From an uncultured Micrococcaceae bacterium (GTDB lineage Bacteria > Actinomycetota > Actinomycetes > Actinomycetales > Micrococcaceae), in the NCBI GenBank assembly GCA_947502645.1, contig CANNAD010000001.1, positions 558,001 through 622,000 of the forward strand: a DNA stretch of 64,000 bases. The letters are read 5' to 3'. Under the pieces are notes generated by a model. It saw only the letters and a program-made list of their open reading frames with translations, was not told where the DNA came from and did no database searches. Positions 1 to 64,000 of the stretch are shown piece after piece (position 1 is the stretch's first letter; each line of letters starts with the position of its first letter). Made by a program: the position numbers and the translations under genes.

Positions 1-1369
1 ACGGAGTATCCTCAGCCGGATCCTTGGTGCCGAACCCGCCCCAGATAAAGCGCGCGCTATACGCGAAAGTCAGGACCGAACCGAGAACAACACCGATCAG
101 CACCACCCAGGAGGCCCAGCCGCCGTCGTGCTCCACGCCATGAACGAACGCTTCGTAGACGGATTCCTTGGCAACAAATCCGAGGAGCGGCGGAAGCCCG
201 GCCATGGACGCTGCACCAACGACGGCGATCGCTGCCAACCACGGAGCCTTACGCCGCAGGCCGGACAGTTCACGAAGATCTCGTGTTCCGGCACGGTGGT
301 CGATAACGCCGACCACCAGGAAGAGTGTGGCCTTGAAGAGCCCGTGAGCCAGCAGGAGCCCCAGCCCAGCAAGCGCCGTTTCACGGTTGCCGCCGCCCAC
401 CACCAGCATGAGAAAACCCAATTGGCTGACGGTGCCATATGCCAGCAGCAGTTTGAGGTCGAACTGTCTCAGCGCCCTCCAGCCGCCAATGATCATTGTC
501 GACAGCCCCAGCACCATGATGACGGGGTCCCAGAAAGCAGTCTCCGCGAAACCAGGCGCAAACCGGGCCACCAGATAGATGCCGGCCTTCACCATCGCCG
601 CCGCATGCAGATAGGCGCTGACGGGCGTGGGCGCAGCCATGGCAGCAGGTAGCCAGAAGTGGAAAGGAACCTGCGCGGACTTGGTCATGGCACCCAGCAG
701 GACCAGAGCGATAGCCGCGTCAACCATGAGGCCCTGCTCCAGCAGTCCACTGGTATCAGCCAGAATCTCGGAAATCCGGTACGTTCCCGCGGATTCACCA
801 ATGATGATGAACCCCACGAGCATCGCCAGCCCACCGAAGGTTGTGACAATCAGGGCCTGCAGCGCCGCCCGTCGTGCGGAGAGACGATGCCGGGCATAAC
901 CGATCAGCAGATAGGAAAGCACCGTCGTGATTTCCCAGAAGATATAGAGCAACAGCAGATTATCGGCAGTTACCAGGCCGAACATGGCGCCTGCGAAAGC
1001 CAGCAGCTGCGCGCCGAACGCACCGAGGCCGGCGTCGTCCGTCTTGAAATACCGGGCGCAGTAAAACAGGACCAGGGCGCCGACACCGAGAATAAGCAGT
1101 GCAAGAACCGCCGCGAGATCATCCATCCGGAAGTCAAGATTGAGCTTGAGTTCCGGAACCCACTCCAGCAAGCGCGACGGCGGCGCGTTCGGGTTTCCAG
1201 CCAACGCGGCCTGATCGGCCCTCGTATAACGGGGAAAGGTGAAGATTAGCCAGACAAATCCTGCAGCCGGAGCTGCGGCCAAAGCGTAGAAGGCGCTACG
1301 GCCCATGCGGGAGAAAAGCCAGGGCGCGACAACAGACACCGTGAACAATACGGTGAGCACCACAAGCAC
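1..1369 (-). CDS. mrpA: Na+/H+ antiporter subunit A (Mrp/Mnh complex), 3' end cut by window edge
   Basis: Membrane subunit of the multi-subunit Mrp sodium/proton antiporter, related to respiratory complex I NuoL. About 456 residues are readable, very hydrophobic, with the antiporter-module core: a KSAQ-PFHFWLPAAM segment and a conserved histidine stretch in SAYLHAAAMVKAG. It starts at GTG 1369 just after an in-frame stop, with a GGAG Shine-Dalgarno 7 nt upstream. The C-terminal half and the other Mrp subunits should lie to the left of the window. The family assignment is firm. NuoL-like or hydrogenase-4 homologues are related but fit less well at the N-terminus. Confidence 0.88.
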   Translation of the reverse strand, partial: MLVVLTVLFTVSVVAPWLFSRMGRSAFYALAAAPAAGFVWLIFTFPRYTRADQAALAGNPNAPPSRLLEWVPELKLNLDFRMDDLAAVLALLILGVGALVLFYCARYFKTDDAGLGAFGAQLLAFAGAMFGLVTADNLLLLYIFWEITTVLSYLLIGYARHRLSARRAALQALIVTTFGGLAMLVGFIIIGESAGTYRISEILADTSGLLEQGLMVDAAIALVLLGAMTKSAQVPFHFWLPAAMAAPTPVSAYLHAAAMVKAGIYLVARFAPGFAETAFWDPVIMVLGLSTMIIGGWRALRQFDLKLLLAYGTVSQLGFLMLVVGGGNRETALAGLGLLLAHGLFKATLFLVVGVIDHRAGTRDLRELSGLRRKAPWLAAIAVVGAASMAGLPPLLGFVAKESVYEAFVHGVEHDGGWASWVVLIGVVLGSVLTFAYSARFIWGGFGTKDPAEDTP

Positions 1370-1495
1370 AATCTAACTCCGCAACTCTATTGACGACGGG
1401 CATGGACAGCGGGGTTAATCTTTATCCATTCTATCCGAGGCATAAGGGTGCCGCAGGTTGATGACGCATTAGTGGCTTACAGATAGCATCAGGAC

Positions 1496-2830
1496 ATGAG
1501 CGCACCAACCGCCGAACCGGCACTTGAGCAGCGTCCCGTCAGTCGCCGCCAGATAGCAGCATGGGCTTCCTGGGACTGGGGTTCAGCAGCATTCAACGCC
1601 ATCATGACCACCTTCGTGTTCACCGTCTACCTGACCACCACGAAGGAGTTCGGCGGAGAAGAGTACGTCTCACAAGTACTTGGTTCGGCGCTCACCATCG
1701 CCGGATTCCTCATCGCGGTGCTCGCTCCGGTGGTAGGCCAGAGATCCGACGCAGGCGGCAAACGCAAGCTGTGGCTGGGCGTCAACAGTGCGCTGGTGGT
1801 CATCCTGACTGCGCTGTGTTTCTTCGTCTATCCCGAACCGCAGTTCCTGCTTCTGGCCGTCACGCTGCTGGCCGCAGCCAACGTTTTCATGGAGTTCGCG
1901 GGCGTGAATTACAACGCCATGCTGCTGCAGATTTCAACACCGTCCACGATCGGGAAGATCAGCGGCTTCGGCTGGGGCATGGGTTACGTGGGCGGAATCC
2001 TTGCCCTCGCCATCGTATTGTTCGGTTTCATCACCCCAGGGTTCCTGGGGATTCCCACCGAAGGATCCCTGAATGTTCGCATGGTCGCGGTATTCAGCGC
2101 CGTGTGGTTCGGTCTCTTCGCGATTCCTGTGCTGCTCGCGGTGCCCGAGCTGCCGAAGAAGGCGGCCGGTCCGCGCATCGGGTTCATTGCCTCCTACGGT
2201 CTGCTGTTCAGGCGAATCAAGGCAATTTTCCGCACCAGCCCCCACACCATCTTCTTTCTGGGGGCCAGTGCAATCTTCCGTGACGGGTTGGCCGCTGTCT
2301 TCACATTCGGGGGCGTCATCGCTGCCGGGACGTTCGGGTTCGATCTGCAGGATGTCATCATCTTTGCCATCGCCGGGAATCTCGTAGCCGCCGTCGGAGC
2401 CATCGCCGGCGGCTATTTCGATGACCGGGCGGGGCCCAAACCCGTCATTATCGCCTCGCTCCTGGGGATCCTCGTCGCCGGCGGGGCCATGTTCTTCATG
2501 ACAACGGCAACTGGCTTCTGGGTCTTCGGCCTGTTCCTCTGCCTCTTCGTGGGCCCCGCACAATCGAGTTCCCGTGCCTATCTCGCGAGGCTGTCCCCAG
2601 AGGGAGAGTCCGGCGAGCTTTTTGGGCTCTACGCAACAACGGGCCGCGCCGTCAGCTTCCTCGCTCCTGCACTGTTCACGCTGTTCATCACCATCGGCGG
2701 GCAGCAGCGATTCGGCATCCTGGGAATCCTCACCGTGGTGCTGATCGGGTTGCTGGTGCTGCTGCCGGTGAGATCACCGGAACGGGTGGCAATCGCCGTC
2801 GTGCCCTCCGGGCCCGGGCACAAGGAGTAG
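1496..2830 (+). CDS. MFS permease, UMF1/Atg22-like family
   Basis: 444-residue integral membrane carrier with about 12 predicted membrane segments. The N-terminal ASWDWGSAAFNAIMTTFVFTV stretch and the GQRSDAGGKRK loop between helices 2 and 3 are typical of the UMF1 (Atg22-like) branch of the major facilitator superfamily, whose substrates in bacteria are mostly unknown. The second half has the matching GGYFDDRAGPKP loop, as expected for a duplicated MFS fold. It is transcribed alone, divergently from mrpA, and followed by a hairpin at 2849-2881. The substrate cannot be told from sequence. Confidence 0.8.
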   Translation: MSAPTAEPALEQRPVSRRQIAAWASWDWGSAAFNAIMTTFVFTVYLTTTKEFGGEEYVSQVLGSALTIAGFLIAVLAPVVGQRSDAGGKRKLWLGVNSALVVILTALCFFVYPEPQFLLLAVTLLAAANVFMEFAGVNYNAMLLQISTPSTIGKISGFGWGMGYVGGILALAIVLFGFITPGFLGIPTEGSLNVRMVAVFSAVWFGLFAIPVLLAVPELPKKAAGPRIGFIASYGLLFRRIKAIFRTSPHTIFFLGASAIFRDGLAAVFTFGGVIAAGTFGFDLQDVIIFAIAGNLVAAVGAIAGGYFDDRAGPKPVIIASLLGILVAGGAMFFMTTATGFWVFGLFLCLFVGPAQSSSRAYLARLSPEGESGELFGLYATTGRAVSFLAPALFTLFITIGGQQRFGILGILTVVLIGLLVLLPVRSPERVAIAVVPSGPGHKE

Positions 2831-2848
2831 CGCCGGTTTAAATGCGGA

Positions 2849-2881
2849 AGGCCTGTCCAGACCCCCATGCTGGACAGACCT
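2849..2881. terminator. Hairpin between convergent genes
   Basis: Twelve-base arms (2849-2860 and 2870-2881, one mismatch) enclose a 9-nt loop. It lies between the MFS gene and the convergent regulator gene. No strong T-run follows, so it may be a weak or bidirectional terminator. Confidence 0.5.
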
Positions 2882-3032
2882 CCTCTAACGCCGGCTCGCA
2901 TGTGCCGAACGCGTGGCATGGCCGTTCATCCACCCACACTAAATAGCTAACCCGAAGATTGGCCGCTTGTCATGACGCCCTTAAGGGGTACACGGACCGG
3001 CGTCCTCCACCCGCTGCACACGGGCCGAGACG

Positions 3033-3734
3033 TCAGGAGTCCGCGTCTACCGGCGGAACAATGCCCAGGCGGATAGCGGCAGTACGAATCTCATGCTTTG
3101 TACCTGCAGAATAACCGGCCTGAATCAGTTTGTCCTTCGAACGTTTCAAATACGTCTTGACGGTACCTTCCGACAAATTCATGAATCGGGCCACATGCTT
3201 GCCGATCAAACCCGAGGCGTACAGGCGGATCACTTCCAACTCCTGTGGCGTCAGATTGGCTGCCGGCGAGCGCTCCGCAAGAACTTCCAACGCTTGTGCG
3301 AGACGGCGCGAAATATATTGTCCCGGTTTCAACTCCCCCGCACCGTCCTCCGCCACACGGAGCTCGTCTGACGTGATGATGGCAATCGCATCCATGAGGT
3401 CGGCGATGGGGTCCTGCTTGTGAACTACACCCAATGCCCCTGCCTGAAGGGCCTCCAGGACCTCTTCGACCTGGTCGCCCTGTGTGTAAACGAGTACGCG
3501 CGCACCCCACGCCATCAGGGCATGCACGTTGTCCCTGGCTCTGCTCTCATCCGCTAGACGAATATCCAACAACGCGGCGTCCGTGGATGGGCACCCCCGT
3601 TCCACCAGCTCCGCCACGCTGGCCGCCGTCACGGCTACACAGATACCAGCGTCCTTGGCCTCGATCACGGCGCGCAGGCCGTCCCCCACCAGCGGGTGGT
3701 CATCCACAACGGCGACGGTGATGTTCCCGCTCAT
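3033..3734 (-). CDS. LuxR/NarL-type response regulator
   Basis: 233-residue two-component regulator. The receiver domain (about 5-120) has the acidic pair D11-D12, the phosphoacceptor D57 in ALLDIRLAD, T84 and K106. The C-terminal half carries a LuxR-type helix-turn-helix starting at LTPQELEVIRL, with SEGTVKTYLKR as the recognition region. Its ATG overlaps the stop of the preceding membrane protein gene by 4 nt, so it is the last gene of a three-gene signalling operon with that protein and a histidine kinase. Target genes are unknown; the neighbouring MFS carrier is a possible one. Confidence 0.88.
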   Translation of the reverse strand: MSGNITVAVVDDHPLVGDGLRAVIEAKDAGICVAVTAASVAELVERGCPSTDAALLDIRLADESRARDNVHALMAWGARVLVYTQGDQVEEVLEALQAGALGVVHKQDPIADLMDAIAIITSDELRVAEDGAGELKPGQYISRRLAQALEVLAERSPAANLTPQELEVIRLYASGLIGKHVARFMNLSEGTVKTYLKRSKDKLIQAGYSAGTKHEIRTAAIRLGIVPPVDADS

Positions 3735-4804
3735 ACTGGGTTCGCCGTAGTTTTAGGCATGGATTCAGCGGTCGTGGGGTCGATCGTCAAATAGACCACG
3801 CCGTCGTCCTCCATCAATTCGCTGTTTTCCGGGACGTCGACCTGCGCCAGCCAGGCTGCGGCGTCCTCCCCCATGAATACCACGGCAACACCGCCTTCGG
3901 GGAGTCTGCGCATCATCACGCGGTCCCCCTCGCCTGCTGCCATCACTGATTGGCGCAGGACAAGCACATTCTCCTCGGCCAGTTTCAGCCGCGTTCGCAT
4001 GGCGTCCTGCAATTCCACTGCGACGCCGCGCGCCCGTGCACACCGCACAGCTGCCCGCAGCTCGGTGCTGAGTAGTTGGCGAGCAGCCAACTCGTCCCGC
4101 AGTCCGAGGGCGCCGCGGTCCCACCGCTGCCTGTCCGTGTCCGTGATGCGCGATCGTTCATGGAGACCCGAAATCTGGCGCAGCAAGGGCAGGGACTGGC
4201 TGCGCATCACTTCCACTGCGGAATCGTGCTGCACCAGTGAACGCACATATTGTTCCCGTGCGAGCCTGTTCCACGCATCAACGTTCCGCAGCTCCCTGCG
4301 CTGACCAGCCATCCGGCGAAGGAAAATGGCGACGGCAGCCGCCCCTGCATACATGGGCACGGGGGACATCAGGGCCGCACCGCCATACATGAGGGCATCC
4401 ATGGTCCAGCCCAGGAAGACCACAGACACGACGGCATCCGAAACAATGGTGACTGCGAGCGCCGCTCGCGCCACGCGTGGCCGGTTGTCAAAGACGAGCA
4501 TGGCCAGCAGAGTGGCCGCTACCCCGGGCCACCAGTTGGCGTAGGTGTGCACAAACTCTGGTTTGAGGGTTCCCAGCACGACGGCGGCCATGACGGGGAT
4601 GAGGGCGATGTTCAGCACGGTGGACGTGCGGCTTCTGCCACGGGTGGAGTATTGCCAGCCAAGGGCCACCAGGATCGAGGCGAAGGTCCCAAGCCATAGG
4701 CCCGGGTTGGTGGTTGCGTGGATGAAGATAACGGCGAGGACCAGGTGCATGGCCAGATAACCGCAGAGGAACCATTTCAGCGGTTTCACGCGGGACGCAC
4801 CCAT
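3731..4804 (-). CDS. Membrane protein with kinase-like cytoplasmic region but no clear ATPase domain
   Basis: 357 residues: about five or six membrane segments (residues 13-162), then a cytoplasmic coiled-coil-like region with QHDSAVEVM around H193. This lines up in position and context with the VVHDNVINVL phosphoacceptor box of the kinase encoded just upstream. The tail (residues 220-340) occupies the place of an ATPase domain, but I see no N-box or glycine-rich DGVGF/GLxG motifs. It overlaps the upstream kinase gene by 19 nt and the downstream regulator gene by 4 nt, so tight co-expression is expected. I infer a degenerate partner kinase that may form heterodimers. An unrelated sensor membrane protein is the alternative. 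Confidence 0.6.
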   Translation of the reverse strand: MGASRVKPLKWFLCGYLAMHLVLAVIFIHATTNPGLWLGTFASILVALGWQYSTRGRSRTSTVLNIALIPVMAAVVLGTLKPEFVHTYANWWPGVAATLLAMLVFDNRPRVARAALAVTIVSDAVVSVVFLGWTMDALMYGGAALMSPVPMYAGAAAVAIFLRRMAGQRRELRNVDAWNRLAREQYVRSLVQHDSAVEVMRSQSLPLLRQISGLHERSRITDTDRQRWDRGALGLRDELAARQLLSTELRAAVRCARARGVAVELQDAMRTRLKLAEENVLVLRQSVMAAGEGDRVMMRRLPEGGVAVVFMGEDAAAWLAQVDVPENSELMEDDGVVYLTIDPTTAESMPKTTANPV

Positions 4805-5928
4805 TCGAGGATGACGGTTGTCCCGGAACCGGGCGTTGACCGTACGCTCACGTCCGCACCGATCAGGCGCATGCGGCCCTTGACGGATCCTGACAGTCCC
4901 ATACAGGTGAGCGGAACTTTCCGCTCGTCGAAGCCCACGCCGTCGTCCTCTATCTGTACACGTATTGTGTGTGTGGAAACGTGTGCTTCCACGGTGCAGA
5001 CCGTTGCATGGCTGTGCCGCTCAACGTTGCGCAGGGCTTCCAGTGTCGCGCCGAGGATCCCCTGGCAGACGTCGCGCGGCAGGTCAGGGCCTTCCGGGTT
5101 CACCGTGCCCACAAAAGTGCAGCCAGGCGCGGCTTCCTGCGTCACGGTCCGCAGGCGGTGGTCGAAGGAGCCTGGCGACTGATCGTCGTCGTACGGCCTG
5201 TGGGTCAGGAGCTGGACCGCTTTGGTCGCTTCGGCAGCCAACCAGCGCGGTTCCCGACCCGACCCCTCTGTGGACGCGGCGCGCAGAACGTTGATGACGT
5301 TGTCATGTACCACCGCATCCCAGTGGGCTTGTTCCAGCAGCCGCAGTGACTGATTGCCGGCGTCGAGCGCACTGCTGCGGGCTTCCCGTTCAGCGCTCTG
5401 CACACCGTGTTCAAACATCAGCAGTGCCCGGCTTGCCACCAGCAGGGATGTCCCAACGATGAGCGGAAACAACATGCTGGCGAAGGCCATCACGAAACCG
5501 TCATCTGCAGAAGCAACTGCCAGCAGAGCACAATTGCCCCAGCAGACCCAATAGGGCCAACGCCGCTCGCCCGCAACGGCCAGAAGCATCAGCCCGATGA
5601 ACACTGCCGGCACATATGGCGAGCCTGGCATGGTCAGATCGGCCCCCACCAACAGCGCCCACACCACCACGATCGTCAGGTAGACGGCGGCCAGAACCGG
5701 GATGCGCTGCACCCCCGTATCGCGCCGGATGGCTAACAGACAGCACCCCCAGATCACCGCGAGGACGCCAACACTGAAAATATCCAGCCCGACGACGGCG
5801 GGAGCGGTGGCCGCCTGGGTAAAGGATTTCAGTGTTTGCCACAACAGGTACACGGGGCACGTGAGCGCCGCGGCGAGCGCGAAAACACGCTCGATCATCG
5901 ACGAGGACCCCGGACGAAACACCTGCAT
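4786..5928 (-). CDS. Sensor histidine kinase, NarL-partner type (HisKA_3-like)
   Basis: 380 residues. Membrane segments fill roughly 12-170, followed by a dimerisation/phosphoacceptor helix with H208 in VVHDNVINVL and a HATPase_c domain: N-box EALRNVERHS (N301), G1 box DDGVGF (329-333), and G2-like GLSGSVKGRM near 344-353. It starts 18 nt after dcd; ATG 5928 is the first start and M11 is a possible alternative, neither with a strong Shine-Dalgarno. It forms an overlapping operon with the next membrane protein and the LuxR-type regulator, which is its likely phosphotransfer partner. The signal is unknown. Confidence 0.82.
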   Translation of the reverse strand: MQVFRPGSSSMIERVFALAAALTCPVYLLWQTLKSFTQAATAPAVVGLDIFSVGVLAVIWGCCLLAIRRDTGVQRIPVLAAVYLTIVVVWALLVGADLTMPGSPYVPAVFIGLMLLAVAGERRWPYWVCWGNCALLAVASADDGFVMAFASMLFPLIVGTSLLVASRALLMFEHGVQSAEREARSSALDAGNQSLRLLEQAHWDAVVHDNVINVLRAASTEGSGREPRWLAAEATKAVQLLTHRPYDDDQSPGSFDHRLRTVTQEAAPGCTFVGTVNPEGPDLPRDVCQGILGATLEALRNVERHSHATVCTVEAHVSTHTIRVQIEDDGVGFDERKVPLTCMGLSGSVKGRMRLIGADVSVRSTPGSGTTVILEWVRPA

Positions 5929-5946
5929 GGCTACTGCCCGTTCGAC

Positions 5947-6528
5947 TCAGGGAACGATGGTGGTGCGATGGAAATTGAGGTGGCTACGCGACGCCGTGGG
6001 GCCCCGCTGTCCCTGATACCTGTTTCCATATTCGCCGGACCCGTAAGGGTTATCCGTGGGAGAGGTGAGCCTGAAGAAACACAACTGCCCGATCTTGGAA
6101 CCCGGCCAGAGCTTGATGGGAAGTGTTGCCATGTTGGAGAGCTCCAGCGTGACGTGGCCGGAGAAACCGGGGTCAATGAAGCCCGCTGTGGAATGCGTCA
6201 ACAATCCCAGCCGGCCCAGTGAGGACTTACCCTCGAGCCGTGCCGCGACGTCGTCCGGGAGGGTGACAACCTCATAGGTGGAACCAAGCACAAACTCGCC
6301 CGGGTGCAGGATAAACGGCTCATCCGGGTCCACCTCGATGAGCCGGGTCAGCTCCGGCTGGTCCTGCGACGGGTCAATATGCGCGTACTTGTGGTTGTCG
6401 AAGAGCCGGAACATGCGGTCGATGCGTACATCCACACTGGAGGGCTGGACCATTGACGGGTCGTAGGGATCCAGCTGGATTCGTCCGGCGTCGATGTCGG
6501 CCCGTATATCTCGATCAGAAATCAGCAC
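5947..6528 (-). CDS. dcd: dCTP deaminase
   Basis: 193-residue nucleotide enzyme converting dCTP to dUTP. In actinobacterial relatives the enzyme is bifunctional and also cleaves dUTP to dUMP. The active-site stretch is intact: GKSSLGR (S102, S103, R106) and the HVTLELSN segment with E129. The length matches the 190-residue mycobacterial enzyme. It starts at GTG 6528 with no clear Shine-Dalgarno and sits 34 nt downstream of kynA on the same strand, so it may be co-transcribed, although the two functions are unrelated. Confidence 0.93.
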
Positions 6529-6562
6529 AGTATAAAACTAGCGTATTGGTCCCAACGGGCAG

Positions 6563-7432
6563 CTACTGGCCAATCTCGGTGCGGACAGCGAACAGTTCCG
6601 GGAAGAAGGTCAGTTCAAGGGCTTTCTGCAGGAAGCCGACGCCGGAAGAACCGCCCGTACCGTGTTTCATGCCGATGGTCCGCTCGACCGTCTTCAGGTG
6701 ACGGAAACGCCACAGCTGGAAGTTGTCCTCCAGATCCACCATTTCCTCGCACGCCTCGTACAGGTCCCAGTTCTCGGCCGCGTTCTCATACACGTGCTTG
6801 TAGACCTGGACCAGTCCGGGATGGAAAACGTGGGCTTTCGAGACGTCGCGGGCCAGCAGGTCCTCTGGAATGTCGCAGCCGCGACGGTCCATGAAGCGGA
6901 TGAACTCGTCATAGATGCTGGTCTCGCTCAGTATCCGGGACAGCAGCGCATGGGCATCCGGGTCCGCTTCGAAAACCTTGAGCATTCCTTCGTTCTTGTT
7001 GCCGAGCAGGAACTCCACGGCCCGGTACTGGTAGGACTGGAAACCGCTGGAGGAACCCAGGTCTCCGCGAAACTCCATGTATTCCGACGGCGTGAGAGTT
7101 GCCAGAACGGACCACTGTTCCGTGAGCGTGCGTTGGATGTGCTTGATGCGGGCGATCCCCTTCATCGCTGCGCGGAGATCATCGGCCTGCAGCCTGGCCC
7201 GCACTGCTTCAAGTTCGTGGAGCACCAGTTTCAACCACAGCTCGGACGTCTGGTGCTGGATGATGAACAACATCTCGTCATGGTGCTCGGGACGGCTCAC
7301 CGGCTTCTGCGCCGTGAGGACCTGATTCAGATTCAGGTAGGAGCCGTAGCTCATCTTGTCCGAAAAGTTCGTCTCGATGCCCTGCTCGAGGTTCCTGGTG
7401 TTCTTGTCCACGTTCACTTCACTTCGTTGCAC
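6563..7432 (-). CDS. kynA: Tryptophan 2,3-dioxygenase
   Basis: Heme enzyme opening the indole ring of L-tryptophan to N-formylkynurenine, the first step of the kynurenine pathway. 289 residues with the family hallmarks: IQHQTSELWLKL containing distal H60, SYQYR, HLKTVER with the proximal heme ligand H245, and the substrate loop GTGGSSGVGF. The annotated GTG start lacks a clear ribosome site; GTG codons 6 and 8 are alternatives. Other kynurenine-pathway genes are not adjacent in this window. Confidence 0.93.
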   Translation of the reverse strand: MQRSEVNVDKNTRNLEQGIETNFSDKMSYGSYLNLNQVLTAQKPVSRPEHHDEMLFIIQHQTSELWLKLVLHELEAVRARLQADDLRAAMKGIARIKHIQRTLTEQWSVLATLTPSEYMEFRGDLGSSSGFQSYQYRAVEFLLGNKNEGMLKVFEADPDAHALLSRILSETSIYDEFIRFMDRRGCDIPEDLLARDVSKAHVFHPGLVQVYKHVYENAAENWDLYEACEEMVDLEDNFQLWRFRHLKTVERTIGMKHGTGGSSGVGFLQKALELTFFPELFAVRTEIGQ

Positions 7433-7528
7433 TGCCGGTGATTTCCATCTCTCAGCCTACCCCCGCGGCCGCACCACGATGGGCGGTCAGGGATTGCTAC
7501 GGCAGGCATGGTGTGATGTGCTCGGAAT

Positions 7529-8011
7529 ATGACTGAATCAATTCCAGAGACCCATGACGGCGCTGAACTGCTCAACGACCTCGAACACGAGCTTGCCAAG
7601 GGCAAAAGAGAAGACTCCAGCCCGGTCGATGTGATCCTCGCGCTGCTGAACAATGAGATCTTCGTCCTCAGCCGTGAAGAAGTGGAAGACGGATCGGATT
7701 CGGTTGATCCGTTGCTGCTGACCAACAAGGACGGCGGGCCCATGCTCGCCGTGTTCAGCCACCCGTCGCGTGTTCCCGAAACGTACGCGGAAGTTGCCCC
7801 TTACGCCTTGGGAATCCAGGGTGCCGTGGTGGTCCAGAGTCTCAGTGGGGACACGGGCATGGTCATCAATCCCGGCCATGAGCTCGGCTTTGAGATCGAT
7901 CCGGAAGGCGTGGCCAATATCCAGCGCGATTTCCGCCCGGCCAACGCAAGGCCCGACGACGGCGCTCCCGCAGACGGCGCCGAGGCCCCCGGGACCGGTT
8001 CAGCCTCCTGA
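7529..8011 (+). CDS. SseB-like protein, paralogue 1
   Basis: 160-residue soluble acidic protein resembling the SseB N-terminal domain: FVLSREEVED, then PMLAVFSHPSRVPE, and the closing VINPGHELGFEIDPEGVANI segment. The C-terminus is a low-complexity Ala/Asp/Pro/Gly tail. The next gene encodes a clear paralogue with the same core order, so the two arose by duplication. The SseB family has no well-defined biochemical function in actinobacteria. It is transcribed divergently from kynA. Confidence 0.65.
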   Translation: MTESIPETHDGAELLNDLEHELAKGKREDSSPVDVILALLNNEIFVLSREEVEDGSDSVDPLLLTNKDGGPMLAVFSHPSRVPETYAEVAPYALGIQGAVVVQSLSGDTGMVINPGHELGFEIDPEGVANIQRDFRPANARPDDGAPADGAEAPGTGSAS

Positions 8012-8065
8012 TCTGGTGTGGAAGACTTGCCGGAAACACACGAGCATCACAAGGAGCACGGCCAC

Positions 8066-8566
8066 ATGAGCGAAGAAACCGGAAACACCCCTCCCCCCAA
8101 TGGATCAGCAGACGCTGCCGCCGGGGCACCGGCCGAGACCGGGAACGCCATTGATCAGGCGATCATTGCTGGCCACGAGGGACGCATGACCAACCAGGAA
8201 GTTCTGGAGGTCATCTGGAACTCCGAGCTGATCAGTGTAGGCCGCATGGAGGACGAGAACGATGCGTCGACGTTCCAGGCACTGAGTCTGACGGCGCCGG
8301 ACAGTGACGAGAAAATCGTGGTCACCTTCAGCGACCCGCAGCACATCCCTGCGCAGCTGCGCGAGGTTGCACCCTTCGCCATCAAGAACGCTGGCCAGGT
8401 GACCATCCGCAGCATCCAGCCCGGCTACGGTATGGCCATCAACCCGGGCATCACTCCCGGGATCGAGCTCGGAGCGGAATCGGTGGCCCGCATCAATGAG
8501 GCGTTTGAGGCCCAGTCAGCAGCTCACGACGCTGACGGCACCGCAGATGAAGGCGAAACCCGCTAG
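8066..8566 (+). CDS. SseB-like protein, paralogue 2
   Basis: 166 residues. ATG 8066 is chosen because AAGGAG lies 9 nt upstream; an upstream in-frame GTG at 8018 would add 16 His/Glu-rich residues without a ribosome site. A disordered Gly/Pro/Ala head precedes the SseB-like core, whose IVVTFSDPQHIPAQLREVAPFA and MAINPGITPGIELGAESVARI segments mirror those of the gene upstream. No catalytic residues are recognised. It may act with its paralogue as a homologous pair. Confidence 0.65.
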   Translation: MSEETGNTPPPNGSADAAAGAPAETGNAIDQAIIAGHEGRMTNQEVLEVIWNSELISVGRMEDENDASTFQALSLTAPDSDEKIVVTFSDPQHIPAQLREVAPFAIKNAGQVTIRSIQPGYGMAINPGITPGIELGAESVARINEAFEAQSAAHDADGTADEGETR

Positions 8567-8590
8567 AGAGAGAACCCACCGGGAGGAACG

Positions 8591-9640
8591 ATGGAACCGC
8601 TGACCCACTCAATATGTTCCATCGTTCCGCCCTATCTCCTCTCGCGGCTAGCGGAACTCCCGCCGTCGCAATTCCCCCACGCGTCCGCGGCTGCGGCACG
8701 CACACTTGAACACATTGATGCCCTGCAGCAGCTCCGCGTTCACGGGGTCCAAACCGCCCCATCGCCTGCGCGCCCGGGGCTGAACCGCACCATTTCCGAC
8801 GCCGGTAACCGCGAAGTCCTCCCGGGCGAGGCGGTGCGTCGCGAGGGCGAGCAGGCCACCGGGGACGCCGCCGTCGACGAAGCCTATGACGGCCTGGGCC
8901 AAACGTACGCGCTCTTCCACAAAGCGTTCGGCCGGTCCTCCATTGACGACTCCGGCGGCCCGCTCGATGCCACTGTCCACTACGGGCAGGATTACGACAA
9001 CGCGTTCTGGAACGGCTCCCGCATGGTCTTCGGCGACGGCGACGGCGAGGTGTTTACGCGCTTCACCCGATCGGTCACGGTCATCGGTCACGAGCTGGCG
9101 CACGGCTTCATCCTCGCCCAGACGCCGTTGCAGTATCAGGGGCAGTCGGGCGCCCTGCAGGAATCCATGGCCGACGTATTCGGTGTTCTCGTGGAGCAGC
9201 ATCTGCTCAATCAGGACGTTGAGGGGGCTTCCTGGCTGGTGGGCGCCGGCCTCTTCACCGATCAGGTTCAGGGCCTCGCCCTGCGGTCGCTGAAAGCTCC
9301 GGGAACCGCGTACGACGACGACGTCCTCGGCAAGGACCCGCAGCCAGCCTCCATGGACGCTTACGTGGAGACGACGCAGGACCGCGGAGGCGTCCACATC
9401 AACTCCGGCATCCCCAACCGTGCGTTCTACCTCTGCGCTATGGAACTCGGCGGCTACGCATGGGAGCGGGCCGGCCGGATCTGGTACGACGCCATTGTCA
9501 GTGGCCAGATCGCCGCCACCTATACGTTCCCGGAGTTCGCCACCCTGACACTCGCTGCGGCCGAGGCGCGCTACGGCGTCGGGTCTGCCGAAGTAACCGC
9601 GACCGCCAACGCCTGGCGGGAGACCGGAGTTCAGTCATGA
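8591..9640 (+). CDS. M4 (thermolysin family) metalloprotease, protealysin-like
   Basis: 349-residue zinc protease. It has a short propeptide with the protealysin-type SIVPPYLL motif near residue 11 instead of a secretion signal, so it is probably made without a classical signal peptide. The zinc site is HELAH (H167, E168, H171) with the distal ligand E191 in GALQESMADVFG. GGVHINSGIPN carries the conserved active-site histidine region. GGAGG-type Shine-Dalgarno (GGGAGGAACG) precedes ATG 8591. Its stop overlaps the start of the inhibitor-like gene that follows, as in known protealysin operons. Confidence 0.9.
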   Translation: MEPLTHSICSIVPPYLLSRLAELPPSQFPHASAAAARTLEHIDALQQLRVHGVQTAPSPARPGLNRTISDAGNREVLPGEAVRREGEQATGDAAVDEAYDGLGQTYALFHKAFGRSSIDDSGGPLDATVHYGQDYDNAFWNGSRMVFGDGDGEVFTRFTRSVTVIGHELAHGFILAQTPLQYQGQSGALQESMADVFGVLVEQHLLNQDVEGASWLVGAGLFTDQVQGLALRSLKAPGTAYDDDVLGKDPQPASMDAYVETTQDRGGVHINSGIPNRAFYLCAMELGGYAWERAGRIWYDAIVSGQIAATYTFPEFATLTLAAAEARYGVGSAEVTATANAWRETGVQS

Positions 9641-9885
9641 GGCTGATCGTGGTCCGGGACGGCGGAGTGACCGGGATGACGCGCACGTGGGAGGCGGACA
9701 TTCCCGAACGGCAGGCTGAAAAGTGGCTTCCACTGCTGAAGACAGGCGCTGACCGCACCGATCCCGCAGCCCCCGATTCCTTCTTCTACACCATTTCTCT
9801 CGGCAACCTCACCGCGGAGCTATGCGAGAGCGCCCTCACTCCCACTTGGCAGGAACTGATCGATCTTGCACGGAACCGGCCGTAG
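9637..9885 (+). CDS. Emfourin-like protealysin inhibitor
   Basis: 82-residue protein translated from an ATG overlapping the protease stop codon by 4 nt. It opens MRLIVVRDGGVTGMTRTWEADI, with a hydrophobic first strand, an RDGG turn and a conserved Trp, and resembles emfourin. Emfourin is the protein inhibitor encoded beside protealysin in Serratia and widely paired with M4 proteases. It most likely restrains the neighbouring protease in the cytoplasm. The start is fixed by translational coupling. Function is inferred from family resemblance and operon position. Confidence 0.78.
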   Translation: MRLIVVRDGGVTGMTRTWEADIPERQAEKWLPLLKTGADRTDPAAPDSFFYTISLGNLTAELCESALTPTWQELIDLARNRP

Positions 9886-9930
9886 TTCGGTCCACGCCCA
9901 CGCGTACGGTAGAGTAAATCTCGTTGTTTT

Positions 9931-10004
9931 GCGGGCGTAGCTCAATGGTAGAGCGCTAGCTTCCCAAGCTCGATACGCGGGTTCGATTCCCGTCGCCCGC
10001 TCCA
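9931..10004 (+). tRNA. tRNA-Gly (anticodon CCC)
   Basis: 74-nt cloverleaf with encoded CCA (10002-10004). The acceptor arm GCGGGCG pairs with CGCCCGC, the D-arm is GCTC/GAGC, and the T-arm is GCGGG-TTCGATT-CCCGT. The anticodon loop TTCCCAA gives anticodon CCC, reading GGG. One U-C mismatch is seen in the anticodon stem (position 28 against 42). Confidence 0.95.
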
Positions 10005-10008
10005 GTAT

Positions 10009-10827
10009 TCAGTTCAGTGCCATAACGCAGACGCTGTCGATCGAGACCAGCAGTCGGCCCGAATCTCCGTCTGTATTGACCGTCAGGTAGCGTGCCGGAA
10101 GTTCTTCGTTCCCGTTGAGTAGCACGTCGCCGCCCTCACTCGGCCCGGTCCGCACATATCCCTGATCGATCCAGTAGTGCTCCAGCAGACGGCTCGCCTC
10201 TTCGGCTTCCTTGCCCGCTGTCAGTTCAAAGCGGAATGTGTAGGCGCGCCCCCACGCGAGGTTGCTGAGCCTGCACTCGCCCACGCTCATCGTGTTGGCA
10301 ACCTGCTTCGGATTGGACAATCTCGGATCTGCTGCACCGACGACCTCATGCAAGGGCTCCAGCGAACCACGAACGAGCATCTCCATCTCCTGCCTCAACT
10401 GGGCTGGGGTGCGTGAGGTTTCCTCCGCCGTCGGGGTCTGCCCGACCTTGCCGGCATCGACCGACTGCCGCTGAAGCGGTGCAATACCCGTAGCCGCAAG
10501 GACAGCGATACACGCCAACCCCAACAGCACGGCAGTCCCTGCAAGACTCAGGGACAACCGGGACCGGACACGGTTAGCCCGCGGAACCAACGCCACAATA
10601 CCCAGAACAACTGCCACCAGCGGCAACATGGCAATCACGATGATCTCGGTCAGATGCTGCTGGAACAGCTCGGGCGCGCACTCCCTGCACGCCGTCGTCG
10701 CGCTGTTCCAATCCCCAAGACGGAGCAGGAACAGGCCCGTCAACGGCAGACTCAACACCGCCAGGACGACGCCGGTAACTGCCATCGCCAGGGCCGGACG
10801 CGCGCGGGCCTCAGGTTCAGGGGTCAT
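10009..10827 (-). CDS. Membrane protein of unknown function
   Basis: About 272 residues. The N-terminal half has three hydrophobic segments (roughly 13-37, 58-80 and 92-115), and there is a CRECA pair of cysteines in the first extracytoplasmic loop. The C-terminal half is a soluble domain, probably outside the cell, with predicted alternating strand/helix and an LLEHYWIDQGYV segment. ATG 10827 is used; a TTG 9 nt upstream is equally possible and neither has a clear ribosome site. I do not recognise a family. It is convergent with tRNA-Gly and divergent from panD. Confidence 0.6.
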   Translation of the reverse strand: MTPEPEARARPALAMAVTGVVLAVLSLPLTGLFLLRLGDWNSATTACRECAPELFQQHLTEIIVIAMLPLVAVVLGIVALVPRANRVRSRLSLSLAGTAVLLGLACIAVLAATGIAPLQRQSVDAGKVGQTPTAEETSRTPAQLRQEMEMLVRGSLEPLHEVVGAADPRLSNPKQVANTMSVGECRLSNLAWGRAYTFRFELTAGKEAEEASRLLEHYWIDQGYVRTGPSEGGDVLLNGNEELPARYLTVNTDGDSGRLLVSIDSVCVMALN

Positions 10828-10913
10828 AACGGTCAAGTGTAGTTACCGGACAGCAGCTCCGTTGTCACACGTCACATCGCCACACCCCGGGCCGGGCGTT
10901 AGACTTGTCCGTG

Positions 10914-11342
10914 ATGATTCGAAAAATGTTCAAGTCCAAGATCCACCGCGCGACCGTCACTGAAGCAGACCTCCACTATGTCGGCTCGATGACGGTTGAC
11001 CTTGACCTGCTCGAAGCAGCGGACATCCTCCCTGGTGAGCTCGTCTCCATCGTGGACATCACCAACGGTGCGCGGCTGGAAACCTACACCATTGCCGGCG
11101 AGCGCGGATCCGGGGTCATCGGAATCAACGGTGCAGCTGCGCACCTCATACACGAGGGAGACCTCGTCATCATCATCACCTACGCGGACATGACCACCGA
11201 AGAAGCTAGGGACTACGTACCCTCCGTGGTTCACGTCGGGCCGGACAACGCCATCATCGCGCTGGGAACGGATCCAGCGGAATCAAAAACCGAAGATGTC
11301 CAGCGGCCCCCACACGCACTGGATAACAGCACAGCGAAATAA
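10914..11342 (+). CDS. panD: Aspartate 1-decarboxylase, pyruvoyl type
   Basis: 142 residues. It makes beta-alanine for pantothenate and CoA. The proenzyme self-cleaves at the G24-S25 bond in YVGSM to create the pyruvoyl group. Starting at ATG 10914 puts Gly-Ser exactly at 24-25 as in the E. coli enzyme, which settles the start over the upstream TTG/GTG codons. Downstream conserved pieces are present: [10 protein letters not shown] and [14 protein letters not shown]. The C-terminal tail of about 20 polar residues is actinobacterial-style. Other pan genes are not adjacent. Confidence 0.93.
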
Positions 11343-11481
11343 CGGCTGCGGCACCCTCCATCACAATTACGGCACTCCAGGCATGAGTTGACCCTTCGGT
11401 ACTCGCATTATGGCCAAACTGGGCATAGGGTTCGATTCAAAGGTTACTTAGGTACCCGACTCTTGCGGGGCCTGATTGTCG

Positions 11482-11491
11482 ACAACGTTGT
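11482..11491. promoter_or_regulatory. Candidate LacI-type operator before the sugar ABC operon
   Basis: Perfect palindrome ACAACGTTGT with a central CG, directly in front of the ribosome site of the binding-protein gene. LacI-family operators often have this form. No regulator gene is adjacent, so this is a guess from sequence and position. Confidence 0.35.
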
Positions 11492-11500
11492 GGAGGCCCA

Positions 11501-12820
11501 GTGGAAATGCCGACCATGCCGGCGGGAAAACCGGCACGCAAACGTATAACTGGCGCGATATTCACGATGATCGCAAGCAGCCTCGTCCTCTCCGGCTGCG
11601 GGCCCGCACAGGCTGACAACACACTGACCTGGTACATCAACCCGGACAACGGCGGGCAGGCCGCGATTGCGGAGAAGTGCAGTGCGGAGTCGGGCGGCGA
11701 GTACCGCATCGAGACCTCCCTGCTTCCCACGGATGCTGCCGCGCAACGCGAACAGCTCGCGCGGAGGCTTGCCGCTGGCGACGCGTCGCTGGACATCATG
11801 AGTATCGATCCACCGTTCATACCCGAGCTCGCGGAGCCCGGTTTCCTGGCACCCGTACCCGAGGATGTGGCAGAGCGCACCACCAAAAATGTCCTCGAAG
11901 GCGCGCTGGCCGGAGCCACGTGGAAAGACGAACTCGTGACGGTCCCCTTCTGGGCCAACACGCAGATCCTCTGGTACCGAAAGTCCGTAGCCGAGGCAGC
12001 CGGGTTGGACATGAGTAACCCGGTGACCTGGAAACAGGTCATGGACGCGGCCAAGGAGCAGGACAAATACCTTGGCGTCCAGGGCGCGCAGGCCGAGTCC
12101 ATGACCGTCTGGGTCAACTCCCTGATCGAGTCCTCCGGCGGCGAGATCCTGGAGAACCCGGAAGCTCCTGCAGACGAAATGAAGCTGGGCCTGACATCCG
12201 ACGCCGGGCGGACAGCGGCAGAAATCATCGGAACCATCGGCGACGAAGGGCTTGGAGGTCCCGGATTGGCGACCTCCACGGAAAACGACTCCATGATCCA
12301 GTTCCAGGGCGACAAAGGCTCCTTCATGGTGAACTACCCGTTCGTCTGGCCAGCCACCAAGGCCGCCGTCGAAGCTGGCACCCTGGAAAAATCAGTCCTC
12401 GACGACATCGGCTGGGCCCTGTACCCGCGCACTCTTGACGGCGAGGACACCGCACCCCCGCTGGGCGGCATCAACCTCGGCGTCGGCGCAGAGAGTGACA
12501 ACGTGGAGCTCGCCTACAAGGCCATCGAATGCATTGTCCAGCCAGAAAATCAGGCCACATACTTTGTCACCAACGGCAATCCGCCGTCGAACACGGAAGC
12601 CTACGAAGACCCCCGCGTTGAGGAACAGTTCCCCATGGCGCCGACCATCCGCGACTCGCTCGAACTGGCAGCTCCCCGACCGCAGACCCCGTACTACAAC
12701 GAGATCTCCACAGGAATCCAACAAACCTGGACCCCTCCTGATGAGGTCGAAGCCGACACCACACCCGCAGAGTCCGAGGACTTCATCATTGCAGTACTCA
12801 GAGGGGAGAAACTGCTGTGA
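11501..12820 (+). CDS. ABC sugar transporter substrate-binding lipoprotein, LpqY-like
   Basis: 439-residue lipoprotein: basic N-terminus, hydrophobic stretch, and lipobox LVLSGC with the lipidated Cys near residue 33. The mature part is a family-1 solute-binding protein fold (LTWYINPDNGGQ, then DIMSIDPPFIPELAEPGFL and VPFWANTQILWYRK). It heads an operon in the order binding protein, permease, permease, ATPase, as in mycobacterial lpqY-sugA-sugB-sugC, which imports trehalose. The exact sugar is inferred, not shown. GTG 11501 follows GGAGG at 4 nt; ATG 11507 is an alternative. It overlaps the next gene by 4 nt. Confidence 0.85.
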   Translation: MEMPTMPAGKPARKRITGAIFTMIASSLVLSGCGPAQADNTLTWYINPDNGGQAAIAEKCSAESGGEYRIETSLLPTDAAAQREQLARRLAAGDASLDIMSIDPPFIPELAEPGFLAPVPEDVAERTTKNVLEGALAGATWKDELVTVPFWANTQILWYRKSVAEAAGLDMSNPVTWKQVMDAAKEQDKYLGVQGAQAESMTVWVNSLIESSGGEILENPEAPADEMKLGLTSDAGRTAAEIIGTIGDEGLGGPGLATSTENDSMIQFQGDKGSFMVNYPFVWPATKAAVEAGTLEKSVLDDIGWALYPRTLDGEDTAPPLGGINLGVGAESDNVELAYKAIECIVQPENQATYFVTNGNPPSNTEAYEDPRVEEQFPMAPTIRDSLELAAPRPQTPYYNEISTGIQQTWTPPDEVEADTTPAESEDFIIAVLRGEKLL

Positions 12821-13776
12821 GTCACGACGCGGCCACCGACCAGAAGCCCGGCCAGCACCGCAAGCAAAAGAAGTACGTCAGTGATCGGGCCAGAGCGGAG
12901 AAACGGCTGGGCTGGTACCTCGCCGGTCCCGCATTCGTCATCATGCTCATGGTGACGCTCTACCCCATCCTTCAGGCGTTCTTCGACTCCCTTTACGCCT
13001 TCCGCCTTACCGCACCGGACGAACGCGAGTTCATCTGGTTCGGCAACTACATCACCGTCCTCAGCGACTCCGTGTGGTGGCGGGACTTCGGCGTCACCGT
13101 GCTCATCACCATCATCACCGTCGCCGTCGAGCTCGTGCTCGGTTTCGCACTGGCACTGGTCATGAACAAGGCGATCAAGTCACTTCGTGGACTGCTGCGA
13201 ACAGCCATCCTGGTGCCCTACGGCATCATCACCGTGGTCTCGGCCTACGCCTGGTTCTACGCATTCGACATCAACTCCGGCTACATCAACAGCTGGTTCG
13301 GCTGGCTCCCCGGCATCGACCAGGAACTGAACTGGTTCGCCGAGTTCTGGCCCTCACTGTTCGTCATCATGGCCTCCGAAATCTGGAAGACCACACCGTT
13401 CATCTCCCTCCTGCTACTGGCCGGACTGGCTCAGGTGCCCGGGGAACTCACGGAAGCAGCAGAAGTCGACGGCGCTACCTGGTGGGAGCGGATGCGCCGG
13501 GTCATCATCCCCAACATGAAGGCAGCGATCATGGTCGCCGTGCTCTTCCGGGCGTTGGACGCCTTCAGGATCTTCGACAACGTGTTCATCATGACCAACG
13601 GCGCCCACGGCACAGAAGTGCTCTCACTGCTCGCCTACCGGACCTCCATTACACGGCTGGAAATCGGGCTCGGCTCAGCGATATCCGTCCTGCTGTTCAT
13701 CTGCGTCCTGATCATCAGCTTCATTGCGGTCAAGGGTTTCAAGGTCGATCTGGCCGGTTCACAGGGAGGTAAGTGA
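12817..13776 (+). CDS. ABC sugar transporter permease, SugA-like
   Basis: 319-residue inner-membrane permease with six main membrane helices after a basic cytoplasmic N-terminus. The ATPase-docking EAA loop is present as ELTEAAEVDGATWWERMRRV, followed by IPNM. GTGA overlap with the binding-protein gene and ATGA-type overlap with the next permease show translational coupling. It forms the channel together with the second permease. Sequence and order match the MalF/SugA branch of CUT1 sugar importers. Confidence 0.88.
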   Translation: MSHDAATDQKPGQHRKQKKYVSDRARAEKRLGWYLAGPAFVIMLMVTLYPILQAFFDSLYAFRLTAPDEREFIWFGNYITVLSDSVWWRDFGVTVLITIITVAVELVLGFALALVMNKAIKSLRGLLRTAILVPYGIITVVSAYAWFYAFDINSGYINSWFGWLPGIDQELNWFAEFWPSLFVIMASEIWKTTPFISLLLLAGLAQVPGELTEAAEVDGATWWERMRRVIIPNMKAAIMVAVLFRALDAFRIFDNVFIMTNGAHGTEVLSLLAYRTSITRLEIGLGSAISVLLFICVLIISFIAVKGFKVDLAGSQGGK

Positions 13777-14618
13777 TGAGAAAATCGACTGGCCGCGAAA
13801 AGATGTGGTGGGCCATCATCACCGTTTTCGTGCTCGTGTACGCACTGTTCCCGGTTGCCTCCATCTTCGCGACGTCGTTCAAAGCGCCGAGCGACCTGAC
13901 CTCCGGCGAATTCCTGCCCAACGGCTGGACCACTGAGAACTACGAACAGATTCTCGTGGGCTCCGCCCAGGACCTGTTCCTCAGCTCGCTGTGGAACTCC
14001 ATCGGTATCTCGCTCATCGCAACTGCCATCGCCGTCGTACTGGCCACCCTGTGCGCGTACGCCATTGCGCGTCTGGATTTCCCCGGCAAGAAGCTGGTGC
14101 TGACAACCGCGCTGGCCGTGTCCATCTTTCCGGTCATCTCCATCGTGACCCCGCTGTTCAACGTGTGGCGGACCATCGGCCTCTATGACACCTGGCTCGG
14201 CCTGATCATCCCCTACCTCTCGCTGACGCTGCCGATCTCCATCTGGACGCTCACCGCGTTCTTCAAGCAGATCCCCTGGGAGCTGGAGCAGGCCGCACAG
14301 GTAGACGGCGCCACCACATGGCAGGCCTTCAGGAAAGCCATTGTCCCGCTGGCAGCGCCCGGCGTCTTCACCACCGCGATCATCGCCTTCTTCATCGCCT
14401 GGAACGACTTCGTATACGGGATCTCGCTGACATCAACAGAAGCAGCCCGCCCAGTACCGGCAGCCCTGGCATTCTTCACCGGAGCCTCCCAGTTCCAGGC
14501 GCCCACCGGCGCCATCTCCGCCGCCGCGATCATCGTGACCATACCCATCGTCCTGCTGGTACTGCTGTTCCAGCGCCAAATCGTTTCCGGCCTGACCCAG
14601 GGCGCCGTCAAGGGCTAG
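13773..14618 (+). CDS. ABC sugar transporter permease, SugB-like
   Basis: 281-residue second permease of the importer, MalG/SugB branch. Six membrane helices; the EAA loop reads ELEQAAQVDGATTWQAFRKAIVPLAAPG, with the usual G of the coupling helix. The start ATG overlaps the stop of the preceding permease by 4 nt and follows AGGGAGGTAAGTG. It ends 27 nt before the ATPase gene of the same operon. Confidence 0.88.
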   Translation: MMRKSTGREKMWWAIITVFVLVYALFPVASIFATSFKAPSDLTSGEFLPNGWTTENYEQILVGSAQDLFLSSLWNSIGISLIATAIAVVLATLCAYAIARLDFPGKKLVLTTALAVSIFPVISIVTPLFNVWRTIGLYDTWLGLIIPYLSLTLPISIWTLTAFFKQIPWELEQAAQVDGATTWQAFRKAIVPLAAPGVFTTAIIAFFIAWNDFVYGISLTSTEAARPVPAALAFFTGASQFQAPTGAISAAAIIVTIPIVLLVLLFQRQIVSGLTQGAVKG

Positions 14619-14645
14619 CACCCTACTCACAGAAAAGGATTGAGC

Positions 14646-15902
14646 ATGGCTGCAATCACCCTCAAAAACATTGTGAAGAAGTACGGGGACGGTTTCCCCG
14701 CCGTCAACGACGTCAGTATCGACATCGCCGACGGCGAGTTTGTGATCCTCGTGGGCCCTTCAGGCTGCGGAAAGTCCACCCTCCTGCGCATGATCGTGGG
14801 GCTGGAGGACATCACCTCCGGAGACCTGATGATTGACGGCGAGCGCGTCAACGAGAAAGCGCCCAAGGACCGGAACCTGGCCATGGTGTTCCAGAACTAC
14901 GCCCTCTACCCGCACTTGACGGTGTTCGAGAACATCGCGTTTCCGCTCCGCCTGGGTAAGGGGAAAGGCAATGAGGAGGAGATCAAGCGGCTGGTTCAGG
15001 AGGCTGCGAAGACCCTCGAGCTGACGGATCACCTGGATCGGAAGCCCGCGAACCTCTCCGGCGGGCAGCGGCAGCGTGTGGCTATGGGCCGGGCGATCGT
15101 GCGGAAGGCGGACGCGTTCCTCTTCGATGAGCCGCTGTCCAACCTCGATGCGAAACTGCGTGGACAGATGCGCTCGGAAATTTCGCAGATGCAGCGCCGG
15201 CTCGGGACCACGTCCGTCTACGTCACACACGACCAGACCGAAGCCATGACACTCGGCGATCGGGTGGCCGTCCTCAAGAAGGGCGAACTCCAGCAGATCG
15301 CCTCGCCGCGGGAACTCTACGAACAGCCAGTAAACCTGTTCGTTGCCGGATTCATCGGTTCCCCCTCGATGAACTTCCTTCCGGCCACAATTGACGGCAA
15401 CGTCATCCGCACCTCCCTCGGCGACATCGAGATCCCCGAGGAAAAAGCAGCCAAGGCGCACGGTCGAGACGTAGTGCTGGTCGGCGTCCGGCCCGAGTTC
15501 TTCGAAGACGCCTCCCTCGTGGAAGACCACAAACTCGGCCACGGCTCCAAGTTCACCGCCGAACTCACCCACACCGAGTGGCTCGGCAACGAACAATACG
15601 GCTACATCCACTTTGACCCGGCACCCGAAGTACGAGAACTCCTCAACAACCTGGCCCGCGATATGGACGCCGATGAACTGCGTCCCCAGGTAGTCGTAAC
15701 GCTCGACGCCTCCAGCCGGATACGCGGCGGACGCGCCGCCGAACTCTGGCTGGACACCCGCAAACTCCACCTGTTCGACGCCGAAACCGGCGAGAACCTC
15801 ACCCGCGACGCCGAGGAAGGGGCCCGGCTGACCGAAGAAGCCAACGCCGAACGGGCAGACGAAATGGAAGCAGCACGGAACGAGACGCGCACAGCCTCCT
15901 GA
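14646..15902 (+). CDS. ABC sugar transporter ATPase, SugC/UgpC-like
   Basis: 418-residue nucleotide-binding subunit. Walker A GPSGCGKST near 37-45, signature LSGGQRQR, Walker B FLFDEPLSNLDAK and switch VTHDQTEAM are intact. The C-terminal third is the TOBE/MOI regulatory domain common to MalK-type ATPases, followed by an acidic tail. ATG 14646 is preferred over TTG 14640 because AAAGGA sits 6 nt upstream. UgpC/MsiK-type ATPases can serve several importers, so it may power other permeases too. Confidence 0.88.
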   Translation: MAAITLKNIVKKYGDGFPAVNDVSIDIADGEFVILVGPSGCGKSTLLRMIVGLEDITSGDLMIDGERVNEKAPKDRNLAMVFQNYALYPHLTVFENIAFPLRLGKGKGNEEEIKRLVQEAAKTLELTDHLDRKPANLSGGQRQRVAMGRAIVRKADAFLFDEPLSNLDAKLRGQMRSEISQMQRRLGTTSVYVTHDQTEAMTLGDRVAVLKKGELQQIASPRELYEQPVNLFVAGFIGSPSMNFLPATIDGNVIRTSLGDIEIPEEKAAKAHGRDVVLVGVRPEFFEDASLVEDHKLGHGSKFTAELTHTEWLGNEQYGYIHFDPAPEVRELLNNLARDMDADELRPQVVVTLDASSRIRGGRAAELWLDTRKLHLFDAETGENLTRDAEEGARLTEEANAERADEMEAARNETRTAS

Positions 15903-15955
15903 CCCGACGTCGTCGGCCCTGGCTTGACTCCAGGTTCGGCCCTCACCCGGCTCCT

Positions 15956-15970
15956 GACTCGGTCCGAGTC
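15956..15970. terminator. Palindrome after the sugar operon
   Basis: Perfect 15-nt palindrome (GACTC-GGTCC-GAGTC) followed by TTATTA, 54 nt after the sugC-like stop. It could be a weak terminator or a protein-binding site for the next gene. Confidence 0.35.
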
Positions 15971-16053
15971 TTATTACGGCGCGCTTCCAAGCGGTTGGCG
16001 CACGAGCGGATAGACTGCCGAAACAGGTCCACGTCAACAGGAATTGCAGGAGC

Positions 16054-17037
16054 GTGCAGGCAAATTCCCCGCTGATCAGAGTGCTCACAGCATGGCTGCT
16101 GGCACTCCTACTCGCCGTGGCCGTGGGCGCTCTCACGATCTTTCTGGTGAACAGCCGGGTCTTTGGACCTGAACAGCAGATCCGCAATTACTTTCAGGCA
16201 CTCAAAGACGGCAGCGGCGAAGAAGCCTTGGGAATTCTCAATGCACGGGTTCCGGACGCCGACCCCTCAATGTTGGACGGTGCCGCCCTCAAAGCAGCTG
16301 CCGCACCCATCGACAACCTCGACGTCGGTGAACCTCAAAGCTCTGGCGGACAGCGGGTCACCGTTCCCGTCACCTACACTCTGGACGGCGAAGAACTGAC
16401 GAGCAGCTACACGCTCGAAAATGTTGGAACCCGTTGGCTGTTTTTCGACACCTGGGAGTTCGTTCCCACCCCGTTGCCCACAGTGCAGCTCTCGGTCATC
16501 AACCAGAACACCGCTACCCTCAACGGCACACCAGTTGCCATGCCCGGCGGCGAAAACTCCTTCGCCGTGTTCTACCCCGGCAAATACGAAAGCCACTACA
16601 CGAGCCAGTACTTTGCTGCCCCGGCGCAGACCACCGTCGTCAATACCCGGCAGGACAAGGCTCGTGCGTCCCTGTCCACGCACGCCACGGACAAACTGCG
16701 TAAAGACGTAGGCCAGCAGGTGAAGAACTTTCTCGACGAATGCGCCCTCCAGAAAGTCCTGCAGCCCACGGGATGCCCGTTCTACTTCAACACGGAGAAC
16801 CGGATCGTCGGCAATATCAAATGGAACATCACCGAATACCCCGAGATCGTCATTGAACCGAACAACGGTCGCTGGATCATGCGCCCCCTGTCCGGAGCAG
16901 CCCTACTGACCACCACCCAGCAGGACCTGTTCACCGGCCAGATCATCCCGTTGGAAGTCGAGTCGCATTTCAGTTTCACTGCCCGGCTCGACGTCACCGA
17001 CTCCAACATCACAGTGACGCCCGTCGTCGAATACTGA
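16054..17037 (+). CDS. Membrane-anchored extracytoplasmic protein of unknown function
   Basis: 327 residues: one N-terminal membrane anchor (about 8-32), then a wholly extracytoplasmic region. Residues 40-140 (EQQIRNYFQALKDGSGEEAL onwards) look like an NTF2-like/DUF4878 fold. The remainder is beta-rich with two cysteines (DECALQ and PTGCPFYF) that could form a disulfide. It starts at GTG 16054; the GGAG is only 1 nt away and the better-spaced AGG is 12 nt upstream, so the start is uncertain. It sits alone between the sugar operon and the repeat-flanked DUF559 gene. The family is not named with confidence. Confidence 0.6.
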   Translation: MQANSPLIRVLTAWLLALLLAVAVGALTIFLVNSRVFGPEQQIRNYFQALKDGSGEEALGILNARVPDADPSMLDGAALKAAAAPIDNLDVGEPQSSGGQRVTVPVTYTLDGEELTSSYTLENVGTRWLFFDTWEFVPTPLPTVQLSVINQNTATLNGTPVAMPGGENSFAVFYPGKYESHYTSQYFAAPAQTTVVNTRQDKARASLSTHATDKLRKDVGQQVKNFLDECALQKVLQPTGCPFYFNTENRIVGNIKWNITEYPEIVIEPNNGRWIMRPLSGAALLTTTQQDLFTGQIIPLEVESHFSFTARLDVTDSNITVTPVVEY

Positions 17038-17083
17038 CGGCCCTTGGCCTGTCTGGTCTCTTCTCGGCTCGCCCCGTCTCGTC

Positions 17084-17183
17084 TCACCACGGACTTTCGC
17101 CACCTTTGAACGCGTACGACGGCGTGTCCCCCGGCTGACTGGGCACAATACGGGTGGCCACTCGCAATGTGGTACGGAATCCG
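17084..17183. repeat. 100-bp direct repeat, copy A (downstream of the DUF559 gene)
   Basis: Aligns without gaps to 18115-18214 with about 12 mismatches (near 88% identity by eye). The two copies bracket the DUF559 gene in the same orientation. The best-conserved part is the first 50 bases, beginning TCACCACGGACTTTCGCCAC. Confidence 0.85.
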
Positions 17184-17207
17184 TGCGCGGGCTGCCGCTA
17201 TCTAGGG

Positions 17208-18041
17208 TCAGTTGGGCAGAACCCGGCCGGTCAGTACTGCCTGGATCAGGCGCACCACTTCTTGCGGCTTGTACACAATGTCCTCATAGACGAACCGCAG
17301 CACCCTGTAGCCGTCGACGGCGGCGCGGTTGTCTCGTCTGCGGTCCTTTTTGAACTGCCGCTTTTCCCGGTGGTGTTCGCCGTCGACTTCGAGGATCAGG
17401 ATTCCCTCCACCAGGAAGTCCACCTCTCCGATGCCCGGTATCCAGACGTAGGACTCAAAACGGTAGCCGGAGTCCATCAGGATCCTTCGCGCTAGGATCT
17501 CGGGTACGGAATCTGCGCGGGGCGTGGTGTAGCTCAGCAGGTTCCGTACCCGGCCGTTGCGGTTCCCCGTGAGCTTGGTCCTGAGAAACGCGGCGGTTGT
17601 GGAACCCTGTCCAATGGCGGACTGCAGGAGCACGAGGGCGTCCGGCTCGGGCAGGCAATGGACAGCATCAAGAAGCGTCTGGACGAGGTTCGTCACCGGA
17701 AGATACGGGTATTTGCGGGCTGCGGCCCGATGAATAACCACGCCCGGTGCTGGATTCCCTCGGGGACAGCTCACATGGATGCCCTCCGGCGGATGCAGCA
17801 CCCACAGCCGATGATGGCGGGCGGCGGAGACACACGACATGGCTCCACCTTGAATCCTGGCCGTGATCACGGCTGATTCCGCCAGCGGTACTGCGACGAC
17901 GCCGGGATGCGGCCGCAGAAGGAGCCCCCTGCTCACTGCCGCCCGCACCGAATATTCGGTAGCTCCGGCCGCCAATATCTGCCCTATGCGCGCTGCCCCG
18001 CCACATTTTCTGACGAGCTCGACGGGGTCCATGCTTGCCAT
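17208..18041 (-). CDS. DUF559-domain protein with AbiEi-like N-terminus
   Basis: About 277 residues. The N-terminal region (GGAARIGQILAAGATEYSVRAAVSRGLLLRPHPGV) resembles the winged-helix head seen in AbiEi-type antitoxins. The C-terminal region (IGEVDFLVEGILILEVDGEHHR, then FKKDRRRDN and YRVLRFVYEDI) is a DUF559/very-short-patch-repair endonuclease-like fold with D, E-V-D and Lys in restriction-nuclease positions. Such proteins are common and often multi-copy in Arthrobacter-like genomes. ATG 18041 is chosen; the frame is open to 18182 but that extension lies in the flanking repeat. Role unknown: nuclease or toxin-antitoxin related. Confidence 0.7.
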   Translation of the reverse strand: MASMDPVELVRKCGGAARIGQILAAGATEYSVRAAVSRGLLLRPHPGVVAVPLAESAVITARIQGGAMSCVSAARHHRLWVLHPPEGIHVSCPRGNPAPGVVIHRAAARKYPYLPVTNLVQTLLDAVHCLPEPDALVLLQSAIGQGSTTAAFLRTKLTGNRNGRVRNLLSYTTPRADSVPEILARRILMDSGYRFESYVWIPGIGEVDFLVEGILILEVDGEHHREKRQFKKDRRRDNRAAVDGYRVLRFVYEDIVYKPQEVVRLIQAVLTGRVLPN

Positions 18042-18114
18042 GCTCGCGGATTCGCGGAGCAATGTCCTCTGGAGAGTCCCGTTTGTGGAAAACCCAGCGC
18101 GGTTTGCGAAAAAC

Positions 18115-18214
18115 TCACCACGGACTTTCGCCACCTTTGAGCGAGTACGACGGCGTGTCCCCCACCTGACTGGGCACAACACAGTTGGTCAGTGGCAAAG
18201 TGGTACGAAATCCG
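18115..18214. repeat. 100-bp direct repeat, copy B (upstream of the DUF559 gene)
   Basis: Partner of the repeat at 17084-17183. It lies just upstream of the DUF559 gene's probable start. The minus-strand frame through the repeat is open in both copies and gives nearly the same peptide (GTRRRTRSKVAKVRGE), showing that the copies share descent. Confidence 0.85.
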
Positions 18215-18259
18215 CGGGCGTCCAAAAACCCCAAGCGCCCAAGAACCCAACCGGGCAGG

Positions 18260-20242
18260 CTACCCCATACCGCGAAGGTCCAGGCTCAGCTCGGTGTCGC
18301 CGCCGGCGTCCACGCTCACGGGGATGCCCCAGTCCTGCTGGTAGAGGTGGCAGGCTGCGTGGTCGGGGATTTCGCCTCCGGGTTCGCCGTCGCACGCTGC
18401 GGCCCGGGCGGTGATGTGCAGAACTCCCTCGGTGACCTCCGGTGAGAGGACCACTTCACGGTAGAGCCCCGTTGAGGTCCCTCCGCCGGATACCAGCAGT
18501 TCTTCTGGGGATGCGGAGATCTTGAGTTGGGTGGGGTCCCCCCAGCGGTCGTCTAGCTTCTGGCCGGTTGGCGCGGTGAACCTGACGGTGAGACCGATCG
18601 GTCCGCTGGACATGGTGGAGCGCGGACGCGCGGTGGTCGATGCGCCTTCGTCTACAGCAAGCGCTTCCTTGGGCAGCGGCACGCGGACGAGTTCGTGTTT
18701 GTTGGTTTCGACGACGATCAGCAGCGGCGCTCCGCCCGTGGCGACGGGTGTCAGGTCAACGAGTACGTCTGACGGTTCGGACAAGCCGCGGATCAGGGTA
18801 GAGACCTGGCCGCTCGCTGGATCGTAGCGACGAATGGCGCCGTTGTAGGTGTCCGCGACGGCCACCGACCCATCGGGCAGACTCGCTACGCCGAGTGGGT
18901 GCTGGAAGCGGGAGTCCTCCCCCGGTCCATCACGGAAACCGAAGTCGAACAGTCCCGTGCCCGCGACGGTTTCTACCCGGATTCCGGGCGTGGATGCGTC
19001 AAAGGTGAGCTTGCGGAGAGCTGATGTTTCCGAGTCCGCTACCCAGATGGCACCGGATGCGTCTTCGGCCAGCCCTGACGGCTGGGCGAACCAGGCCACG
19101 CCCGCGTCGCCGTCGAGCAGACCTTCCAGACCAGTTCCGGCCACGATTTCCACGGCGTTGCTGAGGGGATCGAAGCTGAACAGTTGGTGGGTTCCGGCCA
19201 TCGCGATCACCACGCGGTTGAGCGCCGTGGACCAGAGGACGTCCCACGGCGAGGACAGTGCGACGTTGAGCGGATCGTTGCCTAGCCACGCGTCCTCGAG
19301 CCGGGGTTCCCCGGAATCGGCGGCGACGGGCTGCGCATCGGATACGGCGGGACGTCCGGCTTCGGACAGCTCCGATGCTCCGGTGTGGTTTCCGGCATCC
19401 AGGAGGCGCTGCACTCCGTTACCGGCAATAGTGCTTACCGTTCCGGTGGACAGCTGGACGCCGCGAAGGCGATGGTTCACGGAATCGGCGACGACGACGT
19501 CGTACCCGGTCTGCTGCGCAACCGCCTCGGGAAGGAGGGTCAGGCCCTGGGGTTCGTTGAACTGCGCAGTATCGGTTCCGCCGTCAGTCCATCCCCGCTC
19601 GCCGGATCCGATGGTGCGCAGGACGGTGGAGAGGTCTTTGTCGAGTTCGATGAGGCGGTGATGGCCGGAGTCGGCAACGAGGAACGAACCGTTCGGAAGG
19701 GCGATCGCCTTGCCGGGAAAGCGGAGGTCGCCGGCCGTGGTTTCTGCTGGCACATACGGGCCGTCGCCGCGGTGGAGGGTGCCCTTTGCCTCATGCTCGG
19801 CGACGAGCTCCGCAACGAGCGTGTCCAGACCGTGGGCGTGACCCTCCCCGGCCAGATGAGCCACGATGTACCCTTCGGGGTCAATGACGACGAGAGTGGG
19901 CCACGCGCGGGCGGTGTATGCCTGCCAGGTGGTGAGCTCCGGGTCGTCAAGGACAGGATGGCGGATGTCGTAGCGTTCGACGGCGGATGCCAGCGCGTCG
20001 GGATCGGCTTCGTGCTCGAACTTCGGGGAGTGGACGCCGACGGTCACCAGCACGTCGGAGTACTTCTCCTCCAGCGGACGTAGCTCGTCAAGGACGTGGA
20101 GGCAGTTGATGCAGCAGAAGGTCCAGAAATCCAGGAGGACAATTTTGCCCCGCAGATCGGAGAGGGTGATGTCCTTGCCGCCGGTGTTCAACCAGCCACG
20201 GCCCTCGAGCGCGGAGGCCCGCACACGGTAGTTACTACGCAT
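18260..20242 (-). CDS. Thioredoxin-fold/NHL-repeat protein (NHLRC2-like)
   Basis: 660 residues. The N-terminal TlpA-like thioredoxin domain (about 15-165) has FWTFCCINC with a CxxC pair at C44 and C47 and the cis-Pro segment ARAWPTLVVIDPEG. Next come about five or six NHL repeats forming a beta-propeller, recognisable by repeated FxxPxG and VADxxNHxIR patterns (for example VADSVNHRLRGV, VADTYNGAIRRYD). A C-terminal domain completes the NHLRC2 architecture. ATG 20242 follows AAGGAA at 4 nt. No signal peptide, so it is cytoplasmic. The molecular role of this family is unknown. Confidence 0.85.
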   Translation of the reverse strand: MRSNYRVRASALEGRGWLNTGGKDITLSDLRGKIVLLDFWTFCCINCLHVLDELRPLEEKYSDVLVTVGVHSPKFEHEADPDALASAVERYDIRHPVLDDPELTTWQAYTARAWPTLVVIDPEGYIVAHLAGEGHAHGLDTLVAELVAEHEAKGTLHRGDGPYVPAETTAGDLRFPGKAIALPNGSFLVADSGHHRLIELDKDLSTVLRTIGSGERGWTDGGTDTAQFNEPQGLTLLPEAVAQQTGYDVVVADSVNHRLRGVQLSTGTVSTIAGNGVQRLLDAGNHTGASELSEAGRPAVSDAQPVAADSGEPRLEDAWLGNDPLNVALSSPWDVLWSTALNRVVIAMAGTHQLFSFDPLSNAVEIVAGTGLEGLLDGDAGVAWFAQPSGLAEDASGAIWVADSETSALRKLTFDASTPGIRVETVAGTGLFDFGFRDGPGEDSRFQHPLGVASLPDGSVAVADTYNGAIRRYDPASGQVSTLIRGLSEPSDVLVDLTPVATGGAPLLIVVETNKHELVRVPLPKEALAVDEGASTTARPRSTMSSGPIGLTVRFTAPTGQKLDDRWGDPTQLKISASPEELLVSGGGTSTGLYREVVLSPEVTEGVLHITARAAACDGEPGGEIPDHAACHLYQQDWGIPVSVDAGGDTELSLDLRGMG

Positions 20243-20363
20243 TGAATTCCTTTTCGACAACACTGGCTCTTGTGGAGCACGACATCACTGGAACCATTAT
20301 CGGGGCGTCGGTATTCCGGCGAATAATTATGTTGCGCTGCCCGCGTCATAGTGGGGGCGTAGG

Positions 20364-22487
20364 TCACATTCCGCGTTTGCGGTCCTGCTCTTGGAGCTTG
20401 GCAAACATGTTGTTGTAGGCGTCGAGTTCGGCATCATGGGTGCGCTCGGCGGCCCGGTCCACGCGCTTTCGTTCGCGGGCGTCGCTGCGGGACCACACGA
20501 CGGCGACTCCGAGTGCGACGGCGAGGGTCGGGATTTCACCGATTCCCCAGGTGACAGCACCTCCGAGCTGTTGGTCCACGAGCGCCGACGGACCCCAATC
20601 TCGTCCCATGTTCCCGAACCAGGAAGCCTGCAGCAGGGATGTTCCGCCCATGAGGGTGACACCGAAGAAGGCGTGGAAGGCCATTGTGGCGAACAGCAGC
20701 AGGAGCCGCAGCGGGTAGGGAGCCCGTTTGGGAACGGGGTCCGAGCCAATCATGGTCAGAACGAAGAGGTAGCCGGTCAGCAGGAAGTGCAGGTTCATGA
20801 GCTCATGGCCCACGTGGTAGCGCAGTGCCAGCCCGAACAGCGGTGAGAAGTAGAAGATGATGATTGACCCGGCGAAGTTCGCTGCGGCGAAGAGCGGATG
20901 GGTTATCAGCTTCGAGAACCGGGAGTGGACACCGATAAGGATCCATTCACGGATACCGCGTGTGCCGTCCTGCCGCGGTGTCAGGGCTTTCAACGCCAGG
21001 GTCACGGGCGCACCCAGGACCAGGAACAGCGGCACCACCATGGTGAGCGCCATATGCCCCACCATGTGGGCGCTGAACAGCACCATCCCGTACACCGTAG
21101 GCGCCCCGGAGGTCACGTAGGTCAGCGCCGCGAGCCCCACCATCCAGGAAATGGCGCGCAGTACAGGCCAACGGTCGCCCCGTCGTCGGACCTTCAGCAT
21201 TCCCAGGACGTAGGCGACGGCGACTATCACCGCGAAAGCAACCCACAGCCAGTCCCAGCGCCAAACCGTAAGCCAGCGGAGGGGGGTCAGTTCCGGCGGC
21301 AGGTCGTAACCCGTGAGGATGCGGGCGGGGGTGGCGTCCGGCTGCAGTTCTTCGGGCACCGGCGGGGCTGTTCTGGCGAGTGCGACGGCGACTCCGGAAA
21401 CCGCGGCCATGATCACCAGTTCCACCGTGATCAGCTGCCACAGAACGGCTTTCGCCGTCTTGCGGACATCCAGTTGGGGGATGATCCATTTGCGGTGCAT
21501 GTACCCGATCACGCCGAGAAGAATGGTTCCAGCAGCCTTGATGAGCACCAGCGTTCCCCACTCCGTGGCGAGCTGCGTGGGATCGGCCATGCGGATGGAG
21601 GCGTTGATCACGCCGGAGAAGAAGACCAGGACGAAAGCGAGTCCGGCAAGAGTTGAGAAGCGCTGGAGGACGACGGCGGTGATGTCGCGGTCCGTGGCAC
21701 GAGGCGACCCGGCCCCGGTGAGCGGCTGCACGGCGCCCGCAGAGAGTTTCGGCGAGATGACAGCCAGAACGATGATTCCGCCCACCCACGCAGTCACGCC
21801 GAGCAGGTGCAGCGCGATCGAGTTCACCGCACCGTAGTGGTCATCCCCGCCTGCGGCGTGGCCGATGAGCGAGAGCGGCACCAGACCGCCGAACGCCAGG
21901 ATCGTGGTCAGTGCGAGGCCAGTCAGGTTCCGGACGCCGAAAGTCAGCGTGGCGACGACGGCGGCAATGATCGACTCCGACAGCCAGGCCCTTCCGGTAT
22001 CAAAGTCCGTGAGGAAAGCGAGCAGGCCCTCCGTGTACGAGGGATCTCCGCTGAGCGGGATACCAGCAACGTCCGAGTACGTGAGCACCATGACGGCCAG
22101 CGCGGACAGGGTCCACAGCACCGCAGCGCCCGCAGCCAGAGTCATGGTGCGGGTGAAGGCTGGGTGTTCCACGCCGTCGTCGTGCTGTCCCTTGCGCCGG
22201 TTCCCTGACCAGGTGAGGTGAAGCGGCAGGATCCCTACGGCGAAAATCAGTGAACCAATGACCGCCGACAGCGCGATGTTATGGATTCCCTTGGACAGCG
22301 GCAGTGCCCACCGGGTGAACGTTCCGGGATCCGAGAGTTCGCGCGGGGCTGCAGCGCCTGTGTACAACAGCGCCACCACGAGCACTGTAAGCACGACGGC
22401 GCCGCTGACGCCCAACCATCGCCGCGTCACTCCGGAGCGGGTACTGGCGGGGGTAGACGCCCTGGGTTTACTGGTTGTCTGAGCCAC
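20364..22487 (-). CDS. CopD-CtaG fusion membrane protein
   Basis: 707-residue polytopic protein. The first half (about 40-400) is CopD-like, a copper resistance/uptake domain of eight or so helices. The second half (from about 420) is a CtaG/caa3-type cytochrome oxidase assembly domain, with SAHMVGHMALTMVVPLFLVLGAP and LMNLHFLLTGYLF carrying the conserved histidines. This fusion is common in actinobacteria and is thought to handle copper for oxidase assembly. GTG 22487 is used, preceded by AGGAAT; a frame-open GTG at 22547 sits right after the HU terminator and is less likely. Confidence 0.85.
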   Translation of the reverse strand: MAQTTSKPRASTPASTRSGVTRRWLGVSGAVVLTVLVVALLYTGAAAPRELSDPGTFTRWALPLSKGIHNIALSAVIGSLIFAVGILPLHLTWSGNRRKGQHDDGVEHPAFTRTMTLAAGAAVLWTLSALAVMVLTYSDVAGIPLSGDPSYTEGLLAFLTDFDTGRAWLSESIIAAVVATLTFGVRNLTGLALTTILAFGGLVPLSLIGHAAGGDDHYGAVNSIALHLLGVTAWVGGIIVLAVISPKLSAGAVQPLTGAGSPRATDRDITAVVLQRFSTLAGLAFVLVFFSGVINASIRMADPTQLATEWGTLVLIKAAGTILLGVIGYMHRKWIIPQLDVRKTAKAVLWQLITVELVIMAAVSGVAVALARTAPPVPEELQPDATPARILTGYDLPPELTPLRWLTVWRWDWLWVAFAVIVAVAYVLGMLKVRRRGDRWPVLRAISWMVGLAALTYVTSGAPTVYGMVLFSAHMVGHMALTMVVPLFLVLGAPVTLALKALTPRQDGTRGIREWILIGVHSRFSKLITHPLFAAANFAGSIIIFYFSPLFGLALRYHVGHELMNLHFLLTGYLFVLTMIGSDPVPKRAPYPLRLLLLFATMAFHAFFGVTLMGGTSLLQASWFGNMGRDWGPSALVDQQLGGAVTWGIGEIPTLAVALGVAVVWSRSDARERKRVDRAAERTHDAELDAYNNMFAKLQEQDRKRGM

Positions 22488-22549
22488 ATTCCTATTGTCT
22501 ACCCGCTGTAGAAATACGGCTAATCCGCAGGTGGTGTTCTCACTCACCG

Positions 22550-22596
22550 CTTAAAATCAGCAGGGCCGCCACCCGGAATGGGTAGCGGCCCTGCTG
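22550..22596 (-). terminator. Intrinsic terminator of the HU gene
   Basis: Perfect 12-bp stem (22558-22569 with 22585-22596) and a 15-nt loop. On the minus strand it is followed by ATTTTAA. It lies 16 nt after the HU stop codon. Confidence 0.8.
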
Positions 22597-22611
22597 AAAA
22601 AGCGGAGAGGA

Positions 22612-22896
22612 CTACTTCTTGGAGACGGCAGCCTTCAGCTTCGAACCGGCGGTCAGCTTGATGCTGTGGCCGGCTGCGATCTGGATGGTCTCACCGGTCT
22701 GCGGGTTACGGCCCTGGCGTGCTGCACGGTCAGTGCGCTCCACAGCCATCCAACCGGGGATGGTGATCTTTTCGCCCTGTGCAACGGAGTTGGCGAAAAC
22801 TTCGAACACAGCGTCCAGAACACCGTTGACGGCGGTCTGGCTGTTTCCGGACTTCTCTGCGACTGCTGATACGAGTTCACTACGATTCATAGCCAA
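22612..22896 (-). CDS. hup: HU-family nucleoid protein
   Basis: 94-residue DNA-bending protein. NRSELVSAVAEKSG starts the helical dimerisation part, and the DNA-binding arm motif GRNPQTGE with RxGRNP is intact, ending KLKAAVSKK. The likely start is the TTG at 22896, giving MAMNRSEL, because AGGAGG lies 6 nt before it and homologues begin MAKNRSEL. The ATG two codons later is 12 nt from the ribosome site. It has its own terminator downstream. It lacks the long Lys/Ala tail of mycobacterial HupB. Confidence 0.93.
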   Translation of the reverse strand: MAMNRSELVSAVAEKSGNSQTAVNGVLDAVFEVFANSVAQGEKITIPGWMAVERTDRAARQGRNPQTGETIQIAAGHSIKLTAGSKLKAAVSKK

Positions 22897-23022
22897 TTTT
22901 GTCCTCCTGGACTCTTTGTTAGCCGGAGCGGTTCACGGTCGCGAACCCCCTCTGTGACGAAAACTTACCAGCTTGTCACCGAAAGACCCGTAGATTTCCG
23001 GGAATTTGGCACATTTTCCCCG

Positions 23023-23090
23023 CGAAATCACCCTTTTCCGTCGAGATCACCCCCTATAACCCGTGATCTCGACGGGAAAGGGTGACCTCG
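23023..23090. repeat. 68-bp palindromic element, copy 1
   Basis: Arms of 30 bp (23023-23052 and 23061-23090) with an 8-nt spacer; three arm mismatches. Each arm carries two CGARATCACCC/CGAGRTCACCC-like half-sites 19 bp apart. It lies between hup and rpsN in a 330-nt gene-free stretch that otherwise holds only the rpsN terminator. Same family as 25328-25395 and 42385-42452. Confidence 0.85.
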
Positions 23091-23173
23091 CGGATGGTGG
23101 TGAGGGCGGACGACGGCGGCTGGCCAACGCGCGCGGGGCCGGGCGCCGATGGTCGCGGTGCGACGCTGAAACG

Positions 23174-23208
23174 GTGAAGGGCGGTGACCGATGGTCACCG
23201 CCCTTCAC
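23174..23208 (-). terminator. Hairpin after rpsN
   Basis: Perfect 16-bp stem (23174-23189 with 23193-23208) and a 3-nt loop, 19 nt past the rpsN stop. Only a short T-run (CGTTTC) follows. It is the likely end of the L28-L33-S14 transcript. Confidence 0.75.
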
Positions 23209-23226
23209 AGCAAAACTAGCTGATGC

Positions 23227-23532
23227 TTACCAGCTGGACTTCTTGATACCCGGAAGTTCGCCAGCGTGTGCCATTTCGCGGAAACGGACGCGGGAGATAC
23301 CAAACTTCTGGAAGGTACCGCGCGGACGACCGTCGATCTGGTCGCGGTTACGAACGCGGATCGGCGAAGCGTTGCGGGGAAGCTTCTGCAGTCCGAGGCG
23401 AGCCTCTTCGCGTGCTTCGTCCGTGGCGTTTTCGTCGACCAGTGTCTTCTTCAGTTCGAGGCGCTTTGCAGCATAACGCTCGACGATCAGCTTGCGCTGC
23501 TCGTTGCGTGCAATTTTGGACTTCTTGGCCAT
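23227..23532 (-). CDS. rpsN: 30S ribosomal protein S14, zinc-free form
   Basis: 101 residues ([15 protein letters not shown] to the family-typical end KKSSW), the long type without the CxxC zinc ribbon of the short S14. It is the last gene of the rpmB-rpmG-rpsN set, 2 nt after rpmG. In actinobacteria these zinc-free paralogues are typically expressed under zinc shortage through Zur. I do not see a clear Zur box here. Confidence 0.95.
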
Positions 23533-23534
23533 GC

Positions 23535-23702
23535 TTAGCGCTCCTCTCGGAAGTCAACGTGCTGACGGATTTTGGGGTCGTACTTCTTCAGAACCATGCG
23601 GTCCGGATTGTTCCGGCGATTCTTACGGGTCACGTAGGTGAACCCGGTGCCCGCAGTGGACTTCAGCTTGATGATCGGACGTACGTCCTTGTCTTTTGCC
23701 AC
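23535..23702 (-). CDS. rpmG: 50S ribosomal protein L33, zinc-free form
   Basis: 55 residues translated from GTG 23702: [20 protein letters not shown], then [23 protein letters not shown], ending DFREER. It contains no cysteine, so this is the zinc-independent paralogue. The GTG start overlaps the rpmB stop (TAGTG), so translation is coupled. The gene is short and easily missed. Confidence 0.93.
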
Positions 23703-23938
23703 TAGAGCTTCACACCCTTCGCGAGCAGTTCCGCTACAACGGCCTCAATGCCGCGGACATCGATGGTCTTGATGCCGCGAACCGAGAGCTGCAACGTAAC
23801 GTTGCGACGCAGGGACGGTACCCAGTAGCGCTTCTTCTGAATGTTCGGGTCGAACCGACGCTTGTTGCGGCGGTGCGAGTGCGAAATGCTGTGACCAAAG
23901 CCCGGCTGGGCTCCTGTCACCTGGCAGTGTGCTGCCAT
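23702..23938 (-). CDS. rpmB: 50S ribosomal protein L28
   Basis: 78 residues ([20 protein letters not shown] start; [21 protein letters not shown] core). A single Cys remains, so it belongs to the non-zinc-binding type. First gene of the L28-L33-S14 operon, with GGAGGAGAG ahead of the start. A palindrome at 23984-23998, 46 nt upstream, may be its operator. Confidence 0.95.
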
Positions 23939-23983
23939 GATCTCTCCTCCAGTTGTAGTAAATATGACGGCCGCAAAAAGCAG

Positions 23984-23998
23984 TGTCAGGATCTGACA
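23984..23998. promoter_or_regulatory. Palindrome upstream of the L28-L33-S14 operon
   Basis: TGTCAG-GAT-CTGACA, a perfect 6-3-6 inverted repeat placed where a repressor could block transcription. It does not match the AT-rich Zur consensus I know, so the binding protein is unknown. Confidence 0.4.
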
Positions 23999-24177
23999 TT
24001 TCTGCCATTGGAGCGTACCGTCACCAGTTGTGACACCGTTATTACTGCGACTTTCCGGAGGTTGACCAGGCGGGGTGAGAACCAGCCGAAGTGCCTCGCC
24101 GCGGGGAAGACGGTGCGTGACTTAACGCCCTGCTATCCTAGTCGCCGCTTCGCGCTGATACAAACTGCGCCCACTGA

Positions 24178-25296
24178 TCATGGCCGCTCGACCCTTCCAT
24201 CAGCGCCCACGAGCTTAATTTCGTCGCCCTGAAGGCCTGCATCCGCACCTACGTGAGCACCAACGTCGAGCACTGTGTTTTTCACCACGGCACCCTCGCA
24301 CACCCGTGAACCACCCAGCAGAACGGAATTGAAGACGACGGCGTCCTCCTCCACGACGGCGCCGGGACCGATCACGCTGCGCTCCACCTGACCGCCTACG
24401 CGGGCTCCCGGTGAGACCAGACTATCCGCGACCTGCGCTCCCGCTGCCACGAACGCCGGGAGCCGATGGGTACTGCCCGTCAGAATGGGCCAGTCTGGGT
24501 CATCGAACTCGAGCCCGTCACCGTCGAGCAGGTCCAGATGCGCCTGAAGGTATCGCTCAGGGGTCCCCAGATCACGCCAGTAGCCGGCAAGGCGGTGATC
24601 GGCAACGACTTCACGGTCCATCAGGTACGGAATCAACTGGTCGCCGTAGTCCTGCAGCCCCTCGGGCCGGCGTGCGAGCTGATCGAGGGAATCGCACAGC
24701 ACTTGAGCGTCGAACAGGAAAACTTCGGCGGATACCAGGTCGGACGTCGGGCGTTCCGGCTTGTATTCGAAGGCGGCGATGCGGCCGCCGTCGGACTCCA
24801 CTACACCGTGTTCCGACGCGTCGGAGGTTACCTTCGTGGTCACCATGGTGAGCGCGGCGCTCTCTCGCTGATGAGTGGCGATGACATCGCGGTAATCCAG
24901 GCGATAGAGGTGGTCGGCGCTGGCCACCAGGACGAGGTCGGGATTGAATTCGCGGATCAGGCTGGTCTGGCGGAACAGTGCATCGGCGTTGCCGTCGGCG
25001 AAGCCCTCGCGACCGCCGCCCTCGAACGGCGGCAGGACGCGAAGCCCTCCGAGAGTGCGGTCCAGATCCCAGGGCCTACCGTTGGCCAGGTGGTCATTGA
25101 GCGAGTGTGGTTTGAACTGCTCCAGAATCCAGACGTCAGAGAAGCCGCTGTTGCGGGCGTTGGAGAGCGGGATGTCGATCATGCGGAACGTCCCGCCGAT
25201 CGGGAGCACGGGCTTGGCGCGCTGGTCAGTGAGGAGACCCAGGCGCCCGCCGGACCCACCGGCCATAATCAGCATCAGGACTTTCGGCGTCTTCAT
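24178..25296 (-). CDS. Glucose-1-phosphate adenylyltransferase family protein (GlgC-like)
   Basis: 372 residues. Nucleotidyltransferase domain (1-240) with the pyrophosphorylase signature GGSGGRLGLLTDQRAKPVLPIGG and ASADHLYRLDY; then a left-handed beta-helix of hexapeptide repeats (about 285-365). This is the GlgC shape. It is shorter than typical 400-residue GlgC and the substrate loop is divergent, so it may be a paralogue using another sugar phosphate. ATG 25296 follows GGAG at 3 nt; a GTG 18 nt upstream is an alternative. No glycogen genes are adjacent. Confidence 0.78.
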   Translation of the reverse strand: MKTPKVLMLIMAGGSGGRLGLLTDQRAKPVLPIGGTFRMIDIPLSNARNSGFSDVWILEQFKPHSLNDHLANGRPWDLDRTLGGLRVLPPFEGGGREGFADGNADALFRQTSLIREFNPDLVLVASADHLYRLDYRDVIATHQRESAALTMVTTKVTSDASEHGVVESDGGRIAAFEYKPERPTSDLVSAEVFLFDAQVLCDSLDQLARRPEGLQDYGDQLIPYLMDREVVADHRLAGYWRDLGTPERYLQAHLDLLDGDGLEFDDPDWPILTGSTHRLPAFVAAGAQVADSLVSPGARVGGQVERSVIGPGAVVEEDAVVFNSVLLGGSRVCEGAVVKNTVLDVGAHVGADAGLQGDEIKLVGADGRVERP

Positions 25297-25327
25297 AGTC
25301 TCCAATTTTCTCACGACTCCCCAAGCG

Positions 25328-25395
25328 CGAGGTCACCTTTTACCACCGAGATCACCCCTTATAGAGGGTGACTTCGACGGCAAAGGGTGACCTCG
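25328..25395. repeat. 68-bp palindromic element, copy 2
   Basis: Same 30-8-30 layout as the other copies (arms 25328-25357 and 25366-25395), with a few arm mismatches. It lies in the space upstream of the GlgC-like gene and downstream of the DUF3618 gene. Confidence 0.85.
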
Positions 25396-25432
25396 GCGGG
25401 CGGCTGGGCAGGGAAAAGAGCGGGGTCAGGGA

Positions 25433-26023
25433 CTAGATACCGCTATCGCTTCGACCCTGGACGTTGTCCTTGCCTTCCTGGGCGCGGTCCCTGACATCCT
25501 CGGCAGCACTCTGGCCCTCAGACTTGACGCGGTCGGCGCTGTGTTGGGCGCTTTCCTTGACGTCCTGCGCTGCCTGCTTGGCGGGCTCCTTCAAATCCTC
25601 GGCTACCTGCCTGGCGCTGTCCTTCGCTTCATCAACGAGGGGCTGGGCCTTCTCCTTGACGTCGTCGGCGAGTCGGGCTTCGGCCTGACTCGGCGGGATG
25701 AGCGAGGACACCAGCAGGCCCGCGCCGAAGGCGATGAGTCCGGCGGCCAGCGGATTTCCTCTGGTTTTCTGCGCCATCCTGTCCGGGGCGTCGTGCATGG
25801 CCTCGCCTGCATGATGCCCCTTGTCGGACGCTGTGCCCTTGGCGTCATGCCCGGAGCCCATGACAGCGTCCTTTGCATCGTGGAATTTGCCCTTGACCTT
25901 GTCCGTCTGGCGGTGAACCACGTTGGACGGCGATACCTTGTCTGCTACGGCATCAACGTCTGTGCCCAGGCGGCCGCGGGTCTGTTCAATGTTGCTGCGA
26001 ATCTCATCTGGTGACTGGCTCAT
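25433..26023 (-). CDS. DUF3618-domain protein
   Basis: 196 residues. It begins with the DUF3618 signature (IRSNIEQTRGRLGTDVDAVADKV), followed by a His/Asp-rich linker, one membrane helix (GNPLAAGLIAFGAGLLVSSL, about 88-108), and an amphipathic Lys/Glu/Asp/Ala coiled-coil tail like late-embryogenesis-abundant proteins. Last gene of a four-gene envelope cluster and overlapping the holin-like gene by 4 nt. A stress-linked membrane organising role is plausible but unproven. Confidence 0.8.
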   Translation of the reverse strand: MSQSPDEIRSNIEQTRGRLGTDVDAVADKVSPSNVVHRQTDKVKGKFHDAKDAVMGSGHDAKGTASDKGHHAGEAMHDAPDRMAQKTRGNPLAAGLIAFGAGLLVSSLIPPSQAEARLADDVKEKAQPLVDEAKDSARQVAEDLKEPAKQAAQDVKESAQHSADRVKSEGQSAAEDVRDRAQEGKDNVQGRSDSGI

Positions 26024-26439
26024 GGTGTATCCCCGTTCGGTTTCAGTGTCTGTGGAATTTCCTTGACCGTCTCGGCCGTCTGCGGCACGCCCTTGATGGA
26101 CTTGATGTTCTTCTTGCCGATCGCTGCGAGGACTGCGGCGATGATGCCCCAGAGCACGGCGACAATGAGGGCGGACCAGCCAAGACCGGTCAGGTGTCCG
26201 ATGGCTACCCAGAGGGCGATGGAGAGGAACAGCAGCACAAAATGGCCTGCGACGCCGGCTCCTGCCAGCATTCCTGCTCCCTTGCCCGCGTGGGAGGCCG
26301 ACTCTTTGATTTCAGCCTTTGCAAGCGCCACTTCCTGCCGCATCAGCGTGGAAATGTCGCGGCTGACGTCGCCGAGAAGGTCTCCGAGGGAATTGTGCTC
26401 GGCTTTTTCCTCGGCCGGAGTTTCTGGAATATCTGTCAC
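26020..26439 (-). CDS. Holin-X/phage-holin-3_6-like membrane protein
   Basis: 139 residues. A soluble amphipathic N-terminal helix region (LGDLLGDVSRDISTLMRQEVALAKAEIKE) precedes two close membrane helices (about 58-80 and 86-106). This is the actinobacterial Holin-X/DUF1469 family, which is chromosomal and not evidence of a prophage. It overlaps both neighbours by 4 nt, so the three genes are coupled. Confidence 0.8.
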   Translation of the reverse strand: MTDIPETPAEEKAEHNSLGDLLGDVSRDISTLMRQEVALAKAEIKESASHAGKGAGMLAGAGVAGHFVLLFLSIALWVAIGHLTGLGWSALIVAVLWGIIAAVLAAIGKKNIKSIKGVPQTAETVKEIPQTLKPNGDTP

Positions 26440-27380
26440 AGGTAGTCCTCCCTTCGGGGATCATCGATGGGCGGAACCGGCCCGTTTTCCGGCGGGACCG
26501 ATCCTCCTGCGAGCGGCACCGGGCCGCCGCTGGGCGGAATGGGCCCTCCGGGGGTTGCTGGTCCCGTCATCGGAGGAACCGGCGCGCCGGGCATCGTCTG
26601 GTCGCGCGGGGCGCCGGCCTCGTAGCTGCCTACACGGTCCTGCGAGATCCGCCGGTCGACGTGTTCACCGGTGCTCCGGTGCTGGTTGTGCTTCTCGCGT
26701 TCCATGGCGTCCGCGTCTGCGGATACTCCTCGGGTGAGCCTGCCAGCGAGAATCCCGGCTCCTGCGGCGATGGCCAGGAACGTGCCGGGGCGCTTCCGGG
26801 CGAACGACTTCACGTCATCGAGCAGCGAGCCTGGTTCGCGGTCTCCAAGCCAGTTTGCTGCAGAGTCCGTCCGGGACGCTGCCTGCTGCACCAGGTGGGT
26901 TGCCATTCCCTGCTCCTGGGAGTTATTGGCCATGGATCCCAGCTCATCGCTGATGGATCGCAGTCCTTCGGCAACCCGCTGCTGTTGCGTGGATGCCTGA
27001 CTCCGTAGGTCGTCTCCGAGTTCCGCGACAAGATCCTTGGCTTTGTCCCTGGCTTCGCCAGCAACGTTGGCTGCCTCTTCCTTGGCAGTGCCTGCCACCT
27101 TCTTGCCGGCCTCTTTGCCTTCCGTTCCCACTTCCCGTGCCTCATGCTTGGCTGCCGAACTGGTGGAGCTTCCGTCGGAGCCATCCCGGCCTGAGGAGGT
27201 GCCGGCGACGGGTGGAACCGTTGGTTCGGCGTCGTAGGCGTCACTGAGGGGACCGCCGGGTACCGCGCTCTGTCCCTCGCCGATCAACGGGTTGCCGCGG
27301 GAGTAGGGATCATTGGTGCTGCTAGCCGGCACGGCATCCTGTCCGTGCGCGTCGCCCGTCCTGTTGTTATCGGATGTCAT
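26436..27380 (-). CDS. Low-complexity membrane-associated protein, unknown function
   Basis: 314 residues. Disordered head (1-85), a Lys/Glu/Ala-rich helical region (85-140), a helical segment resembling apolipoprotein-like repeats, one hydrophobic stretch (FLAIAAGAGILAGRL near 215-230), then a Pro/Gly tail with repeated GGPxPP units. ATG follows GGAG at 6 nt. It is co-transcribed with the YihY-like gene upstream (45 nt gap) and the holin-like gene downstream. No enzymatic motif seen. Confidence 0.65.
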   Translation of the reverse strand: MTSDNNRTGDAHGQDAVPASSTNDPYSRGNPLIGEGQSAVPGGPLSDAYDAEPTVPPVAGTSSGRDGSDGSSTSSAAKHEAREVGTEGKEAGKKVAGTAKEEAANVAGEARDKAKDLVAELGDDLRSQASTQQQRVAEGLRSISDELGSMANNSQEQGMATHLVQQAASRTDSAANWLGDREPGSLLDDVKSFARKRPGTFLAIAAGAGILAGRLTRGVSADADAMEREKHNQHRSTGEHVDRRISQDRVGSYEAGAPRDQTMPGAPVPPMTGPATPGGPIPPSGGPVPLAGGSVPPENGPVPPIDDPRREDYL

Positions 27381-27425
27381 GATGTTCTCCTTGCAGTTGG
27401 GGAAGTGCCCGTCTGAGGGCAGGAT

Positions 27426-28481
27426 CTAGCTGTTGTTGCGCAGGCGTCTGCCCTGCTCGATGATTTCCTCCTCTTTGTTGGCTCGCTTGTCGATGCCAGC
27501 CGTGTCTCGAGGCGGCAGCTGAAGGGTTTCTTCAGCCTTGATGCCGGCCTGCAATTCGCGGGCGCGTTCCAGCTCGGCGTCGAACTCGGCGCCGAACAGC
27601 AATGAGATATTGGTGATCCAGAACCAGAGGAGCATGACGATCACACCACCGATAGCCCCGTAGGTTGCGTTGTAGCTTCCGAAGTTCGAGACGTAGAACG
27701 CGAACCCGACGGTGGCGAGTGCCAGTACAAGCAGTGCGATGACCGCGCCGAGGCTGATCCAGCGGAACTTTGGCTGCTTCACGTTGGAAGTGTTGTGGTA
27801 GAGCAGTGCGATGACGACGATGGCGAAGAGTGCCATGACGGGCCACTTGGCGATGCTCCACACTGTGACAGCGACACTGCCCAGACCGATGAGGCCTCCG
27901 ATTGTCTCAGCGATTGGTCCCGAGACCACGAGCATCAGCAGGCCGACGGCCGCCAGGACGACGACGACCAGGGTCACCAGCAGCTGGCTGGGAATGAGTT
28001 TCCAGAAGGGGCGGCCTTCCTCGACCTCGTAGATCGAGTTTATTGACCTGCCGAAGGCCTTCACGTATCCGGAGGCGGACCAGAGCGCACCGAGGAGACC
28101 AACGATGAACACGAGCCCGGCACCCGAGGATGAGCTCAATCCCGTGATGACGCTCTTGATGGTGTCCGTGGCTCCCCCGGGGGCGGCGCCGCCCAGAAGT
28201 TTGGTCATGGTGTCCGTGACGGCCTGACCTTGGCCAAACAATCCGACGATCGACACAATGGCGAGCAACGCGGGGAAGAGCGCCAGCACCATGTAGTAGG
28301 TCAGCGCTGCGGCGAGGTCCGTGCATCGATCGTTCGAGAACTCGCCGACGGTTCGCTTGAAGACGTATTTCCACTCCGGCTTTTTGACGTCGGTCGGGCT
28401 GTCCGGCTTTTCGTCACTGTCCGGATGCGGGGCGTGACGCCCCTTGTCCGCGGTGCTGCGTGTGCTGCTCGGCATGTGCAA
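27426..28481 (-). CDS. YihY/virulence factor BrkB family membrane protein
   Basis: 351 residues with six membrane helices and the family-typical DLAAALTYYMVLALFPALLAIVSIVGL opening, then YGAIGGVIVMLLWFWITNISLLFGAEFDAE near the C-terminus. Formerly mis-annotated as ribonuclease BN. It may be a lipid or solute transporter; the function is unsettled. First gene of the cluster with DUF3618 and the holin-X-like protein. Confidence 0.88.
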   Translation of the reverse strand: MHMPSSTRSTADKGRHAPHPDSDEKPDSPTDVKKPEWKYVFKRTVGEFSNDRCTDLAAALTYYMVLALFPALLAIVSIVGLFGQGQAVTDTMTKLLGGAAPGGATDTIKSVITGLSSSSGAGLVFIVGLLGALWSASGYVKAFGRSINSIYEVEEGRPFWKLIPSQLLVTLVVVVLAAVGLLMLVVSGPIAETIGGLIGLGSVAVTVWSIAKWPVMALFAIVVIALLYHNTSNVKQPKFRWISLGAVIALLVLALATVGFAFYVSNFGSYNATYGAIGGVIVMLLWFWITNISLLFGAEFDAELERARELQAGIKAEETLQLPPRDTAGIDKRANKEEEIIEQGRRLRNNS

Positions 28482-28635
28482 CCCCCTGGGTTTGCTTGGT
28501 CATTACTAAGATAATAAGCAACCTTAGCTTAAACGTGAATAGTCTCGACTGGAAAGACAGCAAACTGATCAGATCGACTCTGATTACCTGTAGCGTGTCT
28601 TGAAAGAGGCCTCAATCCAAGGACAGGAGAACACC

Positions 28636-28866
28636 ATGAGTAGCGAGAATCCAGACCCCGTAGAGAACAACATTCCTGGCCTGACGCCAGAGGGCAGCGT
28701 GGAGCCCGGCGAGACTCCGCCCGCCGAAGCGAGCACGGCCGGGCCCCAGGGCCACGAGGAACACGGACCGAAAAAGGGCTTCTCAGCCGTATGGCTGGCA
28801 CTCATCGGCATCGTCGTCGCCCTCGTGCTGCTGCTCATCCTGGGACCCATCGCCGGCCTGCTGTAA
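28636..28866 (+). CDS. Small DUF6480-like membrane protein
   Basis: 76 residues: a Pro/Glu-rich cytoplasmic head (NPDPVENNIPGLTPEGSVEP, GETPPAE) and one C-terminal membrane helix (about 52-74). The head pattern is the DUF6480 family of actinobacteria. AGGAG lies 7 nt before ATG 28636. It is divergent from the YihY gene and its stop directly abuts the stop of the next gene. Function unknown. Confidence 0.75.
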   Translation: MSSENPDPVENNIPGLTPEGSVEPGETPPAEASTAGPQGHEEHGPKKGFSAVWLALIGIVVALVLLLILGPIAGLL

Positions 28867-30021
28867 TCAGCTTTCGGGAGCTCCAGGGCCGCTCGACCAC
28901 CGAAGCAGCGCCGAAACGGACTCCTCCTTGTCCAGCACGCCGTCCGGCAGGAACAACACCCTGGCGTCGGTCAGCGCCGCAGCCCGAACCAGCGCTGACT
29001 GCGCCGGTACCTCCCCGAGCACACCGGCCCCGGCCCGCTCGCCGTCGGAGGTGGCCACCCATGGCTCAGCGTCCAGCGCAAGCAACGTGGAGTCCTGCCA
29101 TTGGCTGGCCTGAACCATCAGAATGTCCACCTGCGCCTGCTGCAGCGCGGTCACCACTGCACCGATTCCTGTAGCCGCGCGCGGATTCGCCTGCCCTTCC
29201 TGCATCCGCAGGCGGTCCAGCAGCTCCTCCTGAACCTCGGCGAGTTTCTGCGCCACCAGTGACTCCACCTGGTGGTCGAACTCATGATGATCAGCGCCGC
29301 CCGTGCGCGTATGGCTCTCGATAACGGAGGCGACGGCGGCGCTTTCCTTGGCCAGCTGGTCCCTGACCAGGTGGCGGGCGCGCACATCACCGGCGATGAT
29401 GACGAGCTTTGGATGGACCTCGTAGACCACCCGGTCAATTTCCGCGGCGACCTCTGAAGCATTGACCTTCCAGATGTTCTCCGTCCGGTGCTGCACACGC
29501 CCCTGGGACCAGCCGCCGCCCGGGATCTTCTTCAGATTCTCGGTGGAACCCTCCACCTCCACGGACCGGCCGGCCGCCGTCGTCCCGGCGTAAGCGAGCC
29601 GCACTTCGCCGCCGTCACGGCTCACCTCGGCGACTACGTAGGCAAACTGCTCGGGGCGATGCCGCAGCAACGGCACCAGCTCCGGAACCTCGCCCACCCT
29701 GACGAACGGCGCCATCACCATGTGCCCATGGAACCGCTCATTGAGGACAACTTCGCCCCCGCGAACCAGCAGCACCTGCGATACCGGATCCGGTAGGCCC
29801 TTGGAGGATTCGCGCAGCGCCTCATCAACAGCCGCCAGGTCCGCCTTCGACGCCCCCGCGCGCTGCAGTTCATCGTGCACATTATCCGGAATGACGTCAT
29901 GAGCTCGGAGGGAATCGACAGTGCCCGTACTGGCATCTATATATACAGAGCACCACGGTCCCGGCTGGCGGAACAACGCAGCACAATCAGAGAGGGGAGT
30001 TTTACGTGCCGTAGCGGTCAT
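28867..30021 (-). CDS. Rv2629/Vms1-like protein (archaeo-eukaryotic release-factor fold)
   Basis: 384 residues. The central part (WCSVYIDAS, FAYVVAEVSRDGGEVRLAYAG, VYEVHPKLVIIAGDVRARHLVRDQL) matches the Rv2629/baeRF family, which shares the release-factor eRF1 fold with Vms1 peptidyl-tRNA hydrolases. The C-terminal region has a mini L7Ae-like pattern. In M. tuberculosis Rv2629 is a dormancy gene. The ATG follows AAGGAG at 11 nt. A role in ribosome rescue or hibernation is inferred only from fold relationship. Confidence 0.75.
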   Translation of the reverse strand: MTATARKTPLSDCAALFRQPGPWCSVYIDASTGTVDSLRAHDVIPDNVHDELQRAGASKADLAAVDEALRESSKGLPDPVSQVLLVRGGEVVLNERFHGHMVMAPFVRVGEVPELVPLLRHRPEQFAYVVAEVSRDGGEVRLAYAGTTAAGRSVEVEGSTENLKKIPGGGWSQGRVQHRTENIWKVNASEVAAEIDRVVYEVHPKLVIIAGDVRARHLVRDQLAKESAAVASVIESHTRTGGADHHEFDHQVESLVAQKLAEVQEELLDRLRMQEGQANPRAATGIGAVVTALQQAQVDILMVQASQWQDSTLLALDAEPWVATSDGERAGAGVLGEVPAQSALVRAAALTDARVLFLPDGVLDKEESVSALLRWSSGPGAPES

Positions 30022-30157
30022 CGAGTTTTGCTCCTTCCATCACGGGGAGCCAGGCGACTCCCTGGATTAGCTTCCGGTGTCTGAGCCGGCAGGCTACTTA
30101 TGGTCTATCACCCCAGCAGATGGAAATGAAGACCTTACGCGATGAGAAGAGAGATCG

Positions 30158-30943
30158 TCAGGAAGAAATCGCGGCAGTATCCAGATTGCGCGTGATCTCC
30201 GGGAATCTTGGGCTGAGAGAGTCCCCTGAGGAGACGCCTCGCAAACGCCGGCCGATCCACGGACCAACGTACTCGCGCGCCCACTGGGCATCTGCCCGCA
30301 ATTGCTGCAGACGGTTCAACGCCGGACGCGTTTCCAGGCCCGGAACATCGATTCGGTGTGAAGCGCGCATGACGTCGAGAACCCGGCGTGCCATCAGCGT
30401 GTGCCCGGCGGTGGACATGTGCAAGCGGTCAGTGTCCCAGTACCGCCAGTCACGGAACTCGCGCATCCGCCAATAATCGACGATGTCCGCCCCATGCTTG
30501 TCGGCGATCTCGCGCACAAGCTCGTTGTATATCGCCGTGCGCCCACGGGTTTTGCCAAATACAGCGGACGCCGAGGCATCGAACCCCGTGAACATGACGA
30601 CTTTCACGCCAGCCTGCCGGAGACGGGCCACGCCGTCGTCGTACGTTGCGAGCAGGGCGTCTATATCCACCCGCGGCCGAAGGATGTCATTGCCGCCCCC
30701 GTAGATAGTGACCAGCGTGGGCTCCAGCGCGAGCGCCGCATCCACCTGCTCATCGAGGATCTGGCGCAGCTTCCGACCTCGGATCGCGAGATTGGCGTAC
30801 CCGGCGGCAGGATCAGCCAGAATGAGCTGCTCAGCCACCCTGTCAGCCCAGCCCCGGACCCCATGGGGGCGGGAGCCGCTGGCGTCCCCCACGCCTTCGG
30901 TAAATGAATCACCCAATGCCACGAATCGCTGCGTAAATTCCAC
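30158..30943 (-). CDS. GDSL/SGNH hydrolase
   Basis: 261-residue esterase-fold enzyme. The nucleophile block ALGDSFTEG (S13), a glycine oxyanion residue, GGGNDIL with Asn, and the C-terminal DTDRLHMS holding the catalytic Asp-x-x-His are all present. No signal peptide, so it probably acts in the cytoplasm. The substrate is unknown; many relatives deacetylate or deacylate sugars and lipids. It is divergent from the lipid kinase gene. Confidence 0.85.
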   Translation of the reverse strand: MEFTQRFVALGDSFTEGVGDASGSRPHGVRGWADRVAEQLILADPAAGYANLAIRGRKLRQILDEQVDAALALEPTLVTIYGGGNDILRPRVDIDALLATYDDGVARLRQAGVKVVMFTGFDASASAVFGKTRGRTAIYNELVREIADKHGADIVDYWRMREFRDWRYWDTDRLHMSTAGHTLMARRVLDVMRASHRIDVPGLETRPALNRLQQLRADAQWAREYVGPWIGRRLRGVSSGDSLSPRFPEITRNLDTAAISS

Positions 30944-31013
30944 GATTCCATTTTACGGCCAATCCACCGCCAGCCTGCACGAAACCGGATGACCCATCGC
31001 TAGAGTAAGTGAC

Positions 31014-31910
31014 ATGACCAAACGTGCCGCCCTCATCGTCAACCCGACCAAGTCCACGGACGACGTCGTCGTCGAGACTGTCCGCGAACTCTCCGAGGCG
31101 GAAGGCTGGGACGCTCCACTGGAGATTGACACAACCGCTGATGACCCGGGATTCGGGCAGGCGAGGGAGGCGCTCGAGGCCGGAGCCGACGTCGTTCTGG
31201 CCGCTGGAGGCGACGGGACGATCCGCGCTGTGGCACACGAACTCGCCGGCACTGACACACCGGTGGGGCTGATCCCGTTGGGAACGGGCAACCTGCTCGC
31301 CAGAAACCTGGAACTTCCGCTGGATAGCATCGCCGACGTCGTACGGCAGGCCATGCTCGGGGAAGACCACCGGATCGACGTCGTCTACGCCACCCTGGAC
31401 CGAAAGGATGAGCGGCATCTGTTCCTGGTCATGGCTGGAATCGGCTTTGACGCAGCAGTCATGGCGGACACCAATGACACCCTGAAAGACCGGGTCGGCT
31501 GGCTGGCCTACGTGGACGCCGGCATCCGGAACCTTCCCGGCAAGCCGTCGAAGGTCCGCATGACAATCAACGGCGGAGCGCCGCTGCGTCGCCGCCTCCG
31601 CAGTGTCATGGGCGGCAACTGCGGAAAGATTCAGGGCGGCCTGGAAATTTTTCCCGGCGCCAAGCTCGACGACGGCGTTCTCGACATCATGACAGTGGCG
31701 CCCAGCGGGGCGTTCGGCTGGGTGGGGGTGGCCGCGTCGGTACTACAGCGAAACAAGGGCAAGGACCCGGCAGTTGAGTACTTCCAGGGGCAGAGTGCAG
31801 AAATTGAGTCCGAGGACCCGTTGGAGATTCAGCTTGACGGCGATCACATGGGGAACGCGAAGCACCTCAAGATGGACCTCGATGCTGGTGCGCTGATCGT
31901 CCGGCACTAG
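31014..31910 (+). CDS. Diacylglycerol kinase-family lipid kinase
   Basis: 298 residues. DagK/YegS-type catalytic domain: ALIVNPTK opening, the nucleotide loop AAGGDGTIRAVAHEL, and GLIPLGTGNLLARNL. The C-terminal domain ends with the family QLDGDHMG segment. It phosphorylates diacylglycerol or a related lipid at the membrane face. Transcribed alone between the GDSL hydrolase (divergent) and the M23 peptidase (convergent). Confidence 0.88.
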   Translation: MTKRAALIVNPTKSTDDVVVETVRELSEAEGWDAPLEIDTTADDPGFGQAREALEAGADVVLAAGGDGTIRAVAHELAGTDTPVGLIPLGTGNLLARNLELPLDSIADVVRQAMLGEDHRIDVVYATLDRKDERHLFLVMAGIGFDAAVMADTNDTLKDRVGWLAYVDAGIRNLPGKPSKVRMTINGGAPLRRRLRSVMGGNCGKIQGGLEIFPGAKLDDGVLDIMTVAPSGAFGWVGVAASVLQRNKGKDPAVEYFQGQSAEIESEDPLEIQLDGDHMGNAKHLKMDLDAGALIVRH

Positions 31911-31925
31911 TCCCGGGAGCAGTGA

Positions 31926-32606
31926 TCAGAGGAACGGGACCGGGTCCGCGACGTCCTCATTGACCATGACCTCGAAGTGCAGGTGGCATCCGGTGGAATT
32001 GCCGGTGTTTCCGATGGCGCCGATGCCTGCGCCGCGGACGATCTTCTGACCCACGGCCACACCGATAGCACCCAGGTGGTTATAGGTGGTTTTCATGCCT
32101 TCACCGTGATCAACGACCACCCGCTGGCCGCCGCCATAGGCGTGCCATCCGGCCTCGGTCACAACGCCGTCGTCGGAGGAGATCACCGCGGTGCCGCAGC
32201 TGCCCGAATAGTCGATCCCGCGGTGGAAGTCGGTGGCCGTATTACCGAGCGGATTGGCTCTGGTACCGAACGATGAGGCCAGGTGTCCGCTCGCGACGGG
32301 CTTCGACAGCTTGGTGGGTTCGATGGATGAGGACACCGTTCTGGGGCCATGTGCGTCTTTGGGCATGCTGGTAACGGCTGAGGCGCGCTGGAAATCAACA
32401 GTGGCGGCGCCGTCGGCCTGAACATCCCGAACCTCTGCGCTGACCGCGGCCGTGGGGTCCAGGGGTGTGGCGGGCTCGGCGATCGTGCTGCCTGCTGTGA
32501 GTCCGGCAAGTGCCAGAGTACTGCCGAGGACCATAAAGAGCCGCTGTTTTCCCGCAGGGTTCGCGGATTGGGCGCGACGACGTCCGCGCTGGATGGGGTG
32601 AGTCAC
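31926..32606 (-). CDS. M23 family peptidoglycan endopeptidase, c-di-AMP riboswitch controlled
   Basis: 226 residues: a basic head, a membrane/secretion segment (about 22-42), a linker, and a LytM/M23 zinc peptidase domain (105-226). Zinc ligands are visible in TDFHRGIDYSG (HxxxD) and CHLHFEV (HxH). It should cut peptide cross-links in the cell wall. GTG 32606 follows GAGAGG and lies right behind a ydaO-type riboswitch, linking wall turnover to c-di-AMP, as for many actinobacterial wall hydrolases. Confidence 0.9.
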   Translation of the reverse strand: MTHPIQRGRRRAQSANPAGKQRLFMVLGSTLALAGLTAGSTIAEPATPLDPTAAVSAEVRDVQADGAATVDFQRASAVTSMPKDAHGPRTVSSSIEPTKLSKPVASGHLASSFGTRANPLGNTATDFHRGIDYSGSCGTAVISSDDGVVTEAGWHAYGGGQRVVVDHGEGMKTTYNHLGAIGVAVGQKIVRGAGIGAIGNTGNSTGCHLHFEVMVNEDVADPVPFL

Positions 32607-32619
32607 GTGTAACCTCTCG

Positions 32620-32760
32620 TGACGCCTGCGGAGTTAGCTGTCGGGTTCGAGCAAGAGTTGACTCGGCCGGCATCAGACGATGCGGGCTTCACCCCGAGAC
32701 AGCCTTCGATCGACCGTCGTGAAACGTGGTTCCCCCACCCCTGCCTGTGATGATTTCGCG
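32620..32760 (-). promoter_or_regulatory. ydaO/yuaA c-di-AMP riboswitch
   Basis: On the minus strand the leader contains, in order, GGGGGAACCAC, GGGGTGAAGCCC and CTCGAACCCGACAGCTAAC followed by GCAGGCGT. These are the conserved blocks of actinobacterial ydaO riboswitches, known from Streptomyces rpfA. It ends about 14 nt before the M23 start codon. In this class ligand binding usually turns expression off. The 5' boundary is approximate. Confidence 0.9.
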
Positions 32761-32886
32761 GGACCGGGCACCTGGCAGGGTTGGGCGTGGGGCACGGGAA
32801 CTGAGTTATTGCTCATCAGTACGCCAACAAGGCTACGCGCATATTGCAGAAAAGTTATCTTTTCGTAACGAACGCCACTTTCAGTG

Positions 32887-34833
32887 TCACGCCTCGGATT
32901 TACCCTCACGCCAGTAACCCATGAACGCCACCTGTTTACGGTCGATTCCGACATCCCGCACCAAGTAACGGCGCAGCTCACGAACCACGGCCGCTTCGCC
33001 AGCGATCCACGCATAGAACGGCAGAGCACCGGACGGCTTGTCCGGGTTCGGTGCGGCATCAATGACTGCCTTGTCCAGGCGCTGGGGCGTCTCCCACAGG
33101 ATGGTCTGATCAACATCCACGAACTCAGGCTCCGCGCCGGCAGTATTCCCCGCACCAAGCGCAACCGACGGGGTACGCCCGACGGCCGCCCACCCGGGAA
33201 CGACAACGGCCCGCCGGACCGCGGCGTCGAGTAGCTCACCGTGCGCACGCTCGCCTCGAGCCAACCAGGTCACCTCAACACCAGAGGCCGTCCGGATCTC
33301 CTGGAAGTCAGCAGGCTCCGGCACCTCAAGAATCGCGTGACCGGTCATGTCGGCAGGCAGGGCTTCAAGGATCGCCGCGATCGCGGGAACGGCAGTCTCA
33401 TCGCCGGCCAGCATGACCCGCTGGGCAAGACCCGGACGCCACTCAATACCGCCGTACGCTCCTGCGGTACTGCAGGTCGCGGCTTCAATATTGGGGCCGA
33501 TGAGGCTCAGAGCATCTCCGGGCGCCGCCTTGATGGCCCACTGTGAAGCCGGGCCGCCGTTACCCTTCTCATCGAAGTGCATGACAAAATCGACGTCCAG
33601 CTCGTGCTCGCGGTCCACAACCCGGTGCTGCCGGACGGTGTACGTGCGCATCGCACCGCGCACCTCCGGGTCCACCTGAAGCCACTTCTGGTACCAGCCC
33701 TCGCCGGTCTCCGCGCATTCGGCCATGAGCGCCTTGAGATCAAACGGGCCACGGTCCTGAGCCGGGATGATGAGCTTGATGCGCAAGTCCAGGGTGTCCC
33801 CCTGAACGCCGAATCCCGCGAGATCCGGACCGGTGAAAGTGACCCGGCGGAAGTTGGTACCGAGCCGCTCAACGCTTTTCACCGTCACGTCAAAGCACCC
33901 AACCGGTGACACGGCCCGTGGCTTGACCGGCTCCGGCCGCCGGTGATGACGGCCCTCGGGAACCACCATGGGCGTACCGGACACAGGATCCGTGATGACG
34001 CTGGACTGCAACCCGAAAATCCTCGAGACGTTCTTTTCCGTCACAACATCAGCCGGCGCGCCCTGGGCAATGATGCTGCCCTTGCGCATGGCGATCAGGT
34101 GGTCCGCATAACGCGCTGCGAGGTTCAGGTCATGCAGCACAATGGCCACCGTGGTGCCGGTCCTGCGGTTGAGGTCCAGGACCAGATCAAGAACTTCCAC
34201 CTGGTGCGCCACATCAAGGAACGTGGTGGGCTCATCCAGGAGCAGAATGTCCGTCTCCTGTGCCAGAGCCATCGCAATCCACACGCGCTGGCGCTGGCCG
34301 CCGGAGAGCTCATCCACACACCGCTCAGCCAGTTCCAAAGTGTCAGTCGCCTGCAATGCGGAGGCGACGGCGTCGTCGTCGGCTTCGGTCCACTGCCGGA
34401 ACCAGCCCTGGTGCGGATACCGGCCGCGGCCTACGAGATCCGCGACGGAGATTCCGTCCGGAGCGGACGGCGTTTGCGGGAGCAAGCCGAGAGTTTTGGC
34501 AACCTGCTTGGTGGGTAGGGAGTGGATGTCCCGCCCGTCCAGCATGACGGCTCCGGAGGCGGGTTTCAGGAGTCGCGCGAGTCCGCGCAGGAGCGTTGAC
34601 TTGCCGCAGGCGTTCGCGCCAACGATGACGGTGACCTGCCCGGCGGGCAGCTCCACGGTCAGATCGCTGACCACCGTGTGGTCGTCGTAGGCGAGCGTCA
34701 GATTCTCGGCCTTCAGCGTATGAGCGGATGCGGCCTGCTGCGCTGGCGGGACCAGAGCGGAGAGCTGTGGCTGGGCTTCGCGGCCAGCAACGTCCTTGTC
34801 CACGCCGACCTTCTTCTCTGACTCCACGGTCAT
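32887..34833 (-). CDS. Siderophore ABC importer ATPase fused to siderophore-interacting reductase
   Basis: 648 residues. Residues 38-290 are a FecE/FepC-type ATPase: Walker A GANACGKST (72-80), LSGGQ (176-180), Walker B LLLDEP with E201, and H234. After a Pro/Arg linker, residues 312-648 are a siderophore-interacting protein: FAD-binding MRTYTVR, GDETAVPAI for NAD(P)H, and the GYWREGKSE ending. One polypeptide would both power import and release iron by reduction. ATG 34833 follows GGGAGG; the longer open frame upstream overlaps the permease gene and has no support. Third gene of the IdeR-boxed operon. Confidence 0.9.
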   Translation of the reverse strand: MTVESEKKVGVDKDVAGREAQPQLSALVPPAQQAASAHTLKAENLTLAYDDHTVVSDLTVELPAGQVTVIVGANACGKSTLLRGLARLLKPASGAVMLDGRDIHSLPTKQVAKTLGLLPQTPSAPDGISVADLVGRGRYPHQGWFRQWTEADDDAVASALQATDTLELAERCVDELSGGQRQRVWIAMALAQETDILLLDEPTTFLDVAHQVEVLDLVLDLNRRTGTTVAIVLHDLNLAARYADHLIAMRKGSIIAQGAPADVVTEKNVSRIFGLQSSVITDPVSGTPMVVPEGRHHRRPEPVKPRAVSPVGCFDVTVKSVERLGTNFRRVTFTGPDLAGFGVQGDTLDLRIKLIIPAQDRGPFDLKALMAECAETGEGWYQKWLQVDPEVRGAMRTYTVRQHRVVDREHELDVDFVMHFDEKGNGGPASQWAIKAAPGDALSLIGPNIEAATCSTAGAYGGIEWRPGLAQRVMLAGDETAVPAIAAILEALPADMTGHAILEVPEPADFQEIRTASGVEVTWLARGERAHGELLDAAVRRAVVVPGWAAVGRTPSVALGAGNTAGAEPEFVDVDQTILWETPQRLDKAVIDAAPNPDKPSGALPFYAWIAGEAAVVRELRRYLVRDVGIDRKQVAFMGYWREGKSEA

Positions 34834-34835
34834 TT

Positions 34836-35912
34836 TCAGCCTCCCTGGCCAGTTCGGTTGGAGGTAATCAGCAGCCAGAGCAGGAACGGTGCGCCGAGAG
34901 CGCCCGTGATGACCCCTACCGGCAGTGATGCTCCGGAAATCATGTTCGCGGCAACAAAGTCCGCGCCAAGTACGATGACGGCCCCCACCAGGCCAGCGGC
35001 TGGAAGCGACGCCCGACCACCCAACAGGCGCCGGGCAATGGGCCCGGACAGGAACGCGATGAATGCGATAGGTCCGGCAGCCGCCGTCGCCACCGCACAC
35101 AGTGCGACGCCGACAATGATCAGTCCCAGCCTGGCCGGTTCAACCCTGACGCCGAGCCCGGCAGCGGCGTCGTCGCCCAGTTCCAGCCCACGCAGGCTCC
35201 TGGACAGGATAATCGTCGCGGGAAGAAGTACAACCAGTGTCAGCCCGAGAATGACGGCACGGTCCCAGGTGGCCGGATTGAGCGAGCCGCTCATCCAGAC
35301 GAGGGCGTCCTGCGCGGTCCGGGCGTCCGTGCGCGTGATCAGGTAGCTGACCGCCGCCTGCAGCACCGCGGCGAAACCGATCCCCACCAGAATCAGCCGG
35401 TAGCCGGCGACTCCGCCTCGTCTCGACAGGCCGTAGATGGCTCCGGCGACGGCGAGGGCCCCTAGGAGTGCGGCCCAGGAAATCGTGATGCCCGCTGCAC
35501 CAAACAGAACGATGGCGCCAACCGCGGCCGCACTGGCCCCATAGCTGATCCCGATGATGTCCGGGCTGGCCAGCGGGTTACGGAGCATGGTCTGAAAAAT
35601 GGCCCCGGCGATACCGAAGGCAACGCCGACCATGATTCCCACAGTGGCCCGCGGCAGTTTCACGTCCATGACGATGAACGTTGCGCCGGGTATCTGTTCG
35701 CCGCCCAGAATGCGGAAGAAGTCCGGAACGGTGACCGTATAGTTACCCAGGAGCACGGAGACCGTGAACAACACGAAAGTCAGGGCAGCTAGCGTACTGA
35801 TGACCAACCGGCCGCGGCGTGCCGAGTTGTGGCGGCCCTGACGAATCTTCTCGCCCGGACGGACCGGTGGGACCGCAACTGCGCTTCGGGGTGTGTCTGT
35901 CGCTGTGCTCAC
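34836..35912 (-). CDS. Iron-siderophore ABC permease, FecD/FepG-like
   Basis: 358 residues, FecCD family with about nine or ten membrane helices. Family landmarks: NPLASPDIIGISYGASAAA, GLELGDDAAAGLGV and GPIAFIAFLSGPIARRLLGG. It pairs with the upstream permease (4-nt overlap) and with the ATPase-reductase gene that starts 2 nt after its stop. Imports an iron-siderophore complex delivered by a binding lipoprotein, probably the one at 46 kb. Confidence 0.9.
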   Translation of the reverse strand: MSTATDTPRSAVAVPPVRPGEKIRQGRHNSARRGRLVISTLAALTFVLFTVSVLLGNYTVTVPDFFRILGGEQIPGATFIVMDVKLPRATVGIMVGVAFGIAGAIFQTMLRNPLASPDIIGISYGASAAAVGAIVLFGAAGITISWAALLGALAVAGAIYGLSRRGGVAGYRLILVGIGFAAVLQAAVSYLITRTDARTAQDALVWMSGSLNPATWDRAVILGLTLVVLLPATIILSRSLRGLELGDDAAAGLGVRVEPARLGLIIVGVALCAVATAAAGPIAFIAFLSGPIARRLLGGRASLPAAGLVGAVIVLGADFVAANMISGASLPVGVITGALGAPFLLWLLITSNRTGQGG

Positions 35913-37018
35913 AAGGCCACCATTTTCCGGCGGCGTACCAGCCAGATGAAGACGGGCGCGCCGACAATCGCCGTCATGATTCCCACCTGAATTTCACCGG
36001 GAGGAAGAATGAGGCGCCCAACAACATCCGCTGCCAGCAGCAGCACAGGGGCGAGGACCATGGAGAACGGCAGGATCCAGCGGTAATCCGGGCCAGCAAT
36101 GAGTCTGGCCATGTGCGGGATGACGAGACCAACGAACGCGATGGGGCCGGCGAGCGCCACCGCTGCGCCGCAGAGGATCACGACGCCCAGCGCCGATACA
36201 CCGCGCGCGAGTGCGACATTTTGGCCCAGGCCACGGGCTATGTCATCGCCCATGGACAGGCCGTTGAGCATCCGTCCCGTCAGCAGGGTGATGATACCGC
36301 CGACCAGCAGAAACGGGATCACCGCTGTGATGGCGTCCCAGTCTCGGCCGGCCACAGTCCCGACTTGCCAGAAGCGGAACCGGTCCAGCGTCTCCTGGCT
36401 GGTGACCAGAAGCGCACTCATCAGGGATACCAGCCCCGCCGATAGTGCGGCTCCCGCGAGGGCGAGCTTGACCGGCGTCGCGCCTTCCCGCCCCAGGCTT
36501 GCGATGGCGTAGACGACAACGGCGGCGATAGCGGCACCGGCGAAAGCAAACCAGACATAGCCCGTAATTCCGGAGAGCCCGAATACGTAAATGCCGAGAA
36601 CGACGGCCAGCGATGCGCCTGCATTGACCCCTAGAATGCCAGGGTCTGCCAATGGATTCCGGGCAACACCCTGCATTCCGGTCCCCGCAAGGCCGAGTGC
36701 GGCACCCACGAGGAGAGCCGTGATAGTGCGGGGAATGCGCGAGTGGACGACTGCGTGATCACCGTTGGCCGGGTTGAAGTCCGTGAGTGCCTGCATCAAC
36801 GTGTTGACGTCGATGGGGCGGGCGCCAAAGGCCATGGACGCGATGACGAACAGCCCCAGTACCACCACGGAGGCAATGAACAGGGCTGTGGTGAGGCTCC
36901 TGGAGCGTTGCCGCGAAGCGGTTCCTGATGTCACCACCGCCGGGGCTGACGAGGAGGGCTTGGGTACGGACAGGGCGGAAGGTGACGCCGTGCGTTCCTG
37001 CTGTGCCGGAATGGTCAC
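35909..37018 (-). CDS. Iron-siderophore ABC permease, FecC/FepD-like
   Basis: 369 residues, the first gene of the uptake operon. FecCD landmarks: NPLADPGILGVNAGASLAVV, LNGLSMGDDIARGLG and GPIAFVGLVIPHMARLI. A Thr/Ser/Ala-rich cytoplasmic head of about 40 residues precedes the first helix. An IdeR/DtxR-type box lies 61 nt upstream, so expression should rise when iron is scarce. Confidence 0.9.
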   Translation of the reverse strand: MTIPAQQERTASPSALSVPKPSSSAPAVVTSGTASRQRSRSLTTALFIASVVVLGLFVIASMAFGARPIDVNTLMQALTDFNPANGDHAVVHSRIPRTITALLVGAALGLAGTGMQGVARNPLADPGILGVNAGASLAVVLGIYVFGLSGITGYVWFAFAGAAIAAVVVYAIASLGREGATPVKLALAGAALSAGLVSLMSALLVTSQETLDRFRFWQVGTVAGRDWDAITAVIPFLLVGGIITLLTGRMLNGLSMGDDIARGLGQNVALARGVSALGVVILCGAAVALAGPIAFVGLVIPHMARLIAGPDYRWILPFSMVLAPVLLLAADVVGRLILPPGEIQVGIMTAIVGAPVFIWLVRRRKMVAL

Positions 37019-37078
37019 CCACCCCCCTTCCCAACGGGCGCGCGTCCCGAGTCATCAGTTCCATCAAAGAATCTACTA

Positions 37079-37097
37079 AAGTAAGGCTAGCCTACTC
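37079..37097. promoter_or_regulatory. IdeR/DtxR-type iron box
   Basis: AAGTAAGGCTAGCCTACTC contains the palindromic core TAGGCTAGCCTA-like half-sites of actinobacterial iron-repressor boxes. It precedes the siderophore permease operon, and nearly the same core recurs at 46756-46774 before the binding-protein gene. Confidence 0.75.
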
Positions 37098-37142
37098 GGG
37101 CGCTGATAAGGAAACAGGAATCTGACGTAATACGCTCAGCTT

Positions 37143-38192
37143 TCAGGAGACCAGAGGATTATGCGAGGCCTCCACGCGCTCCCCCTCACGGACCGGACCC
37201 GGAGGCGTCCCATCACCGAAGGGGCGTCCGCCGAGCTCCTCGCGGCCGTGCGCGGTCAACCAGCCCGAAAGATCCGGGCCCAGGGGCACAATGCCCGTGG
37301 GATTGATGTCCTCATGAACCACATAGTAGTGCTGCTTGATCTGCTCAAAATCGATGGTGTCCCCAAAACCGGGAGTCTGGAAAAGGTCACGCGCGTAGCC
37401 CCAGAGCGCAGGCATCTCGGTGAGCTTGTTCCGGTTGCACTTGAAATGCCCGTGATACACCGGATCAAAGCGCACCAACGTGGTGAAGAGCCTGACGTCG
37501 GCTTCCGTGATGGTGTCTCCCACCAAGAAACGTTGCCCGGACAAACGTTCCTCCAGCCAGTCCAACGCCGCGAACAGCCGGTCATAGGCGTCGTCGTACG
37601 CTTCCTGTGAACCAGCAAAACCGCAGCGGTACACGCCGTTGTTCACCTCAGTGAAGACGCGCCGCGCCACCTCGTCGATCTCATCCCGCAAGGACTCCGG
37701 GTAAAGGTCCGGCGCTCCCTCCCGGTGGAACTCCGTCCATTCCGTCGAGAAATCCAGGGTGATCTGCGGATAGTTATTGGTCACCACCATGCCCGAGGGG
37801 ATATCCACGATCGCAGGAACCGTGATGCCCCGGCCGTACTCGGGATCGCGCTCGAAGAACGCCTGCTGGAGCCGCTCAATCCCAAGAACCGGGTCCACGC
37901 CGTCCGGGTCAAGATCGAAAGTCCAGGACCGTTTGTCGTGCGTCGGTCCCGGGGTTCCCATCGAAATGGCGTCCTCCAGACCCAACAGGCGGCGCACGAT
38001 GATGGAACGGTTGGCCCACGGGCACGCCCGGGCAGCCACCAGCCGGTACCGCCCGGCCTCAACCGGCCACCGGCCCTCCTCCGGGTTCTCACCCCCACGC
38101 ACAATGCGGTCCTCGATGTAATTGGTGTCCCGCTTGAACTCTTCGCCACCAGTCACGTACGCGCCCTTGGTGCTGAAATCATTCGCAGACAT
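37143..38192 (-). CDS. Glutathionyl-hydroquinone reductase family protein (ECM4/YqjG-like)
   Basis: 349 residues, GST-fold. The thioredoxin-like N-terminal domain has ARACPWANRSIIVRRLLGLE with the catalytic Cys in CPWA, and the C-terminal helical domain has DxTITEADVRLFTTLVRFD. In actinobacteria, which lack glutathione, such enzymes probably use mycothiol or another thiol to reduce quinone conjugates. ATG 38192 follows GGAG at 7 nt; an upstream ATG adds eight unsupported residues. Divergent from the epimerase gene. Confidence 0.88.
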   Translation of the reverse strand: MSANDFSTKGAYVTGGEEFKRDTNYIEDRIVRGGENPEEGRWPVEAGRYRLVAARACPWANRSIIVRRLLGLEDAISMGTPGPTHDKRSWTFDLDPDGVDPVLGIERLQQAFFERDPEYGRGITVPAIVDIPSGMVVTNNYPQITLDFSTEWTEFHREGAPDLYPESLRDEIDEVARRVFTEVNNGVYRCGFAGSQEAYDDAYDRLFAALDWLEERLSGQRFLVGDTITEADVRLFTTLVRFDPVYHGHFKCNRNKLTEMPALWGYARDLFQTPGFGDTIDFEQIKQHYYVVHEDINPTGIVPLGPDLSGWLTAHGREELGGRPFGDGTPPGPVREGERVEASHNPLVS

Positions 38193-38288
38193 GTTCCATC
38201 TCCTTCGTGGCCACAAAACCTTACGGTCCGAAACTATCGCAGCCGGGCGCTGCAGGATAGCGTGGAGCTACCCAACGGAAGGATTCTC

Positions 38289-39344
38289 ATGCGCATCGCC
38301 ATCATTGGAGCCACGGGGAACGCTGGAACTGAGCTGCTTCGCAGACTCCAGACCGCCCGTCGGGAAGGCGCCGAACTCGAAATCACCGGGATTGCCCGCC
38401 GGATGCCCGATCCGTCGGTGGCACCATACGACGACGTCGACTGGCACAGTATCGACGTCGGGGCCGAAGATGCTCCCCGCAAACTCGCCGAAGTACTGGC
38501 CGGTGCAGACGCCGTCGTCCACCTCGCCTGGGTTCTCCAGCCCAACCACGACCTTGACGAACTCCACCGGATCAACGTAGACGGCACCAGAAATGCGCTG
38601 CAGGCAGCAGCCGACGCCGGTGTGCGGCACTTTGTGTGCGCCTCCTCCATGGCGGCCTACTCCCCCGCCCGCAAGGGCCAGTACGTCTCCGAGCACTGGC
38701 CCACGCAGGGCATACCGTCGTCCCACTACAGCCGGCACAAAGCCGAACAGGAACATCTCCTGAATGAATTTGAGCGGAACTACCCGGAGATTCCCGTGGC
38801 GCGTGTGCGGCCGGCACTCATCTTCCATGCCAGTGCCGGCAGCGAAATCCACCACTACTTCCTGGGCCGGCTGGTGCCGCGGCCGCTGATCCGCTTTGTC
38901 CTCAACAAACTTCCCCTGCCCATCATCCCCATCCCGGAGGCATTCTCCTTCCAGGTGGTTCACGGCGAAGATCTGGCCGACCTCTACTGGCGGGTGCTGG
39001 ACCAGCGGGCGCAGGGCGCCTTCAACGTGGCCTCAGCGCCGGTCATCACTCCCGCCCTGCTGGGTGGTTTGCTGGGCGCACGCCGCGTTCTCAACGTTCC
39101 CGTAGGACTGTTCAGGGCCTTGGCCGCCATCACCTGGCGGCTGCGCCTTCAGCAGACCGACGAGGGCTGGATTGACATGGCGTCCTCAACGCCGCTGCTC
39201 AATACCGATCAGGCGCACCATGTCCTCGGATGGACCCCGAAGCACTCGGCAACAGAGGCGTTGCAGGAGCTCCTCGACGGAATGGGGAGCTCGCGGTCCT
39301 ACGCTGGCTCGCCTCCGCTGGACCCCTACAACGAGCACCCGTAG
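38289..39344 (+). CDS. NAD-dependent epimerase/dehydratase (extended SDR)
   Basis: 351 residues. Rossmann start RIAIIGATGNAGTELL with the GxxGxxG cofactor loop, VVHLAW, a serine in CASSMAAY, and YSRHKAEQE supplying the Tyr-xxx-Lys pair. The C-terminal part with a LYWRVLDQRAQGAFNVASA segment fits sugar-nucleotide or atypical SDRs. ATG 38289 follows GGAAGG; the longer upstream frame runs antisense to the neighbour and is not coding. Substrate unknown. Confidence 0.83.
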   Translation: MRIAIIGATGNAGTELLRRLQTARREGAELEITGIARRMPDPSVAPYDDVDWHSIDVGAEDAPRKLAEVLAGADAVVHLAWVLQPNHDLDELHRINVDGTRNALQAAADAGVRHFVCASSMAAYSPARKGQYVSEHWPTQGIPSSHYSRHKAEQEHLLNEFERNYPEIPVARVRPALIFHASAGSEIHHYFLGRLVPRPLIRFVLNKLPLPIIPIPEAFSFQVVHGEDLADLYWRVLDQRAQGAFNVASAPVITPALLGGLLGARRVLNVPVGLFRALAAITWRLRLQQTDEGWIDMASSTPLLNTDQAHHVLGWTPKHSATEALQELLDGMGSSRSYAGSPPLDPYNEHP

Positions 39345-39347
39345 GGC

Positions 39348-40388
39348 TCAGGCCTCCGGTTCGACAGCTTCCCAGCGTTTCCGGGGGAATGTCTGCGGGT
39401 GGTTCGTCTGCAGATAGGCGATCATTTCCTCCCGCACCAGACAGCGCAACGACCAGATGGCGTCGTCGTCCTGCGCGCTGACCATGGCGCGCACGCGCAC
39501 AACACCGTCAACAGCGGCCGTCACCACAAGCGAACTTGCCCGGCCGTCCCAGAGGTCCGTTTTCTCCAGCACAGCGTTGAAGTGCTCCCGGAGTTCCGCG
39601 ACAGGCGTGTGCCAGTCCAGGTCAAACTCGACCGTGCCCAGCAGCTCCGAATTGGTCCGCGACCAATTCTCGAACGGCGTGGTGGTGAAGTACGTGGAAG
39701 GCAAGATCATTCGCCGCTCATCCCAGATGGCCACAACGATGTACGTCATGGTGATCTCCTCGATGGAGCCCAGCTCATCCTCCACCACAACGGTGTCGCC
39801 AACACGGATGGCGTCGGTGAAAGCTAGCTGCATGCCCGCGAAAACGTTGGCCAGCGAACTCTGCACGGCAAGACCCGCGACCACCGAGATCAACCCGGCA
39901 GAAGCCAGAATCCCGGCACCGAGCGCCCTCACCTCCGGGATGGTCAGCAGGATGCCTGCCACAGCCACCGTGATAATGATCGCCGCGATCACACGACGGC
40001 CCAACGTGATCTGCGTTTTCAGCCGACGGTAACGCCGCTTGTCCGCATCCTGACGACGGAGCCCGGCCAGAACACCCACCTCCACGATCACCGACACCGC
40101 GATAGCAAGCCACGCAATCGCCGCAATCAGCGCGAAGACCAACAGCTGATCGACAACAGGGAACCAACCGGCGTCGTGCACCGTCATGCCAAGAGCAACA
40201 CGAACACCGATGATCGCCAGGACCAGCCACAACGGGTTGCGGGCCTTCCGGGTTTCCGCCCGCACCGAGGGAGCCCGGTTCAGAACGCGGGTCAGGATCT
40301 TGCGCAGAAGCCACGCCAACACCATGGCCAACAGCAGCGCCGCGACGACGGAGCCGATCGGTATGAGTACGTTCATCACATCAGGCAT
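39348..40388 (-). CDS. MscS-family mechanosensitive channel
   Basis: 346 residues: about four membrane helices, the last a pore-lining helix rich in Ala/Gly (AGLISVVAGLAVQSSLANVFAGMQLAF), followed by the MscS beta domain (IRVGDTVVVEDELGSIEEITM) and alpha/beta cytoplasmic vestibule. It should open under membrane tension to relieve osmotic shock. Convergent with the epimerase gene with only 3 nt between stops. Confidence 0.88.
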   Translation of the reverse strand: MPDVMNVLIPIGSVVAALLLAMVLAWLLRKILTRVLNRAPSVRAETRKARNPLWLVLAIIGVRVALGMTVHDAGWFPVVDQLLVFALIAAIAWLAIAVSVIVEVGVLAGLRRQDADKRRYRRLKTQITLGRRVIAAIIITVAVAGILLTIPEVRALGAGILASAGLISVVAGLAVQSSLANVFAGMQLAFTDAIRVGDTVVVEDELGSIEEITMTYIVVAIWDERRMILPSTYFTTTPFENWSRTNSELLGTVEFDLDWHTPVAELREHFNAVLEKTDLWDGRASSLVVTAAVDGVVRVRAMVSAQDDDAIWSLRCLVREEMIAYLQTNHPQTFPRKRWEAVEPEA

Positions 40389-40506
40389 GACCCGATAGTT
40401 TCAGATCTCCGCGCGCCATGTCGAAGTGGGCTCGAAGGAGCCTGCATTTCATCGTCCGGACTGACTGAGTTTGCATAGCGTCTATAATCTGCGGAATGCT
40501 GTTTGC

Positions 40507-41109
40507 ATGATTGACAACCAGGCCGAGTATTGGGATCGGCAGGCCGCGACCTTTGATCAGGACCCTGATCACGGGCTCGAGGACCCTGCGGTCCGCACGG
40601 CCTGGCGCAACCTCCTCAAACAGATCCTGCCGAAGCCACCCTCAAAAATCGCTGACATGGGGTGTGGCACCGGAGCCCTCACCGAACTGCTTGCGCAGGA
40701 CGGCCACGAGCTCGTCGGACTGGATATTTCCCGCCAAATGGTCAAAACTGCACGCCAGAAGCTCAATGCCAGCGGTGTTGAAGCCCGCCTGGAAGTGCGC
40801 GACGTCGTCGACCCCCGGTTGCGCGCCGGAACCTACGACGTCGTCCTGTCCCGCCATGTCCTGTGGGCCCTACCGGACGCCGCGGACGCCATCTCCACCT
40901 GGTTCAAGCTCCTCCGCCCGGGTGGACGGATAGTGCTCATTGAGGGCCGATGGTCGACAGGCGGCGGCATGAGCATGCAGGACCTCGCGGCGCTGCTCGA
41001 ACCGCATACGGCTGTAGTCCACAGGATTCCGCTCTCCGACCCGCAGCTGTGGGGCCGCACCTTCACAGATGAGAGATACGCGCTCGTGGGCGAAAAACCG
41101 GCGGACTAG
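40507..41109 (+). CDS. Class I SAM-dependent methyltransferase
   Basis: 200 residues. Motif I reads KIADMGCGTGALTELLA, with the acidic residue closing strand 2 in LVGLDIS, and motif IV DVVLSRHVLWALP. Typical type-11 methyltransferase with a WDRQAATFD start. ATG 40507 is used; a TATAAT at 40483-40488 suggests transcription starts only about 12 nt upstream, giving a very short leader. The substrate is unknown. Its stop overlaps the stop of the convergent PRC-barrel gene. Confidence 0.83.
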   Translation: MIDNQAEYWDRQAATFDQDPDHGLEDPAVRTAWRNLLKQILPKPPSKIADMGCGTGALTELLAQDGHELVGLDISRQMVKTARQKLNASGVEARLEVRDVVDPRLRAGTYDVVLSRHVLWALPDAADAISTWFKLLRPGGRIVLIEGRWSTGGGMSMQDLAALLEPHTAVVHRIPLSDPQLWGRTFTDERYALVGEKPAD

Positions 41110-41450
41110 CCCTCGTCTGGCTCCCGGCTACCGGGAACCAAGCCGTAATATTCACGCAGTTTCTCTTCCTCCGCGAAATTCAGGCCCGACTGCGGAGAAG
41201 AAACATCCGGAGCTCCGTTCACCTGATCCTGGGTGTACGCCACGAAAATGTCGTCCCCATTGATCCGAGCGTCAAAGAGTGGGATAAATCGGGTCTTGCT
41301 TTCAAGCAAATGCAGCGGAACCGTGATCCATTCCGGATCCCTTGTTCCATGGTTCAGGTGCACCTGCGACACAACCCCCAACTTGGCGCCGTTTCGGTCC
41401 CAGACGACTGCCTGCTGGAGTTCGTGGACTTCAATCATGTCGGCCATCAT
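41106..41450 (-). CDS. PRC-barrel-like protein
   Basis: 114 residues. VVWDRNGAKLGVVSQVHLNHG to WITVPLHLLESKTRFIPLFDA gives the strand pattern of a PRC-barrel, as in bacterial photosynthetic reaction-centre H and RimM tails. A short acidic C-terminus ends DEG. ATG 41450 with a second ATG next to it follows GGAAGG at 4 nt; a longer frame upstream lacks a ribosome site. Common stress-associated small protein in Arthrobacter-like genomes; the function is not known. Confidence 0.75.
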   Translation of the reverse strand: MMADMIEVHELQQAVVWDRNGAKLGVVSQVHLNHGTRDPEWITVPLHLLESKTRFIPLFDARINGDDIFVAYTQDQVNGAPDVSSPQSGLNFAEEEKLREYYGLVPGSREPDEG

Positions 41451-41607
41451 CAATCCTTCCGCCTCTGTGCCCGTCGAGAGTTCCCGAGCCTGAGACCATT
41501 CCATCCTGTGTAGCGATGGAGATCAAGGGCAACGCTGGAGTGAGCAAATTGCAACAGCTTGGAAACTCTGTAATGCCACTACGGTAAAAGTCTGGCAAGG
41601 TACATGT

Positions 41608-42378
41608 ATGCCCACCTCACCCGAGTTCCGCTCTGCCGTCATCGTTGACGATGACCAGGATATTCGAGAACTGCTCACCGCCACCCTGGCGTCCAACGGG
41701 TTCACCATCCTTGACTCCGGAACGGGCCGCCATGGGTTACAACTCATTCGGGACCACAAACCGGACCTGATCACGCTGGACCTCAACCTGCCGGACATCG
41801 ACGGCGTCGAAGTATGTCGGCAAGCTCGAGCCATCACAGATGCGTACATTGTGATGGTGACAGCGAGGCAGGACGAGATTGACCGCCTCATCGGACTGGA
41901 AATTGGTGCTGATGACTTCCTCGTCAAACCGTTCAGTCCCCGGGAACTGCAGGCCAGGGTCGCAGCGATGTTCCGCCGTCCCCGCACCAGTGTTCGCCCC
42001 GCGGTCGTGGCACCGGCCCCGGCCCCCGTCGAGCCTCCACGCGCACCGGAGCCCAAACTCCTGAGCCACGGACCGCTCACCGTGGACGTCGAGGGCCGCG
42101 TGGCAAGCCTCGACGACGAAGAGCTCAGTCTGACCAGGACCGAGTTTGATCTGCTGGCCACACTGCTGTCCGCACCGCGGCGTGTGTGGTCACGGGAATC
42201 GTTGCTGGCCAAGGTCTGGGGCGAAGCCTGGGTTACCGATCAGCACCTCGTGGAAGTTCACATGAGGAATCTGCGCAAGAAGCTCGGAGACAAGGCAGCG
42301 GACCCGCGGTTTATCCGTACGGTGCGCGGCGTCGGGTACCGGCTCATGCCCGGTGGCCGCGCGGCAACCACGCCTTAA
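41608..42378 (+). CDS. Orphan OmpR/PhoB-type response regulator
   Basis: 256 residues. The receiver has D14-D15, phosphoacceptor D58, T85 and K107. A 40-residue Pro/Ala/Val-rich linker follows, then a winged-helix DNA-binding domain (LTRTEFDLLATLLSAPRRVWSRESLL to RTVRGVGYRL). No histidine kinase gene is adjacent, so it is an orphan. The convergent gene encodes a degenerate HPt-like protein, which could be a functional partner. The two genes are separated by palindromic element copy 3. Confidence 0.88.
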   Translation: MPTSPEFRSAVIVDDDQDIRELLTATLASNGFTILDSGTGRHGLQLIRDHKPDLITLDLNLPDIDGVEVCRQARAITDAYIVMVTARQDEIDRLIGLEIGADDFLVKPFSPRELQARVAAMFRRPRTSVRPAVVAPAPAPVEPPRAPEPKLLSHGPLTVDVEGRVASLDDEELSLTRTEFDLLATLLSAPRRVWSRESLLAKVWGEAWVTDQHLVEVHMRNLRKKLGDKAADPRFIRTVRGVGYRLMPGGRAATTP

Positions 42379-42384
42379 CCCACA

Positions 42385-42452
42385 CGAGGTCACCCTTTAT
42401 CCGCGAGATCACCCCCTGCAAAGGGTGATCTCGCGGATAAAGGGTGACCTCG
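42385..42452. repeat. 68-bp palindromic element, copy 3 (perfect)
   Basis: Perfect inverted repeat: 30-bp arms 42385-42414 and 42423-42452 around an 8-nt spacer, with no mismatch. It lies between the OmpR-type regulator and the convergent HPt-like gene and could serve both as a terminator. This is the least degraded of the three copies. Confidence 0.9.
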
Positions 42453-42479
42453 CGCTAACATGGGCGGGCTAGGAGGAGG

Positions 42480-42926
42480 TTAGGCCGCCGTCGTAAACGC
42501 GTGAGCGGCGTCAGTGTAAAAACGCACACCCTCGGTGGAAAGCTTGGTCAACAGTGAGCGGGTTGATGCGGTGCGTTCCTGCTCCAGGCTCGTCAGGACG
42601 GACTGCGTCAGGACCTCGAGCCGACGGGCGCCCACCATGGATGCGCCAACGTTGAGGCCGAGAAGAATAGTGGTAGCGGACGCGTAGTCCTCAGCGGCGA
42701 TCCGGACATGCAGTTCGCGGATGCGCTGCGGCAGAAGATTGCGGAACGTGGCGACGACGCGGATGGCGGCCGTACGGCTCTGCAGGTCACCTGCGAGCCG
42801 AGCGAACACTGCATGGTCAACGACGGGAACTGATTCAGTGGCCGGCCCAGCATGCGTGACTGTGGGATGAGCCAGCGAAACTGGGTGGGTGGTGCTGTGC
42901 TTGTGATCAACGGCCAGTGTCAACAT
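42480..42926 (-). CDS. Degenerate HPt-like protein
   Basis: About 148 residues. The region from LAGDLQSRTAAIRVV to GARRLEVLTQSV follows the helical HPt pattern, but where active HPt domains have the AHTLKGSSANLGA-type block this protein has LGLNVGASMVGA, so the phospho-accepting His is a Leu. ATG 42926 lies 10 nt from GAGGAG; a GTG at 42965 is possible. Assigned from pattern, not a confident family match. A decoy or scaffold for the neighbouring orphan regulator is conceivable. Confidence 0.55.
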   Translation of the reverse strand: MLTLAVDHKHSTTHPVSLAHPTVTHAGPATESVPVVDHAVFARLAGDLQSRTAAIRVVATFRNLLPQRIRELHVRIAAEDYASATTILLGLNVGASMVGARRLEVLTQSVLTSLEQERTASTRSLLTKLSTEGVRFYTDAAHAFTTAA

Positions 42927-42954
42927 GGGGGACGTGCTCCTCGTCGGTGAGAGT

Positions 42955-42986
42955 GGCACGTCCACCCTGTCGGAGGTGGACGTACC
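42955..42986. promoter_or_regulatory. Inverted repeat upstream of the HPt-like gene
   Basis: Twelve-base arms (42955-42966, 42975-42986; one mismatch) around an 8-nt spacer, about 30 nt upstream of ATG 42926. It could be an operator or an mRNA leader hairpin. Confidence 0.4.
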
Positions 42987-43103
42987 TTTGGGGAAAGCGC
43001 ACCGGTTCTCACCGGTTTTGCTGACCCTCTAACTCTGTCCGACGAGTCTCAATTGGTCCCGGCACGAAAACCGAAGATTTCCTCAAGAAACACGAGCGTT
43101 TGG

Positions 43104-43529
43104 TTAAACAGCTACAACCTCAACAGGAATGTTGCCGCGTGTGGCCTTGGAATACGGGCACAGATCATGCGTGCGGTCTGCGAGCTTCTGGACTTCATCC
43201 TTGTCCATGCCCGGAACGGACACCATGATCTTCACGGCGAGACCGAAGCTTTCGCCCTCTTTACCGAAGCCAACTTCAAGCTCGACGACGGAGTTCGAGA
43301 CATCCGCGCCGGTTTCCTTGGCTGCGAGGCCAAGCGCACCCTGGAAGCACGCTCCGTAGCCGACGGCGAAGAGCTGCTCGGGGTTGGTGCCGCCGCCGGG
43401 GCCGCCCATTTCCTTGGGGGCGCGAAGGTCCACCTCGAGTGCGCCGTCGTCCGTTTTCCCGTGGCCGTCGCGGCCACCGGTGACATGGGACTTGGCTGTG
43501 TAAACGATTGATTCTGGAACTGCAGGCAA
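43104..43529 (-). CDS. ohr: Organic hydroperoxide resistance protein
   Basis: 141-residue Ohr/OsmC-family thiol peroxidase reducing organic hydroperoxides. The reactive pair is C61 in YGACFQGAL and C124 in HDLCPYSKATRGN, and R20 in the GGRDG block matches the conserved catalytic arginine. It starts at TTG 43529, supported by AGGAGG 5 nt upstream. No OhrR-type repressor gene is next to it. Confidence 0.92.
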   Translation of the reverse strand: MPAVPESIVYTAKSHVTGGRDGHGKTDDGALEVDLRAPKEMGGPGGGTNPEQLFAVGYGACFQGALGLAAKETGADVSNSVVELEVGFGKEGESFGLAVKIMVSVPGMDKDEVQKLADRTHDLCPYSKATRGNIPVEVVAV

Positions 43530-43694
43530 AATATCCTCCTGAAATCGTTGGAATCTTCACTCTACCCATCAAGCTGGCGCAATTGGCTCGCGGCCCAAAA
43601 CTGTGGCTATGGCCACACCTGCTGTTCGGGAGTAGCATCAGTGGCATCAACAGGGTCTTCCGGCCCGCGGCGGCCCTGCTTCAAGGGGGCCACG

Positions 43695-45632
43695 ATGAGT
43701 GCGGAATCCAGCCAGCTGACAACGAACGTGAGCGAGCGCGACGCGAGGAACGTGGCGGAAGCTGCCCGTGAAACCGAGTGGACCCGGCCCAGCTTCGCCA
43801 AGGGTCTGTACCTCGGCTCCTTCGCTCTGGACCTGATCCACCCGCATCCGCAGCCCGACGGCGATGAGACGGTGGACGGCGAACACTTTCTCGAGAAACT
43901 GCACGCCTATGCGAAGACGATGGACGGCCGTCTCATCGAACGCGAGGCGAAGATCCCGGACTCGTATTTGCGGGACATGGCTGAGCTTGGGGTTTTTGGG
44001 ATGAAGATCCCGAAGGAGTATGGCGGGCTTGGCCTGACGCTGACCTATTACGGGCGGGCGCTGATGCTGCTCGGTTCCGTGCATCCGAGTCTTGGCGCGC
44101 TTGTCTCGGCGCACCAGTCCATCGGGGTGCCGGAACCTGTGAAAGTCTTCGGCACCGCAGAGCAGAAGCAGGAGTACCTGCCGCGGTGCGCTGCCGGTGC
44201 CATCACCGCGTTCCTGCTGACGGAGCCCGACGTCGGCTCTGATCCGGCGAGGGTGAACGTTACGGCCGTTCCCGAGGCTGACGGGTCCGGTTATCGGTTG
44301 AACGGGGTGAAACTGTGGACCACGAACGGGGTCATCGCTGAGCTGGTGGTGGTGATGGCGAAGGTACCGCCGCACGACGGCGGCCGGGGCGGCATCACGG
44401 CGTTTGTCCTCGAGGCCGACGCCGAGGGGATCACGGTGGAGAACCGGAACGCTTTCATGGGCCTGCGGGGTATCGAGAACGGGGTGACGCGCTTCCATGA
44501 CGTGCACGTTCCGGCAGCGAACCGGCTGGGCAAGGAGGGGCACGGCCTGAAGATTGCGCTCACCACCCTGAACACTGGCAGGCTGTCCATTCCTGCTATG
44601 TGCGCGGCTGCGGGCAAATGGTCGCTGAAGATTTCGCGGGAGTGGTCCGCGGTACGCGTTCAGTGGGGACGTCCGGTGGGCGAACACGAGGCCGTCGGCA
44701 AGAAGCTGGCGTTCATTGCGGCCACCACGTTTGCTCTGGAATCGGTCTTTGAACTCTCCGCCAGCCTGGCTGACGCAGGGATGAAGGATGTCCGTATCGA
44801 GGCCGCGCTGGCGAAGCTCTGGTCCAGCGAGATGGCGTACAAGGTTGCTGACGAGATGGTGCAGATCCGGGGCGGCCGCGGCTACGAGACGGCAGAATCA
44901 CTGACTGCCCGCGGCGAGCGTGCAGTGCCGGCAGAACAATTGCTGCGTGATCTGAGAATCAACCGGGTTTTTGAGGGCTCCACGGAGATCATGCATCTGC
45001 TCATCGCCAGGGAAGCCGTTGACGCCCACCTTCAGGCGGCTGGTGATCTGGCCTCGACAGACGCAGATTTCGCGGCCAAGGCCCGCGCAGCCGCCGGCGC
45101 GAGCGGTTTCTACGCCAGCTGGTTGCCGCAGCTGGTGGTCGGCCAGGGACTGAATCCTCTGGCGTACCGGGAGTTTGGCCCGTTGGCAACGCACTTGCGG
45201 TTCGTGGAACGCTCTTCCAGAAAACTCGCCCGGAACACGTTCATGGGCATGGGCCGCTGGCAGGCGCATCTGGAGCACAAACAGGCATTTCTGGGCAGGA
45301 TCGTGGATATTGGCGCCGAGCTCTTCGCGATGTCGGCCACCTGCTCCCGGGCCGAGCTGCTGGCCGGCAAGGACGCGGCCGAGGGCCGTGCCGCCCGCGA
45401 GTTGGCAGATGCTTTCTGCGGGCAGGCACGGGTCCGTGTCAACGAACTTTTCACTCAGCTCTGGCGCAACTCGGATCCGGCCGATCACCGCGTGGCCACT
45501 TCCGCCCTGAGAGGGAACTACGAGTGGCTTGAGCGTGGAATCATCGACGCATCAGAAGGCACGGGGCCGTGGATTTCCGAGCCTGTCACCGGGCCCTCCC
45601 CGAAGGAGAACCTGCACCGGAGGTACCGGTGA
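43695..45632 (+). CDS. Long-form acyl-CoA dehydrogenase
   Basis: 645 residues, the extended type like VLCAD/ACAD9. A Trp/Pro-rich head precedes the flavin domains: FLLTEPDVGSDPARV, LNGVKLWTTNG, and the helical region QIRGGRGYETAESL with a C-terminal extension of about 190 residues. It oxidises acyl-CoA, passing electrons to ETF. ATG 43695 follows AGGGGG. Chain-length preference cannot be read from sequence. It is convergent with the iron-binding lipoprotein gene (9 nt between stops). Confidence 0.87.
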   Translation: MSAESSQLTTNVSERDARNVAEAARETEWTRPSFAKGLYLGSFALDLIHPHPQPDGDETVDGEHFLEKLHAYAKTMDGRLIEREAKIPDSYLRDMAELGVFGMKIPKEYGGLGLTLTYYGRALMLLGSVHPSLGALVSAHQSIGVPEPVKVFGTAEQKQEYLPRCAAGAITAFLLTEPDVGSDPARVNVTAVPEADGSGYRLNGVKLWTTNGVIAELVVVMAKVPPHDGGRGGITAFVLEADAEGITVENRNAFMGLRGIENGVTRFHDVHVPAANRLGKEGHGLKIALTTLNTGRLSIPAMCAAAGKWSLKISREWSAVRVQWGRPVGEHEAVGKKLAFIAATTFALESVFELSASLADAGMKDVRIEAALAKLWSSEMAYKVADEMVQIRGGRGYETAESLTARGERAVPAEQLLRDLRINRVFEGSTEIMHLLIAREAVDAHLQAAGDLASTDADFAAKARAAAGASGFYASWLPQLVVGQGLNPLAYREFGPLATHLRFVERSSRKLARNTFMGMGRWQAHLEHKQAFLGRIVDIGAELFAMSATCSRAELLAGKDAAEGRAARELADAFCGQARVRVNELFTQLWRNSDPADHRVATSALRGNYEWLERGIIDASEGTGPWISEPVTGPSPKENLHRRYR

Positions 45633-45641
45633 CGCCGTCGG

Positions 45642-46700
45642 CTACTTGGACGTGGAGGCCTTGACGGCTTCGCTCAGGTCCGGCAGGTACTTGTCCATGG
45701 CCCAGGGCAAGCTGAGCGGGCTGGCCGCTGAAACGGACAGTACGACGGTGTTGTCGGAGTGGGCAACGAGTCCGCCCGACTTCACTGCGGGGATCTGACC
45801 CAGCAGCGGATCCTTGATGATCGCTTCCTCGGTTGAGGCATCCGGAACCCAGGTGACAAAGATGTCCGACTTCAGCTCGTTGGCGCGCTCCGCTGACCAC
45901 TCGATGTAGAAGCCGTCTTCACCCTCAGCCTTTTCTGCCACGACCGGCGCCAGCTCCATACCAATCGACGTCAGGAACTTGGGTCGGTTGTCATTGGGTG
46001 TGTAAACGTTCGCGCCAGCACCGGAAGCAGGCTCAAGGTTTCCGTAGATGAAGGTCTTGCCCTCGATCTCGGGGTACTCAGCTGCCTTGTCCTCGATCAG
46101 CTGCTCGGTGTCTTCCACCAGCTGCTCTGCCTTGTCGCTGAGGCCGAGGGCTTCACCGATCATTTCGGTGGACGTCTGCCAGTCCGTTCCATACGCAGTT
46201 TCCGGGTAGGCGACGACGGGTGCGATCTTGGAGAGGCGGTCGTAATCTTCCTGCGTCAGGCCTGAGTAGGCGGCGAGGATGACGTCAGGGGTTGTCTTGG
46301 CGATGTCCTCAAAGGCAATTCCGTCAGCCTCGGAGTACTGGGCCGGGGCGTTCTCGCTGCCGATCGCGGCGTCGAGCTCTTCCAGCTGGGCGTCCTTCCA
46401 CGGCGTGGACCCGTTCTCGTTGCCGCCGTATTCGTTGATCGGCATACCAACGGGCACTACGCCCAGCGCCAGCGCAACGTCGTCGTTGACCCAGGAGATG
46501 GTTGCTACCCGTTCGGGCACTTCTTCGATGACGGTCTCGCCGAATGCGTGCTCAATGGTGACGGGGAACTGGCTGCTGTCCGCGGCTGACTGCGAAGGAT
46601 CAGCTTCGCCCTCGTTGGAGGGGCCGGTTGAGCAGGCCGAAAGGGTCAATGCTGCGATGGCCGCTACGGCCAGTAGCGGACGGAAACGCTTGTGGGTCAC
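45642..46700 (-). CDS. Iron-siderophore ABC binding lipoprotein
   Basis: 352 residues, FepB/FhuD type. GTG 46700 (AAGGAG 5 nt upstream) gives a signal peptide ending in the lipobox LTLSACSTG. The mature protein has the helical-backbone binding fold: VPERVATISWVNDDVALALGVVPVGMP and DVILAAYSGLTQEDYDRLSKIAPVV. Its promoter carries an IdeR-type box at 46756-46774. It is probably the receptor for the permeases at 34.8-37 kb, although the two loci are separated by 9 kb. Confidence 0.9.
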   Translation of the reverse strand: MTHKRFRPLLAVAAIAALTLSACSTGPSNEGEADPSQSAADSSQFPVTIEHAFGETVIEEVPERVATISWVNDDVALALGVVPVGMPINEYGGNENGSTPWKDAQLEELDAAIGSENAPAQYSEADGIAFEDIAKTTPDVILAAYSGLTQEDYDRLSKIAPVVAYPETAYGTDWQTSTEMIGEALGLSDKAEQLVEDTEQLIEDKAAEYPEIEGKTFIYGNLEPASGAGANVYTPNDNRPKFLTSIGMELAPVVAEKAEGEDGFYIEWSAERANELKSDIFVTWVPDASTEEAIIKDPLLGQIPAVKSGGLVAHSDNTVVLSVSAASPLSLPWAMDKYLPDLSEAVKASTSK

Positions 46701-46755
46701 GGGGACTCCTTGATCTGAAGTGGATGCCGATGCCGTTTCATGACACGGGGACGTC

Positions 46756-46774
46756 AGTAAGGCTAGCCTATGCT
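46756..46774. promoter_or_regulatory. IdeR/DtxR-type iron box
   Basis: AGTAAGGCTAGCCTATGCT shares the 13-nt palindromic core TAAGGCTAGCCTA with the box at 37079-37097. It is centred 65 nt upstream of the binding-lipoprotein start. Confidence 0.75.
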
Positions 46775-46810
46775 TGGTGACATTAAGAAACGCTTCCATT
46801 CCCTAATTGG

Positions 46811-47605
46811 CTAGAGCAGAATCTGCACGTCCGCATCCTTCTTCAGCTCAACAACGAGCGACTGGGCAGCAGTTGCCTGCTTCTGGCTCTTGAGCTGTTG
46901 CGCCAGCTGGGCCTTCATCTCCTCGAAGGGAGGCACTTCAGCTTTCTTTCCCTCGGACTCCGGAGCCTGCTTCTGCCCTTCGGCGGCCTTCTTCTGCTGG
47001 TCCGCAAACTTGTCATAGGCGGTTTTCAGTTCCTCATCCGTCGGCTCCATGCTCCCGGACTCGTCAGCGAGCAACTTTTCCAGCGAAACCTGGGACTTCA
47101 CTTCGGCGCGGGCCTGCTTCTCGCCCAGACCCTGTTCCTTCAAAGCGGCGAACAGTTCATCCATGGACTTGAAGCCGTTCTGTTCCTTCAGCTGCTCAAG
47201 CTTCTGATCGACGTCGGAATCCCCGGCCGCGAGGCCCCGCTCCTTGGCTTCCTGCAGCATGAGTTCCGTGCCGACGAGGCTTTCCGCCGTCTGCTTCTTC
47301 AACTGATCCTGATCCAGCTCCTGCCCGGACATCTGCGCCTGCATGGCTGCCTGCTGGAACTGCGCCTTGTAGGCCTTCGAGAACTTGTCCTTGGAGACGT
47401 CCTGCCCGTTCACGGTTGCGACGACGTCGGGAACGTCTCTGAGGTCGGGCTGGGCCTGCTGTCCTGCGGCAGCCCCCTCGTGGGAACTCGCCGATGGCGA
47501 CTCCTGCTGTTGGGCCGACCCGGTTTCGTCCGACGCTCCACCGCAGGCGGTCAGGACGGCGATGGAGGCGGCGACGGACAGGCTGGTGAACCACTTTTTA
47601 CCCAT
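46811..47605 (-). CDS. SurA-N-like lipoprotein
   Basis: 264 residues. ATG 47605 (GAGGAG 5 nt upstream) gives a lipoprotein signal with lipobox AVLTACGGA. A Gln/Ser/Ala linker is followed by a SurA N-terminal-type chaperone domain (VATVNGQDVSKDKFSKAYK, then QTAESLVGTELMLQEAKERGL) and a Lys/Gln/Glu-rich helical tail. It lacks a parvulin catalytic domain. It probably assists folding of exported proteins on the outer face of the membrane. Confidence 0.8.
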   Translation of the reverse strand: MGKKWFTSLSVAASIAVLTACGGASDETGSAQQQESPSASSHEGAAAGQQAQPDLRDVPDVVATVNGQDVSKDKFSKAYKAQFQQAAMQAQMSGQELDQDQLKKQTAESLVGTELMLQEAKERGLAAGDSDVDQKLEQLKEQNGFKSMDELFAALKEQGLGEKQARAEVKSQVSLEKLLADESGSMEPTDEELKTAYDKFADQQKKAAEGQKQAPESEGKKAEVPPFEEMKAQLAQQLKSQKQATAAQSLVVELKKDADVQILL

Positions 47606-47811
47606 GGGGACTCCTCTACGGTGTGCAGTCGAAGCGATGATGCATCGCTGACGGATCACTACGACGCTATTCGGACCGAATGGGCGTTACCTTTCCGTTA
47701 CCTGTGTGTCGCCTGAGTCCGACCAATATTGCGTTGTTACAGGGACACTGCGTGCATGGTGTGGTGGACTGGGTGACAGAACCCAGAAACCGCTCACCGA
47801 AGGAGACACTC

Positions 47812-48585
47812 ATGGACACCGGACTCAAGGGCAAGAACGTACTCGTCCCGGGCGCCAGCTCAGGAGTGGGACTTGCGATCGCGCAGGCCCTCGCCGCCGA
47901 GGGCGCGAATGTGGTGCTCGGAGCCCGCCGCGGTGAACTGGTGCGCGAGGAGGCCTCCAAGCTGCCCTCCGCTGTGGGCGTTGAAGTGGATCTCTACGAC
48001 GACGGCGGTCCCGAGAAGCTGGTCGCGGCCGCCACCGAAGCGTTCGGGCAGGTGGATGTGCTCGTCCTCAACGGCGGTGGGCCCACGCCCGGCGGCGCTG
48101 CGGACGTTTCCGAAGAAGCGCTCCTCGACGCCATCCACAAGCTGCTGCTGGTCCACCGCACCCTCGTCTCCCTGACCCTCCCCGGCATGCGCGAGCGCGG
48201 CTGGGGACGGGTTGTCGCCGTCGGATCCGGTGGTATTCAGGCGCCCATCGGCAACCTCGCGCTGTCCAACATCGGCCGCGCCGGCCTTGCCGGCTACCTG
48301 AAAACCCTCTCCCGCGAGGTGGCAGCCGACGGCGTCACCGTCAACATGGTGCTCCCCGGCCGCATCGACACCCCGCGCGTGGAATCCCTCGACGCCGGCG
48401 CAGCCGAAAGCTCCGGCCGCACCACCTCCGAGGTACGCGCGGCATCCGAAGCGGCCATCCCCGCCCGCCGCTACGGGCAGCCCGAAGAGTTCGCCGCCGT
48501 CGTCGCCTTCCTCGCCAGCCAGGGCGCCTCCTATGTGACCGGAGAACAGATTCGCTGTGACGGCGGAGCCAGTGAATCCTACTGA
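47812..48585 (+). CDS. Short-chain dehydrogenase/reductase
   Basis: 257 residues. Rossmann head NVLVPGASSGVGLAIAQALAAEG, NGGGP (replacing NNAG) and GGIQAP. The catalytic tyrosine region is unusual: the usual YxxxK motif appears to be replaced (LALSNIGRAGLAGYLKTL), so this is the divergent subgroup often named FabG-like or 3-oxoacyl-ACP reductase. ATG 47812 follows AAGGAGA. First gene of a run with the CoA-transferase and glutaryl-CoA dehydrogenase genes, overlapping the former by about 14 nt. Confidence 0.83.
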   Translation: MDTGLKGKNVLVPGASSGVGLAIAQALAAEGANVVLGARRGELVREEASKLPSAVGVEVDLYDDGGPEKLVAAATEAFGQVDVLVLNGGGPTPGGAADVSEEALLDAIHKLLLVHRTLVSLTLPGMRERGWGRVVAVGSGGIQAPIGNLALSNIGRAGLAGYLKTLSREVAADGVTVNMVLPGRIDTPRVESLDAGAAESSGRTTSEVRAASEAAIPARRYGQPEEFAAVVAFLASQGASYVTGEQIRCDGGASESY

Positions 48586-49738
48586 CCCTCCCCTAGCGGG
48601 GGTGAGGGTTGCCGACTTTTCAAGGGTGCTCGCCGGGCCGTTAGCGTCCATGATGCTCGCCGACTTCGGGGCCGACGTCATCAAGATCGAACGTCCCTCC
48701 GGAGACGACACCCGGCACTGGGTGCCGCCCGTGGACCGCCACGGGGCAGGCACCTACTTCTCGAGCGTGAACCGGAACAAACGATCAGTGGTGTGCGATC
48801 TCGCCACAGAGAAAGGTATCGCGGAGGCGCGGGCCATCGCTTCGGAAGCCGACGTCGTCATCGAAAACTTCCGTCCCGGCGTCATGGAGAAGTTCGGACT
48901 GGACTACGAATCGCTCAGTGCGGACCGGCCGGAACTCGTGTACTGCTCCATCACCGGATTCGGCACAGGAAGCGGTGCGCAACTGCCCGGGTACGACCTC
49001 CTGGTCCAGGCAGTGGGAGGGCTCATGAGCATCACCGGGTCCCCCGAATCTGAACCCAGCAAAGTGGGGGTCGCGCTGGTCGATGTCCTCACCGGGCAGA
49101 ATGCCGTCATCGGGATTCTTGCTGCGCTGCGCTCGCGCGAAAACTCGGGCCGCGGGCAGCGCGTCGAGGTGAACCTCATGTCATCCCTGCTCTCGGGCCT
49201 GGTCAATCAGGCCTCCAGCACACTGGCCACCGGGGCATCGCCGCAGCGCATGGGGAACGCTCACCCAAGCATCGCTCCCTACGAAACGATGACGACGGCG
49301 GACTCGCCACTGGCCGTGGCGGTGGGGACGGACAAGCAGTTCGCCGCGCTCGTGAATGCGCTCGGGGTGCCGGACCTCGCCGAGGACAAGAAGTTCCTCA
49401 ACAACGCCGCCCGTGTAGCGAACAGGGTAGAGCTCAAGGAGGTCCTGGAAGCGGAGTTCAGCACCCGGCCGGCAGCAGAGTGGGCGGACATGCTGACTGC
49501 GAAAGGCGTGCCCGCCGGGAAAGTGAACTCCGTGGGGGAAGCCCTGCAACTGGCGGAAGGGTTGGAGCTGAAGCCGGTGGTCGAAATCCCAGATCACGCC
49601 AGCGGCCGTACCAGCCAGCAGGTGGCCAACCCCATCCGTCTTTCGGAGACCCCAGCACAATATCGACTCCTGCCGCCACTGCTCGGTGAGCACGCCGGCG
49701 CAACATTTCCATCTACCGAAGGGCCTGACTCGACATGA
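48572..49738 (+). CDS. Family III CoA-transferase (CaiB/BaiF)
   Basis: 388 residues. VRVADFSRVLAGPLASMMLADFGADVIKIERPSGDDTRHW is the classic CaiB/BaiF opening, with the catalytic Asp in the LLVQAVGG-following region (GVALVDVLTG). It moves CoA between carboxylic acids. With glutaryl-CoA dehydrogenase directly downstream (4-nt overlap) it probably activates glutarate, like the human glutarate CoA-transferase SUGCT. GTG 48572 is preferred over GTG 48557 on ribosome-site grounds. Confidence 0.87.
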   Translation: MNPTDPPLAGVRVADFSRVLAGPLASMMLADFGADVIKIERPSGDDTRHWVPPVDRHGAGTYFSSVNRNKRSVVCDLATEKGIAEARAIASEADVVIENFRPGVMEKFGLDYESLSADRPELVYCSITGFGTGSGAQLPGYDLLVQAVGGLMSITGSPESEPSKVGVALVDVLTGQNAVIGILAALRSRENSGRGQRVEVNLMSSLLSGLVNQASSTLATGASPQRMGNAHPSIAPYETMTTADSPLAVAVGTDKQFAALVNALGVPDLAEDKKFLNNAARVANRVELKEVLEAEFSTRPAAEWADMLTAKGVPAGKVNSVGEALQLAEGLELKPVVEIPDHASGRTSQQVANPIRLSETPAQYRLLPPLLGEHAGATFPSTEGPDST

Positions 49739-50898
49739 CCGACACCGTTGACCTCATCGGCATTGACACTCTCCACTCCGCCGAGGAGTTGGCGCTGCGG
49801 GATCGTGTGCGTTCCTTCGTCGACGCGCAGATCCGGCCAAATATTGCTGATTGGTATGAGAACGCCGTGTTCCCGCTGGAGATCGTCCCAGAAATGGGCA
49901 AGCTCGGCCTGTTGGGCATGCACTTGTCCGGTTATGGCTGCGCGGGACGCAGCGCCGTTGAGTACGGGATCGCTGCATTGGAGCTGGAGGCTGGCGACTC
50001 AGGCCTGCGGACGTTCGTCAGCGTGCAGGGATCGCTGGCCATGAGCGCGATTTCCAAGCACGGGTCCGAGGAACAGAAGCAGGAGTGGCTGCCCCGCATG
50101 GCGTCGGGCGAGGCGATTGGCTGCTTCGGCCTCACTGAACCAACTGCGGGATCAGATCCTGGAGGCATGCAGACCTTCGCAGTCCAGGACGCAGGCGGAG
50201 ACTGGGTCATCAACGGTGCCAAGCGGTGGATCGGCCTGGCCTCCGTAGCAAAGGTGGCCATCATCTGGGCCATGACCGACGACGGCGTCCGCGGCTTCGT
50301 GGTACCCACCGACACCGCCGGGTTTGTTGCCACGCCGATCGAGCAGAAGCTGTCCATGCGCGCTTCGATCCAGTGCGACATCGCCCTGGATGACGTCCGG
50401 TTGCCCTCCACCGCGGTGCTGCCGAATGTCAAGGGACTGCGCGGCCCGTTCTCCTGCCTCAACGAAGCCCGGTACGGCATCATCTGGGGGGCCATGGGAG
50501 CCGCCCGCGACAGCTACCTCACCGCTCTGGACTACTCGAAGGAACGGATGCAGTTCGGCAAGCCGTTGGCCGGATACCAGCTGACGCAGGAGAAGCTGGT
50601 CAACATGGCGCTCGAAATCAACAAGGGAACACTGCTGGCGCTGCAGCTCGGACGGCTCAAGGATGCTGGAACCCTGCAACCGCACCAGATCTCCGTGGGC
50701 AAGCTCAACAACTGCCGCGAAGCGATTCAGATCTGCCGGGACGCTCGGGCCATGCTCGGCGGCAACGGGATCACCCTGGACTACTCACCGCTGCGCCACG
50801 CCAACAACCTCGAAAGTGTGCGCACCTATGAGGGCACGGACGAGGTCCACACCCTCATCCTCGGAAACCACATCACGGGGGTACCGGCCTTCCGCTAA
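49735..50898 (+). CDS. gcdH: Glutaryl-CoA dehydrogenase-like acyl-CoA dehydrogenase
   Basis: 387 residues. Flavin-domain blocks CFGLTEPTAGSDPGGMQT and INGAKRWIGLAS, and the C-terminal RTYEGTDEVHTLILG with the catalytic base E366. The gene order (CoA-transferase then this) and overall pattern point to the glutaryl-CoA dehydrogenase subgroup, which makes crotonyl-CoA from glutaryl-CoA in lysine/tryptophan and glutarate breakdown. ATGA overlap with the preceding gene. The exact substrate is inferred. Confidence 0.85.
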   Translation: MTDTVDLIGIDTLHSAEELALRDRVRSFVDAQIRPNIADWYENAVFPLEIVPEMGKLGLLGMHLSGYGCAGRSAVEYGIAALELEAGDSGLRTFVSVQGSLAMSAISKHGSEEQKQEWLPRMASGEAIGCFGLTEPTAGSDPGGMQTFAVQDAGGDWVINGAKRWIGLASVAKVAIIWAMTDDGVRGFVVPTDTAGFVATPIEQKLSMRASIQCDIALDDVRLPSTAVLPNVKGLRGPFSCLNEARYGIIWGAMGAARDSYLTALDYSKERMQFGKPLAGYQLTQEKLVNMALEINKGTLLALQLGRLKDAGTLQPHQISVGKLNNCREAIQICRDARAMLGGNGITLDYSPLRHANNLESVRTYEGTDEVHTLILGNHITGVPAFR

Positions 50899-50963
50899 CC
50901 TTCCCCCACTCCAGCACCGATCGGCTTGGATGCGACTTCAACTTTCTAGGGAATCTTTACGGT

Positions 50964-51092
50964 GATTGCCGGTCCGCATACGGTCAAGGTGGATTCTGGG
51001 CTGACTCATGCCGTTCCGCGGCAGCGACGTACTATGGCTACGTGCGACAGTTTGGCGGCTCCTACTACACCGGTTCCGGTAGAAACAACTAG
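50964..51092 (+). pseudogene. Possible C-terminal remnant of a small secreted peptide gene
   Basis: An open frame ending at the TAG at 51090 encodes 42 residues rich in Gly, Ser, Tyr and Cys (DCRSAYGQGGFWADSC, then SAAATYYGYVRQFGG). The composition is like a small secreted peptide or bacteriocin tail, but no start codon or signal peptide lies upstream in frame; the frame runs back into gcdH. It may be a 5'-truncated remnant, or chance. It sits just ahead of the small membrane protein gene at 51117. Confidence 0.3.
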
Positions 51093-51116
51093 AGTTTCAT
51101 CTTAGGAGGTTCAATT

Positions 51117-51332
51117 ATGAACGATGTTAAGAAGGCGGGGCTCTGGATGCTCGCAATCGGCGTTGCAACGATGCTTGCAATGTTCATATTGATGACTGCG
51201 TCTCGGGTTTCAGACCCAAACGGGGTGCCAATTGTACCTGGCCTACTCGTTGTAATAGGTGGCGGGGTAGCAGTAGTAGGTCTCGTAGTCACGCTTATCG
51301 GAATGCGTAAGAACGGATCGACGCACACCTAG
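51117..51332 (+). CDS. Small two-helix membrane protein
   Basis: 71 residues with two membrane helices (about 8-29 and 42-63) and a short cytoplasmic end. TTAGGAGGTTCAATT gives a strong ribosome site before ATG 51117. The codon choice is visibly less GC-rich than its neighbours (codons such as ATA, GTA, TTG), which suggests recent acquisition. A hairpin with a T-run follows at 51344-51400. No recognised family. Confidence 0.6.
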   Translation: MNDVKKAGLWMLAIGVATMLAMFILMTASRVSDPNGVPIVPGLLVVIGGGVAVVGLVVTLIGMRKNGSTHT

Positions 51333-51343
51333 TCAGCATGCGA

Positions 51344-51400
51344 GCTGAGGTGCGGTTCCGAAGTCAGCGTAGCTGCACGGGCATCGCACCTCAGCGTTTT
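51344..51400 (+). terminator. Intrinsic terminator after the small membrane protein
   Basis: Perfect 11-bp stem (51344-51354 with 51385-51395), a 30-nt loop, then GTTTT. Confidence 0.7.
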
Positions 51401-51864
51401 CTGGATCTTTGCAGTTAGAGCCGCACCGATGATCTGTGAAGTATCCGTTCAAAGGTGGGCTGGTCCGCTATGGAGTTCCAGCACCGACCCGTAATTGCAA
51501 ACTGTCTCAATCGCTAGGTGAGACAACAGCTGAGCGCGATCGACATCGGAAGGCCTACCACCCAGTGGGAGTGTGAGGCACGGGTCGTCGGACGAAGGCG
51601 CTTTTGGAACGGTGCCACTATCATGATGGCCTTCGCTGGGGTCACGGTCAGCATTGACGTCTAGTTGGAGTAAAATCGCGTCGCATTCCCCGAACTCGTG
51701 CAGTTAGTGGGCGGCCCCGGTTGTAGAAACCCCAGCAAAAGAGGTCCAACTGTCCGAATCCTCAAGCCTTGCATTTGGTGTCTCAGCTTGGCGTGGACAG
51801 TTGCGGGTTGTTGACACGCGGTTTGCCGTTTCGGACTTATCTGGCCCTGCGTCGGACTGGGATC
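51401..51864. other. Gene-free stretch
   Basis: No frame here has convincing coding character on either strand. The only structure seen is a short inverted repeat, TGTCTCA (51503-51509) facing TGAGACA (51519-51525). The stretch is next to a broken fadB, so it may be eroded coding sequence. Confidence 0.5.
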
Positions 51865-52447
51865 AGAGATGATTTCGGCGCCACTTGGACGGCGAGGATC
51901 GCCTTCAGGGCCGGTATATCGGCGCCTTTGTGCTGCCTGCGCGGGGTGGCAGGGAACGCAAATACGTTCTTGGCAAAGGACGGCTGGGATGGGCTACTAC
52001 CCTCGATGCGTTAACCGGGTACATCCCACGGACGCGGTCGCCGCACTCTCGTCGTCGCGAGGCTACAAAATCCAGGCCCTATCGGTCTGGATCAGCTCCT
52101 GAATGGCACGGACGAGCTGGTCGATCACCCTTGTCCGCTGCCTCGGCGGCTGAACGTTGCGCGCCCTCCGGCAGCCATTCGGTCAGAGCTGGCTGGATGC
52201 CGAGCATCCGCACCATGCGGTTGAGACCGCCGGTCTAGGCAGCAGGCCCAGCAGGTGTCCACCAGCAAGGATGGACTTCTTGGAACTGGTGCGCGACGCC
52301 GATGATGGACTCCCTTTCCGTCTCCATTCGGTCAACGGCGGCCACCATGGCCCCTTGTAGTCCTCATTCATGGTGTTGACGGATGAATCCGGATCATCCA
52401 AGGCCAAGGTCACGATGCCGTCGGGCGTCCTGTTCCCAGCGGATCAT
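51865..52447 (-). pseudogene. Broken fadB-like (3-hydroxyacyl-CoA dehydrogenase/enoyl-CoA hydratase) remnant
   Basis: Minus-strand fragments in different frames follow the FadB order: TMIRWEQDADGIVTLALDDP with SSVNTMNEDYKG (start near ATG 52447), SKKSILAGGHL, then LGLLP and a TRMVRMLGIQPALTEWL-like block, PWDVPG, and QHKGADIPALKAILAV. Between AGGHL and LGLLP about 80 residues normally found in FadB are missing, indicating an internal deletion, and frameshifts separate the other pieces. Nothing of the C-terminal half remains. It is the partner of the decayed thiolase gene upstream. Confidence 0.75.
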
Positions 52448-52464
52448 TGTCTTGGTCGTGGGGT

Positions 52465-53702
52465 TCTGCTCCTGCTAGGTCCCGCTCAGCGTCCCAGACG
52501 CGCTCGGTGATCGTGGCAACGCACATGCCTCCGCCCACGCACAGCGTGACGATACCGCACTCCAGATCACGGCGCTCCAATTCGTCGGCTAGAGCGCTAA
52601 GGATCGTCGTCCCCGTAGAACCAGCAGGTGGCCCATGGCGCTAGCCCCGCCGGTGACGTTGGTCTCTTCTTCGGTCCAGCCCATGTCCCGCATCAGCTTT
52701 AGTGGGATAGCGGCGAAGGCCTCATTGATCTCGACCGGGTCGATAACCGCCGCGGTCATACCGGCCATATTCAGCGCCTTGCGGAGTGCTGGGGTGGGCC
52801 GGCGAGCATGATGGTTGGCTCCGAGCCGACGACGGCGGTCGAGACCAACCGGGCGCCCGGCTTCAGCCCGGCCCTAATGCTGGCCTCCTCGTCGCCAACG
52901 AGCACCAGCACGGCGCCGTCGACCATGCCCGAGGAGTTCCCGGCATGGTCAACATGGTCAATCCGGCCCACGCTCGAGTACTTTTACAGCGCCACGAAGT
53001 CGAAGCCCGCGCTCTCACGCAGCTTTGCGAAGGAGTGGTTCAGACCGGCCAGCTTCTGTGCCGATGTCTGGGCACGCCGTCGCGGGTCAGGACCGTCAGC
53101 CGGCTCTGATCCTTGACGGGCACCACTGATCTGGCGAACCGTCCCTGCTCCCACGCATGCACGGCCCGGGCATGGGACGCTGCCGCGTACCGGTCCGCGT
53201 CATCCCGGCTAAAGCCCTCGATGGTGGAGCTCAGATCCGATGAGATGCCCTGCAGCACGAAGTCAGTCGCCAGGCTGGTGGCCGGGTCCATTGCCCCGCA
53301 CCGCCGTCGGACGCTATGGGCACCCGGTACACGGACTCATTCCACCGCCGATCAGCAGGTGCTCCCAGCCCAAACGCACTCGTGCGGTCATCTGGTTCAC
53401 GGCCTCCAGACCCGAAGCGCAGAAGGGGTTGAGCTGGACGCCGGCGACACTTTCCGGCATTCCTGCTTCGAAGGCGGCGATGCGGGCAATGTCCGCGCCA
53501 TGATCCCCCACTGGGCTGACACAGCCGATTGCCACGTCCTCAAGCAGCGCCGGGTCCACCTCGGGGTGCCGTTCACGCAACGCATGGAAAGAATCACCAA
53601 TAGGCCGATTGATTGACCTCATAGAGGCTTCCGCCGAGATTCCCCTTGCCGCGGGGCGTGCGGGATGGCGTCGAAGATATAGGCCTCTGAGGGAACAGGC
53701 AT
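52465..53702 (-). pseudogene. Broken thiolase (acetyl-CoA acyltransferase, fadA-like)
   Basis: Reading from ATG 53702: EAYIFDAIPHAPRQG, FHALRERHPEVDPALLEDVAIG, NPFCASGLEAVN with the catalytic Cys, AMDPATSLATDFVLQGISSD, FSRDDADRYAAASHARAV, IDHVDHAGNSSGMVDGA, INEAFAAIPLKLM, NVTGGASAMGH and a final CGIVTLCVGGG-like block. All are thiolase landmarks in the right order, but they fall in at least four different frames, with an early stop after the first block. Frameshifts and small deletions have inactivated the gene. With fadB it formed a fadA-fadB operon. Confidence 0.85.
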
Positions 53703-53871
53703 CGGGTGACTCCTCAAAAGCTTGTGTGCGGGGGGGGCGCTGATACCCGACGGTAACCGATTGCTCGAGAGTTGTGCACTGATCCACGGCGACCAATGTT
53801 TATTCGCGGTGGGGCCGACGCGTGGTTGGTCAACCACGAGCAACCAGGGGTCAATCGACGGCGACGCTAGA

Positions 53872-54318
53872 TCAGTGCTCACTGACGAGGAACGCGTTTC
53901 GCCGCTCGATCAGTTTGCGCATATACCTGCCCAGAAAAACCTTCTCCACGAGAAGCCCAATCACCCCAAAAGGGGCCGTGAATTCGATGCGGTCGATCAT
54001 GACCGTACCGCCGTCGTCGTCCGTAAATTCATGAACGTGCCGGAAGCTACGGAAGGGACCCTTGACCTGCTGGTCAACAAAACAATCGGGCTCTTGCAAC
54101 TCAGTAATGCGACTGGTCATGCGGATGGGAAAGCCGAAGTGCCACGCTCGCCAGGTGACTGACTGCCCGACGTCGATCAGCCCGGACGTCACGCCCGCGA
54201 CAGCCTCTTCCCGCGAATGAGCCATGGACGTCTTGTGTGCGTCGATACTGCGGGCAAGGTCGAACAGCTTCTCCCGCGGCATGCTTGTGCGGGTCATGCA
54301 CTCGAACCTGACGGTCAT
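53872..54318 (-). CDS. SRPBCC-fold protein
   Basis: 148 residues. FECMTRTSMPREKLFDLARSIDAH, then HVHEFTDDDGGTVMIDRIEFTAPFG and the long C-terminal helix FLGRYMRKLIERRNAFL. This is the helix-grip (START/polyketide cyclase-like) family, which binds hydrophobic ligands. It appears intact although it adjoins the decayed fadAB region. Specific ligand unknown. Confidence 0.75.
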   Translation of the reverse strand: MTVRFECMTRTSMPREKLFDLARSIDAHKTSMAHSREEAVAGVTSGLIDVGQSVTWRAWHFGFPIRMTSRITELQEPDCFVDQQVKGPFRSFRHVHEFTDDDGGTVMIDRIEFTAPFGVIGLLVEKVFLGRYMRKLIERRNAFLVSEH

Positions 54319-54333
54319 GGCTCGAGTATTTCA

Positions 54334-54370
54334 TGGGGTGTCCCAAAGCGGCGGGAATGTCCCATTCGGT
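54334..54370. repeat. GGGATGTCCCA-type short repeat, copy 1
   Basis: About 38 bases with two GTCCCA motifs 20 bases apart, matching 55124-55162 with several changes. The copies flank the AMIN-like secreted gene. Possibly remains of mobile-element ends. Confidence 0.55.
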
Positions 54371-54393
54371 GCTTGGGCGGGGTGGGTAGCAGA

Positions 54394-54463
54394 GCAAACC
54401 CGAGCCAAATCCGCGTTTCCGACGGATATACCCCTCGGAACGGACACTATGGCTCGGGTTTGC
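54394..54463. repeat. Inverted repeat with nested hairpin
   Basis: Perfect 14-bp arms GCAAACCCGAGCCA (54394-54407) and its complement (54450-54463), enclosing a second, imperfect hairpin around GTTTCCGA and TCGGAAC. It lies just past the 3' end of the secreted protein gene. Terminator, mobile-element end or structured RNA are all possible. Confidence 0.6.
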
Positions 54464-54479
54464 GGCAGGGGAACTGCAT

Positions 54480-55025
54480 TTACCAACGGTGTGCGACATC
54501 GATCACCAGCCTTGAGTCAGTCCCCGGGCCGCTGAGCACGAAGACGCGGAACGGCAGCCGGGCCCGGACGCCGAGTCCCAGGGTTGTCTGGCCTTCGAAA
54601 CTGCCAACGAGTGCGACCTGTCGGAAGGTCGAGTATCCCGTAACATTGGTCAGCTCGTTGCGGTTCGCAGGACGATAGACCGCGTGGCCGTAGCGGTCGT
54701 ATGTTGGCGCTTTGACAGTGACGGCGAGGTCGGCAGCGCCACGTAGCGGGACAACACGGCCGGATCCTTCCTCGTGGACGGCGGTGACGTAGCGGACGTA
54801 GTATCCCGCTCCGCCGCCGTCGATATCAATGACCATTCGGTCGAAGCAGGAGTGTTTTCCGGATCGGACATCGGTGATGGGTGCGCTGGTGTGTGACGAG
54901 TTGCTCTTCGCCAGTGATCCCCATGTGATACCGCAATATGATGCAGCGGTGGCGGGCGCAGGTGCGATGAGCCCGAAGGCCAGGACCATCGCCAAGGCTG
55001 CGAGCCACGCGTAGAACTTTTTCAT
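54480..55025 (-). CDS. Secreted AMIN-like domain protein
   Basis: 181 residues. Signal peptide MKKFYAWLAALAMVLAFGLI with an APATAA-S cleavage region near 28, then a single beta-rich AMIN-like domain: ITWGSLAKSNSSHTSAPITDVRSGKHSCFDRMVIDIDG and a closing DSRLVIDVAHRW. Two cysteines probably form a disulfide. Such proteins bind peptidoglycan or other cell-surface glycans in related families. The gene stands between two copies of a GGGATGTCCCA-type repeat. Confidence 0.82.
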   Translation of the reverse strand: MKKFYAWLAALAMVLAFGLIAPAPATAASYCGITWGSLAKSNSSHTSAPITDVRSGKHSCFDRMVIDIDGGGAGYYVRYVTAVHEEGSGRVVPLRGAADLAVTVKAPTYDRYGHAVYRPANRNELTNVTGYSTFRQVALVGSFEGQTTLGLGVRARLPFRVFVLSGPGTDSRLVIDVAHRW

Positions 55026-55123
55026 GATGCTCCACCTGAAGTTGCTCAGTAGATGCTTCTATGATATAGCACCTAACGCCAGATAGCACTGGAAAGTTTT
55101 AAGTGGCAGGGATGTCCATTTGG

Positions 55124-55162
55124 TGGGGGATGTCCCAAACCGGCAGGGATGTCCCATTTGGT
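55124..55162. repeat. GGGATGTCCCA-type short repeat, copy 2
   Basis: GGGGGATGTCCCAAACCGG followed by CAGGGATGTCCCATTTGG, related to 54334-54370. A third half-copy, CAGGGATGTCCATTTGG, lies just before it at 55108-55124. Confidence 0.6.
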
Positions 55163-55238
55163 TGATACTCAGTGAGCTGATTGATGTACTGGGAAGCCGG
55201 GAAGCCGGAACTATCGTGATCAGGAACGAGGACTCGGT

Positions 55239-56015
55239 ATGGACATAGCCCTTTCAACCGGCCAAAGCGTCGTCGGTGCGTTGGTCCTGACCGCGGCACT
55301 CGTCGCACTCCACCTCGCCGCACCGCGCATCAGAAAACTGCCGTTCATTCCCGAGAGGGCGACGTCGTCGTTCGCCGGAGGTCTCGCCGTCGCCTACGTC
55401 TTCCTGCACCTGCTACCGGAAATCGCGGCCGGCAATGAGGCAGTCGGGGAACTCCTCAAAGACGTCATCGAGCCCACACCGTTGTTTGAACTGGGCATAT
55501 TCCTGGTAGCACTCACGGGTTTTACGGTCTTTTACGGGCTGGAACGGCTTGCCACCCGGGACAGCCCCCGCGGGGGCAGCAACGGCGAGCCATCCGGAAC
55601 GGTGTACTGGCTCCATCTGGGTTCGTTCATGGTCTATAACGCGCTCATCACCTACACGATGGCCCTGCGGGTTCAGACGGGCCTGCTGTTCGCAGTGCTG
55701 TTCACGATCGCGATGGGACTGCATTTCGTTCTTACCGACCGGTCCCTGCAGGAGCACTATCCGCGGCGTTTTGCGCGTAGTGGACGGCTTCTGCTCGCCG
55801 GGTCGCTGGTGCTCGGGTGGGTCGCCGACGCGCTGTTCGCCCCTACGAGCGTGCTGCTCGTTGCACTGCTGACGGCGCTACTGGGTGGATCGATTTTGCT
55901 CAACGTGTTCAAGGAGGAAATCCCGACGAACCGGAATTCACGGTTCGGCTGGTTCCTCACCGGGCTGGTCCTGTATGCGGGGCTTCTGGGCATTGTGACG
56001 GCGATCAGCGAGTGA
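55239..56015 (+). CDS. Polytopic membrane protein, possibly ZIP-like
   Basis: 258 residues with about seven or eight membrane helices. The spacing of LHLLPEI near residue 58 and a LHFVLTDRSL block in the second half, with few charged loops, resembles the ZIP metal-permease family, but the histidine-rich signature is weak. Described as ZIP-like only. Transcribed together with the SDR gene 31 nt downstream is possible. Confidence 0.6.
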   Translation: MDIALSTGQSVVGALVLTAALVALHLAAPRIRKLPFIPERATSSFAGGLAVAYVFLHLLPEIAAGNEAVGELLKDVIEPTPLFELGIFLVALTGFTVFYGLERLATRDSPRGGSNGEPSGTVYWLHLGSFMVYNALITYTMALRVQTGLLFAVLFTIAMGLHFVLTDRSLQEHYPRRFARSGRLLLAGSLVLGWVADALFAPTSVLLVALLTALLGGSILLNVFKEEIPTNRNSRFGWFLTGLVLYAGLLGIVTAISE

Positions 56016-56046
56016 ACATTCAACACGATTCCGTAGGATGTGGACC

Positions 56047-56739
56047 ATGACTGATCTTCCTGTTGCCCTTATTACCGGTGCGTCCCGCGGAATCGGGCTG
56101 GCTATTGCCCGCGAGCTCGCGCCCACGCATCACCTCCTGCTGGGCGGGCGCGACGCCGGCGCCCTCGAGGAACTGGCGGCCTCCTTTCCTTCGGCGGCGC
56201 CTTTTGCTGCGGACCTCGGATCCCGGGAGGACGTTCATCAAGCGGTGGCGGGTATTGAGCGGCTCGATGTGCTGGTGCACTCGGCTGGCGTTCTGCGCAT
56301 GGGGACGGTGGAGAACCTGTCCGACGACGACTGGCAGCAAAGTTTCGCAATCAACGTTTTCGCTGTGGCGGCTTTGACCCGGGCACTGCTGCCCGCCCTG
56401 CGCGCAGCAAAGGGCCAGGTGGTGGCGATCAACTCCGGGTCCGGCTTCTCGTCAGGGCCGACGTCGGCCGTTTACAGCGGAACGAAGTTCGCCTTGCGCG
56501 CGCTGACGGATGCGTTGCGCGAGGAGGAACGTTCCAACGGGGTCCGGGTCTGCTCCATCCATCCGGGCCGGGTGGCTACGGATATGCAGCAGGAGTTGCA
56601 CGAGTTTGAGGGTAAGGATTACCGTCCGGGCGCCTGGATTCAGCCGGAGCAGGTGGCGAAAACTGTGCGGTTGGCTGTCGACGCGTCCCGGGATTCGATG
56701 GTGGAGTCGCTGAGCATCCGACCGTCCGGCATGGTGTGA
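56047..56739 (+). CDS. Short-chain dehydrogenase/reductase
   Basis: 230-residue classic SDR: cofactor loop TGASRGIGLAIA, NNAG-equivalent HSAGVL, Ser in NSGSGF, and the YSGTKFALRALTDAL segment with the catalytic Tyr and Lys. Substrate unknown. ATG 56047 has no strong ribosome site; it is the conserved family start. It is convergent with the small PLDc_N gene, with the stops 1 nt apart. Confidence 0.88.
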   Translation: MTDLPVALITGASRGIGLAIARELAPTHHLLLGGRDAGALEELAASFPSAAPFAADLGSREDVHQAVAGIERLDVLVHSAGVLRMGTVENLSDDDWQQSFAINVFAVAALTRALLPALRAAKGQVVAINSGSGFSSGPTSAVYSGTKFALRALTDALREEERSNGVRVCSIHPGRVATDMQQELHEFEGKDYRPGAWIQPEQVAKTVRLAVDASRDSMVESLSIRPSGMV

Positions 56740-56740
56740 G

Positions 56741-56962
56741 CTACTTGCTGTTAACCAGGGTCAGCCGGTTGTAGGCGAACCAGGAGACCGCACCAATAAT
56801 CGGTACGAGCACCACGAAAATCACCCACAGGCTGCGAGCCTTGCTGCTGAGATCCTCGCTGCGGATTATTGCGATGAACGCGTTGATTGCGAGCAGTAGT
56901 CCGAGGATGAGGATTGCGATGGGCAGGCCCTCCCACACAGTTGGGACGATGGGATTTTCCAT
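56741..56962 (-). CDS. PLDc_N-domain small membrane protein
   Basis: 73 residues with two membrane helices separated by a basic loop (EDLSSKARSLWVIFVVLVPIIGAVSWF), the pattern of the phospholipase D/nuclease N-terminal (PLDc_N) family. ATG 56962 follows GAGGAA at 4 nt. It is found alone here, without a phospholipase D domain. Function unknown. Confidence 0.75.
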   Translation of the reverse strand: MENPIVPTVWEGLPIAILILGLLLAINAFIAIIRSEDLSSKARSLWVIFVVLVPIIGAVSWFAYNRLTLVNSK

Positions 56963-57015
56963 GGGGTTCCTCACGGGTTGCTGCACATTACGTTGCCACC
57001 AGCGTAGCGGACGTC

Positions 57016-57055
57016 ACAAAAAGGCCGGGGCCCGCGTGGTATTCGCGGGCCCCGG
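57016..57055 (-). terminator. Intrinsic terminator of the hsp20 gene
   Basis: Perfect 12-bp GC-rich stem (57025-57036 with 57044-57055), a 7-nt loop, then CCTTTTTG on the minus strand, 20 nt past the hsp20 stop. A classic intrinsic terminator. Confidence 0.9.
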
Positions 57056-57075
57056 CGTCGTTCTCTGTTGTGTAG

Positions 57076-57522
57076 TTATGCTTCTACGGATTCGGTTTCC
57101 TGCGACTGTTCGATGACTGGTGAGCTTTGTGCGGTTTCGATCTGGACCTTCCGCGGCTTGGCTTTCTCGCTGACGGGGATGGTGACGCTGAGGACACCAT
57201 TTTCGTAGCGGGCGCTGATGCCGTCGATGTCGATTCCCTGTCCCAGGTTCAGCTGGCGCAGGAACGATCCGCTGCCGCGTTCCCTGGTCAGCCACTTGAC
57301 GCCTTCCTCGCTGCGCAGGGTTCTTTCAGCGCGGATGGTCAGCAGCTGGCCGTCGACGTCGATGTCAACGGATCCTGGATCGATGCCGGGAAGATCGGCG
57401 TTCAGGATGTAGTGGTCCCGTTCGCGGTACAGGTCCATTGGCATGAGCTTCAGGTCCTGGCGCTCCATCAGGGCGCCTGCGACGCGGTCCAGTTCACGGA
57501 ATGGGTCAAACTTCATAGCCAT
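57076..57522 (-). CDS. Hsp20 small heat-shock chaperone
   Basis: 148-residue alpha-crystallin-type chaperone that holds unfolding proteins. MAMKFDPFRELDRVAG opens it, and the crystallin domain covers about 40-135 with DLPGIDPGSVDIDVDGQLLTI and the closing ARYENGVLSVTIPVSEKAKPRKV. ATG 57522 lies 8 nt from AAGGAG. Two heat-shock operators, HAIR-like (57578-57598) and CIRCE-like (57610-57635), lie upstream. Confidence 0.93.
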   Translation of the reverse strand: MAMKFDPFRELDRVAGALMERQDLKLMPMDLYRERDHYILNADLPGIDPGSVDIDVDGQLLTIRAERTLRSEEGVKWLTRERGSGSFLRQLNLGQGIDIDGISARYENGVLSVTIPVSEKAKPRKVQIETAQSSPVIEQSQETESVEA

Positions 57523-57577
57523 GGCATAAACTCCTTCGCATCCCACCCCTGACGGGGCTGGTTCTTCTGTTGTAAGA

Positions 57578-57598
57578 GTTGAGCGTCATCCGCTCAAC
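57578..57598. promoter_or_regulatory. HAIR-like HspR operator
   Basis: GTTGAGCG-N5-CGCTCAAC. The TTGAG and CTCAA halves are separated by 9 nt exactly as in the HspR site CTTGAGT-N7-ACTCAAG; the outer and inner flanking bases differ. It is 56 nt upstream of the hsp20 start. Confidence 0.6.
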
Positions 57599-57609
57599 TA
57601 CGAAAAATG

Positions 57610-57635
57610 TTAGCACTCTCTACGCAGAGTGCCAA
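57610..57635. promoter_or_regulatory. CIRCE-like HrcA operator
   Basis: TTAGCACTC-N8-GAGTGCCAA. Both halves match the HrcA site TTAGCACTC-N9-GAGTGCTAA except one base and a spacer one nt short. It lies between hsp20 and thymidine kinase. Confidence 0.65.
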
Positions 57636-57687
57636 GTATTTTTCGCACTAGAATCAAGGGGCACTTTCGTCCGAGATGAGGTACAGG

Positions 57688-58311
57688 TTGGCCAAGCTCT
57701 ATTTCCGCTACGGCGCCATGAATTCCGGCAAGTCCACCGGGCTGCTGCAGGCTGCGTTCAACTATGAGGAACGCGGCCAGCGCGTGCTGATTGCCAAGCC
57801 GGAGAAGGACACCAAGAGCGACGGCGACATTGTGTCGCGCCTCGGCATGGGCCGGAAAGTTGACTTCCTGATCCCCTCTGACTCCCCCGTCCGCGAACTC
57901 TTTGCCGCGAAAGCTGCCGGCGATGATCAGGACGCCCTCCTGAAGCACGTCGAGATCCCGCCAGTCGCCTGCCTGCTGATTGATGAGGCGCAGTTCCTGG
58001 AGCCGGAGCAGGTGGATGACCTCTTCCGGATTGCGGTTCTCGATAACGTACCAGTGCTCGCATATGGGATCCGTACCGACTTCCGCACGCGCATATTCCC
58101 TGGTGCTCTTCGGTTGATGGAGTTGGCACACTCGCTGGAAGAACTCAAAACCATCTGCCGCTGCGGCCGCAAAGCCATTTTCAACGCCCGTCGCATCGGC
58201 GACCAGGTGGTGTTCGACGGCGAACAGGTTGCCATTGACGGCCAGGACGTCTGGTACGAGTCCCTCTGCGGAAGCTGCTATCTGGAAGCATCAGCCGGGC
58301 GGCTGGGTTAG
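57688..58311 (+). CDS. tdk: Thymidine kinase
   Basis: 207-residue type II thymidine kinase of nucleoside salvage. Walker A GAMNSGKST, the DEAQF block, LAYGIRTDF and the zinc-ribbon cysteines (CRCGRK and LCGSCY) are all present. TTG 57688, giving MAKLYFRYGAMNSGKS, is preferred because homologues begin there and GAGG lies 6 nt upstream; ATG 57676 would add four residues. Divergent from hsp20. Confidence 0.93.
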   Translation: MAKLYFRYGAMNSGKSTGLLQAAFNYEERGQRVLIAKPEKDTKSDGDIVSRLGMGRKVDFLIPSDSPVRELFAAKAAGDDQDALLKHVEIPPVACLLIDEAQFLEPEQVDDLFRIAVLDNVPVLAYGIRTDFRTRIFPGALRLMELAHSLEELKTICRCGRKAIFNARRIGDQVVFDGEQVAIDGQDVWYESLCGSCYLEASAGRLG

Positions 58312-58430
58312 CGGCTCAGTTGTTACGGGCCCTGTTGTTACGTCTTGAGGGTGCGCAATCTCAGGCCGCGAGGGTAGGTTTTTCGTAGCGGCATCATGAT
58401 GGACGCCGCCGGAGTCGGATGGAGCAGGCA

Positions 58431-60059
58431 ATGTCAGCATCTAGTTCCCACGGGCAGCTGCCCGAAAGCGTGGTTCCCGCGGAGCTGCTCTGCGACCGCC
58501 ATGCCCCGGATGCTACGGCGTTCACGGTGATCGACGGCGACCTGAACCCCACACAGTTGACCTACGGCGAGATCCGGACCCGTTCCGAGCAGGCCGCAGC
58601 TGCTTTTGCCGGTCTCGGCGTGAAACCGGGCGACCGGGTGGCTACACTGATGGGCAAGAGCGCCGATCTCGTCGTCGTACTGTTGGGTCTGTGGCGCCTT
58701 GGTGCGGTTCATGTTCCGCTGTTCACCGCTTTTGCGACGCCGGCCATCCGCGTTCGGCTGGAACGTAGCGGCGCCGTCGTCGTTGTCACGGATGCAGGCC
58801 AGCGGAACAAGCTGGTGGAGGGCGGGCTGGCCGAGGATTTGGGTCTGCAGCTCATTGTTGCCGGCGGTGGGACGGAACCGGCCGAGGGTGATCTGGCTTT
58901 GACGTCGCTCCTGGATTCGCATGAGCCAGGTTTTGAGGCTGCGTCCCGGGCTCTCGAGGATCCGCTGGTGGAGATTTTCACGTCGGGGACCACTGGCGCG
59001 CCGAAGGGTGTTGCGGTTCCGGTTCGGGCGTTGGAGGCGTTCGACGCGTATCTGCGGTTTGGGTTGGATGTGGCTGAGGACGATGTCTTCTGGAATGCCG
59101 CCGACCCCGGTTGGGCTTACGGACTGTATTACGGCATTCTGGCGCCCATGTACGCGGGGCGGGCCAACCTACTGCTGACCACCGGCTTCAATGCCGATGT
59201 TGCGTGGCAGGTGCTGGACAAGTTCCGGGTCACCAACTTTGCGGCGGCGCCCACCATTTTCCGGTCGATGCGTGCGGCCAGGCCCGACGGCGTTCCCGGG
59301 CTGGCTCTTCGGGTTGCGTCCAGCGCCGGCGAGCCATTGGATGCCGCGACGATCGACTGGGCGAAATCCCATCTCGGCACCGTGATCCGTGACCACTACG
59401 GTCAGACCGAAATGGGCATGTGCATCATCAACGGCTGGCAGTCAGAGGTGCTGGGCGATCTTCGGCCGGGGTCCATGGGCACCCCGATGCCCGGTTATGC
59501 GGCGGCGGTGCTGGAGATGGAGTCCGACGTCGAAGCGTCCCCTGGTACTCCTGGCCGCGTGGCAATTGACGTGCCGAATAGTCCGTTGATGTGGTTTGCC
59601 GGGTATACGAATGATCCGGAGAAAACCGCTGAACGGTACAGCACAGGTGGCCGCTGGTATTTCACTGGTGATAGTGGCCGGATGGACGACGACGGATACT
59701 TCTTCTTCTCGTCGCGCGATGACGACGTGGTGATCATGGCCGGTTACAGGATTGGGCCGTTTGAGGTGGAGTCGGTCCTGTCCACGCATCCGGCTGTTCG
59801 GGAAGTTGCGGTGATCGGTGTTCCTGATGAGCTGCGCGGTGAACGGCTGGAGGCTTGCGTTGTCCTCACCGACCCAGCGCTAGGCACCCCTGAGATTGTG
59901 GAGGAACTGAAGCAGCTGGTTAAGAAACAGTACGCGGCTCACGCCTACCCGCGGAACGTGCACTTCGTGGACGAGTTGCCGAAGACCCCGAGCGGGAAGG
60001 TCCAGCGGTTCGTCCTGCGGCATAATTTCGGCGTGCCTCCCGTGCCCACCTCCTCATGA
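58431..60059 (+). CDS. AMP-forming acyl-CoA synthetase/acetyl-CoA synthetase-like
   Basis: 542 residues of the ANL superfamily. The phosphate-binding loop EIFTSGTTGAPKGVAVP, adenine/acyl-site DHYGQTEMGMC, the hinge FTGDSGRMDDDGYFFFSSRDDDVVIMAGYRIGP and the catalytic Lys in PSGKVQR are intact. It forms acyl-CoA from a carboxylic acid, ATP and CoA; the pattern suits short or medium chains. ATG 58431 follows GGAG at 6 nt. It stands alone. Confidence 0.88.
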   Translation: MSASSSHGQLPESVVPAELLCDRHAPDATAFTVIDGDLNPTQLTYGEIRTRSEQAAAAFAGLGVKPGDRVATLMGKSADLVVVLLGLWRLGAVHVPLFTAFATPAIRVRLERSGAVVVVTDAGQRNKLVEGGLAEDLGLQLIVAGGGTEPAEGDLALTSLLDSHEPGFEAASRALEDPLVEIFTSGTTGAPKGVAVPVRALEAFDAYLRFGLDVAEDDVFWNAADPGWAYGLYYGILAPMYAGRANLLLTTGFNADVAWQVLDKFRVTNFAAAPTIFRSMRAARPDGVPGLALRVASSAGEPLDAATIDWAKSHLGTVIRDHYGQTEMGMCIINGWQSEVLGDLRPGSMGTPMPGYAAAVLEMESDVEASPGTPGRVAIDVPNSPLMWFAGYTNDPEKTAERYSTGGRWYFTGDSGRMDDDGYFFFSSRDDDVVIMAGYRIGPFEVESVLSTHPAVREVAVIGVPDELRGERLEACVVLTDPALGTPEIVEELKQLVKKQYAAHAYPRNVHFVDELPKTPSGKVQRFVLRHNFGVPPVPTSS

Positions 60060-60129
60060 ATCTGATGACTCTTGTTGCGAGGAGGGCGGCAGAATGATGC
60101 GATAGATCAGGGGTGGAAGGGAACAGGGT

Positions 60130-60849
60130 ATGAGTGACATTAAAATCCGGGGCGATAGCGCGTCCGCTGAACGACGGCGCCTGTTGTCCGGTCGAATCCG
60201 ATTTTTCGTCCGGCTCACAATTGCCTACAACATCATCGAAGCCGTCATTGCGCTTGCAGCTGGAACTGCAGCTTCTTCAAGTGCACTTGTGGCATTCGGC
60301 CTCGACTCAATTATCGAGGTGACGTCAGCAGCAGCGGTGGCCTGGCAGTTCTCCGCACGGGATCCAGAATCACGCGAAAAGACCGCTCTACACTTCATCG
60401 CTTTCTCCTTCTTCGGTCTCGCACTCTTCGTCGGAGTGAAGGCGACCCACACACTGATTACGGGGGTGGAAGCCGAGCACTCACGTGTCGGGATCATTCT
60501 CGCAGCCGTGAGCCTCGCGATCATGCCCCTGTTGTCCTACCTACAGCGCCGGGCCGGCCGAGAACTCGGGTCACGATCTGCAGTGGCGGATTCAAAGCAA
60601 ACATTGTTGTGCTCCTACCTCTCCGGAGTTCTCCTGCTCGGATTGCTGCTGAATAGCTTGTTTGGGTGGACATGGGCGGACCCCGTAGCCGCACTGATCA
60701 TTGCAGGGTGGGCAATCAAGGAAGGACGCGAGGCATGGAAGGGGGACGCCTGCTGTGCGAACCCGGTAGGACACGTCGAGTCCGACACCTCGGAGGCACC
60801 AGGTGAAGCAAACGATCTAGACGAAGACTGCACCTGCTGCCATACGTGA
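60130..60849 (+). CDS. Cation transporter, CDF/TMEM163-like, with Cys-rich tail
   Basis: 239 residues. Five or six membrane helices with VAFGLDSIIEVTSAAAVAW in helix 2, carrying the Asp expected of a cation-diffusion-facilitator metal site, and a second WADPVAALIIAGWAI block. The cytoplasmic tail is Cys/His-rich: GDACCANP, then DCTCCHT. This suggests metal sensing or binding. The stop overlaps a GTG that could start the next frame, and the APC permease gene follows at 60885. Confidence 0.8.
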   Translation: MSDIKIRGDSASAERRRLLSGRIRFFVRLTIAYNIIEAVIALAAGTAASSSALVAFGLDSIIEVTSAAAVAWQFSARDPESREKTALHFIAFSFFGLALFVGVKATHTLITGVEAEHSRVGIILAAVSLAIMPLLSYLQRRAGRELGSRSAVADSKQTLLCSYLSGVLLLGLLLNSLFGWTWADPVAALIIAGWAIKEGREAWKGDACCANPVGHVESDTSEAPGEANDLDEDCTCCHT

Positions 60850-60884
60850 CTGACAAGGAGAACGATCAAAGGAGGGGCCAACAC

Positions 60885-62231
60885 ATGGAGGACAACTCCG
60901 CACCCAAGAACGAGCAAAAACTGTCGCTGACCGGTTCCGTGGCTTTGGGCACGGGAGTCATGATCGGAGCTGGAATTTTCGCGCTCGTGGGTCAGGTAGC
61001 TGAACTCGCTGGCGGCTGGGTTCCCTGGGCTTTCTTCGTGGGCGCCGTGATTGTGGCTTTCAGCTCCTACTCATACATCCGCTACTCCGCAACGAATCCG
61101 TCCTCTGGTGGAATCGCCATGCTGCTCAAAGCGGCCTACGGCGCCGGAGTTACTGCCGGCTCGTACTCGATGTTCATGTATGTGTCGATGATCCTGGCCG
61201 AAAGTCTGTTGGGACGTACCTTCGGTACCTATCTGTTGCGACCCTTCGGGATGCAGGACTCCGCGATATGGGTGCCTGTTCTGGCAGTGATCGCCATCGC
61301 GGCCGCCGCCGTCGTGAACCTGGTCGGCAACCGCTGGGTGGAGGGCTCCGCAACGGTCACTGCCGCGCTCAAGATCATTGGCATCGCGGTGTTGGCCGTA
61401 GCCGGTATTTTCACGGCTGGCCTATCTTCCCTGAGCCGCTTGGTCACTTCTGCCGACCGCACCCCGCCAGAAGCCGGGTTGTTGGGCTTCATGGCGGGAG
61501 TCGCCCTATGCATCCTGGCGTATAAGGGATTCACCACGATCACCAATCAGGGCGCGGACCTCCGTGAGCCCAAACGCAACATCGGTCGGTCCATCATGAT
61601 CGCCATCGGCCTGTGCACGGTGCTCTACCTGCTGATCACCGTCGCAGTCACAGGCAGCCTCACAGTTCCGCAGATCGTAGAGGCCCGCGACTACGCCCTC
61701 GCCGAAGCGGCCGAGCCGACTTTTGGGGTCTGGGGTGTGCGACTGACCGTGGCCATCGCAATGATTGCAACACTCTCCGGCCTCATAGCAAGCCTGTTTT
61801 CGGTGTCCAAGCTCTACGACATGCTGCGCGACATGGGCCAGGCCCCGGGGCTGCCCGGGAAGGAGGGGCACCAGTCACTGTTTATCACCGCCGGACTGGC
61901 CATCGTCATTGCTGCTTTCTTCGACCTTTCCCAGATTGCCGCGCTCGGTGCCATCCTGTACCTGGTCATGGACATCGCCATCCACTGGGGCGTCATCCGG
62001 CACCTGAAAGACGACATCGAAGCCAAACCCTGGATCCCGTGGATTGCAATAGTGCTCGATAGCGCCGTCCTGGTGCCATTCGTCGTCCTCAAAGCACAAT
62101 CTGCCCTGTTCACGCTGGTTATTACCGCTGCAGTGGCGCTGATCATTGTCGTGACCCAATGGATCGTTGTGCGTCGCCGACAACAGAGCGACTCATCATC
62201 GCAGGAGACGTCCCACCACAACTCCAATTGA
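60885..62231 (+). CDS. APC-family amino acid permease
   Basis: 448 residues with about 12 membrane helices. GTGVMIGAGIFALVGQVAELAGGWVPWAFF is the family's helix-1 unwound glycine stretch, and AYKGFTTITNQGADLREPKRNIGRSIM is the conserved loop. AAAGGAGG lies 9 nt before ATG 60885, which fixes the start over GTG 60846. It probably shares a transcript with the CDF gene 35 nt upstream. The substrate is not evident. Confidence 0.85.
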   Translation: MEDNSAPKNEQKLSLTGSVALGTGVMIGAGIFALVGQVAELAGGWVPWAFFVGAVIVAFSSYSYIRYSATNPSSGGIAMLLKAAYGAGVTAGSYSMFMYVSMILAESLLGRTFGTYLLRPFGMQDSAIWVPVLAVIAIAAAAVVNLVGNRWVEGSATVTAALKIIGIAVLAVAGIFTAGLSSLSRLVTSADRTPPEAGLLGFMAGVALCILAYKGFTTITNQGADLREPKRNIGRSIMIAIGLCTVLYLLITVAVTGSLTVPQIVEARDYALAEAAEPTFGVWGVRLTVAIAMIATLSGLIASLFSVSKLYDMLRDMGQAPGLPGKEGHQSLFITAGLAIVIAAFFDLSQIAALGAILYLVMDIAIHWGVIRHLKDDIEAKPWIPWIAIVLDSAVLVPFVVLKAQSALFTLVITAAVALIIVVTQWIVVRRRQQSDSSSQETSHHNSN

Positions 62232-62263
62232 CACGTTTGACCGTTACCGCGAGCCCACGGAAG

Positions 62264-63013
62264 TTACTGCTTCTGCCAGCTTCCGCAGCGTAGTGTCGAG
62301 AAGTCCTGCCCGACGGACAGGGTTACGGTGGGGCGACCGCCCCCGGGAATGTCGTTCGCGATGATGTCATCTCCATTCGTCCCGGACGCGTAAATTCCCC
62401 AGTAGCACGTAGAACCAACGTTGTCGGTGGTGCGGTATGTTCCTGGGGCAATGTCCGTGCCAACGGTCCACTGGCCCTCGGCGATCGTATTCTCGGCCTT
62501 CTTCTTCTCGGCTCCCGTCACCGCATCTTCACGCTTCTTGACAGCAGCCGCAGCGAGTTTCGCCTTTCCTTCTGCATCCTTGAGCGCTTCATCGCGCTTG
62601 TCCAAGGCGGCTGTCCTGTCGTCGAGTTCCGAGGTCAGTGTGTTGTGTTCATCTTCCAGCTCCGAGTAATCGCTCTCCAGCGACGACTTCTCAGATTCAA
62701 GGTCGGACTTTTCCGAGGCGAGGTCCGACATGTCAGACGACAGTGCGATGTATTCCTCGCTCGCCGTCGGATCCGGAAGGGTGGTTCCGAGCGCGACGCC
62801 GGAGCCAAGCAGAACTGTGCCCGCCACTCCCATAGCAATCCAGTTTTTGCGTCCGAGGCGGAGGAACTTCTGCTGGTTGGGTGAGCCACCAGTTGGCTTC
62901 CGATTTCCGGACTTCTTCGACGACGGCGGCCCTGGACGTGTGGGCGGCCCAGCGGACGCGGCTGGTGGCGCGGCCGGTGGCGGCGGTGTTTGTGGATGGT
63001 TCGGAACAGTCAT
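62264..63013 (-). CDS. Coiled-coil membrane protein with C-terminal GxW/CYW domain
   Basis: 249 residues: a Pro/Ala-rich cytoplasmic head (1-55), one membrane helix (about 60-80), a coiled coil of Ser/Asp/Glu/Lys heptads (LASEKSDLESEKSSLESDY on), and an extracytoplasmic domain (170-249) with GQWTVGTDIAPGTYRT, CYWGIYA and CGSW. Two Cys residues could bond. The C-terminal domain recurs in actinobacterial and phage surface proteins. ATG 63013 follows AAGGGG. Convergent with the APC permease gene. Confidence 0.75.
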   Translation of the reverse strand: MTVPNHPQTPPPPAAPPAASAGPPTRPGPPSSKKSGNRKPTGGSPNQQKFLRLGRKNWIAMGVAGTVLLGSGVALGTTLPDPTASEEYIALSSDMSDLASEKSDLESEKSSLESDYSELEDEHNTLTSELDDRTAALDKRDEALKDAEGKAKLAAAAVKKREDAVTGAEKKKAENTIAEGQWTVGTDIAPGTYRTTDNVGSTCYWGIYASGTNGDDIIANDIPGGGRPTVTLSVGQDFSTLRCGSWQKQ

Positions 63014-63185
63014 TGGTTTCCCCTTCATTCGGCACTTCTTGTGCTATCGGCACATTGGCCCCCCGTGCGGTAGGAGCGATAGCCATCCCCCCAATGCCCC
63101 CGCATGGCTTCCGCTCCTACCTGGGCCGGATCGGCGGCCCTGTTGAAAACGTACGCGGCCTACAAGCGGATGAAGCTTGTGCGTG

Positions 63186-63205
63186 CTGATAAGACGGGTT
63201 ATCAG
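63186..63205. promoter_or_regulatory. Inverted repeat upstream of the final gene
   Basis: CTGATAA-N6-TTATCAG, perfect 7-bp arms, 79 nt before the start of the gene at 63285 and on the other side from the coiled-coil gene. It looks like a dimer-binding operator. The neighbouring 270 nt contain nothing else recognisable. Confidence 0.5.
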
Positions 63206-63284
63206 TAGGAAAGCGCGTACCTGAAGGCAGAACGTCGGTCCTTACCTATATGCTCCAAAGGACCGCAGACGAGGAGGCAGGGAC

Positions 63285-64000
63285 ATGGCGAATACGCGCA
63301 TTGCGCTAAGCGACGTCGCCCTTCTTGCCCGGGTTCAGCGGCCGGTGGTTTCGATGTGGCGGACTCGTAGCGCCGGCTCAACGATGCCTTTCCCAACGCC
63401 TGTAGCGCTCGACGCCGGGTGCGAGCTTTTCGACGCCGCCGCCGTCGCCCTCTGGCTGGGCGAGACTGGTCGGGGCAATAATCCGGAGGCCATGAACGAC
63501 GTCGGCGCTTTCACTTATGCGGGCGGGCTGAAGTCCACCCATGCGGCCGTCCATTTCCAGGGGCTCACCGCGTTACTGGCCCTGCGTCATCTGACGGCGC
63601 TACCCCTCGGCGAGCACGACGATGAAGGGCTGCTCGATCTCGCTGACGAACACGATCCCGATGACCTGTTTCTGTTCGCCGAGATCGAGGCTCTCGGCGA
63701 ACAGCTGCAGGAGGTGGCCGCGTATGCGGACCTGCTCGCCGAGGGAGCGTACAGTCCCCTCGCCGCGTTTGAAAAACTGATGAGCCAGCGCCTGGGTTCG
63801 GGGGCGCGGGAGCAGTCGGTCAGCACGTTGAGCCCGGTGGGGATCAAACTGGTGGCATCAGCGGCGGCCGAGCTCGCACGGGATCGGGAGGTTCCGGTGT
63901 TCGCTGACGCGACGACGGGCAGCAGCGACCTGCTCCTGGGCATCGTCGCGGAGGTTGGCGAGTTCCGCTCCCCTACATTGCTGACGTCAGCGGCGGACGA
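63285..64000 (+). CDS. HTH/methyltransferase-like protein, 3' end cut by window edge
   Basis: 238 codons are visible. GAGGAGG lies 7 nt before ATG 63285. The head (SDVALLARVQRPVVSMWRTR and LFDAAAVALWLGETGRGNN) is a helix-turn-helix of the kind found at the N-terminus of some actinobacterial N-6 DNA methylases and defence proteins. It is followed by a helical region (LLDLADEHDPDDLFLFAEIEAL) and a TTGSSDLLLG block that sits where SAM motif I (xxxGxGxLLL) is expected but is atypical. The rest of the protein is outside the window. The methylase reading is an inference from architecture. Confidence 0.6.
   Translation, partial: MANTRIALSDVALLARVQRPVVSMWRTRSAGSTMPFPTPVALDAGCELFDAAAVALWLGETGRGNNPEAMNDVGAFTYAGGLKSTHAAVHFQGLTALLALRHLTALPLGEHDDEGLLDLADEHDPDDLFLFAEIEALGEQLQEVAAYADLLAEGAYSPLAAFEKLMSQRLGSGAREQSVSTLSPVGIKLVASAAAELARDREVPVFADATTGSSDLLLGIVAEVGEFRSPTLLTSAAD

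Follow-up and report, generated by a model that had tools for sequence, protein, structure and literature searches.

Three copies of a 68-bp palindrome lie within the 64,000-nt stretch of DNA analysed here (hereafter the window), which derives from an uncultured Micrococcaceae bacterium. The initial annotation considered this repeat as a possible miniature mobile element, as a REP-like terminator or as a dispersed binding site for a DNA protein, and the locus thus raises the question of which of these the palindrome is and what, if anything, acts upon it.

Architecture of the 68-bp element

The element comprises two 30-bp arms connected by an 8-bp loop. Within each arm, an 11-bp half-site occurs twice in direct orientation with a spacing of 19 bp, and the four half-sites of an element start at +0, +19, +38 and +57, with all of them facing inward. 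All three window copies are found at the positions originally proposed for them (Table 1) and each displays this four-site, 19-bp period. As had also been described, one copy is a perfect palindrome and the other two have a few mismatches, and all three are intergenic according to our own gene calls. The RNA folding z-scores of the window copies are -14.6, -11.3 and -6.7, with none of 200 shuffles folding as well.

Table 1. Coordinates of the elements, of the DUF559-type genes and of the repeats that bracket them (window positions unless a genome, contig or locus is named; G000, the genome containing the window; G001, its sister species; G-T is scored as a pair)
Feature	Position	Strand	Properties	Neighbours and orthologues
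68-bp element, perfect 30-8-30 palindrome	42385-42452	.	30/30 pairs; half-sites 42385-42395(+), 42404-42414(+), 42423-42433(-), 42442-42452(-)	convergent called genes 41608-42378(+) and 42480-42926(-); orthologous copy G001:3050210
68-bp element	23023-23090	.	26/30 pairs; half-sites start 23023, 23042, 23061, 23080	called genes 22612-22890(-) and 23227-23532(-); missing from orthologous spacer of sister species
68-bp element	25328-25395	.	26/30 pairs; half-sites start 25328, 25347, 25366, 25385	37 nt beyond stop of 25433-26023(-); orthologous copy G001:3027662
AbiEi/DUF559-type gene	17208-18110	-	Pfam DUF559 E 3.4e-9, AbiEi_4 E 1.5e-5; start codon uncertain (ORF list 17208-18182)	
Left 107-nt direct repeat of this gene	17083-17189	.	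copies 87% identical	
Right 107-nt direct repeat of this gene	18114-18220	.		
DUF559-type gene, own genome	L059:13491-14540 (G000 C1, about 1148.6-1149.8 kb)			
62-bp palindrome pair around the L059 gene	L059:13414-13475 and 14544-14605		unrelated to the 68-bp element	
Element-bracketed gene	G000 C2		gene frameshifted	elements 616713 and 617868
Element-bracketed gene	G001			element C1:2213046; decayed copy at gene end
Element-bracketed gene, Kocuria	G242 C18 and G214 C13			locus beside pheS
Element-bracketed gene	G265 C11			full copy after stop; 32-nt two-half-site palindrome upstream

Distribution of the element within and between genomes

The palindrome is not confined to the window, contrary to the outcome that the initial annotation had named as a refutation. 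In the genome containing it (2.67 Mb, 8 contigs), a covariance model built from ten copies yields 70 strand matches at E<=1, which correspond to 35 places, a number that may be a lower bound since 150 of 2201 first-look candidates were scored. The genome-wide search for the 30-bp arm that had been proposed as a check, run at up to three mismatches, gives 39 matches, all of them inside known copies, and the exact two-half-site pattern gives 8, compared with none in the reversed control in either case. The exact inner pair of half-sites is present at 14 places in this genome, each of them within a four-site element and none solitary.

The congener G001 carries the element at 21 places by the first model and at 23 by a second model, which was built from 28 copies of 12 genomes. 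Within the family, the first model has matches in 10 of 295 genomes at E<=1e-6, and the second in 15 of 40 genomes and 9 of 31 genera at E<=1e-5, where the 40 genomes are mostly one per genus supplemented with known positives, such that 15/40 is not a rate. Matches in other genera retain the frame and have a different word. With stricter filters and 12 candidates scored per genome, the second model detects the element in 50 of 396 genomes (22 of 110 genera) of the order and in 2 of 396 genomes of the phylum, one being the genome of the window itself; exact patterns used earlier were too narrow, one yielding no matches and another matches in 5 of 395 genomes. Some relatives carry near-identical copies, and the 68-bp element belongs to an element family in related bacteria. 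No Rfam family attains its gathering score at the elements of the window and of loci L089, L154 and L133, and no paper was retrieved whose title or abstract opening concerns the 68-bp element, or DUF559 together with palindromes. A phage or plasmid vector was considered and rejected, as IMG/VR contains no exact match of the CGAGNT four-site pattern and the window element has no match in plasmids or phages.

Comparison with G001 could be made for 21 of the 35 copies, of which 14 are shared, 2 are decayed, 4 are absent (C1:441202, 581023, 1044869 and 1250174) and 1 is unclear. Empty sites, which the initial annotation had suggested looking for in relatives, are thus present, and the differences may reflect either gain or loss. 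In addition, four G001 copies (477701, 807315, 1183132 and 2207534) lack a model match in the syntenic region of G000, as judged by the model and not by eye. No clean insertion junctions are seen between the two congeners, because their flanks are too diverged. Gene cassettes between elements were rejected as a general feature, since a look-alike on G000 C2 turned out to be common to both species. At G001 C1:467110-468823 (L073), a 507-aa gene, which we take from its sequence to be ligase-like, is flanked by a full element on one side and a 34-nt two-half-site element on the other; the corresponding position of G000 has a single element and no such gene.

Half-site words and stem pairing

The half-site consists of YGAGNT and a subsequent word, as judged from 185 elements of 30 genomes. 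Nearly all genomes share positions 1-4 and 6, partly because the search model requires them, so that the shared YGAG is to some extent an artefact of the model, whereas positions 7-11 are genome-specific: the half-site reads CGAGRTCACCC in the window genome, TGAGATCACCG in a Kocuria, and CGAGATCCTG and CGAGATAGCGC elsewhere. The description of the half-site as the repeated unit therefore stands within a genome; across genomes it is the frame that is constant and the half-site word that varies. At positions 7-11, half-sites 1 and 2 of the same element have a word identity of 0.80, elements of one genome 0.81 and elements of different genomes 0.44. Half-sites 1 and 2 do not pair with each other, and their agreement in word therefore points to a sequence-reading protein. 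The ends of the element have the form YGAG...CTCR and are flanked mostly by CG or GC.

When 28 copies from 12 genomes are aligned, 91.3% of cells are paired and 25 of the 30 pairs have changed on both sides, and none of 500 shuffles reaches any of five pairing measures. The covariation score of 22 copies from the Kocuria G242 is likewise not attained by any of 500 shuffles, with two of the five measures not clearly above shuffles (113 and 23 of 500), and the same holds for the score of 16 copies of genus g3 (13 from G265 and 3 from G033). The signal is weaker among 29 copies of the window genome (6 of the 35 being left out), where 12 of 500 shuffles score as high. The half-sites of this genome occur in two forms, CGARRTCACCC and CGARRTCGGGG, which are randomly mixed within elements; in 32 copies the two outer types, CACCC and CGGGG, combine at random (AA 12, AB 16, BB 4), and no base-pairing reason was found for the swap between CCC and GGG. 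Stem pairing is thus not strictly maintained in this genome, and, given the weaker covariation and the random outer types, many of its copies look relaxed or old.

The elements lie mostly behind genes and lack U-tracts

Among 123 places in eleven genomes, a set that leaves out three weak matches (L081:13629, L156:9519 and L147:1185; E 0.002-0.009), 113 are situated between called genes, 7 overlap a called gene and 3 are without a neighbour, the calls being approximate and from our own simple caller. The 113 comprise 45 convergent, 56 tandem and 12 divergent arrangements, compared with 63, 382 and 184, respectively, for element-free spacers of the same loci (Fisher test, convergent excess p 2e-13, divergent deficit p 1e-5). 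In convergent pairs the nearest stop is a median of 16 nt away, and for tandem copies the median spacing is 41 nt from the upstream stop and 119 nt from the downstream start. In a second set from eight genomes of other families, 41 of 56 places could be classified, with 13 convergent, 20 tandem and 8 divergent cases against 35, 108 and 58 control spacers. We note that at four Kocuria G242 loci (L090, L092, L095 and L146) the TGA of the first half-site (TGAG) doubles as stop codon for the neighbouring gene (distance -3).

The outgoing flanks of the elements begin mostly with G or C, are G-rich and contain no U-tracts. Indeed, TTTT within 12 nt is found in 5 of 246 outgoing flanks and in 191 of 7940 control 12-mers (a background of 2.4%). 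Moreover, hairpins that resemble ordinary terminators by eye are found next to three copies (C1:441202, 581023 and 1250174). A plain intrinsic terminator, as one part of the initial annotation implied, is therefore not supported.

A tie to particular neighbour genes was also considered and rejected, with 279 adjacent genes forming nine clusters of 2-5 genes from 2-3 genera. One of the two-genus pairs is a DUF559-type gene, which was met again in the window genome.

A DUF559-type gene is bracketed by elements

This gene encodes a protein with an AbiEi-like N-terminus, seen as weak Pfam and PADLOC matches, and a C-terminus of the DUF559/MTES_1575 nuclease type, with matches that are weak to moderate overall. 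Elements bracket it in five genomes (G000, G001, G242, G214 and G265; Table 1), at three independent loci; G242/G214 and G000/G001, like the window and G001 3020664, form orthologous and thus non-independent pairs. The downstream copy either runs into the end of the gene or is at most about 30 nt away from it, and the upstream copy is located about 150-240 nt from the assumed start. By comparison, 12 of 1802 called genes have elements on both sides within 300 nt, a count that excludes the DUF559-type genes themselves, as these were shortened by our gene caller. The bracketed gene of G001 looks intact, yet its element copies have decayed. The AbiEi/DUF559 gene is therefore associated with the elements and is a candidate for mobilising them.

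Within the loci examined, which represent a small part of each genome, no DUF559-type gene was found in G005, G026, G033, G142, G273 and G294 or in eight genomes of other families. The Kocuria protein has no relative in phages and the G265 protein none in plasmids, NCBIfam holds no family for six of the proteins, and the one protein searched against solved structures gave a single match with E 0.31. In 12 aligned proteins, E, D and E-x-DG positions are kept at 75% consensus, which we take to be catalytic by analogy with Vsr-like and PD-(D/E)XK nucleases.

Related genes are bracketed by other repeats

Bracketing by two copies of one repeat was observed for 20 of 22 DUF559-type genes tested, for 17 by a flank-repeat score, in which the two flanks are compared by a pairwise aligner, and for 3 by elements or their remnants. 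Among DUF559-type genes, 16 of 20 scored >=24, compared with 25 of 1689 controls (p 2e-24), and 10 of 20 scored >=35, compared with 18 of 1689, with some of the positive controls being genes bracketed by the 68-bp elements. The four misses are the genes of G214, G265 and G001, which are bracketed by elements or remnants, and that of Nonomuraea, whose ends were guessed and which is not bracketed. Of two genes tested later, that of Actinomyces oris is bracketed and Tsukamurella EL451_RS23225 is not; neither is one more AbiEi-annotated gene outside the 22, which may or may not be of the DUF559 type. The 22 leave out G000 C1:493114, which is cut by the locus edge, and a second A. oris place. All ten chromosomal genes tested sit in stretches chosen for carrying elements, which biases the count of element bracketing and weighs less for the five bracketed by other repeats, and within-locus controls offset this choice only in part. 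Among named records picked by protein similarity alone, 10 of 12 genes are bracketed.

For the first ten named-record genes, a search for palindromes only found them on both sides of 1, on one side of 4 and on neither side of 5, whereas comparing flank with flank revealed repeats for 9 of the 10; many of the bracketing repeats are thus not simple palindromes, as is the case for those of A. oris and of the window gene. The repeats are 51-143 nt long, direct or inverted and mostly hairpin-forming. In 16 of 17 cases the distance between the gene end and the downstream repeat is -8 to 29 nt, and the upstream repeat is -4 to 239 nt from the assumed start.

The gene in the window is a paralogue, and its brackets are not the 68-bp element; its relative in the sister species (L087:3013-3771) has 88-nt direct repeats of its own. 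The 62-bp palindrome around the L059 gene has only one further copy in the sequence examined, at G001 L087:13538-13597, just past a called stop. A 50-kb stretch of Tsukamurella tyrosinosolvens contains just two palindromes with >=18 pairs, the ones bracketing the DUF559-type gene, and this palindrome occurs at 20 strand places in 8 records; one of these places overlaps an annotated amidohydrolase gene. Inspection of four dispersed copies put the nearest stop codon at distances of 3, 7, 0 and 8 nt, with three of these copies flanked by convergent genes. The records NZ_LR134451-NZ_LR134468 of this organism (strain NCTC13231) are labelled plasmids and contain core genes, and look like pieces of a chromosome. 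The bracketing palindromes of Arthrobacter sp. StoSoilB13 and ERGS1:01 also recur, and the upstream palindrome of the StoSoilB13-2 gene matches the element model with E 1e-6.

Comparison with known systems

In Neisseria (DUS) and Haemophilus (USS), uptake sequences occur at the 3' ends of genes as short words in inverted pairs, an arrangement that the 68-bp element resembles with its inverted short-word sites behind genes. In contrast, exact half-sites in the window are confined to the three copies. With up to two mismatches, 68 of 80 half-sites in the window lie outside the copies, where 55.3 +- 7.8 are expected and the largest shuffle reaches 76. A DNA uptake sequence was rejected, as solitary words are not over-represented in the window and inner pairs are found genome-wide only in elements. 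The bracketed genes resemble AbiEi, the antitoxin of the AbiE type (type IV), in their N-terminus, as judged from weak matches, but differ from it in that this N-terminus is joined to the DUF559/MTES_1575 nuclease-type domain.

REPINs, as described in PMC3116915, are short, dispersed palindromic units that form one long hairpin with compensatory changes, are extragenic and are linked to a partner gene. The 68-bp element is similarly dispersed, extragenic and hairpin-forming with compensatory changes, and has copies around one gene; by contrast, its arms are built from two direct half-sites on a 19-bp frame and its candidate partner is a gene of the AbiEi/DUF559 nuclease type. It is not a REPIN in the defining sense, because no RAYT was found: the Y1 HUH transposase/RAYT family (PF01797) is detected in none of 47 genomes, 37 of which bear elements, and in 5 of 14 control genomes. 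REPs tagged with GTAG or CGTC are reported in PMC3733652 to follow ORFs and to be situated chiefly in spacers of convergent or unidirectional genes, and the 68-bp element too lies mostly at gene 3' ends and often between convergent genes, but without a constant GTAG or CGTC tag at its ends; GTAG is present only inside the word of some genomes (CGAGGTAG). The term "Actinobacteria" does not appear in the main text of PMC3733652. The putative-REP table of RepRanger includes Arthrobacter livingstonensis (PMC12306157), and a palindrome without a U-tail, like the 68-bp element, would be counted there, whereas the accessible text of PMC12306157 gives no description of the 68-bp element, its frame or an Actinomycetota partner gene.

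A candidate nuclease partner and alternative explanations

The initial suggestions of a REP-like or a mobile element are the best supported, on account of the 35 dispersed places, the presence and absence of copies between congeners, the near-identical copies in some relatives and the nuclease-like gene bracketed by elements. The suggestion of a dispersed binding site is probably right in part, since four half-sites with the same word on a fixed frame resemble protein contacts, and half-site binding may constitute the recognition step of a mobile system. We therefore favour, with a probability of roughly 0.55, that the 68-bp element is a REPIN-like, non-autonomous palindromic repeat with a DUF559-type nuclease as its partner. 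On the basis of the bracketing, the E, D and E-x-DG positions and the genome-specific words, we suggest that the AbiEi-like N-terminal domain would read the word of the genome in the half-sites, and that the DUF559 nuclease-type C-terminal domain would cut or nick the palindrome, either as a hairpin or as a duplex. Repair or strand transfer could then copy the palindrome to new sites, and insertions would survive chiefly when they land immediately after a gene, where the disturbance is smallest. In the window genome the family may represent an ageing population, as the bracketed gene carries a frameshift and decay is seen in many of the copies. More tentatively, and at somewhat less than even odds, AbiEi-DUF559 proteins could form an unrecognised class of element-mobilising nucleases, unrelated to RAYTs. 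Each gene would then be a cassette flanked on both sides by its own cognate repeat, and in many Actinomycetota this repeat would have spread through the genome as REPIN-like palindromes, with the word co-evolving with the protein.

The positions of the copies close to stop codons and between convergent genes, and of one repeat upstream of the gene, would also fit an AbiEi-like regulator for which the upstream copy is an autoregulatory operator and the gene-end copies stop or insulate transcription in both directions, with slow recombinational spread and no nuclease. A precedent exists in AbiEi antitoxins, whose own promoters carry inverted repeats to which they bind, and four half-sites with one word on a fixed 19-bp frame would suit such a protein. 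We consider this explanation unlikely, because a nuclease-type domain with conserved E, D and E-x-DG positions would be superfluous, the second copy, lying at the gene end, would not be required as an operator, and the presence of the element is patchy and differs between congeners. Slightly less likely still is a selected RNA hairpin that acts in both directions, either by ending transcription or by protecting mRNA 3' ends against exonucleases, and has spread by gene conversion. Although the stems of 29-30 bp, their covariation and the location after stops are in keeping with it, such a hairpin would not require one word four times, the U-tract is lacking, separate terminator-like hairpins stand beside three copies, only 35 places are occupied and 9 of 56 tandem copies lie <40 nt from the next called start. 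Either role could coexist with mobilisation by the nuclease-type partner.

An origin of the element as a MITE of an ordinary insertion sequence, with the 30-bp arms as the IS ends, would account for the inverted-repeat structure and the dispersed copies, but appears improbable, as all 39 arm matches in the window genome fall in complete elements, with none alone at an IS end. No target-site duplication was recognised by eye in the flanks, the empty sites being too diverged. Least probable of all is a classical REP or REPIN mobilised by a RAYT (Y1 HUH transposase): the element is palindromic, extragenic, biased towards 3' ends and forms a compensated hairpin, as in the systems described in PMC3116915 and PMC3733652, but PF01797 was found in no genome searched and the constant GTAG or CGTC tag is missing.

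REP-type palindromes are tied to RAYTs in the literature consulted, and a DUF559/AbiEi partner, if correct, would represent a second evolutionary solution, of independent origin, to the maintenance of short palindromes in bacterial genomes, and would reveal what a domain of so far unknown function does. The genome-specific words offer a natural series for following joint change of a protein and its DNA site, and the half-site frame allows a direct binding and cleavage test.

Other features of the window

The gene at 24178-25296(-), presumably related to glgC as judged from its sequence, adjoins the 25328 copy and has no match at the orthologous place of the sister species. An inverted repeat at 54394-54463, with 35-nt arms that are 74% complementary and no gap, is outside the 68-bp element family. 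A c-di-AMP riboswitch (ydaO/yuaA leader) is located at 32609-32780(-) with a score of 55.8 bits.
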